Below are positions 1 through 64,000 of a DNA stretch of 64,000 bases, in pieces. How positions within the stretch are numbered: the first letter of the stretch is position 1; every line of letters begins with the position of its first letter. This stretch comes from Zeaxanthinibacter sp. PT1. GTDB taxonomy: Bacteria; Bacteroidota; Bacteroidia; Flavobacteriales; Flavobacteriaceae. Made by a program: the position numbers and the translations under genes. The notes under the pieces were generated by a model. That model did no database searches and was not told where the DNA came from. It worked only from the letters and a program-made list of their open reading frames with translations. The DNA lies in contig NZ_JAQPCN010000001.1 in assembly GCF_028464225.1 (NCBI RefSeq), positions 744,001-808,000 of the forward strand, read 5' to 3'.

Positions 1-1408
1 CTGCCTGCCGAGCTCCCTGTATGACATTATCGTACTGAAAGTGCTTATAATTCACTCCGCCAACCCATGCCTTTACATGGCCCGTCTGCGGTTCCATAGA
101 CATCATAGAAGTTCGGAGGAAGGATTTGTAATACCGTATAGAATCTAAAGGGGTCATAACCGTATCCTTTTCCTTAGTCTCGGCATTCCAGTCAAACACG
201 GTCATCTCTGTTTCCTTCTCAAAAGAAGCGCGAATTTCCTTCTCAGATTTTCCTGCTGCTTTCATCCCGCGCCACCTACTGGAATTCTTCATGGCACGTT
301 CAATTATGTTATCTATTTCTGGTTTTTCCAGGTCGAGGAATGGTGTGGTGGGGTTCCTCGCAGGGGTGTTCTGTACAAAAAATTCTGCCTGCAACCTCTT
401 CATGTGTTCGGATACAGCTTGTTCTGCATGATTCTGCATGCGCGAATCAATGGTAGTATAGATCTTTAGTCCATCCAGGTACAGGTTCCATTTATCACGT
501 TCTCCTTCAAGAGCCGGTTTTGGGTTTTCGGCGATCCAACGGTTCATAAAGCCTTGTAGGTACATCCGGAAATAGGTGGCCAGGCCTTCCCTGTGTGATT
601 CCGGGCTGAAGTTAATATTCATCTCCAGGGCCTGCAGGGAGTCTTTTGCTTCGGTTGTGATATAATCGTATTTGGCCATTTGCGCCAGTACGGTATTTCT
701 CCGGTTCAGCACTAATTCTTCTCGCCTGATGGGATTGTAGAGCGATGAATTCTTCAGCATGCCAACAAGGACAGCAGACTCTTCTGTTTTCAAATCTTTT
801 GGTTCTTTCCCAAAATAGATCCTGGCCGCAGATCGTATCCCGTCTGCGTTGTAATTAAAGTCGTAGATATTCATGTACATGGCGATGATCTCCGACTTGG
901 TGTACTGCCGCTCCAGCCGCGTTGCGATCACCCATTCTTTCACCTTCTGTACGGCCCTGCTTAACACATCGCCCGAAGCTCTTTTGGTAAAGAGTAATTT
1001 TGATAACTGCTGGGATATGGTACTGGCCCCACCCCTTGTTCCAAGAAAGACAATGGCCCGCAAAGTCCCCCATGCATCGATCCCGGAATGATTGTAATAA
1101 CGCACATCTTCGGTTGCGATAAGGGCCTCGACCAGGTTCTGTGGAAGATCGTCATAACCTACCGGCGTACGGTTATCGTCCAGGTAGAATTTACCCAGGG
1201 TTTGCCCATCGACAGAAATGATTTCCGTGGCCAGGTTGGTCTGTGGGTTCTCCAGGCGCTCAAAAGTGGGCATTTCTCCAAAAGCTCCCCAGGAGGCGAG
1301 CATAAATATCAGTACTATAGAGAAAATTCCTGCCGCAAACAGCAACCAGAACCATTTAACAAAAGTTCTGAAAGACCTTGCCGGCTTTTTTTTCTTTGCT
1401 TTCGCCAT
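1..1408 (-). CDS. mrcA: Penicillin-binding protein 1A, C-terminal part missing (window edge)
   Basis: Bifunctional peptidoglycan glycosyltransferase/transpeptidase of the inner membrane, facing the periplasm. About 469 codons are visible from ATG at 1408. A lysine-rich cytoplasmic tail (MAKAKKKK) and one membrane anchor (about residues 13-37) lead into a GT51 domain with motifs EDVRYYNHSGID, GGASTISQQLSK and the KVKEWVIATRLE / YTKSEIIAMYMN stretch. The transpeptidase domain has begun (WVGGVNY) and the gene leaves the window just before the expected SxxK serine. It follows gldH with a 4-base gap, so ricT, gldH and this gene are probably one operon. Family assignment is firm; the state of the transpeptidase half cannot be judged here. 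Confidence 0.93.
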   Translation of the reverse strand, partial: MAKAKKKKPARSFRTFVKWFWLLFAAGIFSIVLIFMLASWGAFGEMPTFERLENPQTNLATEIISVDGQTLGKFYLDDNRTPVGYDDLPQNLVEALIATEDVRYYNHSGIDAWGTLRAIVFLGTRGGASTISQQLSKLLFTKRASGDVLSRAVQKVKEWVIATRLERQYTKSEIIAMYMNIYDFNYNADGIRSAARIYFGKEPKDLKTEESAVLVGMLKNSSLYNPIRREELVLNRRNTVLAQMAKYDYITTEAKDSLQALEMNINFSPESHREGLATYFRMYLQGFMNRWIAENPKPALEGERDKWNLYLDGLKIYTTIDSRMQNHAEQAVSEHMKRLQAEFFVQNTPARNPTTPFLDLEKPEIDNIIERAMKNSSRWRGMKAAGKSEKEIRASFEKETEMTVFDWNAETKEKDTVMTPLDSIRYYKSFLRTSMMSMEPQTGHVKAWVGGVNYKHFQYDNVIQGARQA

Positions 1409-1412
1409 TACT

Positions 1413-1895
1413 TTACTCTTGCTTTTCTATTTCTAATCCAACATCCGTTATCCCCGGTAATTCCACAACACCTTCTACTTCCCCGTTCTTTCTCATCGCG
1501 TGTTGCAGGGTGAGGGTATATTCTCCTGTGTTCGGGAAGATCATAGCCTCCTTAAACCACAGCTTATTTTCTTTTATACTACCCTGCCCTTTTCCCAGCC
1601 AGGTTCCGTCCGGGCGGGCCATTTCATACTCCAGCGTATCTACAGAAGTCTCCCCCTTTGGAGTATTCAACGCAGCAATTACGAACAAATTGCTATACGG
1701 GAAACGATCGTCGTTCCGGATATTGAAATACAGGTTATGAGGTTGTATAGTATCTGGGGCCATGAATGTGAATTTCATCAGTTCATCCTGGTCCCAACTG
1801 GCATCGGTAGTAGGCTTGCTCTGGGTATACACCAGTTTGTCATTGCAAGAGATAAAGGCCATGGTGCACAACAGGCCTAACAGGAGATTACGCAT
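1413..1895 (-). CDS. gldH: Gliding motility lipoprotein GldH
   Basis: Small outer-envelope lipoprotein needed for gliding in flavobacteria. ATG at 1895 gives a 160-residue protein with a signal peptide and lipobox FIS-C at Cys17. An upstream in-frame start at 1973 would bury this signal inside a charged extension, so I reject it. The mature part is beta-rich with the GldH-typical stretch around QDELMKFTF and NIRNDDRFPYSN. Its first bases overlap the end of ricT by 8 nt, and PBP1A follows 4 nt later; ricT-gldH-PBP1A is the order I know from this family. Its molecular role is not known. Confidence 0.88.
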   Translation of the reverse strand: MRNLLLGLLCTMAFISCNDKLVYTQSKPTTDASWDQDELMKFTFMAPDTIQPHNLYFNIRNDDRFPYSNLFVIAALNTPKGETSVDTLEYEMARPDGTWLGKGQGSIKENKLWFKEAMIFPNTGEYTLTLQHAMRKNGEVEGVVELPGITDVGLEIEKQE

Positions 1896-3054
1896 TTTTA
1901 GAAGCCTTATTTCTGTTATTTCTTCCTTTCTTCTTATTGTTTCGTCGCTTGCTCTTTCTTTTTGGACGATCAAAACGGGTAAGACTGTCCTGACCTACCA
2001 CATTTTCAAAAGCGGTTTCGGCCGGAGTTTCATTTTCAGAAGCGTACTCTTCCAGGCTGGCTACCTTTTCTTTCTTCTTATTCTTCTCCGCTATCTCGTG
2101 TACCTGTTTCTTGGTCAGGGCATGCCAATTAGCCGGTTCATCCTTATAAGAAAACCAGAGTGTGCCTTTAAAAATATCGGTCTTCTGGCAAAAGGCCAAT
2201 CCTTTTTCGGTGAAGAGTTTAGTGTCCTGGGCAGGGAAATCTTTGAGCGCATCCATATAGACATCAAGCTCGTAATTAAGGCAACATTTCAATTTGCCGC
2301 ATTGCCCGGCGAGTTTTAAGGGATTCAATGAAAGTTGCTGATACCTTGCCGCTGCGGTACTTACCGATCTAAAATCGGTCAGCCAGGTAGAACAGCATAG
2401 TTCGCGCCCGCAAGATCCAATCCCACCGAGGCGTTGTGCCTCCTGCCGGTACCCGATCTGCCGCATTTCTATACGAATCCCGAAGGCCTTGGCCATATCC
2501 TTGATCAACTGCCGGAAATCTACCCGCTCTTCTGCGGTATAATAGAAGGTAGCTTTAGAGCCGTCTCCCTGGAATTCCACATCAGAGATCTTCATCTGAA
2601 GGTTGAGGATGATGGCGATCTCGCGCGAACGCTTCTTGATTTCCTCCTCCTTATCCCTGCAACGCTGCCATTTATCAATATCTTTCTGGGTAGCCTTTCG
2701 GTATATTTTTGGAAGGTTGGGATCTGTATGATCCTCTTTTTTCTTCTTCATCTGCACCTTCACCAAGGGTCCCGTCAGGGTAACCATGCCGATATCATGA
2801 CCGGCCTTGGCCTGGGTGGCAACCATATCGCCTATAGAAAGGGAAAGATTTTCTGTATTGCGGAAAAACTCTTTCCTACTGTTCTTAAAACGCACCTCGA
2901 CGCAATCAAAAGGCTGCTCCCCTGCCGGGAGAGACATGTTTGAAAGCCAATCAAATACTGTTAATTTGTTACAGCCATCTGATCCGCAAGTACCATTGTT
3001 CTTGCAGCCACGGGGCTGTCCTCCTGTGGCGGTCGTACAACTGCTACAACCCAT
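1888..3054 (-). CDS. ricT: PSP1-domain protein RicT (YaaT)
   Basis: Homologue of Bacillus RicT/YaaT, a subunit of an iron-sulfur complex that affects RNA processing and development. The 388-residue protein has a cysteine-rich head (Cys3, Cys6 and further Cys within the first 30 residues), then the PSP1 domain with the signature GIGSCGRELCCSTWL and a second cysteine group CGKLKCCLNYE. The last 60 residues are a Lys/Arg/Asn-rich tail (KRKSKRRNNKKKGRNN) that looks nucleic-acid binding. It leads the ricT-gldH-PBP1A operon. Family call is strong; partners RicA and RicF are not seen in the window. Confidence 0.88.
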   Translation of the reverse strand: MGCSSCTTATGGQPRGCKNNGTCGSDGCNKLTVFDWLSNMSLPAGEQPFDCVEVRFKNSRKEFFRNTENLSLSIGDMVATQAKAGHDIGMVTLTGPLVKVQMKKKKEDHTDPNLPKIYRKATQKDIDKWQRCRDKEEEIKKRSREIAIILNLQMKISDVEFQGDGSKATFYYTAEERVDFRQLIKDMAKAFGIRIEMRQIGYRQEAQRLGGIGSCGRELCCSTWLTDFRSVSTAAARYQQLSLNPLKLAGQCGKLKCCLNYELDVYMDALKDFPAQDTKLFTEKGLAFCQKTDIFKGTLWFSYKDEPANWHALTKKQVHEIAEKNKKKEKVASLEEYASENETPAETAFENVVGQDSLTRFDRPKRKSKRRNNKKKGRNNRNKASKNA

Positions 3055-3253
3055 ATAGTATATCTTGAATCAGGTGAAGCCCTGAGGCCTTACCCGACGT
3101 AGGTTCATAAATAATTCACTCGTAAAGATACGATAAATTGCTTCGCATCTAAAAAGTACTATGCCTTATTACGACACGGGTGCCAATCCCCCTCAACCAT
3201 CCGTAGCAGCAGCTGTTCAGCACCAAAAGAAGCCTTACGGACTGGGCACTGCC

Positions 3254-4285
3254 CTAGCGTTTAAATTTCAGGACTTCTGATCTTCCCTTCTTAAAAATCT
3301 TATTACTCGCCTCTTTCCCCCTGCGCAATTCCTTCTGTTCTTCGTAAGGAAGGGCGTGGATTTCCTTACAGTTATCAGAGCAGCATTGATCCATTTTCTG
3401 CGCACAGGAATCACACTGTATGAATAACAAATGGCAGGCCTCGTTTGCACAATTTACGTGGGTGTCACAAGGTTCACCGCATTGGTGGCAGTGAGAGATC
3501 ACATCTTCAGAAATTCGTTCACTGCGGCGATGGTCAAAAACAAAGTTCTTCCCCATGAACTTATTCTCCAGCTGCTGCTGCTGTACCTGCCTGGTATATT
3601 CTATGATTCCGCCTTCCAGCTGGTACACTTGTTTAAAACCTTTGTGCTTGTAGTAAGCGCTGGCCTTCTCACAACGGATTCCCCCGGTGCAGTACATGAC
3701 CAGTTTCTTATCTTCCTTATGCGCTTCCAGGTCCTTTTCAATGATATCCAGGGAGTCCCTGAAGGTATCCACATCCGGGGTGATGGCATTCTTAAAATGC
3801 CCGATTTCACTCTCGTAGTGATTTCGCATATCCACCAGGATGGTATCCGGATCATCGATAAGTTTATTGAATTCTTCGGCATTGACGTGAACCCCTTTAT
3901 TGGTCACGTCAAAAGTGCGGTCATTAAGCCCGTCCGCAACGATCTTGTTACGAACCTTGACTTTGAGTTTCAGGAAAGACTTGTTGTCTTGTTCTATGGC
4001 GATATTAAGACGGACATTCTCCAGGAAACTAATGCTGTCCAGGTGCTTTTTAAATGCCTCGAAATTAGGAGCGGGAACAGAAAGCTGGGCATTAATCCCT
4101 TCATGGGCGACATAAATTCTCCCGAGTACATCCAGTTCGTTCCACCGGATAAAAAGGTGATTCCTGAAAATCTGTGGATTGCCAATGTGTGCGTATTGGT
4201 AGAACGAGATAGTCAACCGTTCCTGGTTGGCCTGCTCTATGAGCTCTTCGCGTTCTTTCGCACTTAAAGTATTGTACAGTTGCAT
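3254..4285 (-). CDS. trhO: Rhodanese-type tRNA uridine(34) hydroxylase TrhO
   Basis: Oxygen-dependent hydroxylation of U34 in tRNA, giving 5-hydroxyuridine. 343 residues: an acylphosphatase-like N-terminal domain (about 25-110, motif YVAHEGINAQLS), a rhodanese domain with the catalytic loop CTGGIRCEK, and a C-terminal cysteine-rich region (CHQCGEPC, CANEAC, CDSCAQ, CCSDNC) that probably binds zinc. Length and layout match the YceA/TrhO family. A perfect minus-10-type box TATTTTTG on the minus strand (4322-4329) lies 37 nt before the ATG and suggests its own promoter. The convergent side downstream carries no clear gene. Confidence 0.9.
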   Translation of the reverse strand: MQLYNTLSAKEREELIEQANQERLTISFYQYAHIGNPQIFRNHLFIRWNELDVLGRIYVAHEGINAQLSVPAPNFEAFKKHLDSISFLENVRLNIAIEQDNKSFLKLKVKVRNKIVADGLNDRTFDVTNKGVHVNAEEFNKLIDDPDTILVDMRNHYESEIGHFKNAITPDVDTFRDSLDIIEKDLEAHKEDKKLVMYCTGGIRCEKASAYYKHKGFKQVYQLEGGIIEYTRQVQQQQLENKFMGKNFVFDHRRSERISEDVISHCHQCGEPCDTHVNCANEACHLLFIQCDSCAQKMDQCCSDNCKEIHALPYEEQKELRRGKEASNKIFKKGRSEVLKFKR

Positions 4286-4321
4286 GCTATACTAATAATT
4301 AAGTTGTCGTTAAATAATGTG

Positions 4322-4329
4322 CAAAAATA
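4322..4329 (-). promoter_or_regulatory. Minus-7 box of trhO promoter
   Basis: TATTTTTG on the minus strand matches the Bacteroidota housekeeping consensus TAnnTTTG exactly and lies 37 nt upstream of the trhO ATG. I see no TTG at the usual 19-21 nt spacing, because the region is occupied by the terminator of the upstream transcript. Confidence 0.5.
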
Positions 4330-4342
4330 GGGATTTTAAAAC

Positions 4343-4367
4343 AAAAAAGCCCCGATTTCCCGGGGCT
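4343..4367 (-). terminator. Rho-independent terminator of the minus-strand transcript beside recA
   Basis: On the minus strand AGCCCCG / CGGGGCT form a 7-bp stem with a 6-nt loop, followed by TTTTTT. It points toward trhO and would end a transcript that starts in the recA upstream region, since no protein gene lies on this strand between 4370 and recA. Confidence 0.8.
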
Positions 4368-4507
4368 CTCTTGCTGCCATTAATCAGCGTCCTTTTTCAT
4401 AGCGGTCAGATCTTCTTTTTCACAGAATTCTACGGACCTTTTATGGCTGCATCTTAAAGAACCACCCTAAGCCGGGCAGTTCAAAAAACGAGTGACCAAC
4501 TAACACT
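4343..4507 (-). ncRNA. Putative ECF-sigma-controlled small RNA divergent to recA
   Basis: A promoter-like element (4514-4541) and a strong terminator (4343-4367) bracket about 165 nt on the minus strand with no ordinary protein gene. The RNA would contain a 9-bp hairpin (GAACTGCCC, 4474-4482, pairing with GGGTGGTTC, 4459-4467, with two G-U pairs). Only short open frames exist: a 21-codon GTG frame at 4441-4506 whose start would sit almost at the transcript's 5' end, and a 3' frame ending at 4380. Neither is convincing as a protein, so I read it as a small RNA of unknown target. An unusual micro-protein gene is the alternative. Confidence 0.45.
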
Positions 4508-4513
4508 CAATTC

Positions 4514-4541
4514 ATAGATACAGGCTTTCCAAAAAGGTTGC
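4514..4541 (-). promoter_or_regulatory. ECF-type promoter, minus strand
   Basis: Reading the minus strand: GCAACC (4536-4541), 15 nt, TATCTAT (4514-4520). Hexamer, spacer length and the ATCTA core are the same as in the element at 5659-5686 before the sigma operon. It does not fit the housekeeping TAnnTTTG form. Confidence 0.55.
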
Positions 4542-4549
4542 GCCGCTGG

Positions 4550-4580
4550 TTGTTATATGCAAAAAGAAATGGTATTTTAG
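4550..4580 (+). promoter_or_regulatory. Housekeeping-type promoter of recA
   Basis: TTG (4550-4552), 20 nt, TATTTTAG (4573-4580), one mismatch from TAnnTTTG, 21 nt before the recA ATG. No LexA-type inverted repeat was recognised here. Confidence 0.5.
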
Positions 4581-4601
4581 CTTTCTGAATTTTACAAAAG
4601 A

Positions 4602-5612
4602 ATGGAAACGAAGAACAGCGAAAAAGAAGCGAAATTAAAAGCCCTTAAACTGACCCTTGACAAATTGGATAAGACCTATGGCAAAGGGGCGGTCATGAAG
4701 ATGGGAGACGATATAGTACAGGATGTGGAGGTGATCTCTTCAGGGTCACTGGGTCTTGATATCGCATTAGGTGTAGGGGGTTATCCCAGGGGCAGGGTCA
4801 TCGAGATCTACGGACCGGAATCTTCGGGTAAGACCACGCTAACCTTACACGCTATCGCGGAAGCTCAGAAAAAAGGTGGAATTGCCGCCTTTATCGATGC
4901 CGAGCACGCGTTTGATCGTTTCTACGCTCAGAAATTGGGAGTAGACATAGATAATTTGATTATCTCACAACCCGATCACGGGGAACAAGCCCTGGAAATT
5001 GCCGATAACCTGATCCGTTCCGGCGCTATTGATATCGTGATTATTGACTCCGTGGCTGCCCTGACCCCGAAAAGCGAAATTGAAGGTGAGATGGGAGATT
5101 CTAAAATGGGATTACACGCAAGGCTGATGTCACAGGCATTGAGAAAGCTTACCAGCTCTATCAGTAAGACCCATTGTACGGTCATCTTTATTAACCAGCT
5201 GCGGGAAAAGATAGGGGTGATGTTCGGGAACCCGGAAACTACTACCGGGGGTAATGCCCTTAAATTCTATGCCTCTGTGCGACTGGATATCCGCAGGTCT
5301 ACCCAGATCAAAGATACTGATGGAGGTGTACAGGGAAATAAAACACGTGTTAAAGTGGTGAAGAACAAAGTGGCTCCACCGTTTAAAACGGCAGAATTTG
5401 ATATCATGTACGGGGAAGGGATCTCGAAGATTGGAGAGATCATTGACCTTGGAGTTCAATACGAAATCGTTAAAAAGAGCGGATCCTGGTTCAGTTATGG
5501 CGATACTAAACTAGGCCAGGGACGCGATGCGGTTAAGAACCTGCTGATTGATAATCCCGAATTGCTGGACGAATTGGAAGGCAAGATCAAGGATGCCATC
5601 AGCGCTTTATAA
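4602..5612 (+). CDS. recA: Recombinase RecA
   Basis: ATP-dependent strand-exchange protein for recombinational repair and SOS signalling. 336 residues, the usual length. Visible motifs: Walker A GPESSGKT, the loop [30 protein letters not shown] (DNA-binding loop 2 region) and the polymerisation/DNA-binding N-terminal helix [19 protein letters not shown]. It has its own promoter (4550-4580) and terminator (5626-5655), so it is monocistronic. It is divergent from the putative small RNA. Confidence 0.98.
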
Positions 5613-5625
5613 CATTAACTTCCAT

Positions 5626-5655
5626 GGGGCCAGGCAACTGAGCCCCTTTTTTTTT
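5626..5655 (+). terminator. recA terminator
   Basis: GGGGC (5626-5630) and GCCCC (5642-5646) form a stem with an 11-nt loop, followed by nine T residues. It ends recA and separates it from the sigma operon that begins a few bases later. Confidence 0.8.
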
Positions 5656-5658
5656 GAA

Positions 5659-5686
5659 GCAACCATTGACCGAAGATCGCATCTAA
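5659..5686 (+). promoter_or_regulatory. ECF-type promoter of the lipoprotein-sigma-anti-sigma operon
   Basis: GCAACC (5659-5664), 15 nt, CATCTAA (5680-5686), 21 nt before the ATG of the first gene. ECF sigma factors usually drive their own operon, and an AAC core at minus 35 is common for them. The same element occurs at 4514-4541 on the other strand and I found no third copy in the window. Confidence 0.6.
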
Positions 5687-5707
5687 GGTTAAACAAATAT
5701 ATAACGT

Positions 5708-6148
5708 ATGAAGCTGAGAAAAACTTGGTTTTGTTGGTTGCTGATCTCCCTGTTCATGGTGAGTTCGTGCGATATTAGCGATGATAGGGCAAACTTCCAT
5801 TTTATTTCGCTGAACATTTTAGAGGCAGAACTGCCGGAATCGTTTAACCTGAACGAGACCTACGAGATTAAGGTAACCTACCTGCGTCCTAACGGATGTT
5901 CTATCTTTGAGGGATTCGATATCAGGAAAGACGACCTGACGACAAGAACGGTAGTTGCCGTAGGATCTGAGTTTGAAGACCAGGGTTGCACACAGGCAAC
6001 AGAAGAAGTACAGACTTTCTTTAACTTCATCTGTCTATACGACCAAACATACACCTTCCGGTTTTACGCCGGGGAAGAAGAAGATGGCACCCCTATCTTT
6101 TTAGAATACGAAGTACCGGTAAATCAGCAGTCAGGAGATAATCAGTAG
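5708..6148 (+). CDS. Small secreted lipoprotein heading an ECF sigma operon
   Basis: 146 residues with a signal peptide and lipobox VSS-C at Cys21. The mature part is rich in beta-type sequence and has four further cysteines (in PNGCSIF, DQGCTQA and FICLYD, with Cys21 the lipid site), which may form disulfides. I do not recognise the family. It begins the operon: 18 nt separate it from the sigma factor gene, and a dedicated ECF-type promoter precedes it. Position suggests an envelope component or sensor linked to the sigma/anti-sigma pair; that is inference from context only. Confidence 0.8.
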   Translation: MKLRKTWFCWLLISLFMVSSCDISDDRANFHFISLNILEAELPESFNLNETYEIKVTYLRPNGCSIFEGFDIRKDDLTTRTVVAVGSEFEDQGCTQATEEVQTFFNFICLYDQTYTFRFYAGEEEDGTPIFLEYEVPVNQQSGDNQ

Positions 6149-6166
6149 TGAACTAAGGCGGTCAAC

Positions 6167-6697
6167 TTGGATCTGGAAGAACTAATAAACCAATGCAGGA
6201 AGGGTAGCAGGCAGGCACAGGAATCTTTATATAAAAAGTATTCCCCGGTGCTCTATGGCATCTGCCTGAAATACTCACGCAATAAAACGGAGGCAGAAGA
6301 TAACCTGCATGATAGTTTCATTGTCATCTTCGATAAAATTGCTCAGTTCAAATTTAAAGGATCTTTTGAAGGTTGGATGAAACGCATCACGGTCAATACC
6401 GTATTGCAGAAATATCGCAAGGAAGTCTATATGAATGTGGTGAACGAAAATTCCGAAGGAGAGGAAGAAGAACCCGCGTTCTATGACGAGATCAACCTGC
6501 AGACACTACTGGGTTATATCCAGGAATTGCCCCATAAGTACAGGCTGACCTTTAACCTGTATGTATTGGATGGATTTACCCACCAGGAGATTAGCGAAAA
6601 GCTGGGGACCTCTGCAGGCACTTCCAAATCTAACCTGGCCAGGGCACGCGCTATTTTAAAAGAGAAAATTAAAAAGGCGAAGATCAATATCGCTTAA
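6167..6697 (+). CDS. ECF-type RNA polymerase sigma factor
   Basis: 176-residue sigma-70 family protein with only regions 2 and 4. Region 2 spans about 22-85 (YKKYSPVLYGICLKYSRNK, then GSFEGWMKRITVNTVLQKYR). Region 4 is at about 110-165 (LPHKYRLTFNLYVLDGFTHQ and the helix-turn-helix EISEKLGTSAGTSKSNLARA). The start is TTG at 6167; no ATG lies near the N-terminal end and the first residues DLEELINQCRKG are typical of the family. The anti-sigma-like gene follows 12 nt later. It probably recognises the GCAACC-N15-nATCTA elements at 5659 and 4541. Confidence 0.93.
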   Translation: MDLEELINQCRKGSRQAQESLYKKYSPVLYGICLKYSRNKTEAEDNLHDSFIVIFDKIAQFKFKGSFEGWMKRITVNTVLQKYRKEVYMNVVNENSEGEEEEPAFYDEINLQTLLGYIQELPHKYRLTFNLYVLDGFTHQEISEKLGTSAGTSKSNLARARAILKEKIKKAKINIA

Positions 6698-6709
6698 ACC
6701 ACATGAGTC

Positions 6710-8167
6710 ATGAAGAAAAATAATCTGGATAATTTGTTCCAAGACAGGCTGAAGGATTACGAGGAATCCCCTCCGGAAGGGATGTGGGAAAGAATTTCGG
6801 GAACCCTGGACCAGCAAAAGAAGAAGAAAAGATTATTAGCGCTCTGGTGGAAATTAGGGGGAGTGGCTGCCGTATTGGCGTTATTTATCTACCTGGGGCT
6901 GAGGCCCGGTAGTACGGATCCCGATCTAATCCTTACCGATACAACAGAACAGGCTCCCGGGGAGCAGAAGGAACAAAAGCCTGTACAGACAACACCAACT
7001 AATGCTGTAGCAGGTTCCGCACAAAAATCTACTCCTATAACCAATACACCTGCCAGGCCTGTTGATGAAGTACGGGGAAATCAATTGAGTGGCATTGAAG
7101 GGAAAAACTCCAAGGGTAAACGCAACGCCACCCTGGCCCGCACTCTGCAAGACATTCCACAAAGACCCGGGAAGAAGAACGGTGATGAAGCGGCCAGAAA
7201 GCTGCAGTCTTCCTTAGCTTCAGTTTCCGAAAATGCTGAAAACCGTCAGGAAAATAACAAAGCATTAGCCACAGAGGGAGAAGATGACAACCGGCAAGGC
7301 ATAAATAAATACCAATCGGAACAAAGTTCAGATATTGCTGAAAATCAGAATGTTGAATCCATAAAAGAACCAGAAAAGGAACGTTCCATCTTTGAAGTAG
7401 TGGATGCAGACAAAGAAGAACTGGCACAACAGGAAGAGAGTCGGAAATGGTCCGTGGGGCCGCGTGTTGCCCCGGTCTTTTTTAATTCTTTCGGACAGGG
7501 TTCTCCCATACACTCCAGCTTCACTGCCAATTCCAAATCAGGGAGTGTTAACGTGAGCTACGGGATAGCTGTTTCGTATAATCTCAGCCCCAAACTGAAA
7601 ATACGTTCCGGCCTTCATAAAGTAGATTACGGCTATGACACCAATGACGTTTCCTTCTCCGCATCCCCCATTGCCGGGGAACAAACAAAACTGGATCATA
7701 TCGTTTACAACAGGACCTCCAGGAACCTCGTAGTAAGAAGCGAAGCTGTCACTAAAGAGCAACCTTCAGCAGGGTTGGCCGATGTGAGTGCCCAAAGCCC
7801 GGGGAAGTCCGGACGTATGAACCAGCAATTCGGTTACCTGGAAGTTCCCCTGGAGATCAACTATGTACTCAGTGACCGCAAACTCGGCGTGGATCTCATC
7901 GGTGGGGTCAGTACCCTGTTCCTGACCGATAACTCGATTATACTTGAAGCCGAAGGAAGCCAGACCCTCGTAGGAGATGTCAACAATATTAATAAGCTCA
8001 ATTTCAGCACTAATATCGGACTCGGGTTCTATTATCGTCTTGCGCCCAGCATCCAACTGAATATAGACCCGGTATTCAAGTACCAGCTCAATACCTTCTC
8101 CGATACTGCAGGTTCCTTTAACCCTTATTCCCTGGGTGTTTACAGCGGCCTGAATATCAGGTTCTGA
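6710..8167 (+). CDS. Trans-envelope anti-sigma protein with outer-membrane beta-barrel (Dma-like)
   Basis: 485 residues in three parts. Residues 1-40 are a cytoplasmic segment (DRLKDYEESPPEGMWERISG) that probably holds the sigma factor, followed by one membrane helix at about 43-64. Residues 65-245 are a low-complexity Gln/Asn/Glu/Lys-rich linker able to cross the periplasm. Residues 246-485 are a beta-barrel domain with alternating strands (YLEVPLEINYVLSD, LNFSTNIGLGFYYRL, YSLGVYSGLNIRF) ending in phenylalanine as outer-membrane proteins do. This matches the dual-membrane-spanning anti-sigma factors described in Bacteroides thetaiotaomicron. It ends overlapping plsC by 11 nt, convergent. Confidence 0.82.
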   Translation: MKKNNLDNLFQDRLKDYEESPPEGMWERISGTLDQQKKKKRLLALWWKLGGVAAVLALFIYLGLRPGSTDPDLILTDTTEQAPGEQKEQKPVQTTPTNAVAGSAQKSTPITNTPARPVDEVRGNQLSGIEGKNSKGKRNATLARTLQDIPQRPGKKNGDEAARKLQSSLASVSENAENRQENNKALATEGEDDNRQGINKYQSEQSSDIAENQNVESIKEPEKERSIFEVVDADKEELAQQEESRKWSVGPRVAPVFFNSFGQGSPIHSSFTANSKSGSVNVSYGIAVSYNLSPKLKIRSGLHKVDYGYDTNDVSFSASPIAGEQTKLDHIVYNRTSRNLVVRSEAVTKEQPSAGLADVSAQSPGKSGRMNQQFGYLEVPLEINYVLSDRKLGVDLIGGVSTLFLTDNSIILEAEGSQTLVGDVNNINKLNFSTNIGLGFYYRLAPSIQLNIDPVFKYQLNTFSDTAGSFNPYSLGVYSGLNIRF

Positions 8168-8927
8168 CAGGTTCAGGTATTGGCTGCCTCGTATCTTGCT
8201 GTAAGTCATTGAGGAAGATCTGCCGCACTTGCAGGCTTAATTGACTCTTATCTTCTTCTTGCAACTTGGCAGTATCGATAAATGGATGGACATTAACCCT
8301 CAGCGGTCCCGGCCTGCCTTTGGCCAATGTAAAAGGCAGTCTTTTTTTATTATCTAAAAATGTGATGGGCACCAGGCGGATCTGGTGAGCGATAGACATA
8401 CGGAAGGCTCCTTCCTTAAAATTGTCGAGCAGCACGGATTCTTCCGGGACCCCTCCTTCGGGAAAAATACAGATACTCAGCCCCTGGTTCAACCTCTTCT
8501 GAGCGCGGCGGTATACTCCCATCCGGCTCCGACTGTCCTCACGATCAACCATGATGCATACTCGTTTATAAAAGAACCCGAAGAGCGGGATATTGACCAG
8601 CTCTTTCTTTCCCACGAATACGAACGGACTTTTACTCACACGTAGCATCAACATAATGTCCAGCATGCTGGTGTGATTAGCCACAAGCATATAACTTTCT
8701 CCCTTTACCAGTTTCTCCTTATACCTGATGCGGGGCGGGCAGCCCATGCCGTATAATATAAAAGGAGCCCAGATGTTCCGGGCCAACCAAAAAAACTGTT
8801 TATAGGTGCGTTCAGATAAGGTGGTGAGGATCAGGAAAGGTAGAGCGATCAGGATAGGAACTGCGACCAGGATATAGAACCAAATGTGGTAGAGAACTCC
8901 CCCGATTTTTAAAAGGGCTTTACGCAT
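8157..8927 (-). CDS. plsC: 1-acyl-sn-glycerol-3-phosphate acyltransferase
   Basis: Inner-membrane enzyme acylating lysophosphatidic acid to phosphatidic acid. 256 residues: an N-terminal hydrophobic segment (about 10-35), the acyltransferase box NHTSMLD (His and Asp catalytic), the MVDREDSRSR block, FPEGG, and a PITFLDNK block. A minus-7 box TACTTTTG at 8933-8940 lies only 5 nt before the ATG, so the message is nearly leaderless. It is divergent from trpS and convergent with the anti-sigma gene. Confidence 0.92.
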   Translation of the reverse strand: MRKALLKIGGVLYHIWFYILVAVPILIALPFLILTTLSERTYKQFFWLARNIWAPFILYGMGCPPRIRYKEKLVKGESYMLVANHTSMLDIMLMLRVSKSPFVFVGKKELVNIPLFGFFYKRVCIMVDREDSRSRMGVYRRAQKRLNQGLSICIFPEGGVPEESVLLDNFKEGAFRMSIAHQIRLVPITFLDNKKRLPFTLAKGRPGPLRVNVHPFIDTAKLQEEDKSQLSLQVRQIFLNDLQQDTRQPIPEPVRT

Positions 8928-8932
8928 GGAAT

Positions 8933-8940
8933 CAAAAGTA
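8933..8940 (-). promoter_or_regulatory. Minus-7 box of plsC promoter
   Basis: TACTTTTG on the minus strand matches TAnnTTTG exactly, 5 nt from the plsC ATG. No matching TTG at 19-21 nt was found. Confidence 0.45.
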
Positions 8941-8970
8941 ACAATTTTAGCAAGGTTTTAGATAATCTGT

Positions 8971-8978
8971 TACTTTTG
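8971..8978 (+). promoter_or_regulatory. Minus-7 box of trpS promoter
   Basis: TACTTTTG matches TAnnTTTG exactly and lies 20 nt before the trpS ATG. It shares the 71-bp divergent region with the plsC box. Confidence 0.5.
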
Positions 8979-8998
8979 TCTTTTCCAAAAAAACGCAG

Positions 8999-9967
8999 AT
9001 GGCAAGAATCCTGACCGGCATACAGAGCACCGGAACTCCTCACCTTGGGAACATCCTCGGAGCGATTATCCCCGCAATTAAAATGGCAAAGGATCCCGCG
9101 AATGAATCCTATCTTTTTATCGCAGACATGCATTCGCTCACCCAGATAAAGAACGGGGATACCCTGAGACAGAATACTTTTGCAACAGCTGCCACCTGGT
9201 TGTCTTTTGGTTTAGATGTAAACAAAACAGTTTTTTACCGGCAGAGCGATGTCCCTCAGGTTACCGAACTATCCTGGTACCTGAGTTGTTTCTTCCCCTA
9301 CCAGCGACTTACGCTTGCGCATTCATTCAAAGATAAGGCCGACAGGCTGGAGGATGTCAATTCAGGGCTTTTCACTTACCCTATGTTAATGGCTGCAGAC
9401 ATACTGTTATACGACGCCAATATAGTGCCTGTAGGCAAGGACCAGTTACAACACCTGGAAATGACTCGTGATGTCGCTTCAAGGTTCCACGCACAACTGG
9501 GGGAAACTTTTGTCTTACCCGAAGCACAGGTCCAGGAAGAGACTATGTATGTTCCGGGTACGGATGGTGAGAAAATGAGTAAGAGCAAGGGAAACCTTAT
9601 CGATATCTTCCAGACCGACAAAAAACTGCGCAAGCAGATCATGGGAATCAAAACGGACAGCACCCCGCTGGAGGATCCCAAAGATCCGGATACAGATAAC
9701 GTATTTGCCCTGTATAAAATCCTAGGCAGCCCCGAACAAGTGGCCGAGATGCGAGCGAACTATACCGGGGGCAATTACGGCTATGGTCATGCCAAGCAAG
9801 CTTTATTTGAACTGATCTGCGAGCGTTTTAAAGAACCCAGGGAAAAGTTCGAATATTACAAGGCACACCCGGAAGAGGTGGAAGAAGCTCTTTCTTTAGG
9901 TGCAGAAAAAGCCGCCTTGGTTGCCTCAGAAGTACTGGAAAGAGTCAGGGAAAAGCTGGGATATTGA
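8999..9967 (+). CDS. trpS: Tryptophanyl-tRNA synthetase
   Basis: Class I synthetase charging tRNA-Trp in the cytoplasm. 322 residues, the bacterial length. Motifs: HIGH-like TPHLGN at 13-18, the Trp pocket region AADILLYDANIVPVGKDQ, and KMSKS in GEKMSKSKGN near residue 195. Its own minus-7 box precedes it and a hairpin with T-run follows at 10010-10037. Confidence 0.97.
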   Translation: MARILTGIQSTGTPHLGNILGAIIPAIKMAKDPANESYLFIADMHSLTQIKNGDTLRQNTFATAATWLSFGLDVNKTVFYRQSDVPQVTELSWYLSCFFPYQRLTLAHSFKDKADRLEDVNSGLFTYPMLMAADILLYDANIVPVGKDQLQHLEMTRDVASRFHAQLGETFVLPEAQVQEETMYVPGTDGEKMSKSKGNLIDIFQTDKKLRKQIMGIKTDSTPLEDPKDPDTDNVFALYKILGSPEQVAEMRANYTGGNYGYGHAKQALFELICERFKEPREKFEYYKAHPEEVEEALSLGAEKAALVASEVLERVREKLGY

Positions 9968-10009
9968 CAATAGATCTCTTTTTTTCAACTTACTCTTAGA
10001 TATATTCAA

Positions 10010-10037
10010 AACCGACCGTGTGGTCGGTTCTATTTTT
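10010..10037 (+). terminator. trpS terminator that is also a TetR-operator-like palindrome
   Basis: AACCGACC-GTGT-GGTCGGTT is a perfect 8-bp inverted repeat followed by CTATTTTTTT, a good terminator for trpS. Its core CCGACC-N4-GGTCGG is repeated near the TetR gene at 35534-35549. The stretch 10038-10160 up to the dprA stop holds nothing I can recognise. Confidence 0.65.
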
Positions 10038-10160
10038 TTCACCGGTCACTTTCCCCTAGCAAGCCCCGGTATTAAACGGCATTTTATCGACCAAAGCACA
10101 ATTTTTTCACGCCGTACACTTTTCAGGACATCAAAACATACCACCGGGTTTGTATGGAGC

Positions 10161-11306
10161 TCAGGCCAGTTCAAAAAATTTTCCCGGTAAAGGACAGATA
10201 ACCCCTTTCATTTCCAGCTCTAAGAGCAATCTTGAACATGCCGACACCGGAAGTCCGCAATGAATGGCAATTTCATCTAACTGTTGCTTCCCTTCTTCTG
10301 CCAGGTAATCCACAACTTGCTGCTCTACCGGTTTAAGACTTACGAACAACTGCTGTTGTATTGCCCTGGACTTGATCCGGGCAGTATCCCAGTTCAGCAT
10401 TTTAACCAAGTCTTCTGCAGAAGAAAGTAAATGTGCCTTATGGGTTTTGATCAGGGTATTACACCCACGGCTGAAGACATCCGTGGTCCTCCCGGGAACA
10501 GCGAATACTTCCCGGTTGTAGTCCGCGGCGAGATTGGCTGTGACCAGGCTCCCCCCTCTTTCCCCCGATTCTACCACTACGGTGGCATGGCTTAACCCGG
10601 CGATGAGTCGGTTTCTTTTTAAAAAATTTTCTCGCAGCGGCAGGCTTTTACTCCATTGTTCCGTGAAAAATCCGCCGTTTTTCATCACGCTATCCCTGTA
10701 AATACCATGCTCCGGTGGGTAAAGCCGGTTTAGGCCGTGCGCCAGGCAGCCTATGGTCTGAAGTCCATGGGCCATAGCAGCACGTTGCACGCAGATATCC
10801 ACCCCGTAGGCAAAACCACTGACAATAACCGGGTTATGAGTAGCCAGTGCTTCTATAAAGCTATGACAGAATTCCCTTCCCCGGCCGGTCATGCTCCGGG
10901 TGCCGACAACACTGATCACCTTCTTCCCCCTCAGCTTTATGTCGCCCATATAAAAAAGAATAATTGGAGCATCCACGCAGTGATAAAGCTTTGCCGGGTA
11001 ATCTGGCTGCTGGTAATAATAATAACGGATGTTGCGTTTCCTGAGAAACTCCATTTCCTTTTCCGCAGCACGGGCATGAACGGGATCATGAAGCCCGGAT
11101 AACATTGCAGACCCGATCCGGTCAATTTTCAGCAGCTTGTGCATTTTATCGGTAAAAACCGCGGCAGGGCTGCCACAATGGGCGATTAATTTTTTCGCAC
11201 TGATGTCTCCTAAATTAGGAATATGCTGCAATCTAAGCGCTGCAAAGAGCTCATTTTCGGGCAACTCCGTGCTTTCGGAGCCTTTATTCACATTCGGATG
11301 ATCCAT
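10161..11306 (-). CDS. dprA: DNA-processing protein DprA
   Basis: Loads RecA on incoming single-stranded DNA during natural transformation. 381 residues from ATG at 11306; a GTG at 11345 in the same frame would leave only 26 bp to the divergent gene and is less likely. An N-terminal helix-hairpin-helix region (IPNLGDISAKKLIAHCGSP) is followed by a Rossmann-like DprA core with VVGTRSMTGRGREFC, VSGFAYGVD and ESGERGGSLVTANLA, and a C-terminal winged-helix DML1 domain (LDEIAIHCGLPVSACSRLLL). It is monocistronic and convergent with trpS. Confidence 0.93.
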   Translation of the reverse strand: MDHPNVNKGSESTELPENELFAALRLQHIPNLGDISAKKLIAHCGSPAAVFTDKMHKLLKIDRIGSAMLSGLHDPVHARAAEKEMEFLRKRNIRYYYYQQPDYPAKLYHCVDAPIILFYMGDIKLRGKKVISVVGTRSMTGRGREFCHSFIEALATHNPVIVSGFAYGVDICVQRAAMAHGLQTIGCLAHGLNRLYPPEHGIYRDSVMKNGGFFTEQWSKSLPLRENFLKRNRLIAGLSHATVVVESGERGGSLVTANLAADYNREVFAVPGRTTDVFSRGCNTLIKTHKAHLLSSAEDLVKMLNWDTARIKSRAIQQQLFVSLKPVEQQVVDYLAEEGKQQLDEIAIHCGLPVSACSRLLLELEMKGVICPLPGKFFELA

Positions 11307-11371
11307 ATCTGTTAATAAAAAGTTATCGTTTCTGCTTTTACTCACTGCAAAAATTTTCCATCTTTGTAGTT

Positions 11372-12322
11372 ATGAGTGCAGCATTTTATATAGAAGAACT
11401 TCTTTACCGTTATAATTGTGTCGTTGTACCGGGCTTCGGTGCCTTCCTGACACAAATGAAATCTGCTGTACTGCACAAAACAACCAATACTTTTGATCCA
11501 CCGTCTAAAGTGATCTCCTTTAACCAGCAATTGGACAGCAATGACGGCCTGTTGGTTTCCTACATCGCCCATGCAGAGAATACCACTTATGACGAGATGT
11601 TAGAAGCCCTCTCCAAAAAGGTGAAGGAGTGGAAACAGGAGCTGGAGACTCAGAAATCCCTGAAATTTGGAAATCTCGGTGAGTTCCGCCTGAATCGCGA
11701 AGGCAGGTTGTTGTTCCGCCCGGCCAACCAGGTGAATTTCCTGACTGCATCTTTTGGATTAAGTTCAGTGGTTTCTCCACAGGTGACCAGGGAGGCCCTG
11801 AAAGAAGAGGTGCAGGAACTGGAAGAACGTATCCCTTTTATCATCACTCCGGAGGAGCGGAAAAAAAGCAATTTCCGGCCTTACTATAAATACGCAGCCA
11901 TCCTATTATTGGCTTTCTCTACGGGAGTGACGGGATTCAGGATGTACGAGACCTCTGTTGAAAACCAACAGATCGCAAGGCAACAGACCCAGCAATTGGT
12001 GCAGAAAAATATACAGGAGGCCACATTTTTCAGTGCAGCTCCGCTAGAATTACCTGCCATAAGCCTGAATGTCACTAAAAAACCTGCTACTCCAAAACAT
12101 CACGTTATCGCAGGAGCGTTCCGCTATAAAGCCAACGCGGATAAGAAGGTTCGACAATTAAAGCGAAAAGGCTTTGATGCTGCTGCTTACCTGGGTACCA
12201 ACTCATTTGGACTCCACCAGGTAGTATACGCCAGTTTCGTGGATTCGCAAGAAGCCCTAGACTACCTTATGGACGTTAAGGAGAATGTTTCCAGGGATGC
12301 CTGGTTGCTTTCCAAGAAGTAA
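11372..12322 (+). CDS. HU-CCDC81 and SPOR domain protein
   Basis: 316 residues. The N-terminal 125 residues match the two prokaryotic HU-CCDC81 domains (FYIEELLYRYNCVVVPGFGAF; KFGNLGEFRLNREGRLLFRP). A membrane helix lies at about 172-188 (YAAILLLAFSTGVTGF), and the C-terminal 75 residues are a SPOR domain (HHVIAGAFRYKANADKKV). SPOR domains bind denuded peptidoglycan at division sites, so it likely spans from a cytoplasmic HU-like head to septal murein. The gene is divergent from dprA. Precise function unknown. Confidence 0.85.
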   Translation: MSAAFYIEELLYRYNCVVVPGFGAFLTQMKSAVLHKTTNTFDPPSKVISFNQQLDSNDGLLVSYIAHAENTTYDEMLEALSKKVKEWKQELETQKSLKFGNLGEFRLNREGRLLFRPANQVNFLTASFGLSSVVSPQVTREALKEEVQELEERIPFIITPEERKKSNFRPYYKYAAILLLAFSTGVTGFRMYETSVENQQIARQQTQQLVQKNIQEATFFSAAPLELPAISLNVTKKPATPKHHVIAGAFRYKANADKKVRQLKRKGFDAAAYLGTNSFGLHQVVYASFVDSQEALDYLMDVKENVSRDAWLLSKK

Positions 12323-12386
12323 TCTCCCTTATTTAACCATCCCCGCATTAATGTATCGGCTCCGAATTTCTGTTGGATAGCTTCAC

Positions 12387-12413
12387 TTGTGCCAACATTT
12401 GAACTTATCTTTG
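12387..12413 (+). promoter_or_regulatory. Promoter of the acyl-CoA thioesterase gene
   Basis: TTG (12387-12389), 16 nt, TATCTTTG (12406-12413), which matches TAnnTTTG exactly. It lies 17 nt before the ATG. The spacer is somewhat short for this promoter class. Confidence 0.5.
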
Positions 12414-12430
12414 CACAAAATTTTTAATCC

Positions 12431-12949
12431 ATGGAGCCTAAGACGCCGAGTGAATCACGAACTATAATGACAGACCTGGTCCTGCCCAGCGAAACTAACC
12501 CCCTGAACAACCTGTTCGGCGGGGAATTACTGGCCAGGATGGATCGCGCAGCAAGTATTGCTGCAAGGCGCCATAGCCGGAGGATCGTAGTTACGGCATC
12601 TGTTAACCATGTGGCCTTTAACCGATCTGTCCCCCTGGGAAGCGTGGTTACGGTAGAAGCAGCGATATCGCGGAACTTCAGGACTTCTATGGAGGTGTTT
12701 ATCGATGTCTGGATAGAAGATCGCTTTAGCGGGCAACGAACTAAAGCCAATGAGGCTATTTATACCTTTGTGGCCGTAGACGACACCGGGAAACCTACCG
12801 AGGTACCGCCCCTGGTCCCCGAAACTCAACAGGAAAAAGAACGTTATGCCGCTGCACTCAGGAGAAAACAGCTCAGCCTTGTACTGGCAGGAAAAATGAA
12901 ACCGGCCGAGGCTACAGAACTGAAGGCACTTTTTGTTCCATCCGAATAA
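12431..12949 (+). CDS. Hotdog-fold acyl-CoA thioesterase (YciA/BACH type)
   Basis: Hydrolyses acyl-CoA to free acid and CoA in the cytoplasm. 172 residues with one hotdog domain: the motif NPLNNLFGGELLARMD carries the catalytic Asn/Asp region, followed by VTASVNHVAFNRSVPLGSVV and the strand VEVFIDVWIEDRFSG-like segment. Single gene with its own promoter; it faces the aldo/keto reductase tail-to-tail. Chain-length preference cannot be read. Confidence 0.88.
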   Translation: MEPKTPSESRTIMTDLVLPSETNPLNNLFGGELLARMDRAASIAARRHSRRIVVTASVNHVAFNRSVPLGSVVTVEAAISRNFRTSMEVFIDVWIEDRFSGQRTKANEAIYTFVAVDDTGKPTEVPPLVPETQQEKERYAAALRRKQLSLVLAGKMKPAEATELKALFVPSE

Positions 12950-12953
12950 AAAG

Positions 12954-12976
12954 ATGGCCCGTCAGAAACGGGCCAT
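12954..12976 (-). terminator. Terminator of the minus-strand aldo/keto reductase operon
   Basis: ATGGCCCGT and ACGGGCCAT form a perfect 9-bp stem with a 5-nt loop. On the minus strand it is followed by CTTTTTATT; on the plus strand the tail is not T-rich, so it mainly serves the minus strand. Confidence 0.7.
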
Positions 12977-12982
12977 TGTAGT

Positions 12983-13822
12983 TTAGAAATCGAAATTGTC
13001 CGGGTCCGGGCCAAACCGGCTACCCTTATCCATAGCGTCGAGCTTTTCCATATCCTCAGGTGAGAGTTCAAAATCGAACAGTTGCGCATTGGCAATAATA
13101 CGGTCTTTTTTAGTCGATTTTGGGATAGTGATCACCCCTTTCTGAAGATCCCACCTTAAAACCACCTGGGCAATGGTCTTGTTATATTTATCGGCAAGTA
13201 CCGCAAATTCCTCTTTCTCAAAGATATTCCCCTGCATCATCGGAGACCAGGCTTCATATTGAATCTTATGCTTATTGCAGAAGTCGATCAGCTCTTGTTG
13301 TACCAAGTATGGGTGGAATTCCATCTGGTTGACCATAGGTACTATATCTGCAGAATCCATAAGGTCTTCCAAATGATGTTGCAGAAAGTTACTCACCCCT
13401 ATAGCTCGTACCTTCTTATCTGCATATAACTTTTCCAATGCTCTCCAGGTTTCCTTGTATTTCCCGTCTACCGGCCAATGTACCAGGTAGAGATCCAGGT
13501 AATGCGTACCCAGCCTTTCCAGGCTGGCTTCAAACGCTTTTAAGGTATTTTCATATCCCTGCTCACTGTTCCATACCTTGCTGACCAGGAAAACCTCTTC
13601 TCGCCTAAGCCCACTCTCTGAAATTCCCCGACCCACACCTTCTTCATTGTTATAGGCAGCCGCAGTATCAATATGGCGATAGCCGGCATCGAGTGCCCAC
13701 TTCACGGCATTCACAACTTCCTGCCCATCGTCTGCCAGGTAGACTCCTAATCCAAAATAAGGCATGGCTACTCCATTGTGCAGCTTAAATGTTCCCTGTA
13801 GATCTGTTATCTGGTGTTTCAT
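12983..13822 (-). CDS. Aldo/keto reductase
   Basis: NADPH-dependent reductase with TIM-barrel fold. ATG at 13822 gives 279 residues beginning MKHQITDLQG; an earlier ATG at 13855 would overlap the upstream gene and add an unconserved tail. The catalytic tetrad is present: Asp and Tyr in YRHIDTAAAYNNE, Lys in FLVSKVWN, His in LYLVHWPVD. The nucleotide-binding end has IPKSTKKDRI. It lies 14 nt after the EnvC-like gene. Substrate unknown. Confidence 0.88.
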   Translation of the reverse strand: MKHQITDLQGTFKLHNGVAMPYFGLGVYLADDGQEVVNAVKWALDAGYRHIDTAAAYNNEEGVGRGISESGLRREEVFLVSKVWNSEQGYENTLKAFEASLERLGTHYLDLYLVHWPVDGKYKETWRALEKLYADKKVRAIGVSNFLQHHLEDLMDSADIVPMVNQMEFHPYLVQQELIDFCNKHKIQYEAWSPMMQGNIFEKEEFAVLADKYNKTIAQVVLRWDLQKGVITIPKSTKKDRIIANAQLFDFELSPEDMEKLDAMDKGSRFGPDPDNFDF

Positions 13823-13836
13823 ATACTGTTCTTTTT

Positions 13837-15069
13837 TTATAGCCTGTAAATCCATTCTTCCGGATTCAGCCTTGTGGCATCCCTGTAGAGGTAGAATTTA
13901 AGTTGTGTCAACCCGCTGGCCCGGTTGGTGAAGATCTCTCCCAATTCTTCTTTTGCCGCGACCTTGTCTCCCTTCTTTACGTACAAATTAGAAAGGTTGT
14001 AGTAGGTGCTGATATAATTTCCGTGTTTGATCTGTACGCCCTTATTTCCCCCCGGAACTGCTAGAATAGCTATCACCTCACCCTGAAAAACAGCCCTGGC
14101 CCTGGCCCCTTCATCGGTGGCAATGATAACCCCGTTGCTCTGGTGTTTAATCCCCGGGTAAACCGCGTCCTTATAAACTCCGAATCCCTGTCTTTTTATC
14201 CCCTTTTCTACCGGCCAGATCAACTTCCCTTTATTGGCAGAAAAGCTATTGGCCACCAATTCTGCTTCAGGGGTCAAAACGAATTTAGAATTGTCACCGC
14301 TGCTTTTGCCGGCCTCCCTATTGGCCGTGACTATAGCAGAGCGAATTAATCTCTCTATCTGCTGATCTATCTTTCGCGCTTCTTTTTGTTTGGCCTCTAT
14401 AGTTGCGGCGTATTTACTTTCATTCTGCCGTATCGTCTTGAGTAAAGCCTTCTGTTCTCCGATCTCTTTCATCAGTTGGTTTTTCACCTTCTGGTTTTCG
14501 GCTACCAGGGCATCTTTAGCTTTACGCTGTTCGGCCAGGGATTTATTAAGTTCTGCCAATTCTTCCGTCTTGGCAACAATTGCCTCTCCCTGTTCTTTCC
14601 GGAATTGGGTATACTGCTTCATGTATTGCAGCCTTTTAAACGCCTGGAAAAAACTTTCGGCAGATAACAGGAACATCAGCCTGTTCTGTTTGGCCCTGCT
14701 CTGGTAGGAACGACGGATCATCCGGGCGTAATCTTCTTTTAAAACTTCCAGGTCTTCCCTGAGTTTACTGATCTTGCGAATATTGGCATTCACTTGCCGG
14801 CTAAGAAGGTTAGACTCCTGGTTGGTTACCCTGATCAATTGCTGGCTAACCACGATCTTGCGATCCAGGGACTCCAGCTGATCAACGATATTCCCCTTCT
14901 TCTTTTTTTGGACAGTGAGCAGCCGATTCATTTCAGCGATCTCTTTCTGAAGCCTTTCCCTGCGCGCCTCCAGGGCTTTCTGCTCGCTGGACTGGGCATG
15001 TGATTGCAAACTGAGCAGCGTAAATAAAACGATCAGTATTTTCAAAAGATGTGACCCCCTACTTCTCAT
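13837..15069 (-). CDS. envC: EnvC-like murein hydrolase activator, degenerate M23 domain
   Basis: 410 residues. A signal peptide (about 1-25, ending SHA-Q) is followed by a long coiled coil (about 28-245) rich in Lys/Glu/Gln, then a LytM/M23-like domain (about 290-410). The zinc ligands of active M23 peptidases are missing: the expected HxGxD is GIKHQSNGV, and the final HLHFE-type motif reads LTQLKFYLY. That is how EnvC looks, a periplasmic activator of amidases rather than an enzyme. It follows a DUF4292 lipoprotein gene with a 1-nt gap. Confidence 0.85.
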   Translation of the reverse strand: MRSRGSHLLKILIVLFTLLSLQSHAQSSEQKALEARRERLQKEIAEMNRLLTVQKKKKGNIVDQLESLDRKIVVSQQLIRVTNQESNLLSRQVNANIRKISKLREDLEVLKEDYARMIRRSYQSRAKQNRLMFLLSAESFFQAFKRLQYMKQYTQFRKEQGEAIVAKTEELAELNKSLAEQRKAKDALVAENQKVKNQLMKEIGEQKALLKTIRQNESKYAATIEAKQKEARKIDQQIERLIRSAIVTANREAGKSSGDNSKFVLTPEAELVANSFSANKGKLIWPVEKGIKRQGFGVYKDAVYPGIKHQSNGVIIATDEGARARAVFQGEVIAILAVPGGNKGVQIKHGNYISTYYNLSNLYVKKGDKVAAKEELGEIFTNRASGLTQLKFYLYRDATRLNPEEWIYRL

Positions 15070-15070
15070 A

Positions 15071-15856
15071 TTATTTCAACACGATCTCATTAAAACCATT
15101 CGGTATTTTAAATGGGAAATTCAAACTGCGATTCACCTCGAGGCTCTTATATTCCAGCTGAATATTATTCTGCTTGTCACCCTCTATAACGGTAATACCC
15201 ACTTCTTCGGGTAACATCCTCTTAGAAATTTCCTGGTAATTCTTATAGCTGACCTGTAGCAATCGCGCTTCCAGGGGTTGGGCGATCTGTTGAAAGGCCA
15301 ACATAAAGAATTTCGGCTCCATATTGTACTCGGTTTTCAGGACTCCCCGCTCAGAACCGGGTCTTAGCAAATAACTGCCCGATGTTGCCGATAAGTTGTA
15401 TTTATCTTCCCTAAGGTCGTATAAAGCCTGGCCCAACAACAGGTTCTGTATCTTCTCAAAATCCAGGGATGTTCCCAACAGTTCACTGAAATAGCTATAG
15501 CCCCCGTCAAAGTACTCGTTTTCTAATTTATTGTAGAATGAAACTCGTTCCGGGGTGATATACGCCTTCACTACTCCCAACGGAGCGCTTATCCAGATCA
15601 CCTTGTCTTTCTCCATACGCAGGCTCACGGTCACGCTCTGGGTGGCGTCACCATCCTGGTAAGTAATTCGCATCCTCCCGCTCAGGGTTTTGAAATCCGG
15701 CAGGTTTTTATAGTGATTTTTTATAACTGTTTTCGCGGAAAGCTTGGTATTCACCTTTCCATCCAGGGCTACCCTGGAGGAAGAACAGGAAAAAAGTATT
15801 CCTGAGCACAAAATCGCCATTGCCAAACGAGTTGTGTATAGATATAGTTCTTTCAT
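15071..15856 (-). CDS. DUF4292 lipoprotein
   Basis: 261 residues with signal peptide and lipobox FS-C at Cys24 (SGILFSCSSSRV). The mature part matches the DUF4292 family: AKTVIKNHYKNLPDFKTLSG near the start, VIWISAPLG, and the closing strand FPFKIPNGF. The fold is probably LolA/LolB-like, so it may bind lipid in the periplasm, but the function is unknown. It sits between the TPR protein gene and envC in a tight minus-strand operon (4-nt and 1-nt gaps). Confidence 0.85.
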   Translation of the reverse strand: MKELYLYTTRLAMAILCSGILFSCSSSRVALDGKVNTKLSAKTVIKNHYKNLPDFKTLSGRMRITYQDGDATQSVTVSLRMEKDKVIWISAPLGVVKAYITPERVSFYNKLENEYFDGGYSYFSELLGTSLDFEKIQNLLLGQALYDLREDKYNLSATSGSYLLRPGSERGVLKTEYNMEPKFFMLAFQQIAQPLEARLLQVSYKNYQEISKRMLPEEVGITVIEGDKQNNIQLEYKSLEVNRSLNFPFKIPNGFNEIVLK

Positions 15857-15860
15857 AGCA

Positions 15861-16772
15861 TTAAGAACCTTTTTTAGTTTTACTAAGATACATATTTGCC
15901 TTTACAGGATTTCCAACTGCCTCGTAAGCCAGTGCCAGTTCCCTGTAGAACTGTAGTTCGAGTTTTGCATCCTCAATCAGGTAACCCAGGCCTTCTTCCA
16001 ATACCTCGATAGCCTCCTTATTCTTTCCATTCCGTTGCAGGGCTAAACCGTATGCATAATAGAAAAAAGGAATGGCGGGATAAATTTCCAGTGCCTCCTC
16101 CGCCTCGGTTTGCAGCTGTAAATAATCCGCAGATTGTATATACCGCTTTAAGCTTTTTATCGCTGCATTTTGTGGGGTTTCCTCCAACTTAATTTCCGGC
16201 TCACCCCCTGTTTCTGCAAGTGCTATTGAATCTTCCAGCTGTCTCTGCAACCGGACCTGGAAGGCACTGCTCTGCACCTGACTAAGGATTTCCAGTGATT
16301 CCTGGAATAAGCCCTCCCTGTATAGGGCAAGAGCAAGCTTTTCCTTAAACTCGGGCTCAGACCAAGGCAAACGATCCTTCAGGAGGGCCACAGGGAGGCC
16401 CTGCCGGCCTTGAATTCGCGCCAAGGTCTGGATATACCAAGCGTTGCCCGGTTCTCCCACTACGGCCTCCAGGGCAGACTCCCTGGCCTTTACCAGTGCA
16501 CCCTGTTCCAGGTATACCCTGGCCAGTTCATGATCTACCACTGCCATACCCGGCTGCAATTCCTTACATTCAATAAAGGCTTTTTGTGCTTTATCAAAGT
16601 TCCCTATCCCTTTTTGTTTTAACCCTTCAAAAAAAGATTCCTGGAAAGCATCGGTATATATTTCGAGGGACAAGGCAGCACTTTCCTGTTCAGGCTCTTG
16701 CCCATAGCAGGGCCACAGGAACAGAAACATTCCCAGAACCGTCAGTAAACAACTGCTGTATTCCCTTTGCAT
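15861..16772 (-). CDS. Secreted TPR-repeat protein
   Basis: 303 residues with a signal peptide (cleaved after WPCYGQ). Several TPR-like helical pairs follow: KQKGIGNFDKAQKAFIECKE, DHELARVYLEQGALVKARES, LALYREGLFQESLEIL, and a C-terminal pair around YAYGLALQRNGKNKEAIEVL. TPRs act as protein-binding scaffolds, probably here in the periplasm. The gene lies 38 nt after dut and 4 nt before the DUF4292 gene. Function unknown. Confidence 0.8.
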   Translation of the reverse strand: MQREYSSCLLTVLGMFLFLWPCYGQEPEQESAALSLEIYTDAFQESFFEGLKQKGIGNFDKAQKAFIECKELQPGMAVVDHELARVYLEQGALVKARESALEAVVGEPGNAWYIQTLARIQGRQGLPVALLKDRLPWSEPEFKEKLALALYREGLFQESLEILSQVQSSAFQVRLQRQLEDSIALAETGGEPEIKLEETPQNAAIKSLKRYIQSADYLQLQTEAEEALEIYPAIPFFYYAYGLALQRNGKNKEAIEVLEEGLGYLIEDAKLELQFYRELALAYEAVGNPVKANMYLSKTKKGS

Positions 16773-16810
16773 TACCTCTTCTTCTATACCCCTGGGGGCA
16801 TTTGCTTCTC

Positions 16811-17245
16811 TCAGTTCTTACCGGTGCTTCCGAAACCACCGCTCCCACGGCTTGTTTCTGAAAGCTCTTCGGTCATCTCCCATTCGGCCCGTTCATGCCT
16901 GGCGATAACCATTTGGGCTACCCGGTCCCCATTTTCAATGGTAAATGCCTCATTACTGAGGTTTACGAGAATGATCCCGATCTCTCCCCTGTAATCAGCA
17001 TCAATCGTGCCAGGTGTATTTAAAACTGTGACCCCTTTTTTGGCGGCCAGACCGGACCTGGGTCGCACCTGTGCTTCAAAGCCTACTGGTAATTCCATAT
17101 AAAGCCCGGTTGGAATAATGGCCCGCTCCAGGGAGTTGAGGACCACTGCTTCTTTCAGGTTTGCCCTGAGGTCCATCCCCGCCGAGGCCATGGTTTCGTA
17201 ACTGGGCAGGGCATGGGACGAACGATTAACGATCTTGATCTTCAT
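16811..17245 (-). CDS. dut: dUTP diphosphatase
   Basis: Trimeric dUTPase turning dUTP into dUMP, keeping uracil out of DNA. 144 residues with the conserved motifs: AGMDLRANL (1), [11 protein letters not shown] (2), [17 protein letters not shown] (3), GDRVAQMV (4) and the mobile C-terminal arm [11 protein letters not shown] (5). The ATG overlaps the flippase stop by 4 nt. Confidence 0.97.
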
Positions 17246-18702
17246 CTAAATTGTTTTAAAAATATTTGTTGTAATCGCTCTTTTTCCAATCGGTAGACCA
17301 TAAAAAGGAATACCAGGAACAAGATAGTTCCAACGATCAGGTTACGGTCAAAAACGTAAAAAGAAAGTACGGAAAAGAGAATAGAAATTGAGCCGTAAAA
17401 GATAATTTTTCTGAAGTTATAGGGCACGGGGTAATACTGCTGTCCAAAATAGAACGAAAGACCCAGCATAGTCCCGTATGCTGCCAAAGTAGCAATCGCC
17501 GAGGCATAGTAGCCGATCTTCGGTATGAACATAACGTTGATCACAATAGTGATAACCGCCCCTACTATAGATATTAGGGCACCAAACCGGGTGCGGTCCG
17601 TCACCTTATACCACACGGAGAGATTGTGGTAGATCCCCAGGCAAAAACCTGCCAGTACAATTATGGGAACTACCGGCATGGCTTCCCAGTAAGCTCCATC
17701 GATGATAATAACTTTGAGAATGTCGGCATAGACCACTACGCCAAGGAGGATAACACTTCCCAGGACTACGAAATAATTGGTGATCTGCGCATAGGCTTTC
17801 TGCGGGTTCTCAGAATTGGCATGACTGAAGAAAAAGGGCTCTATTCCCAGCCTGAAAGCTGTGGCAAAGAGGGTCATAAAGAGTGCCAGTTTATAGCAAG
17901 CCGAATATTTCCCTATTTCACTCTTAGCGATATCCTCTGGCAGTAATTCTGATAGCAGGATTCGGTCAAAAACCTCGTTTACCGTAAAAGCGATCCCGGC
18001 AATCATGACCGGCAATCCATAACGCATCATTGATTTAAACATGCGTTGATTAAATACGTATGGCCTGCGGAAATAAAGGCGGGACATGATCAGCAACGTA
18101 ATGGCACTGGCCAAAAGGTTAGAAATAAAGATGTAGGATATTTCAAAATCGGGCACGTAAAGGCTGTCAAAAATCGTCGTTCCTCCTGTTGCGAGTTTTG
18201 GCAACAAGAGCAGGAAGAAGAGATTGAGTCCAAGGTTAATCGCCACATTCACGATCTTGACCACCGCGTAGCGCATGGGTTTCTCATTGGCCCTTAGCCA
18301 TGCAAAAGGCACAATTGCCAATGCATCCAGCCCCAGTATGTAGATAAAGTAATTAAAATACTCCGCATCAATATTGAGGATACCCACCAATGGGTCTTTC
18401 AGCAAAAAGCCAGTCAATACAAATAAAGCCGTAGAGCCAAGGAGGCTGATCAGGGCCGTGGAGACCACTTCTTTCTTTTGTTCTTCCTTGTTGTAAAATC
18501 TGAAGAATGCAGTTTCCATCCCGTATGAGAGGATCACGTTGAAGATGGCAAACCATGCGAAAATAAGGGTGACTTCCCCATAAGCCCCCGGCTCCATTAC
18601 ACGAGTGTAGAGCGGGACTAAAATGAACGAAAGCATTCGCGGTAGTACCGTGGCCAAACCGTATATAAAGGTTTGCTTAAAAAGTTTCTGAAATAAGCTC
18701 AA
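17242..18702 (-). CDS. Polysaccharide/lipid-linked oligosaccharide flippase (MATE/MVF superfamily)
   Basis: 486 residues with about 14 membrane segments, beginning [20 protein letters not shown] and followed by [15 protein letters not shown], the usual N-terminus of Wzx-type exporters. It probably flips a lipid-linked glycan across the inner membrane. The start is TTG at 18702; no ATG is better placed. It is linked to dut with a 4-nt overlap, and is distinct from the Wzx of the capsule locus at 59816, so it likely has a housekeeping role. Confidence 0.87.
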
Positions 18703-18824
18703 GTCCGCCTCTGTTAGGTAGTCATTAAAAGTAGGTATTTAATACCTGCCAGCAAAGCTGCAGTTATGAATCATAAACGGGCAGGCAAAAATTTATTGTG
18801 TTTACAGAAACCCACTGCTGTCCA

Positions 18825-18854
18825 TAAAAAAACCCCGCGAATGCAGGGTTTTAA
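18825..18854 (-). terminator. Terminator of the atp operon
   Basis: On the minus strand AACCCTGC and GCGGGGTT pair (one G-U) around a 4-nt loop and are followed by TTTTTT. It lies 23 nt after the atpG stop and ends the sprE-to-atpG transcript. Confidence 0.8.
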
Positions 18855-18876
18855 TCAATGGGATAAATTATTTGGA

Positions 18877-19737
18877 TTATCCGTTCAGCGCTTCCGCTCC
18901 ACCAACGATCTCAAGGATCTCGTTAGTAATGGCGGCTTGCCTTGCCTTGTTATAGGTAAGTTTAAGCTGATCTCTTAATTCCTTAGCATTATCGGTCGCC
19001 TTGTGCATAGCGGTCATCCTCGCTCCGTGCTCACTGGCAAAAGAATCGCGAATCGCCTTGTACAACTGCGTCTTTAAGGTCTTAGGAATAAGTTCTTCAA
19101 CGATCTCTTCTTTAGAAGGTTCAAAGATATAGTCGGTGCTCAGTTGAACTTCCTGTTCCAATGGTTTAATGGGCAGGAACTGCTCTGTCAGCACTACCTG
19201 TGTAGCTGCGTTCTTAAAATGGTTATAAACGATTTCTATTTTATCGTAAGCACCTGAACTGAATTTTTCCATCAGCTCTTCAGCGATCGCGGCCACCTGG
19301 TCAAAAGTCAGTTCGTCATAAACTTTACTGTGGTCGTTAACCACGGCATGTCTTTTAGACAGCAGATCTTTCGCCTTTTTCCCTATGGTAACAAAATCGA
19401 CCTTCTTATCGGCGTATTTGTCCTGCGCAAGAGCTACACTCTGTTTCAGTACATTGGTGTTAAATGCACCACACAATCCCCGGTTGGAGGTGATTGCAAC
19501 GATGAGCACTTTATTGACCTCTCGCTGTTCTGAAAACTGCCCTCCGGAATTCTCATCCAGGCTGGCACTCAGGTTCTGCAGCAGTTCATTCAGTTTATCC
19601 GCATAAGGACGCATGGCCGTAATGGCATCCTGCGCCTTTTTCAACTTTGCAGCAGATACCATCTTCATGGCACTGGTGATCTGCATGGTCGAATTAACCG
19701 ATGTGATCCTGTTACGTATTTCCTTTAAATTCGCCAT
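18877..19737 (-). CDS. atpG: ATP synthase gamma subunit
   Basis: Central stalk of F1. 286 residues with the N-terminal helix KEIRNRITSVNSTMQITSAM, the Rossmann-like middle (ITSNRGLCGAFN) and the C-terminal helix TDNAKELRDQLKLTYNKARQ. Last gene of the operon; no beta or epsilon gene follows, in line with the split atp genes of Bacteroidota. A 68-nt gap to atpA contains a hairpin (CCGGTG / CACCGG). Confidence 0.97.
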   Translation of the reverse strand: MANLKEIRNRITSVNSTMQITSAMKMVSAAKLKKAQDAITAMRPYADKLNELLQNLSASLDENSGGQFSEQREVNKVLIVAITSNRGLCGAFNTNVLKQSVALAQDKYADKKVDFVTIGKKAKDLLSKRHAVVNDHSKVYDELTFDQVAAIAEELMEKFSSGAYDKIEIVYNHFKNAATQVVLTEQFLPIKPLEQEVQLSTDYIFEPSKEEIVEELIPKTLKTQLYKAIRDSFASEHGARMTAMHKATDNAKELRDQLKLTYNKARQAAITNEILEIVGGAEALNG

Positions 19738-19805
19738 ACACTATGGTTCTTTGGAAGGCTGCCCGGTGTGGTTAAACCCGCACCGGTAGCTACTCCCGGC
19801 TCTTA

Positions 19806-21386
19806 CTAGTTTCTATATTTAGCAGAAAGTTCTTTTGCGACCTCTCTGAGGGTGTCAGTAATTTCGTCTGTCAGTTTACCGGCCTTCAGCTGATCCAGGG
19901 TATCCCTGTGCTTAGCGTTCATGAACTGCAGGAAATCTCTTTCAAATTCTTTCACTTTCTCTACCGGCACATCGCGCAGCAGGTTTTTAGAACCGGCGTA
20001 GATAATTGCTACCTGGTCTTCAACAGTGAAAGGATCGTTCTGTGCCTGTTTCAGGATCTCAACGTTCCTACGTCCCTTTTCAATAACATTCAGGGTTGCG
20101 GCATCAAGGTCGGAACCAAACTTGGCAAAAGCTTCCAGTTCACGGAACTGTGCCTGGTCAAGTTTCAGGGTACCTGCCACTTTCTTCATCGATTTGATCT
20201 GTGCTGATCCACCTACACGGGATACAGAGATACCCACGTTGATCGCCGGACGAACACCCTGGTTAAAGAGGTCCTGCTCCAGGAAGATCTGACCGTCGGT
20301 GATAGAGATCACGTTGGTAGGAATATAAGCCGAAACGTCACCCGCTTGTGTTTCAATGATAGGAAGTGCAGTCAGAGACCCTCCTCCTTTTACCATAGGT
20401 TTTAACACCTCCGGAAGATCGTTCATATTCTTTGCAATTTCGTCGTCATTGATCACTTTCGCTGCACGCTCTAGTAAACGTGAGTGCAGGAAGAATACGT
20501 CACCTGGGTATGCCTCACGTCCCGGTGGTCGTCTAAGCAGAAGGGAAACCTCACGGTAAGCAACCGCCTGTTTAGATAAATCATCATAAATGATCAGTGC
20601 AGGACGGCCGGTATCACGGAAATACTCCCCGATAGCTGCCCCTGCGAAAGGTGCATATACCTGCATTGGCGCAGGGTCTGATGCATTTGCCGCCACGATG
20701 GTCGTGTACGCCAAAGCACCTTTATCTTCTAATGTCTTTGCGATAGCCGCAACAGTAGAAGCTTTCTGTCCTATAGCGACATAGATACAGTAAACCGGCT
20801 CGCCGGCATCGTAAAATTCTTTTTGGTTCAGGATGGTGTCAATACAAACCGTAGTCTTACCGGTCTGGCGGTCACCAATTACCAACTCACGCTGTCCCCT
20901 ACCGATCGGGATCATGGCATCAATCGCCTTGATTCCTGTCTGTAACGGCTCGTTAACCGGCTGCCTGAAAATAACTCCCGGTGCTTTACGCTCCAGGGGC
21001 ATTTCATAAGTATCACCTGAGATAGGTCCTTTACCGTCGATTGGGGTTCCAAGGGTATCCACAACACGTCCTACGATTCCTTCTCCTACTTTGATAGAAG
21101 CGATCCTCTGGGTACGCTTTACAGTGGCGCCTTCTCCGACCTCCTTAGAAGGTCCTAAAAGTACAACCCCGACATTGTCTTCCTCCAGGTTCAGGACGAT
21201 CCCTTCAAGTCCACCTTCGAACTCAACAAGCTCGCCGTACTGGGCATTTGAAAGACCGTAAACCCTGGCGATACCATCACCAACCTGCAATACAGTTCCT
21301 ACTTCATCCAGGGAAGCGGTAGCTTCGAACCCTGATAATTGCTTCTTTAAAATTGCTGATACTTCAGCGGCTTTTACTCCTGCCAT
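19806..21386 (-). CDS. atpA: ATP synthase alpha subunit
   Basis: Non-catalytic nucleotide-binding subunit of F1. 526 residues. Walker A GDRQTGKT, Walker B region [17 protein letters not shown], arginine finger region [11 protein letters not shown], and N-terminal [20 protein letters not shown]. Length and motifs are normal. Positioned between atpH and atpG. Confidence 0.98.
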
Positions 21387-21435
21387 TTTCTATTAGATAA
21401 ATACAGTAGACCGGAAAGTTCCGGCTTACTATAGG

Positions 21436-21975
21436 TTATAGACTATTCGTAAATTCTCTTTTAATATTATTCAGTTGCGTCGCGATGCTGGCATCGTACT
21501 GCATATCCCCTATCCTCAGGACAAATCCTCCAAGGATCTCCTCGTCCACTTTGTTGGTTAGGGTAACTTTATTTTCTGTCATGGAAGCGATCTGCTTCAA
21601 GGCCTTCTTTTCTATGTCCTCGGTCATAGGAACAGCGGTGGTAATCACAGCTTCTTCCTCTCCTTTTTTCTCCTTGTACAAGACCAGGTATTTGAATGCC
21701 ACTTCTCTCAGCATTCCAATCCTTTTGTTGTCAACAAGCATAGTCAGTACGCCTTCGGTCATAGGGTTCATCCCCTCAAACAGCGCGATCAAAGCTTCTT
21801 TTTTAGCAGATCCTTTAATCACGGGGTTCCCCAGCATATCCTCAACCCCTTTATTCGAAGAAACGGTCTGCACGATCTGTTGCATATCCTGCTCAACAGC
21901 ATCGGCCACCATCTTCTCAAGGGCCAGGTCCAGGATTGCCCTGGCGTATCGTATTGCGGCTCTGGAATCGTTCAT
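21436..21975 (-). CDS. atpH: ATP synthase delta subunit
   Basis: Peripheral stalk subunit joining F1 to the b subunits. 179 residues, with an N-terminal helical domain (AAIRYARAILDLALEKMV) and the C-terminal strand-helix part (KVTLTNKVDEEILGGFVLRI). The gene starts 4 nt after atpF ends. Confidence 0.95.
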   Translation of the reverse strand: MNDSRAAIRYARAILDLALEKMVADAVEQDMQQIVQTVSSNKGVEDMLGNPVIKGSAKKEALIALFEGMNPMTEGVLTMLVDNKRIGMLREVAFKYLVLYKEKKGEEEAVITTAVPMTEDIEKKALKQIASMTENKVTLTNKVDEEILGGFVLRIGDMQYDASIATQLNNIKREFTNSL

Positions 21976-21979
21976 GAGC

Positions 21980-22483
21980 TTATGCGTTCATTTTTATATC
22001 TCCCAACAAAGAATCAACCAATTCCAGTTGCTTCTTGTTTTCAGACAATTTTTCTTTAAGCACCTTTTCGGCAATGGCTACGGAAAGCTCTGCCACCTGG
22101 TTCTTGATATCTGCAACAGCGGCCTTTTTCTCACTTTCAATAGTGAGTTGCGCCTGCTTGATCATCTTATCCCCTTCTACCTTGGCCAGGTCACGGGCAT
22201 CGGAAACAATCTTTTCTTTAATCTCCCTTGCCTCCTTCAACATAGACTCTCGCTCTGCCCTGGCTTCTTTCAGTAACTTCTCACTGTCTGCAGTAACATT
22301 CTGCATCTCTCTCTTGGCATCCTCTGCTGCAGCAAGTGCACTACGGATTCCTTCTTCACGGTCGTTTACCGCGTTGAGGATGGGTCCCCATGCAAACTTT
22401 CTCAGTAACCCCAATAAGATGAGGAACAATACGGTCATCCAGACGAACAGGCCTAACGAAAAATCGGATAATAGCTTTTCCAT
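21980..22483 (-). CDS. atpF: ATP synthase b subunit
   Basis: Peripheral stalk. 167 residues: one N-terminal membrane helix (about 8-27, LGLFVWMTVLFLILLGLLRK) and a long charged helix rich in Ala/Glu/Lys that dimerises. Preceded by a strong hairpin after atpE that may reduce its expression relative to subunit c. Confidence 0.96.
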   Translation of the reverse strand: MEKLLSDFSLGLFVWMTVLFLILLGLLRKFAWGPILNAVNDREEGIRSALAAAEDAKREMQNVTADSEKLLKEARAERESMLKEAREIKEKIVSDARDLAKVEGDKMIKQAQLTIESEKKAAVADIKNQVAELSVAIAEKVLKEKLSENKKQLELVDSLLGDIKMNA

Positions 22484-22511
22484 ATGTTTTTATTTTATGC
22501 TTTTAATTTTT

Positions 22512-22553
22512 AAAAAGGCAAGGGCCACAACCAACCGTTATGGCCTGTTGCCT
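22512..22553 (-). terminator. Terminator-like hairpin between atpE and atpF
   Basis: On the minus strand AGGCAA and GGCCA pair with TGGCC and TTGCCT, with a small internal bulge and 13-nt loop, followed at once by TTTTT. It lies 12 nt after the atpE stop inside the operon. It could end or protect part of the atpE transcripts and so raise subunit c supply. Confidence 0.6.
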
Positions 22554-22564
22554 CATTTTTTGGA

Positions 22565-22768
<204 letters not shown>

Positions 22769-22824
22769 TTAAAAATTAAAAAAAATTCAATCTACTACTG
22801 CCACCACCAGGTAACAGACACTCC

Positions 22825-23952
22825 TTATAAATGAGCGATTTCCCCTTCGTGCTCCTCGTGGTGTTCTTCCGAGGCAAAACCGAAGTACAGGGCAGACAAC
22901 ATCGTAAAGATATACGCCTGCAATAGGGCCACCAACACTTCTATCAACGAGATAGCAAATGCCAGTGCAAATGATAATGGGCTACCGATCCAACTCTTAA
23001 AAATGAACATCAGCCCGATAAGACTCATCAATACAATGTGTCCGGCGGTCATGTTCGCATACAAACGTATCAGCAGCGAAAAAGGTTTAACTATGGTTCC
23101 CAGCAATTCGATAGGAACAAGAATAATGTACAATGGAACTTTTGCGTACCATGGCATGGTATCTCCAAGTGGATCAAAAAGGTGTTTCCAGTATGTTTTG
23201 GTCCCCGTAAAAGAGGTGATCAGGAATGTCATAAGTGCAAGTGCGAATGTAATCGCGATGTTCCCTGTCACATTGACTCCCAGCGGAGTTAAGCCAAAAA
23301 TGTTCAGGAACCAGATAAAGAAGAAAATGGTCAGCAGGAAAGGCATATACTTGCGGTAACGCTTCTCCCCGATATTTGGCCTGGCGATCTCATCCCTGAT
23401 ATAAAGCACGATCGGCTCCATAAAACGACCAAACCCTTTAGGCATGTTATTGTTCTTGGCATAAGACCTGGCAAGGCTGCTGAAGATCCACAGGATCAGA
23501 AGACCGGTAATGAAAATCATTACTACGTTCTTGGTTATGGAAAGATCGAGCGGCTTTTCATTGAGAACCTTGTGCTCCTCATTGTAGCGGATCTCACCAT
23601 CTGCATTGGTCTCATAGATCTTGTTATGGTATAACTTATAGTAAGAACCGTCTACTTCGGCCAGGGTTTCTCCATGGTGGAACCTGGATGATGAAAAGAC
23701 TTTCAGGCCTTCATCCCAAAGAATAACCGGTAACGGAACATCTATATAGACATGCTCGCCGTTATCTTTAGTATAAGAAAATAAAGAGAAGGAGTGAGAA
23801 TCTTTCAAGTGATGCTCAATGTATTCCTTGATCTCTGTCTTCTTGTCTTTTTCAGGTGCTTCTCCAGCTTCTTTTGCATCCTTCGCGAAGCCTGTGAAGC
23901 TCATCAGAAGTGCAGAAACAATTAGAAATTTACTCAGTAATGTATTTCGCAT
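22825..23952 (-). CDS. atpB: ATP synthase a subunit
   Basis: Stator channel subunit. 375 residues, longer than the Escherichia coli protein because of a signal-peptide-like start and a periplasmic N-terminal region of about 140 residues, a form I know from Bacteroidota. The core has PLGVNVTGNIAITFALALMT, the essential arginine in PFSLLIRLYANMTAGH, and the last helices VLVALLQAYIFTMLSALYFG. The His/Glu-rich tail EEHHEEHEGE may bind metal. Confidence 0.96.
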   Translation of the reverse strand: MRNTLLSKFLIVSALLMSFTGFAKDAKEAGEAPEKDKKTEIKEYIEHHLKDSHSFSLFSYTKDNGEHVYIDVPLPVILWDEGLKVFSSSRFHHGETLAEVDGSYYKLYHNKIYETNADGEIRYNEEHKVLNEKPLDLSITKNVVMIFITGLLILWIFSSLARSYAKNNNMPKGFGRFMEPIVLYIRDEIARPNIGEKRYRKYMPFLLTIFFFIWFLNIFGLTPLGVNVTGNIAITFALALMTFLITSFTGTKTYWKHLFDPLGDTMPWYAKVPLYIILVPIELLGTIVKPFSLLIRLYANMTAGHIVLMSLIGLMFIFKSWIGSPLSFALAFAISLIEVLVALLQAYIFTMLSALYFGFASEEHHEEHEGEIAHL

Positions 23953-24058
23953 AATGCCCTTACGTATAGGTCCCTAAAAATCCGTGCAAATGTAAGCTAT
24001 TATCTCAAAAAGGGAAAAGCATTTTAGCTTTATTTTAAGCTGGTGAACGACAGGGTGC

Positions 24059-24463
24059 TTAGCGCTGCTCATTTTCCATATTGCGAAGTATCCTGGCAAC
24101 CCAGACTGTTTCCCAGACCAGGCTTAGTACGTAAGGGATAAAAAATGCGGCAAATTCCGTACGGGACATCTCCCCGTCGGCCAAATAAGATGGGTAAAAA
24201 AGTAAGAAAAAAACCAGGAATTTTAACAGGCTGCCCCCCATAAACAGAAAACCGATCTGCGAACTCAGCCTGTACCTTAACAAGTATAAGGCGCAGAAAA
24301 TTACAAACGCCAACACCAAGTTAACCACGTAACAAAGAATAATCTGGTTTCCGAAAAGCGGGAGTTCCAGCTTGTTCAGAATAAAAAGGTGAATAGCAAA
24401 TGCCACCCCCATCAGGAGGACGGCGCCTAGCAGGAAAGCTGCCAAGGCATTCTTATTGCCCAT
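24059..24463 (-). CDS. AtpI-like four-helix membrane protein (DUF6168-like)
   Basis: 134 residues with four predicted membrane helices (about 7-28, 38-62, 70-92, 105-125). It sits between atpZ (1-nt gap) and atpB, where other bacteria carry AtpI, the assembly factor for the c ring. Sequence identity to AtpI is not obvious; the DUF6168 label is from memory of flavobacterial atp operons. I infer a role in ATP synthase assembly from position and topology. Confidence 0.7.
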   Translation of the reverse strand: MGNKNALAAFLLGAVLLMGVAFAIHLFILNKLELPLFGNQIILCYVVNLVLAFVIFCALYLLRYRLSSQIGFLFMGGSLLKFLVFFLLFYPSYLADGEMSRTEFAAFFIPYVLSLVWETVWVARILRNMENEQR

Positions 24464-24464
24464 A

Positions 24465-24698
24465 CTAATACTTGATTTTTTTGATCTGCCTTAGCACCAC
24501 CCATAGCGCCAATCCAAGGCCCAAAAGTGTCCCGATCAAAGTGAATATTTTTTTTTCATTCTCATAATGGGCGTCCAACCATTTACCTCCTTTTGCTCCG
24601 AGGTATATGATGATCCCCATTTCAGCGGCTATGCCGGAAAGTAAGGCTACGTTCCTAAGGGTGCTGTTCTTCTTATCAGGTTGCTTTGGCTGCTTCAT
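24465..24698 (-). CDS. atpZ: AtpZ/AtpI family protein
   Basis: 77 residues with two membrane helices (about 14-33 and 49-68) joined by a short charged loop (GGKWLDAHYENEKK), the AtpZ pattern. Members help assemble the F0 ring or import magnesium for ATP synthase. Its first 23 bases overlap the end of the bactofilin gene, so the two are translationally coupled. Confidence 0.85.
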   Translation of the reverse strand: MKQPKQPDKKNSTLRNVALLSGIAAEMGIIIYLGAKGGKWLDAHYENEKKIFTLIGTLLGLGLALWVVLRQIKKIKY

Positions 24699-25140
24699 TG
24701 CTGTTGCCCCTCAGCGGAGCTTTAAATGTGGATGATTTGGACGGGTTTTGCTCAGATGCCGTCTTTACAGAATTCTCGCCTTTCCCTTTCATATTACAGT
24801 TGGCATTGAAAGTTGCGCCAGGTTCCACAGCTAATTTAGCGACGGAAACAGTGCCTTCAATGACCGCAGATGATTTCAGGGTAAGTAATTCGGAAACCTG
24901 TAATTCACCGTTGAAATTACCTTCAATATCAGCGTTCACACATTCTACCTTGCCATGGATATATCCATCTTTGCCTATGACCACCTTTCCTGAAGTCTTC
25001 ACGTTCCCATCGAGCTTCCCATCTATACGGAAATCAGCTTCAGAAATGATATCTCCCTTTATCTTGGTGTTTTTTCCTATTCGGTTCGGTTGCGCGCCTG
25101 TGTCGTTCATAGCTCTGGGTTTTTTGTTGTCTGAAAACAT
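24676..25140 (-). CDS. Bactofilin (polymer-forming cytoskeletal protein)
   Basis: 154 residues. The central part (about 18-110) is the DUF583 beta-helix with repeating short strands (GKNTKIKGDIISEADFRIDG, KVVIGKDGYIHGKVECVNAD). Disordered ends flank it. Bactofilins polymerise without nucleotides and scaffold envelope proteins. It lies 3 nt after sprE and overlaps atpZ, so it is produced with both. Confidence 0.93.
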   Translation of the reverse strand: MFSDNKKPRAMNDTGAQPNRIGKNTKIKGDIISEADFRIDGKLDGNVKTSGKVVIGKDGYIHGKVECVNADIEGNFNGELQVSELLTLKSSAVIEGTVSVAKLAVEPGATFNANCNMKGKGENSVKTASEQNPSKSSTFKAPLRGNSNEAAKAT

Positions 25141-25143
25141 GGA

Positions 25144-27702
25144 TTAAGGTTTTGGGGTTGAAATAAATTGCTGGTAGTCAGCCAGGTTCTTGTGTACTTG
25201 GATGGTTTTATAATTATCGGACAAAATTACAAAATTCTCAAAATCAATGCGGTAATCCCTATTGATTTTTAAAAGTTCAACATAGCCTAAGGCAAAATCC
25301 CTTGACTTAAACCCATGAACCACGACAAATTCTCTCTCCAGGTCATAGATATCAACAGAGACCTTATTATTATAACTCAGTTCCTTTACAGAATTTTCCA
25401 GGCGGCCCTTTAATTCCATAGCCTTAGTATGTAAATTCCTCCTGAACGGGTAGACCACTTTCCAGTTCCCCTGTCCTGCCGGTATATCTTCACTGGTGAA
25501 TTCTCTCGGTTCCAGCTTAGGAAGCTGTTCCGCCACAATTTCCTGGGCTTTTTTCCCTTCGGGCAGGTTGGGATAATTGAGAGCAACGTAGTTCAGGGCC
25601 TCCCTGAATTGTTCAAATCCCTGTAGCCGACCTATCGCATTCGCCTTAAGCAACTCGAACTTCGCCACGATAGGTTCTCCCGTGTACTGGTTAATGTTTT
25701 CCTCGGCCCCGGTAATGGTTTTCAGGTATTCCTGTTGTTCAAAAAGTTCATAGAGCGCTGTATACCTGGCCTCGGGGCTGTCCTTATCCCCTTCCAGAAC
25801 GGCGCGGGGATTCAGCAGCAGTTCCGCGTAACGAGATGAAGGATGTTCCGAAATAATTCGCTTTTTCATCGCTTCCGCCAGTGCCGGGGACGATTGTTCG
25901 TAGATCTTGTACAGGTTGTACTTAGAAGGCAGCACCAGCCGTTCTTCGGGCGTATTGTCCAGAACCGCTTCCAGTTTGGCTGCGGCAAGGTTGTACTCCC
26001 TGAACTTCTCCTTGTAAATTAATCCCAACTGGTAATTGGCAAAATTCCGTTCTTTTTGCAGACTGTCTATAACAGATTGATCCTGGGGAACCCTGTCCAT
26101 ATAAAATTCAAGAGAATAGAGTTGCTCTTCGGGTATGATCTCGCCGGGCCCGGCCTGGTCTGCATCAGCTATAGCGCCGGCATCTTCCCTGCCCAACACC
26201 TTGTTCTTATTGCTCCATCGCCAGTTATCCTCCAGTTCCCGTTCTCCCCATTTATTCCTGAATTCGTTTCTACCGTATCCCAAGGTTGTGATGTTATAGA
26301 AATAAAACTTCCCCTGGTTCTCTTTTCCTCCTTTAGACTTCCCGAATTGTGCAAAACCGGCGGCCTGCTTCTGACTTTCAACCTTTTCACGGGCTTCGGC
26401 CGCAGCTTTCAGCTGGGCAATATGATCCCCAAAATAGGTCAGGCGATCATCTATACTCATTTCGTAGATCCCAATTACACTATCGGCATAGGCAACCTGT
26501 GTTTCGTAATTGACAACTTCCTCCAGGTTATCCCTTTTCTTCTTAAAGGTGCGGAATTTCTTGGTATTCTCAGGGAGGTTGTTCAGAACACTATCGTAAT
26601 AAGCGCCTGCCAATGGGTATTGGTTCTTATCAAAATAAAATTCGGCTAGCCGCTCGTAATTCAAGGCATTTAATTGTGAGCTGCCATTGAGGTCCCGTAA
26701 TGACTTATTATAATAGGATATCCCAAGGCTGTCTTCCTGGTAGGCCATGTGATATTCACCAAGCTGGTGATAGATCTTTCCCAGAAAAGGCCTGTTCTCC
26801 CTATTATCTTCCATCCGGCTGAGCCATTCTAACAATTCTTCCCTCCTCTCCGGGCTGGTTTCGGTATTTGCGATCTGCTGCAGTTGAGCGTTGACGTAAT
26901 AGATCCTGGGTGAACTGCGATTCAGTTCTATGACCTTGTTGAATGCGTAATTGGCACTATCCGGATACCCGAGCTGCTCATACAATTGCCCTATGATGTA
27001 ATAATATCTTCCCTTTTCCGGTTTTTTCCCGGTGTAAGCCGCGGCGATCTTTAACTGCTGAACGGCAGTGTCCGGAACATTCAGGTTAATGTAGGCCTGT
27101 GCCATCATTGCCCTGGCATCAGCGTATTCCTGGTCCTTAAGAGATTCATATTGCAAAAGACGTTTCAGGTTCTTAAGCGCCAGCTCCTCGTTCTCCAGAC
27201 GGATATTCGTCTTTTCCCTCCAGATCGTAGCTTCATTCAGTTTATCACTATCGGTATATTTCCTAAGGATATAATTAAAAGCCTCCAGGGCAGGGATATA
27301 ACGTTGGTCAAAATACCGGGCCTTTCCCAATAATAGGAACGCCTCATCGGTTTGTGGATTTCTTTCAATTCCCCCAATTTCCATACTATGCTTCTGAATG
27401 GCTTTGGTGGCCTTTTCTTCTGCAATTAAAAAATTAGGATTGTTATCTTCAGAATCCAGCTTAATCTCTTCGGTAACTTCCATCCGCTCTACGGGGAGGA
27501 TTTCCCAGTAATTATCCCTGTACGCTTCGTTTAGGGTTTCCCTTCCTTTTTCAAAGGCGATGCCCCCATTGTACAAGGTGTTGTACTGGGTATTCAGGGC
27601 GTGCCAATTGCGGTTGATGAATGCATCTTTCTTCGTAGAACAGGCATGGAATAGCACAGCCCCTAATGCGATGAATAATGTAATCTGGTAACGAAGCTTC
27701 AA
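25144..27702 (-). CDS. sprE: Type IX secretion / gliding lipoprotein SprE (PorW)
   Basis: 852-residue periplasmic TPR lipoprotein required for type IX secretion and gliding. Signal peptide with lipobox FHA-C (Cys21), then the family signature TKKDAFINRNWHALNTQYNT and about ten TPR-like helix pairs (KARYFDQRYIPALEAFNYIL, ERLAEFYFDKNQYPLAGAYY). The start is TTG at 27702: the frame is closed by a stop 9 codons upstream and no ATG is available. It is first in a unit continuing into bactofilin and the atp genes. Confidence 0.9.
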   Translation of the reverse strand: MKLRYQITLFIALGAVLFHACSTKKDAFINRNWHALNTQYNTLYNGGIAFEKGRETLNEAYRDNYWEILPVERMEVTEEIKLDSEDNNPNFLIAEEKATKAIQKHSMEIGGIERNPQTDEAFLLLGKARYFDQRYIPALEAFNYILRKYTDSDKLNEATIWREKTNIRLENEELALKNLKRLLQYESLKDQEYADARAMMAQAYINLNVPDTAVQQLKIAAAYTGKKPEKGRYYYIIGQLYEQLGYPDSANYAFNKVIELNRSSPRIYYVNAQLQQIANTETSPERREELLEWLSRMEDNRENRPFLGKIYHQLGEYHMAYQEDSLGISYYNKSLRDLNGSSQLNALNYERLAEFYFDKNQYPLAGAYYDSVLNNLPENTKKFRTFKKKRDNLEEVVNYETQVAYADSVIGIYEMSIDDRLTYFGDHIAQLKAAAEAREKVESQKQAAGFAQFGKSKGGKENQGKFYFYNITTLGYGRNEFRNKWGERELEDNWRWSNKNKVLGREDAGAIADADQAGPGEIIPEEQLYSLEFYMDRVPQDQSVIDSLQKERNFANYQLGLIYKEKFREYNLAAAKLEAVLDNTPEERLVLPSKYNLYKIYEQSSPALAEAMKKRIISEHPSSRYAELLLNPRAVLEGDKDSPEARYTALYELFEQQEYLKTITGAEENINQYTGEPIVAKFELLKANAIGRLQGFEQFREALNYVALNYPNLPEGKKAQEIVAEQLPKLEPREFTSEDIPAGQGNWKVVYPFRRNLHTKAMELKGRLENSVKELSYNNKVSVDIYDLEREFVVVHGFKSRDFALGYVELLKINRDYRIDFENFVILSDNYKTIQVHKNLADYQQFISTPKP

Positions 27703-27952
27703 ATCGTACGGTATCTGTTCGTAATCTTAACTGAAAATACGCTTCTTTATTATACCCGGGCTCCGCTAAATATTGCTTTTTCAAGCTGTGGGCTCCCGGG
27801 GCTGCATCCTTAAGTTCTATTCGCCAGCTAAATATCCTAGTACTTGTATTAAAGAAGTGATCTTTTTGATAATGTGTATCCCCAACTGCATAGAGCTGCA
27901 TTTTGAGCTAATTTTTTACTCCTTAGTCATTAATTATAGTTCCAGCTTTTCT

Positions 27953-27960
27953 TAGTTTTG
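27953..27960 (+). promoter_or_regulatory. Minus-7 box of the PaaE-like reductase gene
   Basis: TAGTTTTG matches TAnnTTTG exactly, 16 nt before the ATG at 27977. The 274-bp divergent region to sprE holds no other clear element. Confidence 0.5.
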
Positions 27961-27976
27961 CAACAAATTTGAGAAA

Positions 27977-29026
27977 ATGGTTGATTTTCATCCTCTGGAA
28001 GTGACACAGGTTAAAACCCTTACCCCTGATTCTGTCGCAATAACATTTGGCGTTCCCAAAGAACTGGTACAGACATTCAATTTTTCTGCAGGCCAGTATA
28101 TTACTATAAAAAAAGAATTGCGAGGCAAGGAATTGAGAAGGCCTTATTCTATTAGCTCATCCCCTAAGAAGGACTCACTGACCATTGGGGTGAAACAAGT
28201 AGATAAAGGAGGATTTTCTGCCTACGCTAACCAGAAAATTAAAGTGGGTGATGTCCTGGATGTACTTCCTCCACAGGGACGATTTATTTTTAAACCCGCT
28301 GCCCAGCCCAGGAATATTGTTGCTTTTGCCGCCGGAAGTGGTATTACCCCAATTATGAGCATTGCACGCACTGTCCTGGAAAGCAACCCTAAGAACACCA
28401 TGGTCTTGCTCTTTGGGAATAAATCTTATAAAGACACCATGTTCTATACGGACCTGGTTAAGCTGCAATTAGAGTACCCGGATCGATTTTTCCTTTATTT
28501 CACCCTGACCGAAACCCGGGAAGAAGATTCCCTTTTTGGAAGGATAGATACCGCGAACGTAAACTACGTGTTGAATAACAAACACGCAGACACAATCTTT
28601 GACGATTATTATATCTGCGGACCGGAACCGATGATCAACCTGGTCACGGACATCCTTACCGAGAAAGAGATCCCGGAACACAAGATCCATTTTGAGCTGT
28701 TTACAACGACGGAGATCAGCGATGAACTCCCGGAAAAAGTAGATGGAAAAACGAAGTTATCCGTCATGCTTGATGATGAGAGCTTCGAATTGGAAATGGA
28801 TAAAAACACTAAGGTACTGGATGCCGTTCTCAAGGAAAACATAGACGCTCCTTATTCTTGCCAGGGTGGGGTATGTAGTACCTGTATCGCCAAGGTTACG
28901 GAAGGTTCTGCAGAAATGGTCAAGAACCAGATCCTTACAGACGGTGAAATCGCGGATGGTTATATCCTGACCTGCCAGGCACACCCAACAAGCCAAGTAC
29001 TTAAAATAGATTATGATGACGTATAA
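27977..29026 (+). CDS. FAD/2Fe-2S oxidoreductase, PaaE-like
   Basis: 349-residue NAD(P)H-dependent electron-transfer protein. FAD domain with RRPYSISSS, NAD(P) domain with GSGITPIMSIA and CGPEPM, and a C-terminal plant-type ferredoxin domain with cysteines in PYSCQGGVCSTC and a later ILTCQAH. The layout equals PaaE, the reductase of phenylacetyl-CoA epoxidase, but no other paa genes are near. In flavobacteria such single genes may serve desaturases or other oxygenases; the partner is unknown. Own promoter and terminator. Confidence 0.88.
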   Translation: MVDFHPLEVTQVKTLTPDSVAITFGVPKELVQTFNFSAGQYITIKKELRGKELRRPYSISSSPKKDSLTIGVKQVDKGGFSAYANQKIKVGDVLDVLPPQGRFIFKPAAQPRNIVAFAAGSGITPIMSIARTVLESNPKNTMVLLFGNKSYKDTMFYTDLVKLQLEYPDRFFLYFTLTETREEDSLFGRIDTANVNYVLNNKHADTIFDDYYICGPEPMINLVTDILTEKEIPEHKIHFELFTTTEISDELPEKVDGKTKLSVMLDDESFELEMDKNTKVLDAVLKENIDAPYSCQGGVCSTCIAKVTEGSAEMVKNQILTDGEIADGYILTCQAHPTSQVLKIDYDDV

Positions 29027-29061
29027 AGCTTAGCTATTTAGCTTTGCAAACAAACTACATG

Positions 29062-29103
29062 GTCGGTTTTCCTCTTTAAAAATGGAAAACCGACTTTTTT
29101 TTT
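29062..29103 (+). terminator. Terminator of the PaaE-like gene
   Basis: GTCGGTTTTCC (29062-29072) and GGAAAACCGAC (29084-29094) form a perfect 11-bp stem, followed by nine T residues. Confidence 0.9.
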
Positions 29104-29272
29104 GACCTACACCCGATATATCAATCCCTTCATCCCTGTACAATTCCATACCCTGAAATAACCTGAATGTCGAGTCAGACCAGCAAGTCTGTTTACACTG
29201 ATGCGATAGTTATAATAGTTACCGGATTAATTTTTACGCTTAAATTTATAGGTAACTCTTATCAATCGTACA

Positions 29273-31114
29273 ATGAGCCTTGAAATAGCACTGATTTTTA
29301 TCATCATCCTCGGGATCATTATTCTTTTTGCCTTCGAGGTCTTCCCGGTGGATAAGATTTCCTTTTGCCTTATCGGAACTTTGCTATTACTGGGCCTGGT
29401 AACCCCGGACGAGGCGATCAGCGGGTTCTCTAACAGGGCAACGATCACTATACTGTGCCTGATGATCATAGCAGTGGCCCTGGAACAGAACGGGGTGATC
29501 ACCTGGATGGCGAATGGCTTAAAGCGGGTAAAGAATTGGCCCATATACTTTATTATTCCCCTTTTTATGCTGATCACCGGGAGCATTTCAGCATTTATCA
29601 GCTCCACTGCGGTAGTCATCGTCTTTATAAAGATCATCACCGAACTTTCGGAAAAATACCAGATCTCTGAAAGCAGGCTGCTATTACCAATTTCATTTTC
29701 CAGTATCCTCGGTGGTAGTTGTACCCTCATGGGAACCTCCACCAACCTCATTGTAAACTCTATATACATTACCCGCACCGAGGAAAGGATAGGATTCTTC
29801 GAGTTTTCGTGGATGGGACTCATCTTTTTGATTATCGCTGTTATCGTAATCACAATACTCTACAAAGTTCTCCCGGCGGAGACCGATAAAAACCTGGAAG
29901 ATCAATACGATCTCGACAACTATATTCTTACCCTGGAGATAGCTCCGGACTCCGCCCTGGTGGGGAAGGCTATAAGGGATACCCCTTTTAAAGACGAGGA
30001 TCACCTTACACTACTGAAATTAAGCAGGAAAGGACGGGATAAGAATATCCTGGCGGGAAGCATAACATTACAAGCGGGAGACCGTATTAAGCTCTCCTGT
30101 GATTTGGATAACCTTATGCGCCTGAAGAAAAGCAAAGATTTTCTTATAGCCCCGGAAGAAGAAGTGGTGATGGAGGGCACTACGACCAAGATAAAACAGG
30201 TCGGGGAGGTGGATAAGGATAAAACCACCGTAGCTCCCGGTGAGATACTTTTGGTAGAGATCATGATGCTGCCCGGTGCACGCTTCCTGGAAAAAACATT
30301 GAAAGAGGTCCGTACCATCCTGGCAAACATAGCTACGCCTATCGCCATAAAACGAAGGCAACGCCGGGTTTTCCGAACAGACCGGCTGTTGCGCTATAAT
30401 ATTAATCCCACTTACCTGCGAGTAGGTGACCGTATCCTGGTGGAAATTGAAAAAGAAAAGATCAGCGACCTGGAGGTTTACGATAACATCGCTATACTGC
30501 AGCAGTATGAGACCCCTGTTCATTCCGGCTATAAACGCTGGTTGAGCATGGCTATCCTGGGAGGGGTGGTCCTTTTGGCCGCCAGCGGGATGCTCAATAT
30601 CCTGAGCAGTGCGATTACCGGCTGCCTTGCATTATTACTGACCAATTGTATCACCCTGGAGAATGTATATAAAAAGATCAACTGGTCCGTGATTTTTTTA
30701 CTGGCAGGAATGATCCCCCTGGGCGTAGCAATGCACAACACCGGGGCGGACGACTGGCTTACCCTGAAATTACTGGGACTGATGCACGGGCAGGATTCAT
30801 TGATTTCCATCGGCCTGTTGTTCCTGGTGACCATGCTGATCAGCGGGGTAGTCTCTAATAATGCCACGGCCATTATCATGACCCCTATAGCCATTTCACT
30901 CGCCACGGGAATGGACCTGCCCGTAAAGCCCTATGTACTGGCTGTGATGTTCGCCTCCAATTTCAGTTTCTTTACACCGGTAGGCTACCAGACAAATGCC
31001 CTGATATATAGTATGGATCATTACAATTTCAGGCACTTCCTGATCCTGGGCGGGGTTATATCAATGTTACTTTGGATCGTTGGAAGTTTCTTACTCAATT
31101 CAATGATCCCCTGA
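29273..31114 (+). CDS. SLC13/DASS family transporter with two RCK-C domains
   Basis: 613-residue inner-membrane permease for divalent anions (dicarboxylate, sulfate or similar). The N-terminal half has five or six helices with the hairpin SGFSNRATITILCLMIIA and the signature SSILGGSCTLMGTSTNL. Residues about 215-400 are two cytoplasmic TrkA-C domains (SALVGKAIRDTPF; GARFLEKTLKEV). The second membrane half has SGVVSNNATAIIMTPIA. This arrangement is typical of the family. Monocistronic; its end overlaps the patatin gene by 15 nt, convergent. Substrate unknown. Confidence 0.9.
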   Translation: MSLEIALIFIIILGIIILFAFEVFPVDKISFCLIGTLLLLGLVTPDEAISGFSNRATITILCLMIIAVALEQNGVITWMANGLKRVKNWPIYFIIPLFMLITGSISAFISSTAVVIVFIKIITELSEKYQISESRLLLPISFSSILGGSCTLMGTSTNLIVNSIYITRTEERIGFFEFSWMGLIFLIIAVIVITILYKVLPAETDKNLEDQYDLDNYILTLEIAPDSALVGKAIRDTPFKDEDHLTLLKLSRKGRDKNILAGSITLQAGDRIKLSCDLDNLMRLKKSKDFLIAPEEEVVMEGTTTKIKQVGEVDKDKTTVAPGEILLVEIMMLPGARFLEKTLKEVRTILANIATPIAIKRRQRRVFRTDRLLRYNINPTYLRVGDRILVEIEKEKISDLEVYDNIAILQQYETPVHSGYKRWLSMAILGGVVLLAASGMLNILSSAITGCLALLLTNCITLENVYKKINWSVIFLLAGMIPLGVAMHNTGADDWLTLKLLGLMHGQDSLISIGLLFLVTMLISGVVSNNATAIIMTPIAISLATGMDLPVKPYVLAVMFASNFSFFTPVGYQTNALIYSMDHYNFRHFLILGGVISMLLWIVGSFLLNSMIP

Positions 31115-31915
31115 AGTCAGGCTAACATTCTTACCGAGAATGGACAAAGCGTGCTCATAGCCTATACTAAAGGCCAGCTCTAACCCTTTTTTATCCAGAA
31201 CCCCGATCCTATCGAGGTTAGGAGGCTCAAATAGAAGGTCGCAGTTTTTCATCTTCTGATGATTGATGGCATAGATCATCAAGGCCGAAGTCCTGTTAGC
31301 CAGCTGGAAAGAAGAACTGATCTCCTTTTTTTCCAATTTCCGGATCTTAGCCACATTACTGCCAATAAGGTAATCACAGGACGATAGAGGTTCTAAAGGG
31401 AAATTATTCATGATCCCTCCATCCGCATACAAATATTCCCCGATCTGTACAGGGCTGAATACCGGGGGCAGGGCAGCCGAGGCCAGCAATGCCTGTATCA
31501 GGGGTCCGCTTGAAAATACCTCGGCAGTTCCCAGTTGTAAATTCGTGGTAGTCACAAACAGCTGCTTGTAGAGTGATTCAAAAGAATCTTGAGGAAAAAA
31601 TGTGCGAAATACTTTATAATACCGGTCGGTATCTAAGAGTCCGGGTTTCTGAATGGTGAGGTAATGGTAGCTGAAAAGCGAAGTACTCTTGAAAAAATTC
31701 CGAATGGTATCATTGTCTTTACCCGCAGCATACAGGGCCCCGACTAGGGCTCCTGCGCTGGTGCCGGAAATCATATCGATCTCTATCCCGTATTCATCCA
31801 GGGCTCTTAATAATCCTACATGGGCCAGCCCCCTCACTCCTCCGCCGGACAGCACCAGTCCTACTTTTTTTCCTCTCAGGTTATCCAGTGTCAAGTTTTC
31901 TTGTCCCTCTCCCAT
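31100..31915 (-). CDS. Patatin-like phospholipase
   Basis: 271 residues, cytoplasmic lipid acyl hydrolase. Oxyanion loop SGGGVRGLAHVG, nucleophile elbow GTSAG (Ser) and catalytic Asp in ADGGIMNNFPLEPL. The short single-domain form resembles the RssA group. The ATG overlaps the stop of the 121-residue gene upstream by one base, and thioredoxin and cbpA precede it, so the four may be a stress-type operon. Confidence 0.9.
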   Translation of the reverse strand: MGEGQENLTLDNLRGKKVGLVLSGGGVRGLAHVGLLRALDEYGIEIDMISGTSAGALVGALYAAGKDNDTIRNFFKSTSLFSYHYLTIQKPGLLDTDRYYKVFRTFFPQDSFESLYKQLFVTTTNLQLGTAEVFSSGPLIQALLASAALPPVFSPVQIGEYLYADGGIMNNFPLEPLSSCDYLIGSNVAKIRKLEKKEISSSFQLANRTSALMIYAINHQKMKNCDLLFEPPNLDRIGVLDKKGLELAFSIGYEHALSILGKNVSLTSGDH

Positions 31916-32280
31916 TATTCCATACGATCTAGTATATCACGAAGCATTTCCATCTGGAAGGCTCCGACGAAGGGGTTATCAGGAGAGCCGTTGGAAAGTA
32001 TAAGATAGAACCCCAGTTTAGAAACTTTCCATTCGCGGCTTGTCTGATGTTCTAAAAGGTCTACCTTATAATAATAGCGAAAATGCTTCTTACTATCTAT
32101 CCCGAGGCTTTTACAGACTGTCAGCGCCCGTCGAAGGGCCAGGTTAATCTCGGCTTCATCCTCAAAACCATAGCGCAACAACAGATTGGCGCTATACGTC
32201 AATCCACTGTAATCCAAGGCCTCTTCAAAAGCATCGAGGATGGCCATTCTCCTAAGGTCGTATTGAGTGATGATCTTCAT
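31915..32280 (-). CDS. Conserved-looking hypothetical protein between thioredoxin and patatin
   Basis: 121 residues, no signal peptide or membrane segment. N-terminal half is helical (DLRRMAILDAFEEALDYSGL), the middle LALRRALTVCKSLGID, and the end has WKVSKLGFYLILSNGSPDNP, faintly like the C-terminal part of DinD/antirepressor proteins. That similarity is too weak to name it. Tight gaps (2 nt after trxA, 1-nt overlap with patatin) show it is a real operon member. I do not recognise the family. Confidence 0.7.
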   Translation of the reverse strand: MKIITQYDLRRMAILDAFEEALDYSGLTYSANLLLRYGFEDEAEINLALRRALTVCKSLGIDSKKHFRYYYKVDLLEHQTSREWKVSKLGFYLILSNGSPDNPFVGAFQMEMLRDILDRME

Positions 32281-32282
32281 TA

Positions 32283-32582
32283 TTACATGGCTTTATTAAT
32301 TTCTCCTATTATAGCATTCTTATCCATAACTCCGGAAGTTCTCCAAACAATTTCGCCATTTTTAAAAAGTATCATAGTAGGAACTCCCCTTACCTGGTAC
32401 CGGGCCGCTAACTGTTGGTTCTTATCCACATCAATTTTGAGTATCCTGGCTTTCCCATCTACTTCTTTTGCCACATCCTTTAAAATAGGGGCAAGGGCTT
32501 TACACGGACCGCACCAGTCCGCGTAAAAATCGACCAGCACCGGCTGTGCTGAATTCACCAATTCATTGAAATTTCCTTTCAT
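32283..32582 (-). CDS. trxA: Thioredoxin
   Basis: 99-residue cytoplasmic disulfide reductase with the active site WCGPCK in VDFYADWCGPCKALAP and the cis-proline region RGVPTMILFKNG. Standard length for a minimal thioredoxin. Located 12 nt after cbpA and 2 nt before the 121-residue gene. Confidence 0.95.
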   Translation of the reverse strand: MKGNFNELVNSAQPVLVDFYADWCGPCKALAPILKDVAKEVDGKARILKIDVDKNQQLAARYQVRGVPTMILFKNGEIVWRTSGVMDKNAIIGEINKAM

Positions 32583-32594
32583 TAATTCTAATTT

Positions 32595-33521
32595 CTAATC
32601 AAACGTATTTTTCAGTTTTTGAAGGATGGCCTTCTGCTCTTCGGTCAGGTTCACAGGTAATTTTACGGATAAGGTAGCAAAAAGGTCACCATATTGCCCC
32701 GCTTTTCCATAAACCGGCATCCCTTTACCCCTGAGCCTTAAGGTCTGCCCGTTCTGTGTGCCTGCTTTTAACTTCATTTCTACCTTTCCGCTCAGGGTGG
32801 GTATTTGCTGCTTGCCTCCTAGAAGCGCATTAAAAAGATCGACTTCTACATTCATGTAAAGATCATCCCCCCTTCTTTCATATACCGGGTGCTTCTCCAC
32901 CGCTATATTCACATACAGATCACCGGCCTGCCCTTGGGTTCCTTTCTGTCCTTTTCCCTTTGCCCGTAACTGCAGCCCTGAATAGGCCCCGGGCTTGATC
33001 TTCAATTTAATAGATTTCCCTTCAACCTCCAGCATTCTCTGGGTGCCGTTATAGGCCTCGTGCAAGCTGATCGTGACGGTCCCGGAAACATCCGCAGCCG
33101 GCCTGGCATATCTCCTGCCCCGACCTGTACTTCCACCGCCGAAAAAATTTTCGAATATATCAGAGAAGTCACCCCCGGAAGAAGCGCCTCCAAAAGGATC
33201 TCCCTGGGTATACTGCCCGCTGTATTGTTGTTGATATTGCCTGCGTTGTTCACGCATCTTCATAAATTCATCGTATGAACTACCCGATTGCTGAAATTGT
33301 TCCCAGTCAGAACCTAGGGTATCGTATTGCCTGCGCTTTTCGGCATTTCCAAGAACGCCATAGGCTTCAGAGATCGCTTTAAAGCGTTCTTCTTTATCCT
33401 TGTCCCCTTTGGTTTTATCCGGATGAAATTCCGTCGCTAGTTTTCGGTAGGCCTTTTTAATTTCTTTATCGGTGGCCGACCTACTCAATCCAAGTTCTTG
33501 ATAATAATCTTTGTGCGCCAT
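32595..33521 (-). CDS. cbpA: DnaJ-class co-chaperone CbpA
   Basis: 308 residues. J domain at 5-70 with HPD in TEFHPDKTKG, a Gly/Phe-rich linker with QQQYSGQYTQG-type sequence, and two C-terminal substrate-binding domains (SGTVTISLHEAYNGTQRMLE; VEVDLFNALLGGKQQIPT). The zinc-finger domain of DnaJ is absent, which makes it CbpA type. It stimulates DnaK and may bind curved DNA. First gene of the cbpA-trxA-patatin group. Confidence 0.92.
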   Translation of the reverse strand: MAHKDYYQELGLSRSATDKEIKKAYRKLATEFHPDKTKGDKDKEERFKAISEAYGVLGNAEKRRQYDTLGSDWEQFQQSGSSYDEFMKMREQRRQYQQQYSGQYTQGDPFGGASSGGDFSDIFENFFGGGSTGRGRRYARPAADVSGTVTISLHEAYNGTQRMLEVEGKSIKLKIKPGAYSGLQLRAKGKGQKGTQGQAGDLYVNIAVEKHPVYERRGDDLYMNVEVDLFNALLGGKQQIPTLSGKVEMKLKAGTQNGQTLRLRGKGMPVYGKAGQYGDLFATLSVKLPVNLTEEQKAILQKLKNTFD

Positions 33522-34077
33522 GAAGTACCAATTAGCACCCTCTAATTTCCATCTTATATACCAACTATCTTACCTTAATTACAGAGTGTTTTATCGCAAA
33601 TAATCAGCTTCCCTGCCTAGATACAGCTTTCGTGAATTAGTCAAAATACTACTCTGAATTTACAAAAAATTGAACAGTTAACGGTGGGGGTGTCCATGAT
33701 ATAAATCATTCCCGGGAAGTGTGGACGGCTTAGGCACTTAAAGTAAGCAGGCCAGGGTGTAGAAGAGATACCCACTATACAGAATACAGCAGGCAGCCAG
33801 CAGGTAAAATATCTTTTTCATAGCACTGATTTAAAGATGTACAATAGTATTACAAACAATGTACCAAAGTGTGCGCAATCCTGCCCGAAGTGTCCCCTAT
33901 TGAGCGCTGTGAATAGACATAGTGCAACAGAACACCAGCTTTTATGTTAAAGTCATGTAATTCCGTAATTAGTTTACTCTGATTACGACCAAACCAATTG
34001 GTGGTTTTTATCGTAAGTTTACACGCATACGATTATCATTAGTATTACACCAACACTAATACAAAACCAGATATATT
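33522..34077 (+). other. 556-bp intergenic region with regulatory-looking inverted repeats
   Basis: Divergent region between cbpA and the arsenosugar pair. It contains a possible 27-residue minus-strand gene (33738-33821) and an FNR/Crp-like palindrome ATGAT-N4-ATCAT (33696-33709). Before the plus-strand genes there is a perfect palindrome ACCAATTGGT (33993-34002) and the inverted repeat ATTAGT-N11-ACTAAT (34038-34060), 17 nt from the ATG. No clear TAnnTTTG promoter was found. The last two repeats are candidate operators for the ars genes. Confidence 0.35.
33738..33821 (-). CDS. Possible 27-residue single-helix membrane peptide
   Basis: ATG at 33821 opens MKKIFYLLAACCILYSGYLF and seven further hydrophobic residues, then TAA. 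It starts with two lysines followed by one membrane-length helix with three cysteines. It is too short for standard gene finding. The sequence before it (TTG-N17-CATCTTTA) is a poor promoter match. It may be a real small membrane protein or chance. Confidence 0.3.
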   Translation of the reverse strand: MKKIFYLLAACCILYSGYLFYTLACLL

Positions 34078-34413
34078 ATGGCTGATTCATATTACGATCC
34101 TGCAGATCTCAGAAAATTCGGGAAGATTACCGAATGGAGCGAAGAACTTGGCACAAAATTCTTTGATTATTACGGCAAAGTATTCGAGGAAGGTGCCCTT
34201 TCTGCCCGTGAAAAATCATTGATTGCCCTGGCAGTCGCCCATGTGGTAAAATGCCCTTATTGTATCGACGCTTATACCAAGGATGGCCTGCAACGCGGAA
34301 TTACCAAGGAAGAAATGATGGAGGCTGTACATGCAGGGGCCGCCATAGAGAGTGGAGCAACGCTGGTCCACGGAGTTCAGATGATGAACAAATACAACAA
34401 ATTATCCATGTAG
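34078..34413 (+). CDS. Arsenosugar-associated peroxidase-like protein (AhpD/CMD family)
   Basis: 111 residues with the AhpD/carboxymuconolactone-decarboxylase fold. The redox motif CPYCIDAYTKDGL carries a CxxC pair, and AREKSLIALAVAHVVKC is the conserved preceding helix. This size and the gene directly downstream (ArsS, 37-nt gap) match the arsenosugar biosynthesis-associated peroxidase-like family. Its biochemical task in the pathway is not established. Confidence 0.85.
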   Translation: MADSYYDPADLRKFGKITEWSEELGTKFFDYYGKVFEEGALSAREKSLIALAVAHVVKCPYCIDAYTKDGLQRGITKEEMMEAVHAGAAIESGATLVHGVQMMNKYNKLSM

Positions 34414-34450
34414 CATTTACCGGTATAACTCCGGTGTAAAAAATATTTTT

Positions 34451-35506
34451 ATGGCCACCAAGTCACTGAAAGCCAGGCATGATGAACTGGCTGCCACAGA
34501 CAGGCAACTAGACATCCTTAACGGGGGTATTTTTGAAGAAGGGGAGCTCCCTTATTTTAAAGATAAAATCGCAAAAACAGGTCACTTTCCTCTCCGGCCC
34601 AAGAAACTGGAGATCCTGCAGATCAATGTAGGGTATATGTGTAACCAGGTATGTGAACACTGCCATGTAGACGCAGGTCCGGATCGGAAAGAGATCATGA
34701 CCCGTGAAACCATGACGCAATGCCTGGAGGTAATCCGGAATACAGGAGCACACACCCTGGATCTTACCGGGGGAGCCCCGGAGATGAACCCTGATTTTCG
34801 CTGGTTCGTCGAAGAAGCTTCAAAAGCAGGTATACAGGATTTTATAGTTCGGTCTAATCTCACCATAATAAGAGCGAACAAGAAATACCACGATTTACCT
34901 GAGTTTTTTAAGAAGCATAATGTTCATGTGGTGTCCTCCATGCCTCATTACACCCGTGGCAAAACGGACAAACAACGTGGCGACGGGGTGTTTGACAAAT
35001 CAATACAGGCACTGAAAGACCTCAATGCCGTAGGCTATGGTATGCCGGGAAGCGATTTAAGATTAGACTTGGTTTATAATCCCTCCGGGGCTTTTTTACC
35101 CGGGGACCAGGTTGCCATGGAAAAAGATTTCAAGAAGGCCCTGGACGAAGATTTTGGTATACAGTTCCATAATCTATTCGCTATTACCAACCTACCCATC
35201 GCCCGATTCCTGGATTACCTTTTAGCATCGGAGAATTACGAAGATTACATGTATTCGCTTGTAGAGGCGTATAACCCTGCCGCAGTGGAAAACGTTATGT
35301 GCACCAACACCATTTCTATCAGCTGGGACGGTTGGTTATATGATTGTGATTTTAACCAGATGCTTGGCCTGAAGGTAGACAGCAAGGTAAAACACATCTC
35401 CGATTATAATGAAGACCTGCTAAACGACAGGAATATCCTGATTTCACAGCACTGTTATGGTTGCACAGCAGGTGCAGGAAGTAGCTGCCAGGGTACTGTA
35501 GCATGA
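34451..35506 (+). CDS. arsS: Arsenosugar biosynthesis radical SAM protein ArsS
   Basis: 351-residue radical SAM enzyme proposed to attach the deoxyadenosyl group of SAM to dimethylarsenite, a step to arsenosugars. The 4Fe-4S cysteines are in GYMCNQVCEHCHVDAGP (CxxxCxxC), followed by LDLTGGAPEMNP. The C-terminal end has the extra cysteine set HCYGCTAGAGSSCQG typical of this family. Paired with the peroxidase-like gene. No arsM methyltransferase is present in the window. Confidence 0.9.
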   Translation: MATKSLKARHDELAATDRQLDILNGGIFEEGELPYFKDKIAKTGHFPLRPKKLEILQINVGYMCNQVCEHCHVDAGPDRKEIMTRETMTQCLEVIRNTGAHTLDLTGGAPEMNPDFRWFVEEASKAGIQDFIVRSNLTIIRANKKYHDLPEFFKKHNVHVVSSMPHYTRGKTDKQRGDGVFDKSIQALKDLNAVGYGMPGSDLRLDLVYNPSGAFLPGDQVAMEKDFKKALDEDFGIQFHNLFAITNLPIARFLDYLLASENYEDYMYSLVEAYNPAAVENVMCTNTISISWDGWLYDCDFNQMLGLKVDSKVKHISDYNEDLLNDRNILISQHCYGCTAGAGSSCQGTVA

Positions 35507-35514
35507 TGAAATGC

Positions 35515-35549
35515 ACTTGGTCGGATTTTATTTCCGACCAAGTGGTCGG
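35515..35549 (+). promoter_or_regulatory. Hairpin after arsS overlapping a TetR-operator-like palindrome
   Basis: ACTTGGTCGGA and TCCGACCAAGT form an 11-bp stem with a 7-nt loop 8 nt after the arsS stop, but no T-run follows. The right arm also belongs to a second palindrome CCGACC-AAGT-GGTCGG (35534-35549). Three half-sites thus stand in a row before the TetR gene. The same core occurs at 10012-10027. Confidence 0.5.
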
Positions 35550-35701
35550 TCGACCCTGGCCTTCACCCGGCATTTGATCGGATTTTCTGCCACTGAACGA
35601 ATATTTTCTTCTCTACATCCTAAAATCTTCCTGTCATCACAAGATCGGGAGTTCTTTGTAAGAGACTCAAGAGTCTGTTTTGAACCCAAATCCCAAATCT
35701 C

Positions 35702-36316
35702 ATGGATAAGACACTTAAACGCATGGCCACCATGCACAGAATGCAGGTAACAGGGCTTGAATTATTCTACCAAAACGGGTATTACAATACCAGTATTGAT
35801 GATATCCTTAAAGCACTTGGCTTGTCTAAAGGTGCATTTTACTACCACTTTGACTCCAAGGAAGACTTCTTTATAAGCATAGTGCAGAACCTCGTAGTGC
35901 AGAAGTTCTACAGTCACATGATAGAACCCATTGAAGGTCAGGAAGATCCCTTGAACAATATTCTGAATACTTTTGAAAATTCCCTGGCCACAGCAGAACA
36001 TAACAGCTTGGACCACGGTTTTATGCTGTCTAATTTTATAACGGAATTCAATGGTAAGAACCCGGTAATAATGAAGTACCTGAAGGACATTTACCAGATA
36101 TGGGAAGTTAACCTGGTTTCTTTGCTGCAAAAGGGAAAATCTGACGGTTATGTGGCCAGGCACGTGGACAGCGAAGGAGTTGCCTCTTACCTGACAGCCT
36201 CCTATATAGGAATAAGGACCCTGATGGTAGAAGGAAATTCCAGGACTTTAAGATACCAGTACATCCAGCAATTGCGCCAGTATTTTAAAATGTTGGCACA
36301 AAAAGAAATGGCCTGA
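35702..36316 (+). CDS. TetR/AcrR family transcriptional regulator
   Basis: 204 residues. N-terminal helix-turn-helix (YNTSIDDILKALGLSKGAFYYHFDSKEDFF) at about 30-60, then an all-helical ligand domain. Start ATG at 35702; later ATGs at codons 8 and 11 are possible. The upstream palindrome at 35534-35549 is a likely operator for autoregulation. The ligand is unknown; proximity to arsS makes control of the ars pair possible but unproved. Convergent with the GT9 gene, one base apart. Confidence 0.9.
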   Translation: MDKTLKRMATMHRMQVTGLELFYQNGYYNTSIDDILKALGLSKGAFYYHFDSKEDFFISIVQNLVVQKFYSHMIEPIEGQEDPLNNILNTFENSLATAEHNSLDHGFMLSNFITEFNGKNPVIMKYLKDIYQIWEVNLVSLLQKGKSDGYVARHVDSEGVASYLTASYIGIRTLMVEGNSRTLRYQYIQQLRQYFKMLAQKEMA

Positions 36317-37363
36317 TCATCCAGCTGTGATTTCCTTGATCTTTTCCAATACAGCTGCAGGACTAATGGTGTTCATGGCATTTTCGTAACCCTCCGGAAC
36401 TTTGTTCCCGTATACCGAGGTAGGAATCCCGGGATACTGAGACCGGTCTGCCAGTAAACTATATTCAGCATCCTGCCCAAACGGGTAGAACCCGGTATAA
36501 GGATGTGTAACACCCCATAGGGTTAAAGTGGGAATTCCGTACATGGCTGCGAGATGGGCGTTACCACTGTCCATGGCCAGCATCATATCAAGGCAGGAAA
36601 TCAATGCCAGTTCTTCCTCAAATGACCCCTTGCCCACCAGGTTGGTACAATGCTCATATTTCATTTCCCACTGACTCAGTAATTGACCTTCCTGTTCTCC
36701 TCCTCCAAAGAGAAAAATACTATACTTCTCCCCCTTTGTAAGTTGCGCAACCACTTCTTCCATTTTATCCAGAGGGTATTGTTTCCCGGGATATGCAGCA
36801 AAAGGGGCAACACCAATCCATTTTCTCTTATCTGACCCGATAAGATTATTCAGCCCAGCGGGCAACGGCTGCCGCTTTAATACATCGGTATTTCTGAGCT
36901 CAAGGGGAAACCCCAGCTTCTCAAATACTTCGGTGTATCTTTCGAAAGTGGTTTTTAAAGGCGAAAAATCCTTTTTGATTGTAGCGGTAATCGCTTTCTT
37001 CCCCGGCCTGCCTTTATCGATCTGGCGAAATGGGAAGGCATTAAAAAGGGTGAAAAGTCTCAGGAGGTGAGTTCGTAGAACGCCGTGCAGGTCTGCTACG
37101 GCCATGGGATTCAATCTGGAAATATCACGGGCCAATCTCCAAATACCAAGAATACCTCTATGTTTACCCTGCAGGTCTGCGGTAAAAACCTGAACCCCGG
37201 GAACCTGCCGGATGATCTTTCCGAAAAACGGCCGGGTCACAAATGTGAGTGGGATGTCGGGGTATTTCTTCCTGAATGCAAGGATTACAGGGATGGTCAT
37301 CGCCACATCACCCATAGCCGATAAACGCAGGATGACAATGGGCTTCTCTTTATTTTTGCCCAC
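36317..37363 (-). CDS. Glycosyltransferase family 9 (heptosyltransferase-like)
   Basis: About 348 residues with the GT-B fold of heptosyltransferases: N-terminal VILRLSAMGDVAMTIPVILA, and C-terminal SIFLFGGGEQEGQ, MLAMDSGNAHLAAMYGIPTL. It transfers a sugar to lipopolysaccharide core on the cytoplasmic side. I place the start at GTG 37363 (VGKNKEKP); ATGs at 37384 and 37390 are in frame but lie deeper in the DUF4254 gene, which ends at 37350. The overlap shows translational coupling with that gene. Confidence 0.85.
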   Translation of the reverse strand: MGKNKEKPIVILRLSAMGDVAMTIPVILAFRKKYPDIPLTFVTRPFFGKIIRQVPGVQVFTADLQGKHRGILGIWRLARDISRLNPMAVADLHGVLRTHLLRLFTLFNAFPFRQIDKGRPGKKAITATIKKDFSPLKTTFERYTEVFEKLGFPLELRNTDVLKRQPLPAGLNNLIGSDKRKWIGVAPFAAYPGKQYPLDKMEEVVAQLTKGEKYSIFLFGGGEQEGQLLSQWEMKYEHCTNLVGKGSFEEELALISCLDMMLAMDSGNAHLAAMYGIPTLTLWGVTHPYTGFYPFGQDAEYSLLADRSQYPGIPTSVYGNKVPEGYENAMNTISPAAVLEKIKEITAG

Positions 37364-37955
37364 GAAGCACGGGATTAAGCTCATCGTCATTGTACATCTT
37401 CATCTGCTTATAGACTTTCATGTACTTATTTCCATTCTCTATATCGTTCAGAAGCTGGTCTATGGCTGTCGAAAGATCCTTTCGCTGTTCCAGTAATATT
37501 TGAAGTTTTCCCTCGCAGGCTTTACGATGATCCCCCGTGGCATCAGAACGCTCGGCCTCTTCTTTCATGTGGTAGATCTTAAGGGCCAGGATAGACAAGC
37601 GGTCTATGGCCCATGCGGGGCTTTCAGTATTAATGGTCGCGTCATCTTTAATTTCTACCGATTGGTATTTTTGCAGGAAAAAGGAATCGATATACTCCAC
37701 AAGGTCTGTTCTTTCCTGGTTACTGGCATCGATCTTCCTTTTCAGTTCCAGTGCAGCTACGGGATTAATCTCCGGGTCACGGATAAGGTCTTCAAAATGC
37801 CATTGCACCGTATCTATCCAGTTTTTCCTATAGAGCAGGTGTTCAATATCTCCTGCAGGATAAGGATTCTTAAGTTCCTGGTCTACCCGGTCTATTACAT
37901 GGTATTGCTCTATACTTTCTTCAAATATGCGATTTGCGATTTGGCTGAACGGCAT
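37350..37955 (-). CDS. DUF4254 domain protein
   Basis: 201 residues from ATG at 37955 (MPFSQIANRIFEES). A TTG in frame at 37976 would lie inside the promoter box and is rejected. The protein is helical and charged, with the family stretches LYRKNWIDTVQWHFEDLIRD and NTESPAWAIDRLSILALKIY. Function unknown; in this family it usually stands before a GT9 gene, as here, so a role in lipopolysaccharide assembly is inferred. Confidence 0.85.
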   Translation of the reverse strand: MPFSQIANRIFEESIEQYHVIDRVDQELKNPYPAGDIEHLLYRKNWIDTVQWHFEDLIRDPEINPVAALELKRKIDASNQERTDLVEYIDSFFLQKYQSVEIKDDATINTESPAWAIDRLSILALKIYHMKEEAERSDATGDHRKACEGKLQILLEQRKDLSTAIDQLLNDIENGNKYMKVYKQMKMYNDDELNPVLRGQK

Positions 37956-37973
37956 CTTTTTATCCTTTTGCCG

Positions 37974-38005
37974 CAAAGATACTTTTTATTTCAGAACTGT
38001 TTCAA
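37974..38005 (-). promoter_or_regulatory. Promoter of the DUF4254-GT9 operon
   Basis: Minus strand: TTG (38003-38005), 21 nt, TATCTTTG (37974-37981), a full consensus match, 18 nt before the ATG at 37955. It lies in the 3' end of the DUF6427 gene. Confidence 0.65.
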
Positions 38006-38924
38006 GAAGCAGCACTCCGAAGGGAATCAGTACTGAGAGAACCAGGGTAATTTCCTTGATCTTGTGTCTCCTGATAATCTCTACATACTTGGCCAGGAGG
38101 GTTGCTGCCGGAAAAAAAGTGATCAGAACGGGATAGCGGCCGGGTCCGGTTTCCAGCAGCGTGATCACCAGGCCAACCGCCACGGAGATCACAACCAAAC
38201 GCAAGGTAATAATTCGGCCCATTCCCAACTGCCCCAGTTTGAGGAAGGCAAGAAACCCGGTAAATACAATCAGGACGATATACGCGATAAGCTTTGTACT
38301 ATTCTGCCAGGAGGCGTAGAACTGCAGGTCAAAATTCCAGATAAAATGGAAATGTTCGCCAAAAAACGATTCCTTGCCCAAAAGGATCAAGAAACTCCAG
38401 CTGATCAAAGCAACCGTTACCGCTCCCGCCAGTGGAAGCAACCAGTTCCTGATATTCTTGGGGTCGTAGAAATAAATGGCGACATACAGCACCACCATGT
38501 ATAATAAAGCCCATTGATAAAACAGGCTGGCCAGGGCTATCCAAAGAGAAGCATCGTATATTTTTAGTTTTATGTCTTTGGCGGTTTTCAGGCTTATCGC
38601 TCTCCTTGTAGCCAGGAGCAGGAAAAACCCACAGAAAATGGCATTATTATCGATTAGAACCTGGGGGAAGATCACGAAGAGCATGGTGTAATAGAGCATC
38701 GCATAAGAATTACTTCCCATGATCTGGTTGCGTTTCACGATGAAATCAACCACAAAAACACTAAAAAGCAGTAAAGAGAGAACTAAGGTTTGCCCCAATA
38801 CCTGTTCAGGTTCGTAAGAAATGTTGAAAAAGAAAAAATGGGTAATCCAATAGAAGAAAAACAGGAAGCCCATCAGGATGATATAGTTTATCGGCTTAGT
38901 TTTTCCAAAAACACTTGAAATCAT
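37986..38924 (-). CDS. DUF6427 multi-helix membrane protein
   Basis: 312 residues, about eight to ten membrane helices, starting SSVFGKTKPINYIILMGFLF, with the loop YEPEQVLGQTL and a final helix EITLVLSVLIPFGVLLLETV. It fits the flavobacterial DUF6427 family as I remember it. Divergent to the DUF6341 gene and near purD, a recurrent neighbourhood in this family. Function unknown. Confidence 0.75.
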   Translation of the reverse strand: MISSVFGKTKPINYIILMGFLFFFYWITHFFFFNISYEPEQVLGQTLVLSLLLFSVFVVDFIVKRNQIMGSNSYAMLYYTMLFVIFPQVLIDNNAIFCGFFLLLATRRAISLKTAKDIKLKIYDASLWIALASLFYQWALLYMVVLYVAIYFYDPKNIRNWLLPLAGAVTVALISWSFLILLGKESFFGEHFHFIWNFDLQFYASWQNSTKLIAYIVLIVFTGFLAFLKLGQLGMGRIITLRLVVISVAVGLVITLLETGPGRYPVLITFFPAATLLAKYVEIIRRHKIKEITLVLSVLIPFGVLLLETVLK

Positions 38925-38944
38925 CCCCGGTTTTTATATTTTTG
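38915..38944 (+). promoter_or_regulatory. Promoter of the DUF6341 gene
   Basis: TTG (38915-38917), 19 nt, TATTTTTG (38937-38944), a full match to the Bacteroidota consensus, 19 nt before the ATG. Confidence 0.7.
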
Positions 38945-38963
38945 TGCTGTAAATATAACCAAG

Positions 38964-39185
38964 ATGAAAGCATTTTTTGAAGGCATTGAAGATTTATTCG
39001 TAAACGTCCTTTTTGCGCCTTTAGATTTTTTGAGGTTCATGGACAGCTGGTGGCTTGCTAATACCCTGAATTGGATATTTGTAATCATAGGGACGATAGC
39101 CATGGTCTATTGGCTGAAGCAATTGAAAATTTTCAATGACCGGGAGGAAGAGGACAAGAGTATCACATCTCACAGTTACCTTTAA
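38964..39185 (+). CDS. DUF6341 small membrane protein
   Basis: 73 residues: an amphipathic start MKAFFEGIEDLFVNVLFAPL, a membrane helix at about 33-50 (NWIFVIIGTIAMVYWLKQL) and an acidic tail. Members of this family are sometimes labelled uracil phosphoribosyltransferase in error. It has its own consensus promoter and a strong terminator (39211-39237), so it is a well-defined single gene in spite of its size. Function unknown. Confidence 0.85.
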   Translation: MKAFFEGIEDLFVNVLFAPLDFLRFMDSWWLANTLNWIFVIIGTIAMVYWLKQLKIFNDREEEDKSITSHSYL

Positions 39186-39210
39186 TCGTCTGAAAAGAGT
39201 ATAAAATATA

Positions 39211-39237
39211 AACCCGCCGGATTGGCGGGTTTTTTTA
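39211..39237 (+). terminator. Terminator between the DUF6341 gene and purD
   Basis: AACCCGCC and GGCGGGTT form an 8-bp stem with a 5-nt loop, followed by six further T residues on the plus strand. It lies directly after the purD stop on the other strand and may serve both genes. Confidence 0.85.
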
Positions 39238-40509
39238 TTACAGATCAAATCCAATATCATCCCGGTAATATACCCCGTCAAATGATATTTTTTCGGCTTC
39301 CTTGTACGAGCTCTTCAGGGCATCCATAAAGTTGTCCCCAAAGGCGGTCAATGCAAGTACCCTGCCCCCGTTGGTCACTATCTTTCCATGCTCTGTCGTA
39401 GTGCCTGCATGAAACGGAATTGCATCCTTTACCTCATCCAGTCCTGATATCACTTTTTTCTTTTCATACCCCCCGGGGTAACCCCCGGAAACCAACATTA
39501 CTGTAGTAGCCGAACGAGGGTCAATCTCGAGCTCTACAGAACCAAGTCTTCCTTCTGCAAGTGCCTGGAACAATTCAACCAAATCATTCTTCACCCTGGG
39601 AATAACCACTTCGGTTTCCGGGTCACCAAGACGTACGTTATATTCAATTACCTTGGGATCATCCCCTACTTTGATCAGGCCGATAAAAATAAAACCGACA
39701 TAAGGAATCCCGTCCTTTTTAAGCCCTTCTACCGTGGGTTTAACGATACGGGCGTGTATTCTTGCCTCAAAATCCTTATCGGCAAAGGGAACCGGGGAAA
39801 CAGCTCCCATACCGCCGGTATTAAGACCGGTGTCACCTTTACCGATACGCTTGTAGTCTTTTGCCATCGGCAGCACCTTGTAATCATTCCCATCAGTTAG
39901 TACAAAGCAACTGAGTTCAATCCCTGACAGGAACTCTTCGATCACTACGGTGCGACTTGCCTCGCCGAACTTAGAATCGACCAACATGGCCTCTAATTCA
40001 TCCTTGGCTTCCTGTAGATCGTCCAGGATAAGTACGCCTTTCCCAGCCGCAAGTCCGTCTGCCTTTAGTACATAAGGTGGGTCTAAAGTTTCCAGGAATG
40101 CCTGCCCGGCTTCCAGTTCTCCGGCTTTAAAACTTTGGTAGGCCGCGGTGGGGATGTTGTGCCGGTACATGAATTCCTTGGCAAACTGCTTACTTCCCTC
40201 AAGGGTAGCAGCCTGTTTCTGTGGTCCGATAACAGGGATGTTATTCAACTGCTCATCTCCGAGGAAGAAATCATGAATACCTTGTACAAGGGGAACTTCC
40301 GGGCCAACGATGACCATTTCTACCCCGTGTTGCAGAACCGCCTTCTTTACTCCTTCAAAGTCTTCTACAGATATATCGAGATTGGTTCCGAGTCCTGCGG
40401 TACCCGCATTTCCGGGCGCTATAAAGAGTTGGCTACATTTGGGACTCTGATCTAGTTTCCAGGCCAGCGTATGTTCACGCCCTCCTGAACCGAGGATAAG
40501 GATATTCAT
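39238..40509 (-). CDS. purD: Phosphoribosylamine--glycine ligase
   Basis: Second step of purine synthesis: ATP-dependent joining of glycine to phosphoribosylamine. 423 residues: N-terminal NILILGSGGREHTLAWKL, the ATP-grasp core with DGLAAGKGV and EEFLSGIELSCF, GLNTGGMGAVSP, and YNVRLGDPETEVV. A minus-7 box TATTTTTG (40527-40534, minus strand) lies 17 nt upstream. It is monocistronic. Confidence 0.97.
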   Translation of the reverse strand: MNILILGSGGREHTLAWKLDQSPKCSQLFIAPGNAGTAGLGTNLDISVEDFEGVKKAVLQHGVEMVIVGPEVPLVQGIHDFFLGDEQLNNIPVIGPQKQAATLEGSKQFAKEFMYRHNIPTAAYQSFKAGELEAGQAFLETLDPPYVLKADGLAAGKGVLILDDLQEAKDELEAMLVDSKFGEASRTVVIEEFLSGIELSCFVLTDGNDYKVLPMAKDYKRIGKGDTGLNTGGMGAVSPVPFADKDFEARIHARIVKPTVEGLKKDGIPYVGFIFIGLIKVGDDPKVIEYNVRLGDPETEVVIPRVKNDLVELFQALAEGRLGSVELEIDPRSATTVMLVSGGYPGGYEKKKVISGLDEVKDAIPFHAGTTTEHGKIVTNGGRVLALTAFGDNFMDALKSSYKEAEKISFDGVYYRDDIGFDL

Positions 40510-40536
40510 ATGACTAAAGTTTGGGGCAAAAATACA

Positions 40537-40586
40537 GTAAGCGGTCTAAAGAACAGGTGAATCCACCCGAATTTTAGACCGCTTAC
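40537..40586 (-). terminator. Long inverted repeat between uxs and purD, probable terminator
   Basis: GTAAGCGGTCTAAA (40537-40550) and TTTAGACCGCTTAC (40573-40586) are perfect 14-nt inverted arms around 22 nt. It lies 21 nt after the uxs stop. On the minus strand it is followed by TGTATTTTTG, which also holds the purD minus-7 box (40527-40534). Confidence 0.65.
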
Positions 40587-40607
40587 GTTTATTGAGAATT
40601 ATTAATT

Positions 40608-41594
40608 CTATTTCCTGTTCCGGCTACTGAAATCGCGATGCTCCGTTTTCTCCAACTCTTCCTGGGAAAGCGTTTTAAAATAATCGAATGTTTTGCGCAT
40701 TCCTTCTTCCCTGCCCACCTTAGGTTCCCACCCTAGGATCTCCTTGGCTTTAGTGATATCGGGCTGGCGTTGCATAGGGTCGTCTTTCGGCAACGGCTTA
40801 TAAACTATTTTCTGGTCTGTCCCCGTGAGCTTGATAATTTCCTCTGCGAAATCCTTGATGGTGATCTCGTGTGGGTTCCCGATATTCACCGGCATGGTGT
40901 AATCGCTCATCAGCAAACGGTAGATCCCTTCAATCTCATCATCCACATAACAGAAAGAACGGGTCTGGGAGCCATCACCGAACACGGTAAGGTCTTCTCC
41001 CCGGAGGGCCTGTCCCATAAACGCAGGAATTACCCTGCCATCATTTAACCTCATCCGCGGACCATAGGTATTAAAAATCCTGACAATCCGCGTATCCAGT
41101 CCATGAAAACGATGATAGGCCATAGTGATGGATTCCTGGAATCGTTTCGCCTCGTCATAAACTCCCCTGGGGCCGATAGTATTCACATTTCCGTAATATT
41201 CTTCGGTCTGCGGATGAACCAAGGGATCCCCGTAGATCTCCGAAGTAGATGCGATGAGAATTCGTGCGCCTTTTTCTTTAGCTAGTCCAAGCAGGTTATG
41301 CGTCCCCAGGGCGCCAACCTTCAGGGTCTGGATCGGAATTTTAAGATAATCTATAGGGCTAGCCGGTGAGGCAAAATGCAGGATATAATCCAGCTTTCCG
41401 GCCACATGCACAAATTTGGTCACATCGTGATGATAGAACTCAAACTCGGGCAGCTTAAACAGGTGCTCAATGTTCTTCAGGTCTCCTGTAATCAGGTTAT
41501 CCATCCCGATCACGTGAAAGCCTTCATTGATAAAACGATCACAGAGATGTGACCCCAGGAATCCGGCAGCACCGGTGATTAATACTCTTTTCAT
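40608..41594 (-). CDS. uxs: UDP-glucuronate decarboxylase (UDP-xylose synthase)
   Basis: NAD-dependent short-chain dehydrogenase turning UDP-glucuronate into UDP-xylose. 328 residues: [27 protein letters not shown], the catalytic TSEIYGDP and YDEAKR, and RTYGPRM-like [14 protein letters not shown]. It follows ugd by 57 nt, so the two make UDP-xylose from UDP-glucose in two steps. Confidence 0.93.
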
Positions 41595-41651
41595 ATAATT
41601 ACCTTAAACTTCATGATTGGCACTAAGGTCAAGCTATATTTTGACATATCG

Positions 41652-43079
41652 TCAATGGGCAGACTGCACTATTTGTGACTCTTGTGCTCCTTCCCCAATT
41701 CGGTAATATACAAACCCTATATCGTTCAGGAGATTTTTGTCCAGGATTCCGCGGCCATCAAATACAAATGCTGGCTTCTGCATATTGTCGTAAATCCTAT
41801 TCCAGTCATAATCCTTAAACTCCTCCCATTCGGTCAGTACTGCAACGGCATGGGCATCTTTACAGGCCTCGTATGGATCCTGGAATACTGTGAGTCCTTG
41901 CCTGTTTTCATCAGAAGAGCGAGTATTCAGGTAATCCAGATCGGCGTACATTTGCTCCTCTTCTACTTTTGGGTCATATGCAGCGATCTGTGCCTGTTCG
42001 TTCAACAGGTCATCCGCCACGTAAATGGCTGCAGATTCCCTGGTGTCATTGGTATCTTTCTTAAAAGCCCAGCCCAGGAAAGCGATTTTCTTTCCTGATA
42101 CCGTGTTATAAAGTGTACTGACGATATTATTGGCAAAGCGTCTTTTCTGGTGGTCGTTCATTATGATCACCTGCTCCCAGTAATCAGCCACCTCGTTTAA
42201 ACCGTAGGTCTTCGCGATATATACCAGGTTCAGGATATCCTTCTGGAAACAAGATCCTCCGAATCCTACCGATGATTTCAGGAATTTAGGACCGATCCTA
42301 CTGTCCATCCCTATGGCCTTAGCTACTTCATTTACATCAGCCCCTGTTTTCTCACATAACTCGGACAGCGAATTGATGGAAGATACCCGTTGAGCTAAAA
42401 ATGCATTGGCTGTAAGTTTTGAGAGCTCTGATGACCATACATTGGTGGTCAGGATATTCTCTTGTGGAACCCATTGTGAATACACATTTACAAGTTCCTG
42501 AATAGCTCTTTCCCCCTCCTCTGAGGTTTCTCCTCCGATCAGCACTCGGTCAGGAGCATGAAGATCCTGAATTGCCGTTCCTTCGGCCAGGAATTCTGGA
42601 TTGGAGAGTATCTGGAAGTTTACATTATTCCCGGTATTTTCAAGGATGCTTTTAATAGCAGAGGCTGTTCTTACTGGCAGGGTTGATTTCTCAACGACAA
42701 TCTTATCGCTTTTAGCCACTCGCGCAATTTGCCGGGCGCACAACTCGATATACTTCAGATCCGCGGCCATCCCTTTACCTTTCCCGTAGGTCTTGGTGGG
42801 GGTGTTTACCGAAATAAAGATCATATCGGCATCTTCTATAGCCTGGTCTACTTCTGTAGAGAAGAATAAGTTCCTGCCTCGTGCTTCTTCTACTACCTGG
42901 TCCAGCCCCGGTTCGTAAACCGGTAATTTACTGAGGTCCTCATGGTTCCAGGCTGCGATTCGCTTTTCATTAATATCTACTACGGTAACTTTGATATCGG
43001 GACATTTCTGTGCGATTACCGCCATGGTAGGCCCACCGACATAACCTGCTCCAATACAACATATATGTTTTACTGCCAT
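41652..43079 (-). CDS. ugd: UDP-glucose 6-dehydrogenase
   Basis: Oxidises UDP-glucose to UDP-glucuronate with two NAD. 475 residues, the longer form like animal UGDH rather than the 390-residue bacterial one. NAD site [26 protein letters not shown], the [11 protein letters not shown] block and the catalytic Cys in [10 protein letters not shown]. It has its own full promoter and precedes uxs. Confidence 0.95.
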
Positions 43080-43122
43080 CTATTATCTTGCTTTAATTCA
43101 ATATACTGGTTAATAATGTCAA

Positions 43123-43153
43123 CAAAAATAAGGGCGATATACATACCCTACAA
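43123..43153 (-). promoter_or_regulatory. Promoter of ugd-uxs
   Basis: Minus strand: TTG (43151-43153), 20 nt, TATTTTTG (43123-43130), full consensus, 43 nt before the ugd ATG. It shows that ugd-uxs can be expressed apart from the polysaccharide operon upstream. Confidence 0.7.
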
Positions 43154-43236
43154 TTAATTCTGTTTAAAGACCGGTTTACGGGGTAAAAATGTACTCAATA
43201 GCGCTCTTTTAGAACTTCTCCAGGCTACGATATGCC

Positions 43237-44604
43237 TTATACACCTCTTGAAAATATTACCGTGGTAACCGTTTTAAAAATGATCCTGAGATCCAAGGTG
43301 ATAGACCTGTTTTTAATGTAGTAAAGATCGTACTCCAATTTCCTTACTGAATCTTCCAGGTTTTCTCCGTATTTGTACTTTACCTGTGCCCAACCTGTTA
43401 TTCCCCGTCTAATTAGGTGCCTGGCGTTATAGAAGGGTATTATACTGTTCAACTGAGTAACGAACACCTTCCGTTCCGGCCTGGGTCCTATAAATTGCAT
43501 ATCCCCCTTTATAACAGAAATGATTTGCGGCAATTCATCTATTCTGAAAGCCCTTAGCATTTTTCCTACCGGGGTAATCCGGTGATCATTCACGGTAGCC
43601 ATTTTTGCACCGGCTTGTTCAGCATCCACCACCATTGACCTGAATTTATATATTTTAAATTCATTACCATAACGCCCTACTCTTTTCTGGGTATAAAAAA
43701 GCGGGCCGCGGTTAAAGAAAATGTTCAGTACATATACAAAAGGCACACAGATTACAAAGATTATCCCGACAAAGAGGGATAAGAAGAAATTTACGGAAAA
43801 ACTGAACACTTTCTGTAAGTATCGGATCTTCTTATTCCTCAGTTGGAGAATTTCATAAAAGCTGTCATTGTGAGACCGAATAGGAAGGGCTTCATAAGTG
43901 TTCTCATAAAAGGAAGTAAACGAGAGCACTTCTTTTCCTTTAATAATAGACCTCAGTAATATCCGTTCAAGGTCAGGAGGAAGGCTGCTGTAACTCTTGG
44001 TATTGATGATCCAGGCATCTATTTTTTCTGTAGCTGCTAGAAAGGTGTTTTTATTCTTCAGTGTATGTTGATCCGTGGAAAAGGTCAGTTTCACATTGTA
44101 AAAAGTTTCCATCTCTTTTCCATTGATCGTTGCTATATCCTCTTTCAGGTTTTTCTCTGTCTGATCGTCGTAGATATACAAAACATTCTTGGTAACCGGG
44201 ATGAGCCTGAACACATTTCCGAAAAAAAAGCGCCATAAACCGATTTCTATCGGGGTGAGTATAAGAAAGATGAGCAATGGAATTCTCCAGAAGCTCGCGT
44301 CAAAGAGCAGTACTGCTCCTACAAACATGACAAAGACATAGATTGCTGTAATGTATAATGACTGCGAGAGGATGTGCCTTCGTTTGGCAACCTTCTCCAG
44401 ATTATAAAAATCCAGGATATAAGCAAATGTGAAATAAACGAGAATACCGAAAGAAAAAGTAAAAACCTTTAAATTAAAAGAGATGAACTCCTTATCAATC
44501 GCGTGGTTGACCAGCACATTAAGCGAGGCGAGTACAATCAAAAAGTCTCCTATGAGGAGCATTGATTTTCTTTCGATTGAATTCAGGATTGCCGGCCTTG
44601 CCAT
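43237..44604 (-). CDS. Polyprenyl-phosphate sugar phosphotransferase (initiating enzyme)
   Basis: 455 residues. N-terminal four or five membrane helices and a CoA-binding-like middle, then the bacterial sugar transferase domain: KRVGRYGNEFKIYKFRSM, DELPQIISVIKGDMQFIGPR and the YYIKNRSITLDL end. It transfers a sugar phosphate from a UDP-sugar to undecaprenyl phosphate and so starts the repeat unit. It is the last gene of the long minus-strand run. Confidence 0.92.
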   Translation of the reverse strand: MARPAILNSIERKSMLLIGDFLIVLASLNVLVNHAIDKEFISFNLKVFTFSFGILVYFTFAYILDFYNLEKVAKRRHILSQSLYITAIYVFVMFVGAVLLFDASFWRIPLLIFLILTPIEIGLWRFFFGNVFRLIPVTKNVLYIYDDQTEKNLKEDIATINGKEMETFYNVKLTFSTDQHTLKNKNTFLAATEKIDAWIINTKSYSSLPPDLERILLRSIIKGKEVLSFTSFYENTYEALPIRSHNDSFYEILQLRNKKIRYLQKVFSFSVNFFLSLFVGIIFVICVPFVYVLNIFFNRGPLFYTQKRVGRYGNEFKIYKFRSMVVDAEQAGAKMATVNDHRITPVGKMLRAFRIDELPQIISVIKGDMQFIGPRPERKVFVTQLNSIIPFYNARHLIRRGITGWAQVKYKYGENLEDSVRKLEYDLYYIKNRSITLDLRIIFKTVTTVIFSRGV

Positions 44605-44613
44605 GCTTATAAA

Positions 44614-45387
44614 TTATTTGAAATAGGTTCTTAATTTGAGAAAAACAGCCGAGCAAAGATAGAACACTGATCGGAGAATAGAGAGACCTTCTACTTCCCG
44701 GTAGATCCTCCATTCGTATTTTAAGAGATCCAGCTTATTAGAAGAAATAGAATTTGATGCATCCCTATAAGAGGCCATCACCTCCTGAAGCCCATATCCA
44801 TCGGACTTTTTAAGCAACTTCAGCCACAACGCAAAATCCTGTCTTTTCCTGATTTCAGGCATGTATTCTTTGCCGTAATACCGAATATCGTACATGGCCG
44901 TAAGACAGCCGATGGGATTTTTATAAAGTGCCGATTTATACGTTACTTTTTCCTTGGCCTTAAACACCTTCTGAAGCTTTTCTCCACTTTCATTCATGGT
45001 GTCGTATGAGGTAAAAGTAAAAGGGTAATTATTGAAAATCATGAAGGCCAGCTGTTTCTCTATTTTCTCCGGGTACCAGGTATCATCACTATCCAGGAAG
45101 GCAATAAAATCTCCTGTAGCCGCCTCTATTGCCGTGTTCCTGGCCACTCCCGCCCCCATGTTGGTGCTAAGCCGAATGTAGCGAACCCTGTTATCCTTTT
45201 CCGCGTAAGACTTAATAATATCAGCACTCTGATCCTGCGAACAGTCGTCTACTAATAAATGCTCCCAATTGGAGTAGGTTTGGGCTTGGACAGATTGGAG
45301 ACAATTGGTAATATAAGCAGCTGCATTGTGTACCGGGGTCACTACAGATACCTTGAATTGATTATTATTTGCCCAATTTTCCTCCAT
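44614..45387 (-). CDS. Family 2 glycosyltransferase
   Basis: About 257 residues, GT-A fold: VSVVTPVHNAAAYITNCLQS at the start, VDDCSQDQSADI and the metal motif DSDDTW. Start ATG at 45387; a TTG at 45399 overlaps the upstream stop as TTGA and is the alternative. Single C-terminal hydrophobic stretch (LSILRSVFYLCSAVFLKL) may touch the membrane. Probably adds a sugar to the lipid-linked repeat unit. Confidence 0.88.
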   Translation of the reverse strand: MEENWANNNQFKVSVVTPVHNAAAYITNCLQSVQAQTYSNWEHLLVDDCSQDQSADIIKSYAEKDNRVRYIRLSTNMGAGVARNTAIEAATGDFIAFLDSDDTWYPEKIEKQLAFMIFNNYPFTFTSYDTMNESGEKLQKVFKAKEKVTYKSALYKNPIGCLTAMYDIRYYGKEYMPEIRKRQDFALWLKLLKKSDGYGLQEVMASYRDASNSISSNKLDLLKYEWRIYREVEGLSILRSVFYLCSAVFLKLRTYFK

Positions 45388-45395
45388 TCCTATCT

Positions 45396-47453
45396 TCAAA
45401 GTTTTACGTTGTCAACCTGAAAAGGCTCGCTCTTGCCACAGCCCCTGAATATTCCCATGACCATTTTCTCATAACTGCTTAGTGTCGGGTTAAAATCCTG
45501 GTATATAAAAACTTCATTCCCATATTGAAATGTGTTTTCTTTTGAAAAGGTGAAATCCCATCCATCAAAACCATGCTCAATGCGCTCCGGGGGTAATTGT
45601 TCCTTTTCCGACTCCAAGGGAAAAGCGTGAAAAAACATCCTGCACCCAAAAAGGTTTTCTACCTGCCCCCCTTTATACCGAAACCGAAGGTATATCCTTG
45701 CCTCGTTTTCAAATGGAGTGGTAATCACCTCGGTAAGGACCAAGTCCTCACGGATTAGCTTGGAACCTGAAAAGTGAATGGCTGAACTTTGATTATCATA
45801 AAGTTCCAAAAATGCTTTGTACTGTTTGTTTTCTTCCGGATTGTTATAGAATACGAAGTATTTACCAAATTGTTTATTCCTGTTAAAGGTCTTGGGCAGC
45901 CCATAGGTAGTCAACTGTTTATTATTTCCCATCTCGGTAACTAAAATAACATCATCGGATCTCAAGGTATCGTAGACTTTGTTGAGTTCAGTTGTCAGGT
46001 TGAATCCATTGGTTTCTGGAAATGAAGGCAATTGTAACATCTTACTGTAGCCTAATTCTTCTTTGTCCGCCTCAACATCAATTAGTACTAGTCTCTGCCT
46101 GTCAGACTGCTTAACACTCCTAACAGCTTCCATTATATTTTCTTTAGAACTCGGAAATATTTTAGTGAACATATTGTTGGAAAACAGGAATATTGGCAAG
46201 AGCAATACCAAAAAAAATATGCCAATTACCCATTTACCACCATTATTTTCCCGGTACCAGTTGGTTTGACGAATATGGTTGCGAATGATATCAATAAACA
46301 CCCCGGTAAGCATAACTAAAAATGGAAGAAATGGAAGTATATTCCGGTCTATATACACCCGTTGTTTAACTATGGCCCATACGGTAAGCAGGAATACCAA
46401 TAGTAATGCTCCCCAGGTAAATCGCTCCTTCTTATCTGCCCACTTTAAACCGAAAAAACAAATCGCCGGGAACAGGAATAGTAGCCCCCCTAGTGAGGGT
46501 ATAAGCTCTCGGTATACACCCCTCAGGTTATAAAGCTTATAATTCTCTACTATAACACCCTTATTCCCAGTGGCATATTGCCAAAAATTAGAGAAATAGT
46601 CGTGGATGATTTTGCCAAATACTTCTTTCCCGGCAAATAGATCCCAGTTTATCAACCCGAAAAACAACAGGGATGTCAATAGTAGAGTAATCAAACTTTT
46701 AAGACGTTTCTCCAGCCCTTTAAACTGCAGAACCATTTGAATGGTTATTAAGAGGAGAATGAATAGGCATGAAAATTTTAGTGAAATTGTCAAAGCAAAT
46801 AATAGTCCCCCCAGGCTGATAATGAACCAGCTGGGCCTGGGGTTTTCCCTGATGTATAGGTAATACCACAGCAACAGGTTTATCATGGAGAGCAATAATG
46901 GTTCTATATAGAACACGGAGCGTTGTTCCAGGAATAGAGTATTGATCCCCACCAGGGTAACCACCATGAACATAGCGGTAGTGTACTTTTTCCGCCATAA
47001 ATAAATCACTAGTGGGATAAAGGTGATAAACATGAAGATCACCGCCTGCATTTTGAGGTAGTGGTGAAAATAACGCAGGTTAGGATCCTGCATATTGGCA
47101 GCAAGTTGACTACTACGTGTTTGGTAATTTTCAACCAAGTAATTGTAACCGGGATAGTCCCAGCTTTCCACATAAATATTACCTCCCATATGCCCGATCA
47201 TACCCACCAAAGCACCTGGATAGAACAGGTAGGTAAATAATCGAGGGCCATTTAAAGCCCTGTATACCGTATTTTCGGGAGTATATTTTGGGTGAACCGT
47301 AGAGATCGTGAAATACTCGTCTACCGTGAAATTATCAATATGGTTCTTGTTATAGTTCAGCTGAAATAGAACTGTCGTCAGAAATAGTAATCCCAGGGCA
47401 AGAATCAGGGTGAATTTCTTGCTTATAAAATTTAAAAATGGTCGATCTGTCAT
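45396..47453 (-). CDS. Large GT-C type membrane glycosyltransferase
   Basis: 685 residues. About eleven or twelve membrane helices in the first 430 residues, with the first periplasmic loop holding an acidic motif (NFTVDEYFTIS) as in the ArnT/PMT superfamily. A soluble periplasmic domain of about 250 residues follows (beta-rich; DGWDFTFSKENTF). Such enzymes use polyprenyl-phosphate sugars as donors on the periplasmic side. The gene lies 4 nt after the kinase fusion. Donor and acceptor unknown. Confidence 0.75.
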   Translation of the reverse strand: MTDRPFLNFISKKFTLILALGLLFLTTVLFQLNYNKNHIDNFTVDEYFTISTVHPKYTPENTVYRALNGPRLFTYLFYPGALVGMIGHMGGNIYVESWDYPGYNYLVENYQTRSSQLAANMQDPNLRYFHHYLKMQAVIFMFITFIPLVIYLWRKKYTTAMFMVVTLVGINTLFLEQRSVFYIEPLLLSMINLLLWYYLYIRENPRPSWFIISLGGLLFALTISLKFSCLFILLLITIQMVLQFKGLEKRLKSLITLLLTSLLFFGLINWDLFAGKEVFGKIIHDYFSNFWQYATGNKGVIVENYKLYNLRGVYRELIPSLGGLLFLFPAICFFGLKWADKKERFTWGALLLVFLLTVWAIVKQRVYIDRNILPFLPFLVMLTGVFIDIIRNHIRQTNWYRENNGGKWVIGIFFLVLLLPIFLFSNNMFTKIFPSSKENIMEAVRSVKQSDRQRLVLIDVEADKEELGYSKMLQLPSFPETNGFNLTTELNKVYDTLRSDDVILVTEMGNNKQLTTYGLPKTFNRNKQFGKYFVFYNNPEENKQYKAFLELYDNQSSAIHFSGSKLIREDLVLTEVITTPFENEARIYLRFRYKGGQVENLFGCRMFFHAFPLESEKEQLPPERIEHGFDGWDFTFSKENTFQYGNEVFIYQDFNPTLSSYEKMVMGIFRGCGKSEPFQVDNVKL

Positions 47454-47457
47454 AAAT

Positions 47458-49554
47458 TCAAGGATTATCGGCTTTGGCTAGGATACAATAGATAAAGAAT
47501 AACTGTAAGAAGCCGTTGAGATCTTCCTTTATAATTTCTTTATCAAATAACTCATTCATATCATCGACAAACAACAACATCAGCCTTTCCACTTGTTCCT
47601 TACTCATCCTGCCCCGTACATTAAGCGTCTGGCAATCCGTCTCGTACTCATGCTCTAGAATAAGGGTTGATTGTAAACCTATGGCTTCGACCAAATAGTT
47701 GATATCTATATTCGTGTCTAATTCTATTTTAAGCCCGAGTTCCGGAACTTCTTCTGCCTCCAGTGGCGGCACCTCGGCTAAGGGGTAAAAGCGTAGTCTT
47801 ATATCTGAAAACGATGCTTGGGACCGGATATATTTCTCGGAATCCTCTTCCCGCATTCTCAGCTGCTCTATTACTTTCTCCTTGGTGTATCCCCTCTTTG
47901 CAATATCCCGTTTAAGTTTCCAGTATAACCTCAAATCTTCCTCGGGCTCCACAAAGACTTTGAGATCAAAAAGATTTCTCTTGGCGGCGATGTAGAATGG
48001 ATGCAGACCTTCAAAAATAACGAGCTTCTGGGGGTGTATCTTGAAGGGTTCGGTAAACTTTCCCGTTCCGTGATCATAGAGCCTTCTTCTTATTGACTTC
48101 CCGGTTCTTAACAACTTTAGTTGCTTAATATCTTCGTGTAGATGATTCGCTTTCGGGGATAAATGCGTCAAATCATTCCACCGGTCATGACCTCGTTCCC
48201 AACGATGCATATCATCTCCCCTTATTATAGTAACCTGTGATTTGCCGAAAAGTGCTGTTAGCAATTCTGTCAGGGTAGACTTCCCTACACCCGAGTCTCC
48301 CCCTATCCCTACCAGGAAGGGCTTGGTGCGTAATTTCTTATTGATGTTTTTACCGATACCCGCCTTTAATATCCATATCACATTAAGAACCAGAACGGTC
48401 TGTAATAAGGTGAAAGATAAATTTACCAATAGAGCCGGTTCAACAATTCCCCATTTCATTAGCTCCTCATAAATGGAAAATCCACGTTCGGTCCAAAGAA
48501 ATACATAGCCATAGTCTGATGTTGGCAGCAAGCCAAAAAATAACAGGAAAGCAAATTGTAAGGCCAGGACCGGGATATAGGTGAGTTTCTGTTCCTTAAT
48601 GTTGAAATATATAAGAAATGGCAGGATCCAAAAATACCAGCCTGGTTGGGGAGGGATAAACAATAATAAAGTGGCAAAGGAGAATCCGATAAACATCACA
48701 AAAAGATCCTTACTGAATCTCCTGAACCTGCTTGCCACCGCAAGAATAATAAGGTATACGGCAGGGATGAGATAGAATTGCAACTGGCTCAGAGTGGTAA
48801 TGCCTGCACTCCACACCTTGGATTGTTCCTGGTTGTGATACACCATGAGCCTGTACGAATCGTTAGTGAGGAAGGGTAGGCTCGGAATAAGAAAAGTAAG
48901 TCCCATTATAGAGAGTGCTACCAGTATTCTCATCACCCTTCCCTTTGGCTCAGCCTTCCAAAGAAAGAGGAGTACAAAGGGAATCGTTAATACCAGGTTG
49001 GTTTTGGTGGCTAACCCCAGGCCTAGTACCGCAGCTGATAACCAGAAGCGGTTTTTGATCAGCAAATATGTCGCCGCGAACAGGAATGCGATAGGAATAA
49101 CATCAAACTGACCATGAATATATGAGATATAGATCAGGACAGGCGACCACCAATAATACCTTAGAAGTTTCTCGTTCTTCTGCCCGAGCCAGCGAGACAG
49201 GATCAGGAGCACCAAAGTATCCGCTAGGAGCAGCGGTATCCTGATAAAAAATGGAGAAAGTGCTGCAAGCCCACCTCCAAGTGCACTTAAAACGTACAGC
49301 ATGAGTGGAGGATATGGAAATGCATCGGTGATCCCTTGCTCAAAAAAATAGGTGTATGGATCCTGTAATCCTGAGGAAAGAAAATAAGTAACAAACGGAA
49401 TAAAGGCATTAGACATCAGCCTCCCCGCAAATAGGAAAGACAGCACAATTTTAAACAACAGTCCCCAGGCATAGAGGGGATGCTGAAGGATACTGAGCTT
49501 AAATTTTCCTTCTTTATCCCGAAAAATTCTGTCTAGCTTGCTATTTATTGCCAT
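47458..49554 (-). CDS. Fusion of a GT-C membrane domain and a phosphoribulokinase-like kinase
   Basis: 698 residues in two halves. Residues 1-400 are a membrane domain of about ten helices with the GT87/mannosyltransferase-like motif HGQFDVIPIAF and GLATKTNLVLTIPFVLLFL. Residues 410-640 are a P-loop kinase: GIGGDSGVGKST (417-427), DDMHRWERGHDRW, THLSPKANHLHED, IFEGLHPFY and RDIAKRGYTKEKVIEQ. These are the landmarks of the phosphoribulokinase/uridine kinase family. The last 60 residues are an extra helical tail. No frameshift joins the halves. I know of no described enzyme with this architecture. Confidence 0.85.
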   Translation of the reverse strand: MAINSKLDRIFRDKEGKFKLSILQHPLYAWGLLFKIVLSFLFAGRLMSNAFIPFVTYFLSSGLQDPYTYFFEQGITDAFPYPPLMLYVLSALGGGLAALSPFFIRIPLLLADTLVLLILSRWLGQKNEKLLRYYWWSPVLIYISYIHGQFDVIPIAFLFAATYLLIKNRFWLSAAVLGLGLATKTNLVLTIPFVLLFLWKAEPKGRVMRILVALSIMGLTFLIPSLPFLTNDSYRLMVYHNQEQSKVWSAGITTLSQLQFYLIPAVYLIILAVASRFRRFSKDLFVMFIGFSFATLLLFIPPQPGWYFWILPFLIYFNIKEQKLTYIPVLALQFAFLLFFGLLPTSDYGYVFLWTERGFSIYEELMKWGIVEPALLVNLSFTLLQTVLVLNVIWILKAGIGKNINKKLRTKPFLVGIGGDSGVGKSTLTELLTALFGKSQVTIIRGDDMHRWERGHDRWNDLTHLSPKANHLHEDIKQLKLLRTGKSIRRRLYDHGTGKFTEPFKIHPQKLVIFEGLHPFYIAAKRNLFDLKVFVEPEEDLRLYWKLKRDIAKRGYTKEKVIEQLRMREEDSEKYIRSQASFSDIRLRFYPLAEVPPLEAEEVPELGLKIELDTNIDINYLVEAIGLQSTLILEHEYETDCQTLNVRGRMSKEQVERLMLLFVDDMNELFDKEIIKEDLNGFLQLFFIYCILAKADNP

Positions 49555-50135
49555 CGCTTCACGTTATAGTGTTTGGTACAAATAGCGTCTAGGTGCAATT
49601 CTCTTTGTTCGAGCAAAGCCTTGTACTGTTCTATTTCTTCATCTCTACCTTGTAATTCAGGAGATACCAGGCAAAGTTTAAACCCTAAATCCTTAAGACG
49701 ATCATGCGTTTTCTTTTCAAGGGGTAGCTTGGTAAAACAATCGATCCAAACCCAATTCACCTTCCCTGCCATGCTTTCTATGGTATCCAGGCCTTCAAAC
49801 TCAGAATACCTCAGCGCGATCCTATCTTCCCCAAGGGAAACAAGGGAACGTATCATGGGAAATGAACTATCGAGAAAAAAATACCTGGAAATTCCATAAT
49901 TTGAAAGCAACTCAAGGATTTTGTGCTCTATCCGTTCACTTTTAATATTTAGTATCATAGTACCATGGTGGTACTCCTTTAAATAGGTTTCGAAATCCTC
50001 GCCTTTCAAAAATGGATCATGGGCTAAATGGATACTGCCATCTTCACTATCTCGCAGATCAATTTCAACCCCAAAATTCTCAGGGAGTTCTCGAAGTTCT
50101 TCAAGGGTATTCACCCGGTGAGCGATATACTCCAT
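49545..50135 (-). CDS. GDPD-like phosphodiesterase
   Basis: 196 residues, a short PI-PLC-like TIM barrel. The glycerophosphodiesterase catalytic set is present: His6-Arg7 (IAHRVNTLEEL), Glu24 and Asp26 (VEIDLRD), His39 (LAHDPF). It has no signal peptide, so it is cytoplasmic, and is shorter than usual GDPDs (about 240). It overlaps the kinase fusion by 10 nt. It may cleave or edit a phosphodiester intermediate of the pathway; inference only. Confidence 0.75.
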   Translation of the reverse strand: MEYIAHRVNTLEELRELPENFGVEIDLRDSEDGSIHLAHDPFLKGEDFETYLKEYHHGTMILNIKSERIEHKILELLSNYGISRYFFLDSSFPMIRSLVSLGEDRIALRYSEFEGLDTIESMAGKVNWVWIDCFTKLPLEKKTHDRLKDLGFKLCLVSPELQGRDEEIEQYKALLEQRELHLDAICTKHYNVKRWQ

Positions 50136-50140
50136 TCTTG

Positions 50141-50836
50141 CTATAGGGTTTTTTTAAGTTTTCGGCTGAACTCGATCGTCCTTTTAATGAATTTCTTTTT
50201 CGCGCTCAATCCAGTATTCCAGCTGGAGGAACCGTGAATACGTTCGGGAAAGACAACATCAAACCTGATAAGCTTAATCTTTTTTTTACGGGCCAGGTAT
50301 AAGGCATAAAGATCCAGTGAAAAGTCATGGGGGGGCTGCTCCCAGCTCTCATAAAAAGAGCGATGAAATATGTTCGGCTGGGCATTGATATCATACAATC
50401 TTTCACCCAGGTAAACCGTTTCAAAGAAACTCATCCCCGTAGTGAAAAACTGGTCAAAGATAGGTCTGCCCTTGCGCTTCCCTTTAACATAGATGTTTTC
50501 TTCCTCCTGTTCTTCGATAATATTAAGAGCCCGGATTACATCCCCGGGATCTGTTTGCATATCAGCGTGGGTCCAACCAATATAAGTGCCCTTTGCAGCC
50601 TCAAGACCGGAAAGTATCCCAAAGCCGTAGCCTTTATTTTGTGTAACGTGGACCATCCTGGCAAACGAAAAATTCGGTAATACGGTTTTAAGAACTGCTT
50701 CTGAATTATCTGTTGAACCATTATTCACCATTAGGACTTCTATGTCCTTCCTATCGATCACTTTTGAAAATGCATCCAGCAATAGTGGAATATTTGCACT
50801 TTCGTTATAGCAGGGTATTACTATAGATAATTTCAT
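50141..50836 (-). CDS. Dpm/GtrB-like family 2 glycosyltransferase
   Basis: 231 residues, GT-A: MKLSIVIPCYNESANIPLLL, VNNGSTDNS, GLEAAKGTYIGWTHADMQTD (metal site HADMQ in place of DaDlq). No C-terminal membrane helices, as in dolichol-phosphate mannose synthase. It would load a sugar or similar group on undecaprenyl phosphate. Its 4-nt overlap with gtrA supports a GtrA/GtrB pair. Confidence 0.85.
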   Translation of the reverse strand: MKLSIVIPCYNESANIPLLLDAFSKVIDRKDIEVLMVNNGSTDNSEAVLKTVLPNFSFARMVHVTQNKGYGFGILSGLEAAKGTYIGWTHADMQTDPGDVIRALNIIEEQEEENIYVKGKRKGRPIFDQFFTTGMSFFETVYLGERLYDINAQPNIFHRSFYESWEQPPHDFSLDLYALYLARKKKIKLIRFDVVFPERIHGSSSWNTGLSAKKKFIKRTIEFSRKLKKTL

Positions 50837-51222
50837 ATAACACTAGTTTTAAAGACCCAAAATTTCTGCCCGATGAAGTTGAGCACGGCACTCAGCCCGG
50901 TGGCGCAGAGAAAAGCAAAGATGATGCTTTCAAACCATATGAGGCATAAGTGATTGGTCCCGATATTCAACCCCAGGGTGATGCCGTAAAGTATAAGAAA
51001 CTTCATCAACTGCTTCCCTGAAAATTCTTTAGCCTCAAAGGTCCAATATTTATTCAGAACAAAAGCAACCATGGTTCCGGTTAAAAATGAAACTCCCTTG
51101 GCAATATTGGGTCCCAAATAGGGGTATAAGGCCAAGTAAACCAAATAATCAACCAGGACCGCTGTTACCCCTGAAACACCAAATTTCAAGAGTTGTTTCC
51201 GAGTTGTTGTACTTACCGCCAT
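50833..51222 (-). CDS. GtrA family membrane protein
   Basis: 129 residues with four membrane helices (about 12-31, 38-55, 77-95, 100-120) and the family start LLKFGVSGVTAVLVDYLVYL. GtrA proteins are thought to flip polyprenyl-phosphate sugars made by a GtrB-type transferase, here the next gene. Overlaps the nucleotidyltransferase gene by 10 nt. Confidence 0.9.
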   Translation of the reverse strand: MAVSTTTRKQLLKFGVSGVTAVLVDYLVYLALYPYLGPNIAKGVSFLTGTMVAFVLNKYWTFEAKEFSGKQLMKFLILYGITLGLNIGTNHLCLIWFESIIFAFLCATGLSAVLNFIGQKFWVFKTSVI

Positions 51223-52862
51223 GGCTGAGGGAATTGTGAGTAAGATTGATCCAGTGCTTTTTGGTCTTCTTCAGCAACCATAGGATCCTTCTGAAGCGTA
51301 TAAGGGTGCCATTTCACTTTGTGAAAGAAACTCTGCCAGTACTTATATGTCAAGTAATCATCCGGTGTTCCCCATCCCAGGTAGTGATCCACCTCAAACG
51401 CCTTAACCTTCAGACCCATTTCTACTAATTCACCAACACAACTATCCACGTAAAATTCGCCATTTATACGTTGATTCTTAGCTTTTAAATTTTTTAATGC
51501 TCCAGTGAAATACGCTGCTTTTCGAAAATAAAATGTTCCTACTATGGCGTGATCCCCTGAAGGGTTATCGCTTACAGGAACCTTTACGCTTACTCCTTGG
51601 ACCAAGCCAGAATCATCGGTTTTCACCCAGCCGTACATTTGTGGGTTCCTGGCACTGCTGGGATGTCCTCTGAAGGTCCATACTATAGCATCTACTTTTT
51701 CATCTTCCAATAGTTCCTGATAGCTTTCCTGGTTATATATAACACCGTTGTCGCAGGCACCGATCAACAGCGGGAGTTGATCATCTTGTTCTTGCAATCC
51801 CAGGGCGCAGGTACTCGCCTGCCCGTCCGTGACCTGGTTTAATGGCACTATCCGAGCCTCCGGGTAAAATTCCCGAAGACTGCGTTCCAGGGGGTATTGT
51901 TCTAAATGTTCCTCAAGGCAAACGAAGGTATTACGCCCGGAGGCCGGGAGATAATTTGCAGCCTGAACAATCATGGGTTTGCCTCCAACTTCGATCAGCG
52001 GTTTTGGATCAGCATACCCTGCCTGCGTAAAACGGCTACCTCTGCCCGCCAACGGAATAAGGTTAAGACAGCCATCATCAAGAGGTTCTTTTACCGCCTT
52101 CCAGTCTGCGATTGCCCTGAAATAGTCCGAGAATCCAAGATACTCCTCAACATCCTGCGGCGTACCCCATTGTAACATGTGCTGTACGTCATAAATAGAC
52201 ACTTTAAGCCCGTCCTGCACCAACAAATTATAAATCAGGCTCACATAGAATTCCCCTTTCAGGTCAATTCCCTTTTCTATAAGTTCGGAAAAGTATTTCT
52301 TCACATAGCTGCCTTTCCGGAAATAATAGGTCCCCATAGATGCATACTCCTGCATCCTATTATCGGTAAACGGCTCTTTTTCCTTAATCTCCAACATCCA
52401 CTGTTTATCATCCCGCATAAATGCATAATTGGTAGTTCCCAGCATATGGGGATGAAAACCTTTGTAAGCGGGAACTGCACCGTCGGCTTTGCGGTCGCGC
52501 GTGTGTTTTAAAAAATCACTATAATCCCAATAGCATGAAAAGTCGCAATAATTGACAATGACCTCTTCCTCATCTGCAAGGAGGTCTGCAACCTGTAAAA
52601 CAGCGTAGACCGGGCCTTTTTTATGGGGTGGAATTTCCCGGATTACCCCTCCTGGAGCTATCCTCATCAGTACCTCCCTCATGTTGGTCTCCTGCAGGTG
52701 CTTACTGTTGCAGATAAATATAAAGTCGGTTTCCCCGGGAAACATTTTAACCACATGCTCTATGATTGGCATCCCGTCTATTTCTATCAAGGGTTTCGGG
52801 GTGGTATAACCGGCTGCAACAAAACGATTGCCCATTCCGGACATGGGAATTACTATTTTCAT
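51213..52862 (-). CDS. Tandem double nucleotidyltransferase
   Basis: 549 residues composed of two homologous sugar-nucleotidyltransferase domains. Domain 1 (1-250): IPMSGMGNRFVAAGYTTPKP, Asp107 in NYCDF, WGTPQDVEEY near 232. Domain 2 (266-530): IPLAGRGSRFTQAGYADPKP, Asp371 in GACDNG, WGTPDDYLTY near its end. Both keep the Gly-rich loop, the PKPLIE lysine and a metal Asp, so both could be active. These enzymes activate sugar phosphates as NDP-sugars. A 4-nt overlap joins it to the membrane protein gene upstream. Confidence 0.85.
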   Translation of the reverse strand: MKIVIPMSGMGNRFVAAGYTTPKPLIEIDGMPIIEHVVKMFPGETDFIFICNSKHLQETNMREVLMRIAPGGVIREIPPHKKGPVYAVLQVADLLADEEEVIVNYCDFSCYWDYSDFLKHTRDRKADGAVPAYKGFHPHMLGTTNYAFMRDDKQWMLEIKEKEPFTDNRMQEYASMGTYYFRKGSYVKKYFSELIEKGIDLKGEFYVSLIYNLLVQDGLKVSIYDVQHMLQWGTPQDVEEYLGFSDYFRAIADWKAVKEPLDDGCLNLIPLAGRGSRFTQAGYADPKPLIEVGGKPMIVQAANYLPASGRNTFVCLEEHLEQYPLERSLREFYPEARIVPLNQVTDGQASTCALGLQEQDDQLPLLIGACDNGVIYNQESYQELLEDEKVDAIVWTFRGHPSSARNPQMYGWVKTDDSGLVQGVSVKVPVSDNPSGDHAIVGTFYFRKAAYFTGALKNLKAKNQRINGEFYVDSCVGELVEMGLKVKAFEVDHYLGWGTPDDYLTYKYWQSFFHKVKWHPYTLQKDPMVAEEDQKALDQSYSQFPQPWR

Positions 52863-54457
52863 TGAATTGTTTGAATTGAAAAAATTTTCAGGGACCCATC
52901 CTCCCAGACAGGTTTTATATTTTTAAAGGCTTGGTCATAATTGGTTTCAATGACGATATAATCTATTGAATACAGGCCTGCTAATGACTGCCACTTTTTT
53001 GGTGTTATTTCTCGAAAATACGCTAACCCCTGTTCACCTTCTTGACGACTTCCATAAAAGGATTTATATCGATTACTATGTTCTTCTATTTTTGATTCTG
53101 CAAAAGGAAATTCTTTGGAAACAACAACGTTCCTTTTCCCAATTAATCGAATGTCGGTATTGAGCGCATCCGAATATGCTTGAAAAACCGCGTCAGGTGG
53201 GGTATTTCTCACAAAAGTAAAAAAATTCGACTTCCTTTGAGATATCTGAGTAAACGGATGGTCAAGATAAATGATGCTCGATATAAATAAACTGACAAAA
53301 AGGAGTCCTACAATACCTTTAGAAACAGGAGGGATTTCCCAGCTTCTAGGGTTTTTAACAATGTATCCAATCATAATCATCCAGCAGGCAAGTACAGACC
53401 AAAATCCGAATATTGTAAATCTTGATGGCCCTAAATAGGCAATAAGTTTGACTGGAATAATATCTATGAAAAGGTATTGCAGTCCGATAGAAATTACATA
53501 TCCCAAAAAGGCAAGGGAAGCAGAAATAGCTAATTTGTAAAAACGTCTGTACAACCCATAAAATAATGGAATAAGTATTAACAGTGCTATTATAGAGAAT
53601 ATAGATTCCCATGGGAAAAATACATTGCTATAAGAAGGCACATGGTAATGCCATGGATGTCTCTCTCTTACGTAATATTCAATAAACAATTCGGTGTTCA
53701 ATGTAGCGGAGCTCTTAAACATCACGGTAACAACTATTCCTGAAAGTAAAACTGCTCCGAATAGTTCCATCATCTTGCCGTAGCAATTTTTAATCCAAGG
53801 CATTAAGAATATTCCGTAGAAACAAGCGGTTAAAAGCCCCATAACAGGGTGGAGCAGAGTACCTAATACAATTAACGAAAGATAAAGCCAACGACCAGCC
53901 AGCCTACGCTCCCACAGTATTATTCCTATAAAACTGACAAACATACTGAGGTTAGCTGGATATAATGAGGCATTATACGGAAGCCAATTGCCAACCGCCA
54001 AAATCCTATTAAGATCTTTTGACAACACTACAATCGCAAGTAATATAGCTAAATAAGGCGCCAAATGAAATACCTTCTTAGTTGGTAAGAATCTTTGTAG
54101 AAATACGATGATTACACCAAAAATTACCGGGGGGTATAGGGTTAGCATAAGTACCTTTATGATAAAGAGCCAAGAATACCATGGTAGATTGAACAACAAA
54201 GGAGGGAGCGCAACAAAGTATCCGTATATCCATCGTGGATTTTTTTCAAAAGATGCCTGGGTGAAAAAATCATTTACAAGTAAATCGGAATTGAATAGAT
54301 GAATCCAGAATGGCATCATATCCTGCTCAGCCCAGGTATAAGCCGTGGGGTTTTGAAGAAAAGTAAGAAACCCAATGAATCCAAGGAAAAAAAGATAAGT
54401 GTTCCATAGGTTTTTATCTTTAAACCATGCCATTTTTCCGGCCATTCTATTCATCAT
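52859..54457 (-). CDS. Multi-helix membrane protein, DUF6798-like
   Basis: 532 residues with about eleven membrane helices, early loop AYTWAEQDMMPFWIHLF with acidic residues, and a soluble C-terminal part after residue 420 (FVRNTPPDAVFQAYSDALNT; SIDYIVIETNYD) as in DUF6798/GT-C proteins. Likely a periplasmic glycosyl or polyol transferase using a lipid-phosphate donor, but not proved. Visibly AT-richer than the conserved genes before 43 kb. Confidence 0.7.
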   Translation of the reverse strand: MMNRMAGKMAWFKDKNLWNTYLFFLGFIGFLTFLQNPTAYTWAEQDMMPFWIHLFNSDLLVNDFFTQASFEKNPRWIYGYFVALPPLLFNLPWYSWLFIIKVLMLTLYPPVIFGVIIVFLQRFLPTKKVFHLAPYLAILLAIVVLSKDLNRILAVGNWLPYNASLYPANLSMFVSFIGIILWERRLAGRWLYLSLIVLGTLLHPVMGLLTACFYGIFLMPWIKNCYGKMMELFGAVLLSGIVVTVMFKSSATLNTELFIEYYVRERHPWHYHVPSYSNVFFPWESIFSIIALLILIPLFYGLYRRFYKLAISASLAFLGYVISIGLQYLFIDIIPVKLIAYLGPSRFTIFGFWSVLACWMIMIGYIVKNPRSWEIPPVSKGIVGLLFVSLFISSIIYLDHPFTQISQRKSNFFTFVRNTPPDAVFQAYSDALNTDIRLIGKRNVVVSKEFPFAESKIEEHSNRYKSFYGSRQEGEQGLAYFREITPKKWQSLAGLYSIDYIVIETNYDQAFKNIKPVWEDGSLKIFSIQTIQ

Positions 54458-55527
54458 CTTTGTTGTCGATATTTTTCAGCTTCCCAATTCCCCAAGTACT
54501 TAATTTCTTCATGTGACAGATGAACCAGGTTGTCTTTAAGATAGTCAGCTATAATCATGTTGTTTTTAAGGACATCTTCTATCATTTTTGCCTTTTTCAA
54601 GTCGGCAGCTAAAATATAAAGTTGATCCTTTATTAAGATTAGTTTAGGGGGCTCATGATACTTCTCGGCAAAGATTATTAGTGCATTAGCATCCAAATGC
54701 TCAGAGACCAAGATTTTATACCCACAGAAAACATAGCCGTCCGGTGAGAAAGGCGGTTCTTCTGCAAGCTCTGGGCGATTCTTTAGCAATTCAATTATAG
54801 TAGCATCTTCTGAATGATAGACGGATAACCTGTGGTTAAAGGCCTCTTCATAAATAGAAGAAATTTCGGAAACACGACGATAGCGGGCAAGATCCAATCC
54901 CGAGATGTTTTCAGCTGACAACACCACCTCTTCCATCAGTTCCTTGACTTCATCAAACTTATCTGAACTAATAATCAGACCATGATTCTGTAAAAAAATC
55001 ACTTTTGGTAAAATTCCGTACTGAAGTACATACTCTTCTAATTGATCACGTAGAAGTAATGCCAATTCTATACCTGGGGTCTCATAAGGAATCAACAGAC
55101 TACGGGGGTATAATTGTGATGTTGCTTCTTCCCAGTTTTTACTGCTTGTCAAAACGTTAACGGCTATAGAATGCACATGGCAGGTATAACGATATAACAA
55201 GGCGTGGAGGTAGGTCTCAATAGAAGGTCTATCTTGACCAAGAACTATTGATTTAGCCAATAACTCACCGGCTCTTTTATCTTTATCCCTTTTATCTTCG
55301 GTATTCTTCACAGAAGGGTGATTTAACACGTTGAGCACTGCTGCCGTTTTAACCCCTGTGTAACCTCTACCCTCTTGCAATTCAGATAGTAAATATCCTG
55401 AGGCTTTAATGAGCATGGTTTCCCCATATTTAACAGAAGTATTGCCGCCTCCGGCCTGCACTAGGTCAAATCTTTCTCCCGCATAGGCCGACATCCTGAT
55501 CAATTTGTCAATTGCTTCCTGCTCCAT
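54454..55527 (-). CDS. Class II aldolase/adducin family protein
   Basis: 357 residues. N-terminal class II aldolase domain (about 1-215): GGGNTSVKYG, PSIETYLHALL with Glu104 and His108, HVHS with His117/His119, and NHG at 181-183, so the metal and acid-base residues are kept. The N-terminal style resembles the rhamnulose-1-phosphate aldolase/alcohol dehydrogenase proteins, but the dehydrogenase half is absent and replaced by about 140 residues of unknown type. It may form or cleave a phosphorylated keto-sugar. Overlaps by one base with the HAD gene. Confidence 0.82.
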   Translation of the reverse strand: MEQEAIDKLIRMSAYAGERFDLVQAGGGNTSVKYGETMLIKASGYLLSELQEGRGYTGVKTAAVLNVLNHPSVKNTEDKRDKDKRAGELLAKSIVLGQDRPSIETYLHALLYRYTCHVHSIAVNVLTSSKNWEEATSQLYPRSLLIPYETPGIELALLLRDQLEEYVLQYGILPKVIFLQNHGLIISSDKFDEVKELMEEVVLSAENISGLDLARYRRVSEISSIYEEAFNHRLSVYHSEDATIIELLKNRPELAEEPPFSPDGYVFCGYKILVSEHLDANALIIFAEKYHEPPKLILIKDQLYILAADLKKAKMIEDVLKNNMIIADYLKDNLVHLSHEEIKYLGNWEAEKYRQQR

Positions 55528-56207
55528 TATAATTGAATTTCAATAAAAGATCTAATTTCCTTAACAACTGCTGGAACGTTCCTTTTCTCAGCATTCCTGT
55601 TCAGCCAAACTGCTCTAATATTCATTGCCATAGCTCCTTCTATATCCTTCTCCCAACTATCTCCTATCATTAGGGCCTCGGTTGAATTACAGTTGAGTTT
55701 CTGTAAAGCTCGCGTAAACATGTAGGGGTGTGGCTTTTCAATGCCTACTTCTTCACTACTCACCATAAAGTCTAAGATTTCAGTGAGTTTTAACCGTTTT
55801 AATTTCCGGTATTGAATATGTGCCGTTAGGTCTGTTAATAAGCATATTCTGCCTCCTTTAGCCTTAACCATTTCTAACCACTCCATTACTCCCTCATCCA
55901 ATACTAGGTGATTAAGAAATGTATCCCAGTAACAGTCGTAAAAATAAAGTCCATGGTGTAAAGAAGCCCCTTCTATTCTTTCCAACATTTTTTGAAAATA
56001 AAGAAGGCGGTTGTGTGATGCGGCCTGGGAAGGCAGTTCTAAATGGGTCTGTTTTCTAGCCAAAGTGAAGACTGATTCAGCCGCTTTCCGATTTAAGTCA
56101 TAAAGTCTATGAAATTCATCGTAAACCGTATTCATTGCCGCTTTGTGAGGAACGTCATAAGCATACAGTGTGTTATCCAGGTCGAGAATAATGTTATTTT
56201 GCTTCAT
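55527..56207 (-). CDS. HAD-superfamily phosphatase (YjjG-like)
   Basis: 226 residues. Motif I DLDNTLY (Asp9 nucleophile, Asp11), a helical cap (about 17-85), motif II LLTDLT, motif III Lys in IEKPHPYMF, motif IV ALMIGDSWEKDIEGA. Typical small-molecule phosphatase removing phosphate from a sugar or nucleotide. It lies between GT4 (14-nt overlap) and the aldolase, so it probably acts in the same pathway. Confidence 0.88.
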   Translation of the reverse strand: MKQNNIILDLDNTLYAYDVPHKAAMNTVYDEFHRLYDLNRKAAESVFTLARKQTHLELPSQAASHNRLLYFQKMLERIEGASLHHGLYFYDCYWDTFLNHLVLDEGVMEWLEMVKAKGGRICLLTDLTAHIQYRKLKRLKLTEILDFMVSSEEVGIEKPHPYMFTRALQKLNCNSTEALMIGDSWEKDIEGAMAMNIRAVWLNRNAEKRNVPAVVKEIRSFIEIQL

Positions 56208-57306
56208 GGATAATTCGCTTATAAAAATTTAACAATTTCTTTTCTTCCTGGTCCCAATTAAAAATATCCACGGCTGCATTCCGACCAATTTCTCCCATTT
56301 TACTAGCTAACGCCCTATCACTAATTAGACGCGCTATGGCCCCCGCGATTGCTTCAGGATTATTAGGATCTACAAATAGGGCACAATCCGTGTCCTTAAG
56401 AAGAGTTCTCCAGTATGGGAAGTCTGATGCAATTACCGGTATTCCGGCGGCCATATATTCAAACATTTTAACCGGGATACTATCTAAATAACTGATCGTC
56501 GGCTCCAATACCACCAAACCCGCGACTGAACGCTGCATTACCTGGTTGACCTCAGTTCTTGACAGAAACCCCAACTCCTCTACCTGGCTCCAACCCCTTA
56601 CTGATACTGCCCGATTTCTCAAATCCTCATTTTCAAATTTTCCTCCAAGTAAAAGTTTCCCATTGTCCAGATATGACATGGCCTCAACAATTTGTAAAAT
56701 TCCACGAACCTTGGAAATAGCTCCTACATAGCATACGGCGTCTTCCTTTTCTCCTAAAACCTCGGCATTATTAAACTCTTCAAGAAACGGGAAATTCTGA
56801 ACCTCTATAACAGTCGGATTCACCTTTAAGAATCGATCCCGAATATGCGGTGTTGCTGCAATAATTCCTGAGAGTTTTGCCGCTATGTGGTTTTCGTATC
56901 GTTCAAATAAGTACGATAGGGCTTTCCGTAACCATGAAGGAAGATAAGCCTTGGTTAAAAGTTGTCTAGGGACATCTTCATGAGTATCATAAATTACTTT
57001 TTTACCTTTTGCTATAAGTTTTTTTCCTACACCCAGGAGCTCCGGATCATGAAAATGATAAACACTGGCCTCAATTGCCAGGGCCTGTTGGTACATTTTT
57101 TTTCGAAATTTCAGCAAACGCTCTTTTCTGTTAACTGGTCGCCCTATATCCCAGAATATTACTCCGTCCTTTTCTTCATTACCAAGTCCATCGGCTACTA
57201 CTAGATGAACTCGAAAACTCGCCTTGACTAAGGACCGGCATTGCTTAATAAATATTCTGGTGTCATAACGGTGATGTACCGTTGATATATGGCAAATTTC
57301 AATCAT
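56194..57306 (-). CDS. Family 4 glycosyltransferase
   Basis: 370 residues, GT-B fold: N-terminal ICHISTVHHRYDTRIFIKQC, YDTHEDVPRQLL, and the donor site SIPVKMFEYMAAGIPVIASD with the conserved Glu. Cytoplasmic or membrane-bound, adds one sugar to the lipid-linked repeat unit. Overlaps the polymerase gene by 8 nt. Confidence 0.9.
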   Translation of the reverse strand: MIEICHISTVHHRYDTRIFIKQCRSLVKASFRVHLVVADGLGNEEKDGVIFWDIGRPVNRKERLLKFRKKMYQQALAIEASVYHFHDPELLGVGKKLIAKGKKVIYDTHEDVPRQLLTKAYLPSWLRKALSYLFERYENHIAAKLSGIIAATPHIRDRFLKVNPTVIEVQNFPFLEEFNNAEVLGEKEDAVCYVGAISKVRGILQIVEAMSYLDNGKLLLGGKFENEDLRNRAVSVRGWSQVEELGFLSRTEVNQVMQRSVAGLVVLEPTISYLDSIPVKMFEYMAAGIPVIASDFPYWRTLLKDTDCALFVDPNNPEAIAGAIARLISDRALASKMGEIGRNAAVDIFNWDQEEKKLLNFYKRIIHEAK

Positions 57307-58552
57307 TCTTTTCTCGTATTAAAAAAATGGATATTAACAATAAGGCAAGAGCTCCGTGGGTAAGGAATACTGTAAAGATAGAGGAACTTATAAAAGAAAA
57401 AATGACCAGTAAGAATAAGCCAAAGTAGCGTGATGGTATTTTTAGGTTATTCAGAATCATAAAGTAGGAAGATACCAGGCCGATATTTACTAGTACGCCC
57501 AGGGCTCCAAAATTCATATATCCGTCAGAAATTATCCCGTTGTTAGCAGCCATATCCGGGCGGTTAAAATAGGTTTCCCCTATGATGTACTCATGACGAA
57601 TTTGATAGGGGTAATCAACAAAAGCTCCTAATACAGACTCTGACCAGTACATATAGTTATCCTTGAAGAAATCCAAATATGTAATATCTAAAAGAGTAGG
57701 AAGAAAATGCACCCTTCTGAAGGTCAGTATCCAAGGGTAATCATATCCCGCAACAGCAAGCATCAGACATATGATAATAAACAGTGAAGAATACAGAAGA
57801 ATCCTGCTGACAGATTTCAGATAGGTCCATCTATAAAATATCAATACAACGATTAAGCCCAGGTATACCGTTTTATGTGCTCCAAAGAGATAAAAAAGGA
57901 CCAGGTAAAGAACGCCAACAAAAGCGAGCAATTTGTTTCTTAGCTCTAAAGAGAATACGATGATGAGCGGGATTATTATTTTAGTAAACAAGGAATAGGT
58001 ATAACCAAAATATACATTAGAGAGGCCTGCCATAGAGCTCCTGGTTTTGTATACGTCCAATAACAGTAAGTTCTTTAAGTTTATGTGCGGACCATATACC
58101 AAAAGATAGGGGATGGTCCCTATTACCGTGATCAGCAAAAGCACCAGGAGTCCCTGTTTTTTATTCAATACAGGAATGCTGGTAATACTGAACTTCAGCT
58201 TAAGCATAAACCAGCTGACAAAAAAGAACAGTTGGTGATACAGTAGAAGTTGTGATGGGTACATCCCTTCGGATATAAAAGCGATGAGGGAAGGAATGGT
58301 TAACAGGATAAAGAAAAGAGATAATATTATAAACCCCAGTTTCCTGTGATCAATTCTGGTCAAAAATCGAACATTGAGACCAAAAATCAATCCGGCCAGA
58401 ACTAAACGAAGAAAAGAAAAGTTGAACTCTCCATCCTTAAGTTCAGCGATATACTCCCAGTAAAAATAGTATTTGATCTCCGCATGGTACAACCACAAGA
58501 GGAGTAGGAAATAAATGGTGAAATATGTCGATATGGATGGCCTGATCTTCAA
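57299..58552 (-). CDS. wzy: Oligosaccharide repeat-unit polymerase (Wzy-like)
   Basis: 417 residues, about eleven membrane helices with a large periplasmic loop (GYDYPWILTFRRVHFLPTLL to ANNGIISDGYMNFGALG). The motif NNGIISDGYMNFGALG resembles the O-antigen polymerase loop. Start is TTG at 58552 overlapping the upstream stop as TTGA; no nearby ATG exists. Wzy proteins diverge strongly, so the call is by topology and place. Confidence 0.72.
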   Translation of the reverse strand: MKIRPSISTYFTIYFLLLLWLYHAEIKYYFYWEYIAELKDGEFNFSFLRLVLAGLIFGLNVRFLTRIDHRKLGFIILSLFFILLTIPSLIAFISEGMYPSQLLLYHQLFFFVSWFMLKLKFSITSIPVLNKKQGLLVLLLITVIGTIPYLLVYGPHINLKNLLLLDVYKTRSSMAGLSNVYFGYTYSLFTKIIIPLIIVFSLELRNKLLAFVGVLYLVLFYLFGAHKTVYLGLIVVLIFYRWTYLKSVSRILLYSSLFIIICLMLAVAGYDYPWILTFRRVHFLPTLLDITYLDFFKDNYMYWSESVLGAFVDYPYQIRHEYIIGETYFNRPDMAANNGIISDGYMNFGALGVLVNIGLVSSYFMILNNLKIPSRYFGLFLLVIFSFISSSIFTVFLTHGALALLLISIFLIREKND

Positions 58553-59805
58553 TTCTTAATAGCTTTTCGCGTTGCAAAGATGAGTGATGACAGAAAAGCA
58601 AAGAAGGAAATCCCAGAAAACCTGTTCAAAATACTTTCAAACAATGCATTGATAAAAAATATTAGTACTATAGCCAGCGCTAAGTATTTGTCTGTTCCTG
58701 TGTAAGAGTAGGCTCTTTTAAAAAGCATGAGGAATATGGCGACAAGCAGGAATAATCCAAAAATGCCGTTTTCTATCCAGGTCTGGAAAAATTGGTTATG
58801 TGAGTTCAGTTCATCGCGTAAGGGGAAACGGTATTCCTTTTCAATATATTTTTGGTTGAGCGCTGCCTGTGCATTGCCAACACCATATCCAAAGAATGGG
58901 TTTTCGGAGATTAGATCCAAGGATGCATCCCAGCTTAAAAGCCTGGTAGCATATCCATACCTGGCTTCCTTATCCAGGGTAAATTCATTCTTAACAACTT
59001 TACCCACACTCTCTGAGACCCTGGGATTAAACAAGCTCAGGGTATAAATCCCCAGTGCAAGACACCCTAAAAATATAATTTTATAGAGTGCTGATGTTCT
59101 AATAATCAGGACCCGGTAAATCAATAAAATAGTCAGAACAATTAGTGATGCCTTATTAGATATGAGGAAAAGCAGCAGAGCGAAAAAAAGTATGAATACC
59201 ACTCTTTGTTTTATCGGAAAGAGGTTTTTTTGAAATAACAGAATACTCGTGCCTACGGTTAAGTACAAACCAAAATATACGGTTTGATGAAAAACGGAGA
59301 AGTGTTTCCCAAAAAAATAGTTACCCCCGTAAATGACTGATTCCATAAACGATTTTCCTTCTATAAGCTCAGGTTGGAACCGGAATATGCCGGGGCCAAT
59401 CTCGATAGAGCGATATACGGCAATGAGAAGGCAGCAAATTCCCGAAACTAACAAACCCCATAGAAAAACCTTCATTAATAATATGTAGTCTTCCTTAGTG
59501 AAACGGTGTAGATAAAATAGTACAGGAAAGATGAGTAAGGAAAGCTTATGTTCTAAATATTTAAGCTCCCCGTTAAAGGTGAGGAATAGACCGACGGCAT
59601 ATACTAGGTAAAGTGCCGGCAATAAAATAAGACCCCAATGCATCTTTGGTTTATACTGCTGAAAACTGGATAGAGATAAAACCGCCCATAACAGAATGGC
59701 CCAGGTTGCCCATTTCTGTTCAAACGGAATCAGGAAAACATACACCAGGACCCCGCTGAAGTACAGCCTGTCTGTGTTTATTCCAAAATCGACTAATCTC
59801 TTCAT
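58549..59805 (-). CDS. O-antigen ligase family protein
   Basis: 418 residues with about eleven membrane helices and the Wzy_C signature NPFFGYGVGNAQAALN plus LNSHNQFFQTWIENGIFGL. It joins glycan chains to lipid A core or another carrier, or polymerises them. ATG at 59805 is preceded by AAGGAGG, a rare Shine-Dalgarno; the GTG at 59832 is rejected. With the Wzy-like gene next to it the locus has one polymerase and one ligase candidate. Confidence 0.85.
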   Translation of the reverse strand: MKRLVDFGINTDRLYFSGVLVYVFLIPFEQKWATWAILLWAVLSLSSFQQYKPKMHWGLILLPALYLVYAVGLFLTFNGELKYLEHKLSLLIFPVLFYLHRFTKEDYILLMKVFLWGLLVSGICCLLIAVYRSIEIGPGIFRFQPELIEGKSFMESVIYGGNYFFGKHFSVFHQTVYFGLYLTVGTSILLFQKNLFPIKQRVVFILFFALLLFLISNKASLIVLTILLIYRVLIIRTSALYKIIFLGCLALGIYTLSLFNPRVSESVGKVVKNEFTLDKEARYGYATRLLSWDASLDLISENPFFGYGVGNAQAALNQKYIEKEYRFPLRDELNSHNQFFQTWIENGIFGLFLLVAIFLMLFKRAYSYTGTDKYLALAIVLIFFINALFESILNRFSGISFFAFLSSLIFATRKAIKN

Positions 59806-59815
59806 TACTTCCTCC

Positions 59816-61084
59816 TTAGTTATCTGCAACACTTAGTTTAGCGAGTGTTTTGTACTCCAATAGGAAATAGAGGCTGTAAAGTATGACCTCGTGAATAACA
59901 TAAACGTATAATAAACTAATGATATCCAAATCGAACAGGTACACACAACATCCTAGTGTTATAAAAGTGGTAATGAAATACCCGAATTGCCATACCGACG
60001 CTATTTTTAAATCGTTGGTGGCGTTGAAAATTGCAGATAGTGGACTGGCAACTAATTTAAATACAAAACTAAATGCCAGTATACTCGCAAAATTTCCTGA
60101 ACGAATCCAGGAATCACCAAATACAATACTGAACACAAATGGGCCAAATAAGAACAACACTATCCCGATCACTGTACCCATTGAAAAAAGGACCAAGGCC
60201 GACTTTAAAAAGAAAGTTTTACATTCTTTATAACGCTGTTGATTTACGAGGTCAGCTATCTTCTGGTAAAAAACATCTTTATAAGAGGTCCCAATAAGGC
60301 CTAATGGAGCACTGAGGACCATGTAAGTAAGCCCGTAATACCCAAGATCGTCTTTACTGTAAAATGCTGTTAAGACCAATATAAGCGCCTGCATCGAAAC
60401 TGTATTAAGTAAAGAAGGTCCAATCCCGAATTTTGGGAAATCCTTATATTCAATCGCAACTTCTTTAAGTTTCCGAATAGGAATAAAAGACGCTCTTATT
60501 CCTGATTTTTTAAAAAGATAGAGCCATGACCCCAGGGTGCCTAAGATTTTAGCCAGGACAAGACCATAAATTGTGATTCGTGCAAATCCAAATCCTAGGG
60601 CCGTGCCAATATATCCTATAGCTTGCATAACTTTCGCATAAGCATTGTACCGGAAAGTTTTATGCCTGATTGATAAATTGGTAAATGCACTCCAGATCCC
60701 AAAAAAGAGCACATATAATGGAACAAAGTATATCAGTGCCCCCAGGTCTGAAGGAAAATACCTGTAGTAGCCGAAGAAAGCTAGCTGCAGGATTATGGCG
60801 TAAGCTAACGTCAGGTATATACTCAGTGCGAATAACCTCATCGCCCGTAATTCTGACCTAGGCAAAACGATGGCCATATGATATTTTCCTCCTACCCCAA
60901 CGGCAAATATGGTGGCGAGTGCAAAAAAGGAAGTATAGCTGGCAAAGTCTGATTCAGAGTACAGACGAGTAAGAAGTGGGGTCGCCAAAAAAGGCAGTAT
61001 CTGTGCAATTCCGGTCCCCATCATTTGGGACGAAACATTCCTGGTAAATTCAGATTTTACTACTCGGGCCCAGAATTTTGTCAA
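59816..61084 (-). CDS. wzx: Oligosaccharide flippase (Wzx)
   Basis: 422 residues, about twelve membrane helices. N-terminal SSQMMGTGIAQILPFLATPL and LLTRLYSESDFASYTSFFAL are typical of Wzx. It would move the lipid-linked repeat unit to the periplasm. Start TTG at 61084; a nearby ATG is out of frame. Different from the flippase at 17242. Confidence 0.9.
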   Translation of the reverse strand: MTKFWARVVKSEFTRNVSSQMMGTGIAQILPFLATPLLTRLYSESDFASYTSFFALATIFAVGVGGKYHMAIVLPRSELRAMRLFALSIYLTLAYAIILQLAFFGYYRYFPSDLGALIYFVPLYVLFFGIWSAFTNLSIRHKTFRYNAYAKVMQAIGYIGTALGFGFARITIYGLVLAKILGTLGSWLYLFKKSGIRASFIPIRKLKEVAIEYKDFPKFGIGPSLLNTVSMQALILVLTAFYSKDDLGYYGLTYMVLSAPLGLIGTSYKDVFYQKIADLVNQQRYKECKTFFLKSALVLFSMGTVIGIVLFLFGPFVFSIVFGDSWIRSGNFASILAFSFVFKLVASPLSAIFNATNDLKIASVWQFGYFITTFITLGCCVYLFDLDIISLLYVYVIHEVILYSLYFLLEYKTLAKLSVADN

Positions 61085-61129
61085 AGCATGTTATGGCTTG
61101 TGGTTAAATATGTTTAACAATTAAACTAA

Positions 61130-63165
<2,036 letters not shown>

Positions 63166-63171
63166 TTTTAA

Positions 63172-63753
63172 CTAGCTGATACGTGATACACAATTATTAT
63201 TTAGCCGGTAAAGCTGCTGGCTTTCCGGGCAAACGGCCTCTCCTGATTCATCAAAATTCAACCGGTGACCAAATTCACTGACCCATCCAATCTGTTTCCC
63301 TGGGTTTCCCACGACCAGGGCATAATCCGGTACCGCTTTAGTGATCACCGCCCCTGCACCGATTAAGGAGAACTTCCCGATAGGATTTCCACATACAATG
63401 GTAGCATTAGCGCCAATAGAAGCGCCCTTTCCTACCCGTGTTTCCATATATTGGTCCCTGCGGATAACTGCACTTCGTGGATTAATAACATTGGTAAAAA
63501 CCATTGAAGGGCCTAAAAACACATCATCCTCACAGATAACTCCTGTATAGATAGAAACATTATTCTGGACTTTGACATTATTTCCCAGTTTCACCTGGGG
63601 CGAAATCACAACATTCTGCCCGATATTACATTTTTCTCCTATATAACAATCCGGCATAATATGTGAAAAATGCCAGATCTTGGTATCCTTGCCTATTACT
63701 GCTCCGTCGTCAATAACTGCAGTTTCGTGTACAAAATAATTTCTTTGAGTCAT
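63172..63753 (-). CDS. wlbB: Sugar-nucleotide 3-N-acetyltransferase (WlbB/WbpD)
   Basis: 193-residue left-handed beta-helix acyltransferase with many hexapeptide repeats ([37 protein letters not shown]) and the catalytic region [13 protein letters not shown]. It acetylates the 3-amino group, completing UDP-2,3-diacetamido-uronate. The order wlbB-wlbC-wlbA is compact (6-nt gap and 4-nt overlap). Confidence 0.9.
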
Positions 63754-63765
63754 GCTTAAACTTGT

Positions 63766-64000
63766 CTATTGTAAAACACTATTCTTAGGACGGGCCGCAA
63801 AGGTAGGGTAATTATTATTTCTTATGAGCTGAGTCCCCTCTTCCAAATTATTATCCTTCAGGATCTGACCGGCAAAATCAAACCAGGTCATCGGCTTCCC
63901 ATCCGTGAAATGATGTATCCCGTATTCCTTGGAGCCTGTCATTATTAAGTCCAAAATATATGTCGCTAGATTATTAGCGTTCGTCGGGGTGCCTGTTTGG
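63766..64000 (-). CDS. rfbD: dTDP-4-dehydrorhamnose reductase, C-terminal end (window edge)
   Basis: 78 codons of the 3' end are visible, open at base 64000. Residues QTGTPTNANNLATYILDLI and GIHHFTDGKPMTWFDFAGQI, then YPTFAARPKNSVL, are the substrate-binding end of RmlD/RfbD. It implies a dTDP-rhamnose gene set to the right. The stop lies 12 nt before wlbB. Confidence 0.85.
   Translation of the reverse strand, partial: QTGTPTNANNLATYILDLIMTGSKEYGIHHFTDGKPMTWFDFAGQILKDNNLEEGTQLIRNNNYPTFAARPKNSVLQ

Follow-up and report, generated by a model that had tools for sequence, protein, structure and literature searches.

A membrane-bound phosphoribulokinase-type kinase fused to a GT-C domain in a mobile, putative polyprenyl-sugar cassette of Bacteroidota and Pseudomonadota

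The window analyzed here is a stretch of 64,000 nucleotides from Zeaxanthinibacter sp. PT1 (GCF_028464225.1, contig NZ_JAQPCN010000001.1, positions 744,001 to 808,000), whose genome comprises 3.34 Mb in 9 contigs and which belongs to the same genus as Zeaxanthinibacter enoshimensis. On the minus strand of the window lies a cassette of about 9 kb, whose genes overlap one another and which includes a gene for a membrane protein with a kinase attached. The features are as follows.

45396-47453, minus: another large membrane protein, encoded immediately downstream of the fusion and found in flavobacterial loci only; GT-C-like, candidate acceptor-specific transferase (putative function)
47458-49554, minus: fusion protein of 698 aa, GT-C membrane half (aa 1-408) plus phosphoribulokinase half (aa 409-698)
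47458-48330, minus: PRK-type kinase half of the fusion, cytosolic; P-loop GDSGVGKST 419-427, D447, H450, R454, Y493, H495, K546, R549, R554
48331-49554, minus: GT-C half of the fusion, 12 TM helices, N-in/C-in; outer-face FPYP 79-82, HGQxD 147-151, K184, GWYxW 305-309; EL1 acid replaced (Asn49)
49545-50135, minus: GDPD-fold phosphodiesterase, 196 aa, with HR, ExD, HD and K motifs retained; 10-base overlap with the fusion
50141-50836, minus: GT2, polyprenyl-phosphate-sugar-synthase-like, without TM helices of its own
50833-51222, minus: GtrA/DPMS-TM membrane protein (PF04138, E=7.7e-22), putative flippase or anchor for the GT2
51213-52862, minus: two fused sugar-phosphate nucleotidyltransferases, 549 aa, both with GxGxRF...K and both Asp
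52859-54457, minus: large variable membrane protein inside the cassette; GT-C-like, candidate acceptor-specific transferase (putative function)
54454-55527, minus: Zn class II aldolase of the ketose-1-phosphate type; N29, S43, G44, S102, E104, H117, H119 and H182 invariant
55527-56207, minus: HAD phosphatase; best NCBIfam match NF053830, RuBP 5-phosphatase (181.5 bits, cut-off 330)

The HAD phosphatase has NF053830, with the RuBP 5-phosphatase of haloarchaea, as its best family by far, yet it stays below the cut-off of that model. In the aldolase, the three Zn-binding His, the catalytic Glu (in place of the Asp of 4-epimerases) and the phosphate-binding N/S/G are all present, the roles of these residues presumably being those of their counterparts in FucA/AraD. 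The two nucleotidyltransferases, fused in the window, are encoded side by side by separate genes in many other loci of Bacteroidota. The small protein of 49545-50135 has no Pfam match of its own, Pfam GDPD being reached by one family member with only E=0.19, while by structure it is a GDPD TIM barrel (Z 17.6, 186-190 residues aligned) with invariant H/ExD/H catalytic motifs, and its plasmid homologues are labelled PI-PLC/GDPD family by PGAP. Two genomes that lack this small gene have, immediately ahead of the two nucleotidyltransferase genes, a gene for a canonical GDPD (PF03009, E=6e-25 and 1.3e-23), which supports the GDPD fold assignment. The two large membrane proteins of the window have no Pfam assignment and possess acids in the first outer loop (DE at 45396-47453, EQD at 52859-54457); homology of the large membrane proteins beside the cassettes to each other or to the fused GT-C half could not be demonstrated.

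A single open reading frame of 698 codons fills positions 47458-49554 exactly, the plus strand there being full of stops. The frame and the motifs quoted in the first-pass annotation of this DNA were all recovered, namely HGQFDVIPIAF at aa 147, GDSGVGKST at 419, HRWERGHDRW at 450, IFEGLHPFY at 513 and RDIAKRGYTKEKV at 549. That annotation had read the product as a membrane GT-C domain joined to a PRK-like kinase in a glycan context; the context is borne out by the neighboring genes, and the architecture by both Pfam and structure comparison. Pfam PRK (PF00485) covers aa 415-590 with E=1.2e-38, above its gathering score, and the N-terminal half draws sub-threshold matches to ALG3 and GT87. In an AlphaFold2 model built on a 25-sequence alignment (pLDDT 82.8), structure comparison recognizes a GT-C fold from about aa 20 to 408, followed by a PRK fold that spans 409-697.

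Aligned with VIA-align, residues 20-413 are closest to GPI mannosyltransferase I (Z 28.9 over 349 residues), followed by ALG3 (27.1), PIG-U (24.9), ALG6 (24.2) and PimE (19.9). The GT87 family (PF09594), formerly suggested as the GT-C relative, reaches 18.1 bits against a gathering score of 25, and PIG-M and ALG3 are nearer by structure. A PDB sequence search with the whole-fusion profile gave at best E=0.04 for this half (GPI mannosyltransferase 1) and a search with the GT-C half alone gave no match, so that the fold assignment rests on the model. From the original description of a ten-helix GT-C domain the fold stands, and the helix count has to be raised to about 12 plus juxtamembrane helices. 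Loop charges fit the positive-inside rule with 12 helices and both termini in the cytosol, and a K/R-rich linker (399-412) lies just ahead of the kinase. From the positive-inside rule and homology, the kinase half is therefore cytosolic and the GT-C pocket lies on the periplasmic face. With the two active sites on opposite membrane faces, direct hand-over between them is ruled out and the kinase product must go via other enzymes; the notion of a sugar phosphorylated locally and entering the glycan directly is thus unsupported in that form.

In PIG-M, the DxD of the first outer loop (EL1) is required and its second Asp is the base, while in PIG-U, which is not a transferase, SSW replaces the DxD (PMC12653191). 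PimE requires D58, and its K195 and W319 sit at the donor phosphate (PMC12041525). The equivalent column of the fusion was set by alignment with free-standing GT-C proteins of the same phylum, whose invariant Asp falls on fusion position 49 in three MAFFT modes. Among 25 fusion sequences this position is E in 13, D in 6, N in 4 (including the PT1 protein), T in 1 and S in 1, and in seven Pseudomonadota members it is Q, T, F, H, H, A and H. The PT1 fusion, with Asn49, has no acidic catalytic residue (DxD/DD/ExD) in this loop, and the initial view of the membrane half as a working transferase is weakened, the canonical catalytic acid not being conserved. A family-wide absence of the first-loop acid was also considered and rejected, because Glu or Asp occupies position 49 in 19 of the 25 Bacteroidota-type members. 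K184, W306, Y81, D112 and D151 are invariant in all aligned fusions; judged by motif context, K184, W306 and Y81 probably correspond to PimE K195, W319 and Y92 at the donor phosphate. As far as the residues tell, the GT-C half has retained donor-side features and not the canonical base, and its transferase activity is doubtful.

Two accounts of this half are possible, and both are held tentatively. It may still be a working transferase that uses D151 (EL2) or D112 as base and moves the sugar made by the cassette onto an acceptor in the periplasm, the fusion then linking the first and last steps of the pathway. The five invariant residues, the open PIG-M-like fold and the acid kept by those 19 members speak for this, whereas PIG-M (PMC12653191) and PimE (PMC12041525) cannot do without the EL1 acid, which in the fusions gives way to N, T or S in 6 of the 25 members and is replaced in all seven of the Pseudomonadota ones, and the same loci hold other large membrane proteins that do have EL1 acids. 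It is equally possible, in our estimate, that the half is non-catalytic like PIG-U and serves as a polyprenyl-phosphate-sugar-binding scaffold or flippase part that keeps the kinase beside GT2/GtrA, the real transferase being the variable large membrane protein, as in gtrABC clusters. Many members have lost the base and kept the donor-side residues, PIG-U with its SSW (PMC12653191) is among the closest folds, most cassettes are accompanied by a large, highly divergent membrane protein, and the linker to the kinase is free of gaps in 25 of 25 sequences; however, the outer-face pocket (FPYP, HGQxD, K184, GWYxW) is strongly conserved, as if selected for catalysis or tight binding, and the channel of PIG-U is closed.

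For the kinase half, the nearest NCBIfam model is the phosphoribulokinase PRK07429 (222.8 bits, just under its cut-off of 236), and the uridine kinase model udk gives 78.8 bits, below its cut-off of 220.3. VIA-align of aa 409-697 yields Z 24.6 with a cyanobacteria-specific PRK, 22.8 with the PRK of M. hungatei, 18-20 with plant PRKs and about 15 with uridine kinases, and Foldseek agrees on the fold. In the M. hungatei enzyme the phosphate of Ru5P is bound by R59, Y98 and H100, and H55, K151 and R154 are the remaining conserved Ru5P/ATP residues (PMC5241800). With a constant offset of +395, fusion H450, R454, Y493, H495, K546 and R549 coincide with H55, R59, Y98, H100, K151 and R154, respectively. 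The catalytic pair of plant PRK is Asp57/His105 (PMC9978339), and D447/H495 of the fusion have the same spacing of 48. The catalytic Asp/His and the Ru5P/ATP-binding residues are invariant in all 25 aligned fusions and in seven further Pseudomonadota members. Since the Ru5P-binding residues are invariant, a phosphorylated ketose is favored over the nucleoside or polyol substrates proposed at first, and a ketose phosphate is the better guess, these residues being no proof of Ru5P itself. Among solved structures, PDB 9qkn, 9qko and 9qkp, released in 2026 as "cyanobacteria-specific PRKs", are the nearest to the kinase half; no paper on the role or substrate of this PRK type was found in the open-access literature.

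That the PRK residues have been re-used for something other than a ketose phosphate, such as a nucleoside, a polyol phosphate or a lipid-linked sugar, appears somewhat unlikely. Glu515 in the Walker-B region is Ser in the Escherichia coli, Azospirillum and Hirschia fusions, W452, W459 and H464 are family-specific and suggest an altered pocket, and the best structural match is that cyanobacterial paralogue for which we found no substrate paper; against this stand the invariance of every Ru5P-binding residue of PRK and the far lower scores of uridine-kinase profiles.

Full-length homologues of the fusion occur in more than 30 genomes of Bacteroidota and Pseudomonadota at about 27-65% identity, fused in every case, and the fusion of the congener Z. 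enoshimensis is 65% identical. When 84,980 species genomes were scanned, 27 loci (34-65% identity) were returned, both halves being covered wherever the contig allows, in Flavobacteriaceae, Cytophagaceae, Mucilaginibacter and other Bacteroidota as well as in two SAR86 genomes and two others that had been binned as Alphaproteobacteria. The presence of the fusion in other Bacteroidota, which the first-pass annotation had advised looking for, was thus found and extends to Pseudomonadota. Three plasmid records, from E. coli, Azospirillum brasilense and Hirschia baltica, carry it too, under the PGAP names "uridine kinase" or "phosphoribulokinase". In the phylum of SAR86 (Pseudomonadota), 5 of 299 sampled genomes encode the full fusion and 4 a free PRK without a GT-C part. 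No relative was found on viral contigs. Homologues with the halves in separate genes, named earlier as the finding that would speak for a sequencing join, did not turn up: among the relatives found, no locus has the two halves as neighboring genes, unfused kinase matches are free PRKs with no GT-C partner, and every relative with the kinase motif of the fusion is fused. Between the last membrane helix and the P-loop, the 25 aligned fusions show no indels. A mirror-tree comparison of the two halves gave a distance correlation of r=0.94 (0 of 2000 permutations), and their trees have 19 of 22 splits in common with no supported conflict, so the GT-C and kinase halves have a history in common. The fusion is a real and old bacterial protein and not a sequencing join; chance origin is excluded by its recurrence in the 27 named loci, the three plasmid records and the 5 of 299 sampled Pseudomonadota genomes. 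That two genes were merged by a frameshift, a wrong assembly join or accidental read-through can practically be dismissed, given full-length fusions in unrelated genomes and phyla and the concordant trees of the halves. The component folds are already known, and in the open-access literature we came across no account of either the fusion or the cassette, in line with the original remark that no enzyme of this architecture had been described.

Seven or eight other genes travel with the fusion, from marine Bacteroidota to the plasmid of E. coli. Flavobacteria retain the gene order of the window; other Bacteroidota and SAR86 have GDPD-HAD-GtrA-fusion-aldolase-NT-NT-GT2 (NT, nucleotidyltransferase) or close variants, Azospirillum has aldolase-NTx2-GtrA-GT2-GDPD-fusion-HAD, and E. 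coli has NTx2-GtrA-GT2-GDPD-fusion-HAD-aldolase followed by a 586 aa membrane protein, with IS26 on either side. The E. coli cassette is present in 2 of 5,426 genomes, and GT2-GDPD-fusion-HAD recurs in four more Pseudomonadota loci. The nucleotidyltransferase pair is found in 7 of 7 fusion genomes, including those where the genes are scattered, and the HAD phosphatase in 6 of 6, even where dispersed; among 395 genomes of the phylum, only the two with the fusion have a nucleotidyltransferase pair scoring above 300 bits. Cassette members co-occur strictly where tested. GtrA was rejected as an invariant part, as several flavobacterial loci have no recognizable GtrA beside the fusion.

Our preferred reading, with a probability of about 0.5, is that the fusion faces both sides of the membrane and combines a kinase with donor handling, as part of a dedicated cassette for the synthesis of a polyprenyl-phosphate-linked sugar out of a pentulose phosphate. 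It draws on the fold, the active-site residues, the sidedness (positive-inside rule plus homology), the synteny and the co-occurrence, from which we infer the order of steps, a Ru5P-like substrate and a polyprenyl-phosphate sugar as ligand of the GT-C half. The cytosolic PRK-type half would phosphorylate ribulose-5-phosphate or a closely similar ketose phosphate at C1, the HAD phosphatase would strip the distal phosphate to leave a ketose-1-phosphate, and the class II aldolase would cleave or rebuild the latter. One or both nucleotidyltransferases would then activate the product of the aldolase stage, the GT2/GtrA pair would load it onto polyprenyl phosphate, and the periplasmic PIG-M/ALG3-like half would bind this polyprenyl-phosphate sugar on the outer face. 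In haloarchaea, a HAD/aldolase pair encoded by adjacent genes has been proven to convert RuBP via Ru1P to DHAP and glycolaldehyde (PMC9700705). By analogy, a PRK-type kinase placed before HAD and aldolase would form a chemically coherent series of ketose-5-phosphate, 1,5-bisphosphate, 1-phosphate and aldol step, and the intact nucleotidyltransferases, GT2 and GtrA suggest a nucleotide-activated, polyprenyl-linked product.

Several points stand against this pathway. The HAD phosphatase scores well under the RuBP-phosphatase cut-off; a ketose-1-phosphate, with C2 as its anomeric carbon, is no ordinary glycosyl-donor precursor, which leaves a gap between the aldolase product and the nucleotidyltransferases; the scheme does not account for what the GDPD-fold enzyme does or why two nucleotidyltransferases are required; and in a freshwater clade (L047, L050) the fusion and aldolase genes lie away from the other cassette genes. 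The strongest form of the proposal, in which a full RuBP-type route of PRK-type kinase, RuBP-type phosphatase and ketose-1-phosphate aldolase builds a glycan instead of fixing carbon, with the kinase linked across the membrane to a GT-C domain that lacks the base and deals with the lipid-linked product, is quite unlikely. Rubisco is absent from the PT1 genome, for which reason a Calvin-cycle role was rejected, and a fructofuranose-capsule route was dropped, as nothing links the cassette to it.

Compared with archaeal and cyanobacterial phosphoribulokinase (PF00485), the fusion shares the fold across its 290-aa half, the P-loop, the catalytic Asp-His and the Ru5P-binding residues, but here the kinase sits on a membrane domain, in a glycan locus of a host without Rubisco, and under the PRK07429 cut-off. 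With PIG-M/Gpi14 (GT50) and ALG3 (GT58) it has in common the 12-TM GT-C fold, the cytosolic termini and the outer-face donor-phosphate residues, and it differs in being bacterial, lacking the essential DxD and having a kinase attached, with no sequence homology detectable beyond E ~0.04. PIG-U, a subunit of the GPI transamidase, is likewise a GT-C fold without the EL1 catalytic acids; unlike the fusion, which strictly keeps the donor-side residues, it has a closed channel and belongs to a protein complex. The gtrABC serotype-conversion clusters also combine GtrA, a GT2 that makes a polyprenyl-phosphate sugar and a variable large membrane transferase, and are mobile, whereas the present cassette adds sugar-making enzymes (kinase, HAD, aldolase, two nucleotidyltransferases and the GDPD-fold enzyme). 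The haloarchaeal non-carboxylating pentose bisphosphate pathway (PMC9700705) has the same neighborhood of a RuBP 5-phosphatase-type HAD and a FucA-type ketose-1-phosphate aldolase, but is catabolic and fed by R15P isomerase, while the cassette has a PRK-type kinase and glycan-building enzymes. We rate the cassette as a gtr-like polyprenyl-sugar cassette with pentulose-phosphate chemistry of its own and a kinase/GT-C fusion.

Phosphoribulokinase is regarded as a carbon-fixation enzyme, kinases of its kind being known above all from carbon fixation in photosynthesis. In the present case, the entire active site is retained in a membrane protein of a bacterium without Rubisco, within a mobile surface-glycan cassette. 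The cassette predicts a so far unrecognized activated sugar and a new use of pentulose (bis)phosphates, and is small enough for the pathway to be rebuilt from purified enzymes, while a GT-C domain without the canonical base offers a test case for the GT-C mechanism. If the RuBP-type glycan route were true, the fusion would represent a previously undescribed type of lipid-sugar carrier or transferase coupled to a kinase.

Some variants of the cassette deserve mention. In one freshwater clade of Bacteroidota (L047, L049, L050, L051, L057), the genes for fusion and aldolase are separated from the remaining cassette, with an aminopeptidase P gene before them where the flank was examined, and the NT-NT-GT2 block is found elsewhere in the genomes checked. 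Three capsule loci of other Bacteroidota (L095, L096, L097) hold a diverged HAD and nucleotidyltransferase without the kinase fusion, two of them with a GDPD-like gene and one with an APH-type kinase, and resemble sister cassettes that differ in their front end. The E. coli plasmids (L102 and L105) come from human stool and frog-farm sediment; the whole cassette, 100% identical in the two isolates, lies between IS26 copies, as is fully seen in strain ES3, and adjoins a broken AIDA-repeat autotransporter gene. For the E. coli "uridine kinase" WP_338707020 (L102:9456), the annotated start omits the first membrane helix; similarity to the fusion already sets in 60 bases upstream, and translation therefore probably starts earlier than annotated.
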